Source of the DNA: an uncultured Eubacteriales bacterium
Lineage (GTDB): Bacteria > Bacillota_A > Clostridia > Christensenellales > Aristaeellaceae
Direction: 5' to 3'
Assembly (NCBI GenBank): GCA_900313545.1
Contig: OMRS01000205.1
Location: forward strand, 1-5,053
DNA length: 5,053 nucleotides
The position numbers and the translations under genes were made by a program. The notes under the pieces are model-generated. The model saw only the letters and a list, made by a program, of their open reading frames with translations. It had not been told where the DNA came from and made no database searches. Position 1 is the first letter of the stretch. Every line of letters starts with the position of its first letter. Positions 1-5,053 of the stretch are shown in pieces.

Positions 1-28
1 CCGCCGCCGCACCGCTCCCGCGCGACGC

Positions 29-66
29 AAAATGCCCCCTTCCCTCAAAAGAGAAGGGGGCATTTG
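29..66 (-). terminator. Intrinsic terminator closing the DUF4230 operon
   Basis: AAATGCCCCCTTC (30-42) and GAAGGGGGCATTT (53-65) form a perfect 13-bp stem with a 10-base loop. On the minus strand the stem ends in GGGGGCATTTT before GCG, so there is a short T run of four. On the plus strand only three T residues follow, so minus-strand termination is favoured, although the A/T base makes it potentially bidirectional. It lies about 95 bases past the micropeptide stop. Confidence 0.78.
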
Positions 67-158
67 GGCAGGGCTGCCGCATCCGGCACCCGTTTTTTCT
101 CCGGAACCGTCCGGATGAGCGCCTCCCGCCCGGGTGCTCCTGTCCGTTTGGGGATTTG

Positions 159-227
159 TCATTTCTTTTTCCCGAAAACCGCCACCAAAGTGACAAAGAC
201 GATCAGAATGACGACGACCAGCAGCAT
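159..227 (-). CDS. 22-residue single-pass membrane micropeptide
   Basis: A short frame directly downstream of the second DUF4230 gene. The ATG at 227 has a perfect AAAGGAG (243-237) at 9 bases. The peptide is Met plus about 17 almost purely hydrophobic residues (LLVVVILIVFVTLVAVF), then Gly-Lys-Lys-Lys and a TGA stop at 161-159. A hydrophobic span with a basic C-terminus predicts a single membrane helix with the Lys end on the cytoplasmic side. An in-frame ATG at 269 would add 14 residues but lacks a ribosome binding site; it begins 2 bases after the preceding stop, so reinitiation cannot be ruled out. The peptide falls inside the operon, before the terminator at 66-29, so it would be co-transcribed. 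It may be a small subunit or regulator of the DUF4230 proteins. No homologue is claimed. Confidence 0.68.
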   Translation of the reverse strand: MLLVVVILIVFVTLVAVFGKKK

Positions 228-236
228 GGCTTCATT

Positions 237-243
237 CTCCTTT
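237..243 (-). promoter_or_regulatory. Ribosome binding site that decides the micropeptide start
   Basis: AAAGGAG on the minus strand, 9 bases before the ATG at 227. It matches the site used by the acidic-protein gene (2765-2759) base for base. No larger reading frame uses it, which is the main argument that the 22-codon frame is translated. Confidence 0.65.
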
Positions 244-271
244 CCTTGGTTTGTGCAGATGCACGGCATGT

Positions 272-940
272 TCAGCGGATCGGGCTGTCATTCCAGTGGA
301 CCTTCAGCTCCATCCCCGTTTCCTTTCCCGTCTCCACGATATACCGCTCCAGCAGCACCTTGGCATTTTCCTTTGACCTCATGAGCAGGTTCCGGTTGTT
401 TTCCGCCTCCTGGCGCATGGCGCTCTGCGCCGAGGCAAACGCCTCCGCCTTCTCCCTTCCCGTGATCTGGGTGAACCACCCCTTCTCCGAGAGCGGCTCC
501 GTCAGGGAGTTTTCATCCGCATTCACGCCAAGCACCCGGGCATCCGGCACATACACCTCCACGACGCCGCTGCGGTCCGGGCCGAGGATCTGGATCTTGT
601 CCGCGTCCACCCCGGTTTCAACGATGCCGTTGTATTCGATCCAGAACTGCTTGTAGCCGACTTTGGTCACATTGCCGAAGGGCCAGAAGAAGATGTCGTT
701 CATGAACTTCTCGCTCCCGTCCGGCTTCTTTTCAAACATCGCCACATTGTGATAAAAGCTTTTGAGGGTCGCCAGCTCGCAGATCGTGTTGACGGAAGAT
801 ACCTCGGAGAGGTTCATGGTCACGTTTTTCCCGTCGCCCTGCGGAAACAGCAGGATCCCCGCGGCCGCCGCCACGCAGAGGATGCCGCCGGCGATGCAGG
901 GAAGGATATGCTTTTTCTCCATCTGTGCTCCCCCTTTCAT
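272..940 (-). CDS. Membrane-anchored DUF4230-like protein, second of a pair
   Basis: A paralogue of the preceding gene. Residues 12-32 are a hydrophobic signal anchor after a KK pair. The predicted outside domain (about 40-216) shares the same order of elements: ELATLKSFYHNV, an aromatic strand with YNGIVETGVDADKIQI, then VVEVYVPDARVLGV, a long charged helix (162-200) and a final strand MELKVHW. It differs in having an aromatic insert DIFFWPFGN (82-90) and no low-complexity tail. Its ATG overlaps the previous stop (ATGA), with AGGAG 8 bases upstream (953-949), consistent with translational coupling. A second in-frame ATG at 922 has GGGGGAG 5 bases upstream and would give a form six residues shorter (MEKKHIL…) with a more typical N-terminus, so the start is uncertain by six codons. 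The two proteins probably act together in the envelope, perhaps as a complex; this is inference. Confidence 0.87.
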   Translation of the reverse strand: MKGGAQMEKKHILPCIAGGILCVAAAAGILLFPQGDGKNVTMNLSEVSSVNTICELATLKSFYHNVAMFEKKPDGSEKFMNDIFFWPFGNVTKVGYKQFWIEYNGIVETGVDADKIQILGPDRSGVVEVYVPDARVLGVNADENSLTEPLSEKGWFTQITGREKAEAFASAQSAMRQEAENNRNLLMRSKENAKVLLERYIVETGKETGMELKVHWNDSPIR

Positions 941-1575
941 GCGCCCTGCTCCTGAGTCTGCGCCGGTGCCTGTGTCTGTGCCGGTGCCTGTGTCTGCGCC
1001 GGTGCCTGTGCCGGCTCCAGGCCGCTCCAGACGATCCTGTAGCCCCTGGCCTTGAGTACCGGGAACATGAGCCCCTCGATGGTGGACCTCAGGTTCTCCC
1101 TGGCCGTCTCCATCAGTTCCTTTGAGTTCCTGGCCTCCCGCTCCGCGTCCTCCTTGCTCGCCTTCATCATCCTGTCGATGTCGACGTTGGCGTCCGAGGG
1201 CAGCACGCCCATGAATTCCTCATCCGCGATGGTCACCTTGAGGTCAATTTCGGGAAGGGTGGCCGTGACGGTGCGGCTCTCCTCATCCACGTCCAGCAGG
1301 ACCTTCCTGAGGTCGATGCCCGCCTTGACGATGGCGCTGTAGCAGACCCGGCAGTCGATGCTGCTCCTGCTTTCGTTCTTATAGATGTCGGCGATTCCCC
1401 TGTACCTGAATTCCGCGGTGGACAGCTCCGCGACATCCAGGGATTCCGTCAGGATGGCCGATATATTGAGATTCGTGCTGCCCTTCCGGCCCGCCAGTCC
1501 AAAGCGGACCACGCAGGCCGCCGCAAGGGCGATGATCCCTGTCAGCAGGATCAGCCTGGAAATGGTTTTTCCCAT
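937..1575 (-). CDS. Membrane-anchored DUF4230-like protein with (PAQTQA)n C-terminal tail
   Basis: Residues 7-27 are a single hydrophobic segment preceded by Lys/Arg, so this is probably a signal anchor with the rest outside the membrane. AAAC at 18-21 resembles a lipobox but is followed by more hydrophobic residues, so a lipoprotein is less likely. Residues 38-186 fit a DUF4230-type domain: an ELSTAEFRY element, a strand pair with AGIDLRKV, a TATLPEIDLKV strand, then a long charged helix (134-172) and a final strand (RGYRIVW). Two cysteines lie close together at 75 and 78. Residues 188-212 are a low-complexity Pro/Ala/Gln tail from a DNA tandem repeat. The start follows GGAGG (1584-1580) at a rather short 4-base spacing. 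The stop overlaps the next start as ATGA. No biochemical role of DUF4230 is known to me. The family call comes from pattern recall, not a search. Confidence 0.85.
   Translation of the reverse strand: MGKTISRLILLTGIIALAAACVVRFGLAGRKGSTNLNISAILTESLDVAELSTAEFRYRGIADIYKNESRSSIDCRVCYSAIVKAGIDLRKVLLDVDEESRTVTATLPEIDLKVTIADEEFMGVLPSDANVDIDRMMKASKEDAEREARNSKELMETARENLRSTIEGLMFPVLKARGYRIVWSGLEPAQAPAQTQAPAQTQAPAQTQEQGA
951..1014. repeat. 18-bp tandem repeat encoding PAQTQA units
   Basis: GCCGGTGCCTGTGTCTGT (962-979) is repeated at 980-997 with one change (last base C) and partially at 998-1009. A degenerate piece at 951-961 and a GCCGG at 1010-1014 flank it. The unit length is a multiple of three, so changes in copy number keep the frame and only lengthen or shorten the Pro/Ala/Gln tail of the first DUF4230 protein. 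Confidence 0.92.
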
Positions 1576-1597
1576 ACTTCCTCCATCTGCATGTTTT

Positions 1598-1617
1598 CCG
1601 GAGCCGGGACGCTCCGG
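1598..1617 (-). other. Hairpin in the leader just upstream of the DUF4230 ribosome binding site
   Basis: CCGGAGC (1598-1604) and GCTCCGG (1611-1617) form a perfect 7-bp stem with a 6-base loop. On the minus-strand transcript it ends 13 bases before the GGAGG site of the first DUF4230 gene, so it could affect translation initiation. On the plus strand the same hairpin is followed by TTTT, but there is no plus-strand gene for it to terminate. Confidence 0.4.
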
Positions 1618-1822
1618 TTTTCATCTTGTTCCCGGGGCCGCGCCTCCGCGGCGCCCCGGCGCCGTATCCCATCCGTTCCGGCCGCCGTCTTTCCCCTCCC
1701 TCCGCCTGGGGGAAGCCCGCCGCCGGCAAAGGGATGTTCATCTTCAGATCCCTGCCGGGGCATCGGGGAGGCGGCAGATCCGCAGCGTCCCGCTCCTGAA
1801 GCGGGCATTTTCCGACGGCCTC

Positions 1823-1850
1823 AGTATACACGATTTCTTCAGCTTCTGAA
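1823..1850 (-). promoter_or_regulatory. Candidate promoter of the DUF4230 operon, with inverted repeat upstream of the -10
   Basis: TATACT (1828-1823, minus strand) is a good -10 hexamer in an A/T-rich island within otherwise GC-rich DNA. No strong -35 lies at ideal distance: TTTCAG is 17 bases and TTGTTT 20 bases upstream. An inverted repeat TTCAG-AAG-CTGAA (1850-1838) lies upstream of the -10, where a repressor could act. Transcription would begin near 1816, about 240 bases before the start codon at 1575. Confidence 0.4.
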
Positions 1851-2127
1851 ACAACAAAGGAGGCCCCATTTCCCGCTTTCTGCGGCCGCTCCGGTTTCGG
1901 GCCTGATTTTCCCCTGTTTCGCCGGCAAAAGGCTGCCTCCCCTCCGGCCGGGGCCATTTCTCGGAAAACGCTCACATCCCGGCAGGATATCCCCCGGATG
2001 CAAAAGAGAAGGACAAGCCGGTCACCGCCCCGGCAGGGGTTCCTGCCTCGTCCGGCTCCCCTGCCCGTGCCGCATTCCTCAGGGCGCCCGCCTCCCCGTG
2101 GGCCGCCTTCCGCGGGTGGCGGACCGC

Positions 2128-2160
2128 AAAAAAAGCTGTCCAGCATCTGCTGAACAGCCT
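2128..2160 (-). terminator. Rho-independent terminator of the acidic-protein gene
   Basis: Read on the minus strand, GCTGTTCAGC and GCTGGACAGC (2158-2149 and 2144-2135) form a 10-bp stem with one U-G wobble and a 4-base AGAU loop, followed directly by seven T residues (2134-2128). It begins about 55 bases after the TAG stop at 2217-2215. This is a textbook intrinsic terminator and separates the acidic-protein unit from the DUF4230 operon. Confidence 0.9.
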
Positions 2161-2214
2161 TCCTGATCTGCGCCCCCGGTTTCATCAAAGGACCCCGGCG
2201 GGGGGAATCGCCCC

Positions 2215-2751
2215 CTACATGTCCCCGTCCCTGTCCTCTTCCTCGTCCTCCCCGTCATCCTCGTCCCAGAATTCATCATCGATGACGGGTTCCTCCTCCA
2301 GCTCAGGGAGCTCCATTTCATCAAGGTCCTCGCCGGCATACGCTTCCATGAACTCCGCGGCTTTCGCAGGGATCATCTCGTCGTCGCACCCGTAGGCTTC
2401 CTCCATGGCCAGCCTGACCAGGTGAATTCCCTTTGCGAACCTGGATCTGCCCATTTCTTCCCCTGGCGTCCCGCCCATCTCATACTCGTAGTCCTCAAGG
2501 CTGCCGGCGCTGCATTTCTCCGCTTCCGCGGCAACATCGACCCCGTCGCAGTTTGAGTACATCCACACATCAAAGAGCGGCACCCCTGAAACCGTGATCC
2601 TGGCATACTCCCCCATCCTGGAAAAGAGGATGAAGTAGTTGCGGTGGTCCTCCGCCGTCACGCAAAGCTCGACCAGGGTGTTTCCCTCCACCGGTCCGCA
2701 GGCCATTCCGCCGCCATCGTATTCCCAGCGCATTCCTCTTGCAGTCAGCAT
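2215..2751 (-). CDS. Hypothetical protein with highly acidic C-terminal tail (178 aa)
   Basis: Not recognised. The start is well supported: AAAGGAG (2765-2759) lies 7 bases before the ATG. Residues 1-65 look beta-rich (TLVELCVTAEDHRNYFILF, then ARITVSGVPLFDVWMYS). Residues 100-130 look helical. From about residue 140 to 178 the chain is almost entirely Asp/Glu with few basic residues and ends in DGDM, so the protein must be strongly negative overall. There is no signal peptide and no membrane segment, so it is probably cytoplasmic. It appears to be its own transcription unit, with a promoter candidate at 2896-2904 and a strong terminator at 2160-2128. The acidic tail could mediate binding to basic partners, cations or nucleic-acid-binding proteins; this is inference. 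It sits downstream of the HTH-TPR gene in the same direction, but no functional link is shown. The reading frame is clearly coding; the function is unknown. Confidence 0.82.
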   Translation of the reverse strand: MLTARGMRWEYDGGGMACGPVEGNTLVELCVTAEDHRNYFILFSRMGEYARITVSGVPLFDVWMYSNCDGVDVAAEAEKCSAGSLEDYEYEMGGTPGEEMGRSRFAKGIHLVRLAMEEAYGCDDEMIPAKAAEFMEAYAGEDLDEMELPELEEEPVIDDEFWDEDDGEDEEEDRDGDM

Positions 2752-2895
2752 CGTGATTCTCCTTTCATTTCCCGATCTTCCTTCACAGGCCCGGGCACCC
2801 CCGTCCCGGATCCTTCCCGCCGCCTGAATCAGGGGGGCCGCGTGCTTCGCGGGTCTTCCCCGGCAGAGCTGCGGCGCTGTTCCCCGACAGGAGAG

Positions 2896-2920
2896 ATTGT
2901 ACCAGAATGCGGCCCGTCAA
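2896..2920 (-). promoter_or_regulatory. Candidate extended -10 promoter for the acidic-protein gene
   Basis: On the minus strand TGGTACAAT (2904-2896) matches the extended -10 form TGnTATAAT with one mismatch in the hexamer. A TTGACG hexamer lies upstream at 2920-2915, but the gap is only 13 bases, too short for a normal -35/-10 pair, so any activity would rest mainly on the extended -10. Transcription would start near 2889, leaving a leader of about 138 bases before the ATG at 2751. It is the best promoter-like match I found in the 212-bp gap. Confidence 0.5.
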
Positions 2921-2922
2921 AG

Positions 2923-2939
2923 TGGACCTCCCGGGTCCA
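2923..2939 (-). repeat. 6-bp inverted repeat beside the -35 region, possible operator or weak terminator
   Basis: TGGACC and GGTCCA (2923-2928 and 2934-2939) are perfect inverted arms around a 5-base spacer. The repeat lies 24 bases past the stop of the HTH-TPR gene and 2 bases upstream of a TTGACG hexamer. It could be a protein-binding palindrome for the next promoter or a weak terminator for the regulator gene. Only CTTT follows it on the minus strand, so intrinsic termination would be poor. The arms are short enough that chance is possible. Confidence 0.35.
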
Positions 2940-2963
2940 ACCTGTGTGGCGGTTCCCTTTACC

Positions 2964-5053
2964 TCACTTCAGGATGACCCCGTTTTCGGCCAGCCTTTCC
3001 TCAAGCCGCCGGGACTCCTTCAGGCGGCCGGTCCCGGTGTAGATCCGGTTGAGCGCTTCGCCAAAGTGCTGAAGCCGCGACAGGGCCGTCTCCCGGTCGA
3101 CGGTCCCGCCTGACAGGTAGCCTTCCATGAGATCGATCGCCCTGCCGTAGTAGATGACCGCCTCCTCGCTGCCGCACCGGTTCCACAGCACCCAGGCGTA
3201 ATTGTTGTTCACGATCGCGAGATTGTCGGCGACGCGCGGGTTCCCCTCCATCCTGTGGTCCCGGGCATAGCAGAGCGCCTTCCGGTACTCCCGCAGGGAT
3301 CTCTCCAGGTCCTCATCCTCCAGGTAGAAAGCCATCCCGCAATGCGCCTCAAACTGCGAAACGCAGTTCACGCTGTCGGCATGGTGATTTTCGATCAGGT
3401 CCAGCGCTTCCTCCACGTACCGCCTGGCACTGCGGTCATCCCCGCTGTTTCTTGCCCTGGCGTAGCGCATCATGATCGTTTCCGCCACCGTGTTGAGCGG
3501 GACGGTGTTCCCTGCCGCCCCGCACTCCCTGACCGCCCTCTCCCGCAGGTCGTAGATTCTGTCCCTCCAGGTTTCCGCTTCGGGGTCGTTCATGGCGTCA
3601 AGGACCCTCGACAGCCTGAAGCACCCGCACAGGTATTCCGGCAGATGTCCGTTTTCCGGCGCCCCCATCTGCGTCAGGATGTCCATGGCCTGACGGCAGC
3701 AGGACAGGGCGTCCTCAGTTTTTCCTTCAAACAGGAACATGCTCCCCCGTTCGCCCAGGAACTCCGCCTTCTCCTGCCGGTGTTTCTCCGGATCCACCCT
3801 GAAGAAGGCGTCCGTTTTCAGGAGCTCATCGTGCAGCAGCACCCTGGCCATGTCAAAGATCATCCTGACCTGCGCCCGTTCGGGCGCGCTCAGGTCGTCC
3901 CTGTCCGAGTCGATGAAATACTCCGGCTCCCGCTTCTGCCCAAAATAGGCTTCATACAGCTCCCCCATTTCAATGCGCATATAGCAGCTCTCATGCGACG
4001 CGGTATACCGGCAGGTCCCGTCCGAATACTCCACCATCTGGTAGTACTCCCTGCGCTCCGGCTGGCGGTCATTGAACATTTCGATATACGCCCTGGGAAG
4101 CTCCCCGCCATGCAGGGCCATCCCCACGCGGGTGCCGTATTCCCGGGTATCGTCCACCTTCCTCATCACTTCCGCGACTTCCCTGTCCGTCAGATTGTCC
4201 AGCTCAAGGAAAAACGGGAAAAATGCGGATCCGGCGGCTTCCTCCAGGGACCCATAGCTTTCAAGGGGAGCTTCCCCGGGCCCATCCTCCTCCGTTTCCA
4301 AAGGCTCCTGCACCGGTTCCTCCCCGTCCTGCGCGCACGCGTTTTCCAGTTCCAGAAACTGCTGCTGCGTCCAGACGTCAAATTCGGAAAACGCCCCGTC
4401 ATACAGCGCCGTGACGACAAAGACATTTTCCTCCTTATCCTGCACCCTGATCCAGCCGACATAGGTATAGTCAAAGGGCGCAGGTCCGTCGTTGGGGGTG
4501 CCTTCCACAAATGAACCGAGCTCCTCAAATTCCCTGGGCTGCACCCTTTTCCCCGGGTCCCCGTCCGGAAAGGACGTGTCCCGGATCGGGGCGCTGGGCA
4601 TGTCCGGACTGGTTTTGAGCAGCGGAAGGCCCGCCTTTTCCAGCATGTCATTGAGCGTCTGGATGCTGGCCCCGTCGACGATGGCCAGGATGATGATATG
4701 GCTGCGCAGATCCCCTTTGCTCAGGCCCGGCATCCCGTAGCTGGACAGGGCATGCTGCGTCTGGGTCAGGTTCATCCCGATGGCAAAGCACATGGCCAGC
4801 AGATAATCGCGTTCATCGGTATGCTTGTCCCCCCGCAGCAGCTTGTACACGTAGTCCTGCGAGAGGCCGGAGCGGACGGCCACCTGTTTTCGGGTGATCC
4901 CGTGCTCCCGGATCATCTGGTCCATGAACGGAACAAACTCCCCCGGAAAGCTGCTCCGGTTCATCGAGCGGATCATGGCCTGCACTTCCTCGCTGCGGCC
5001 GTGCTTGAGCATGTCTATAAGCTCCTGAGGGTCCTGCGTCAGGTTGTGTTCCG
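2964..5053 (-). CDS. XRE-type helix-turn-helix regulator with TPR-like C-terminal region, 5' end beyond window
   Basis: Probable cytoplasmic DNA-binding regulator. Numbering from the ATG at 5012, residues 37-62 form a helix-turn-helix (ITRKQVAVRSGLSQDYVYKLLRGD), within an XRE-like helical domain of about 25-95. Residues 100-135 are helical. Residues 180-225 are beta-rich and aromatic, 228-260 form an acidic Pro/Glu linker, and 415-680 contain several degenerate TPR-like helix pairs (about 415-445, 555-585, 595-632, 645-680). An XRE head on a TPR body is known from regulators that sense peptides or partner proteins, but no close family was recognised and no ligand can be named. The stop is TGA at 2966-2964. 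Start: the ATG at 5012 has AGGAG nine bases upstream, giving 682 residues. However, the frame stays open to the window edge and the 13 extra codons (…LTQDPQELID) read like protein, so I prefer an upstream start. Its promoter is not visible. The HTH call is secure; the function is not. Confidence 0.9.
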   Translation of the reverse strand, partial: EHNLTQDPQELIDMLKHGRSEEVQAMIRSMNRSSFPGEFVPFMDQMIREHGITRKQVAVRSGLSQDYVYKLLRGDKHTDERDYLLAMCFAIGMNLTQTQHALSSYGMPGLSKGDLRSHIIILAIVDGASIQTLNDMLEKAGLPLLKTSPDMPSAPIRDTSFPDGDPGKRVQPREFEELGSFVEGTPNDGPAPFDYTYVGWIRVQDKEENVFVVTALYDGAFSEFDVWTQQQFLELENACAQDGEEPVQEPLETEEDGPGEAPLESYGSLEEAAGSAFFPFFLELDNLTDREVAEVMRKVDDTREYGTRVGMALHGGELPRAYIEMFNDRQPERREYYQMVEYSDGTCRYTASHESCYMRIEMGELYEAYFGQKREPEYFIDSDRDDLSAPERAQVRMIFDMARVLLHDELLKTDAFFRVDPEKHRQEKAEFLGERGSMFLFEGKTEDALSCCRQAMDILTQMGAPENGHLPEYLCGCFRLSRVLDAMNDPEAETWRDRIYDLRERAVRECGAAGNTVPLNTVAETIMMRYARARNSGDDRSARRYVEEALDLIENHHADSVNCVSQFEAHCGMAFYLEDEDLERSLREYRKALCYARDHRMEGNPRVADNLAIVNNNYAWVLWNRCGSEEAVIYYGRAIDLMEGYLSGGTVDRETALSRLQHFGEALNRIYTGTGRLKESRRLEERLAENGVILK

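Follow-up and report, generated by a model that had tools for sequence, protein, structure and literature searches.

The question raised by this locus is whether a very short hydrophobic frame lying directly 3' of two DUF4230 genes is a real gene and, if so, whether its product belongs with theirs. The stretch of DNA analysed (hereafter the window) is 5,053 nt long, and a sequence-only reading of it had proposed an unannotated membrane micropeptide at the end of a DUF4230 operon. With a probability of roughly 0.6, the micro-ORF is a genuine gene, and its product is a membrane microprotein with one helix, made with, and acting on, the DUF4230-A/DUF4230-B pair.

The DUF4230 operon and the micro-ORF of the window

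The two DUF4230 genes are located on the minus strand, and the 3' end of DUF4230-A (212 aa, 1575..937) overlaps the start of DUF4230-B (222 aa, 940..272). Both proteins scored above the Pfam PF14014 cut-off of 27 bits, with 55.8 bits (E 7.2e-15) for DUF4230-A and 81.9 bits (E 6.5e-23) for DUF4230-B. They are 20% identical and, judging by sequence, related to each other. Each carries an N-terminal hydrophobic anchor; this stretch was found in 115 of the 120 DUF4230-B proteins listed (from 128 homologues) and, according to the alignment, also in DUF4230-A. A hydrophobic C-terminal tail fused to DUF4230-B was found in none of the 120 listed proteins. In the window, an 18-bp tandem repeat (951-1010, 3.3 copies) encodes a repeated PAQTQA tail at the C-terminus of DUF4230-A, which was absent from the other seven aligned DUF4230-A proteins.

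The site TTCAGA-16-TATACT (1850..1823, minus strand) upstream of DUF4230-A is a candidate operon promoter (one promoter-like site found versus 0.1 expected). At the other end, a 16-bp hairpin (65..30, minus strand; a 56-nt fold of -31.4 kcal/mol with a z of -5.1) is probably the operon terminator; its T-run is short, it matches an intrinsic terminator only moderately, and it is not listed by a terminator scan requiring five T. The micro-ORF MLLVVVILIVFVTLVAVFGKKK (227..159, minus strand) lies between DUF4230-B, with a gap of 44 nt from its stop, and this hairpin. It comprises 22 codons, from the ATG at 227-225 to the TGA at 161-159, and is preceded by the Shine-Dalgarno (SD) sequence AAAGGAG (243..237, minus strand), nine bases 5' of the ATG. 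The SD, the ATG, the Lys-Lys-Lys end and the stop were all found where the sequence-only reading had placed them. Its count of 17 hydrophobic residues was also confirmed (Ala, Val, Ile, Leu, Met, or Phe, followed by Gly and Lys-Lys-Lys); to call them uninterrupted was slightly generous, since one Thr (residue 13) stands among them. From the hydropathy, a single transmembrane helix is predicted, followed by the C-terminal Lys3.

An in-frame ATG at position 269, without an SD, would give a 36-aa product (269..159, minus strand), and this longer version is present in the protein database as record P0121. In-frame upstream starts also occur at the related loci L001 (32 aa) and L003 (26 aa, TTG). 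The 22-aa form is the likelier product, and the start at 269 is probably not real, because it has no SD and because an SD-linked start is present in all nine loci that carry such a frame. The 22-aa form is too short for usual gene finders. As a longer call of the frame exists, its description as unannotated is not fully correct for the window. When the extended frame of 41 residues was used as a protein query, the sole match was the window's own record. The search of the 36-aa frame against Pfam returned SafA only, with an E value of 0.026 and under its cut-off, and the window peptide matched no NCBIfam or PHROGs model.

DUF4230 itself is an orphan domain family. HflK and HflC are paired SPFH proteins to which DUF4230 might have shown a resemblance; no such relationship is claimed here, as Pfam scans of 41 members list no Band 7 match. 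Solved structures related to DUF4230 by sequence were not found at E 1, and at E 10 the sole hit was a ribosomal protein matched by chance. Only three openly licensed papers were found to mention DUF4230; they include a Streptococcus mutans study and an Oenococcus oeni proteome map, and neither of these two deals with a small partner in its title or at the beginning of its abstract. According to excerpts of the S. mutans study, a transposon mutant of SMU_1803c (DUF4230) was a moderate biofilm hit, and the targeted deletion showed no significant biofilm defect (PMC13041782).

Occurrence of the frame across DUF4230 loci

To sample related loci, a 41-row alignment built from 41 of the 120 listed DUF4230-B homologues was used. 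It found four loci in genome contigs, of which three came from roe deer gut samples and one from an uncultured Clostridiales contig, presumably of rumen origin given its RUG name. Searches in relatives of those genomes (1972 genomes, overlaps included; E thresholds between 1e-10 and 1e-45; scoring confined to the first 7 or 11 candidates where genomes were larger) added 23 loci. In total, 28 loci including the window were taken for comparison, after five had been dropped before counting (L005-L008, which duplicate L001-L004, and L030, which is the A gene belonging to L029). Each locus is represented by its best match to the DUF4230-B profile, and the most distant ones need not be true B genes. 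The distribution of DUF4230-B is sporadic: within one order, 4 of the 396 genomes sampled gave a match at E 1e-10, and within one family 10 of 200 did. Collections of phages, plasmids, and viral contigs contained no relative of DUF4230-B and thus lend no support to mobility on such elements.

A short hydrophobic frame with an SD before it was detected 3' of the DUF4230-B stop in nine of the 28 loci (the window, L001-L004, L009, L018, L031, and L032). The encoded peptides contain 22 residues in the window, L001, L004, and L009, 19 residues in L002 (with a GTG start) and L003, and 25 residues in L018, L031, and L032, with hydrophobic runs of 14-21 residues. The gap from the DUF4230-B stop is 44 nt in the window, 37 nt in L001, 49 nt in L002, 39 nt in L003 and L004, 133 nt in L009, 19 nt in L018, and 12 nt in L031 and L032. 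With 219 to 391 bits, these nine loci also score best against the DUF4230-B profile, and at the main setting of the rule given below the signature was found in none of the 19 lower-scoring loci, from L019 (201 bits) downward, among which L027 offers no more than 93 nt downstream. In the 28-row tree (midpoint root, for drawing only), a branch with a support of 100/98 separates the carriers, two of which (L031 and L032) are near relatives, from all other loci, and none of 500 label shuffles was as clustered. The frame thus belongs to one subclade rather than to DUF4230 pairs generally, and this is the only PF14014 subclade with the microprotein among those sampled. The conservation beside DUF4230 pairs that the sequence-only reading had envisaged extends to all nine loci of this clade, the window included, and to none of the other 19. 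Within the clade, the loss of the frame or of its SD beside a retained pair, which that reading had named as evidence against itself, was not seen in the eight nearest loci, all of which keep both.

In all nine carrier loci, DUF4230-A precedes DUF4230-B. The genes beyond the cassette mostly differ, except for one following gene common to L018, L031, and L032 and one more shared by L031 and L032; this constant order in changing surroundings indicates that A, B, and the microgene stay together. The hairpin begins 94 nt beyond the micro-ORF stop in the window, and a 15-bp terminator hairpin begins 4 nt beyond it in L001. In L018, L031, and L032, the micro frame lies tightly between B and another gene, the ATG of which overlaps the micro stop. 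Both arrangements place the frame inside the operon transcript. The suggested position at the end of the operon and before its terminator consequently suits the window and L001, but not the three loci where a further gene comes next. No clear terminator was found 3' of the frame in L002, L003, L004, and L009, and a same-strand gene follows it within about 110 nt in L003 and L009.

The gene overlapping the micro stop (L018:916-1392 and L031:1028-1411, both on the minus strand, and the same place in L032) encodes a small membrane-type protein with a FNDL(L/M)CPL stretch. Its L018 and L031 copies share 30% identity (E 2e-18) and match no Pfam family above threshold; two database records were found for the L018 copy, one of them 99% identical. 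At the distant DUF4230 locus L017, an SD-preceded frame of 58 aa with one strongly hydrophobic stretch starts 21 nt after the stop and is perhaps an unrelated small partner.

The rarity of the signature was estimated with a rule that required five bases of an SD at a distance of 4-13 nt, a length of 15-36 codons, a best 12-residue mean hydropathy of at least 3.3, and a start within 150 nt; its thresholds were set after the first loci had been seen. In 788 kb from 12 related genomes, the signature occurred at three of 616 ends of gene-like ORFs (any open frame of at least 100 codons, without curation). All three were DUF4230 loci of the clade, leaving none among the other 613 ends. A scan of every position on both strands of the same DNA gave five positives, four of which were the DUF4230 loci in it. 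Dinucleotide shuffles of each locus's own downstream segment produced the signature in 0 of 2000 cases for eight loci and in 1 of 2000 for L002. Of the main setting and five looser ones, five returned the same nine loci, and the one without an SD added L017; the background count rose from three to four under three looser settings. The added background case, which came out at the hydropathy setting of 3.0, is an SD-preceded hydrophobic frame of 35 aa in genome G004 (L033, G004:C5:1-20000, reverse-strand position 10250); it overlaps a gene end that lies some 2 kb upstream of where DUF4230-B ends in that genome. Observed directly are thus the frame with its SD, the location immediately after DUF4230-B, the occurrence in all nine loci of the clade, and the scarcity elsewhere.

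Divergence, selection, and charge polarity

Among five of the nine loci that were aligned, the other peptides were 11-23% identical to that of the window, with no invariant column, which is too little to establish homology of the peptides themselves. Length, hydrophobicity, and a basic cluster persist across the peptides, and the sequence has diverged almost completely. The comparison of synonymous and non-synonymous change advised in the sequence-only reading covers one pair, L031 and L032, since the others are too diverged. The micro frames of this pair differ at 20 of 78 bases without an indel and give a dN/dS of 0.38, with a value of 0.06 for the DUF4230-B genes of the same two loci. The micro-frame ratio is not significantly below 1 (Fisher test on rounded counts, p 0.14). 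In simulations of random change (20,000 runs for each starting sequence), the frame, the stop, and a fully hydrophobic/small core were kept in 2.9% of runs from L031 and in 4.7% from L032; 7.9% of runs from L031 kept the frame, the stop, and a hydropathy of at least 3.3. The codon data of this pair suggest selection for a hydrophobic helix, though taken alone they are weak.

Two charge polarities were found. Basic residues are located at or near the C-terminus in six peptides (the window, L001-L004, and L009; the L003 peptide has IID after its KR). The other three peptides (L018, L031, and L032) start with them. The C-basic subclade has 93/84 support, which falls short of the star assigned by the tree program. 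Under the positive-inside rule, by which the direction of membrane insertion is predicted, the two groups would have opposite topologies. The near-absence of fixed residues, together with both polarities, suggests that general properties of the helix may matter more than particular side chains.

Possible role of the microprotein and competing explanations

That the peptide is a small partner of the two anchored DUF4230 proteins, as the sequence-only reading had supposed, is the reading best supported by these data, the frame being kept in eight of the eight nearest loci; its translation, membrane insertion, binding to A and B, and any functional effect we infer. The microprotein probably serves a DUF4230-A/B membrane complex as a small subunit or as a regulator, by analogy with known operon microproteins. 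In such a model, A and B would form a membrane complex in which one N-terminal helix anchors each protein and the soluble domains face outward, and the microprotein would pack against their anchors within the bilayer and thereby assemble, stabilise, or tune the complex, as CydX does for cytochrome bd. A more specific model, which we put forward tentatively and with some doubt, is a three-part complex of DUF4230-A, DUF4230-B, and the micropeptide, in which a nearly sequence-free third helix is selected for length, hydrophobicity, and a basic cluster and adopts opposite orientations in two lineages with the same partners.

The closest parallel is offered by CydX, CydY, and CydZ. According to excerpts of the paper describing them, they are encoded after cydB, differ greatly in sequence, and are tied to CydA clades, and ribosome sites are noted for CydY and CydZ (PMC4325964). 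CydX tolerates every single alanine change tested, as stated in an excerpt of a further study (PMC6005532). Like these proteins as excerpted, the peptide studied here is a variable single hydrophobic helix encoded just 3' of a two-gene membrane-protein operon and tied to large-subunit clades; an SD-preceded single-helix frame after a membrane-protein pair, coupled to one partner clade, is the arrangement found at the nine loci. However, CydX has 37 residues in E. coli, compared with 19-25 for the nine peptides. Membership in the CydX/CydY/CydZ group was rejected, because their conserved Trp at the helix start has no counterpart (no Trp occurs in any of the nine peptides) and the partners are PF14014 proteins instead of the cydAB products. 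At best, the peptide may work like CydX-type operon microproteins without being one of them. KdpF is another small membrane partner of a larger complex. AcrZ, according to excerpts of PMC7267776, is a small helical protein whose target is a larger membrane complex; both combine a small helix with a larger membrane complex, as proposed here, and differ in their partners. With respect to DUF4230, both operon partners belong to PF14014, whereas the microprotein has a gene of its own and does not match PF14014. As no family model matched above its cut-off and searches of openly licensed papers on small proteins brought up nothing on this peptide, it is regarded as a new family of a known kind; large microbiome small-gene surveys may contain a relative.

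A rather unlikely alternative is a membrane-damaging peptide of the type I toxin kind (IbsC, 19 aa, or Fst) that is silenced by an antisense RNA and merely parked after the DUF4230 pair. The peptide resembles IbsC in size and composition, and excerpts of PMC8309996 describe such toxins as similarly small and hydrophobic, many with a basic C-terminus predicted to be cytosolic and with poor sequence conservation. They are, however, antisense-regulated modules, and a clear SD with a fixed place after DUF4230-B in all nine loci would be unexpected for free-standing ones. The antisense promoter scan covered the window and L001. No promoter-like site was found on either strand of window positions 1-1800, which is weak evidence given 0.2 expected, and a site at 2358-2331 (minus strand) of L001 does point at the frame from downstream, among five sites there versus 3.3 expected, a total at chance level. 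The window also gave no Rfam match. We regard as unlikely an exported or membrane-active signal or antimicrobial that the DUF4230 pair senses or protects against. A sporadic cassette in mostly changing surroundings that pairs a rapidly diverging peptide with conserved membrane proteins would agree with such a role, but the gene lists of the loci, in which few genes were domain-scanned, include no common exporter or processing gene, the hydrophobic runs resemble membrane helices instead of secreted peptides, and the DUF4230 proteins of the window match no defence model.

It is also quite improbable that the translation of the short frame matters and its product does not, through coupling to a downstream gene or protection of the mRNA 3' end. 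The overlap of the micro stop with the next gene's start in L018, L031, and L032 and the nearby same-strand genes of L003 and L009 speak for this reading; against it, a hairpin comes next in the window and in L001, where the next gene lies on the other strand, and the hydrophobicity retained in nine loci would be left unexplained. A chance frame in an intergenic stretch, an idea that could draw on the shortness of the frame, the non-significant dN/dS, and the missing family match above cut-off, can hardly be credited: the signature is present in nine of nine loci of the clade, at none of the 613 other ends of gene-like ORFs, and in 0 of 2000 own-segment shuffles. A microprotein partner of the DUF4230 pair remains preferred.

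A clade-bound microprotein suggests that the DUF4230 pair is a membrane complex and provides a small testable handle on it. If the three-part complex is real, a previously unseen microprotein family would be added, together with a handle on an orphan domain family. The members with inverted polarity would serve as a test of the minimum conservation that a regulatory helix requires. The case also indicates that microproteins beyond the reach of similarity search can be found by their place, ribosome site, and helix properties when their sequences are unalignable.

Five proteins were scanned against defence models without a match, and no tRNA was found. Besides the operon, the minus strand encodes a 178-aa protein (2215-2751) with no family match in four libraries and a very acidic C-terminus, and a 682-aa protein (2964-5012) with weak matches to an N-terminal helix-turn-helix and to TPR, all below the Pfam cut-offs.
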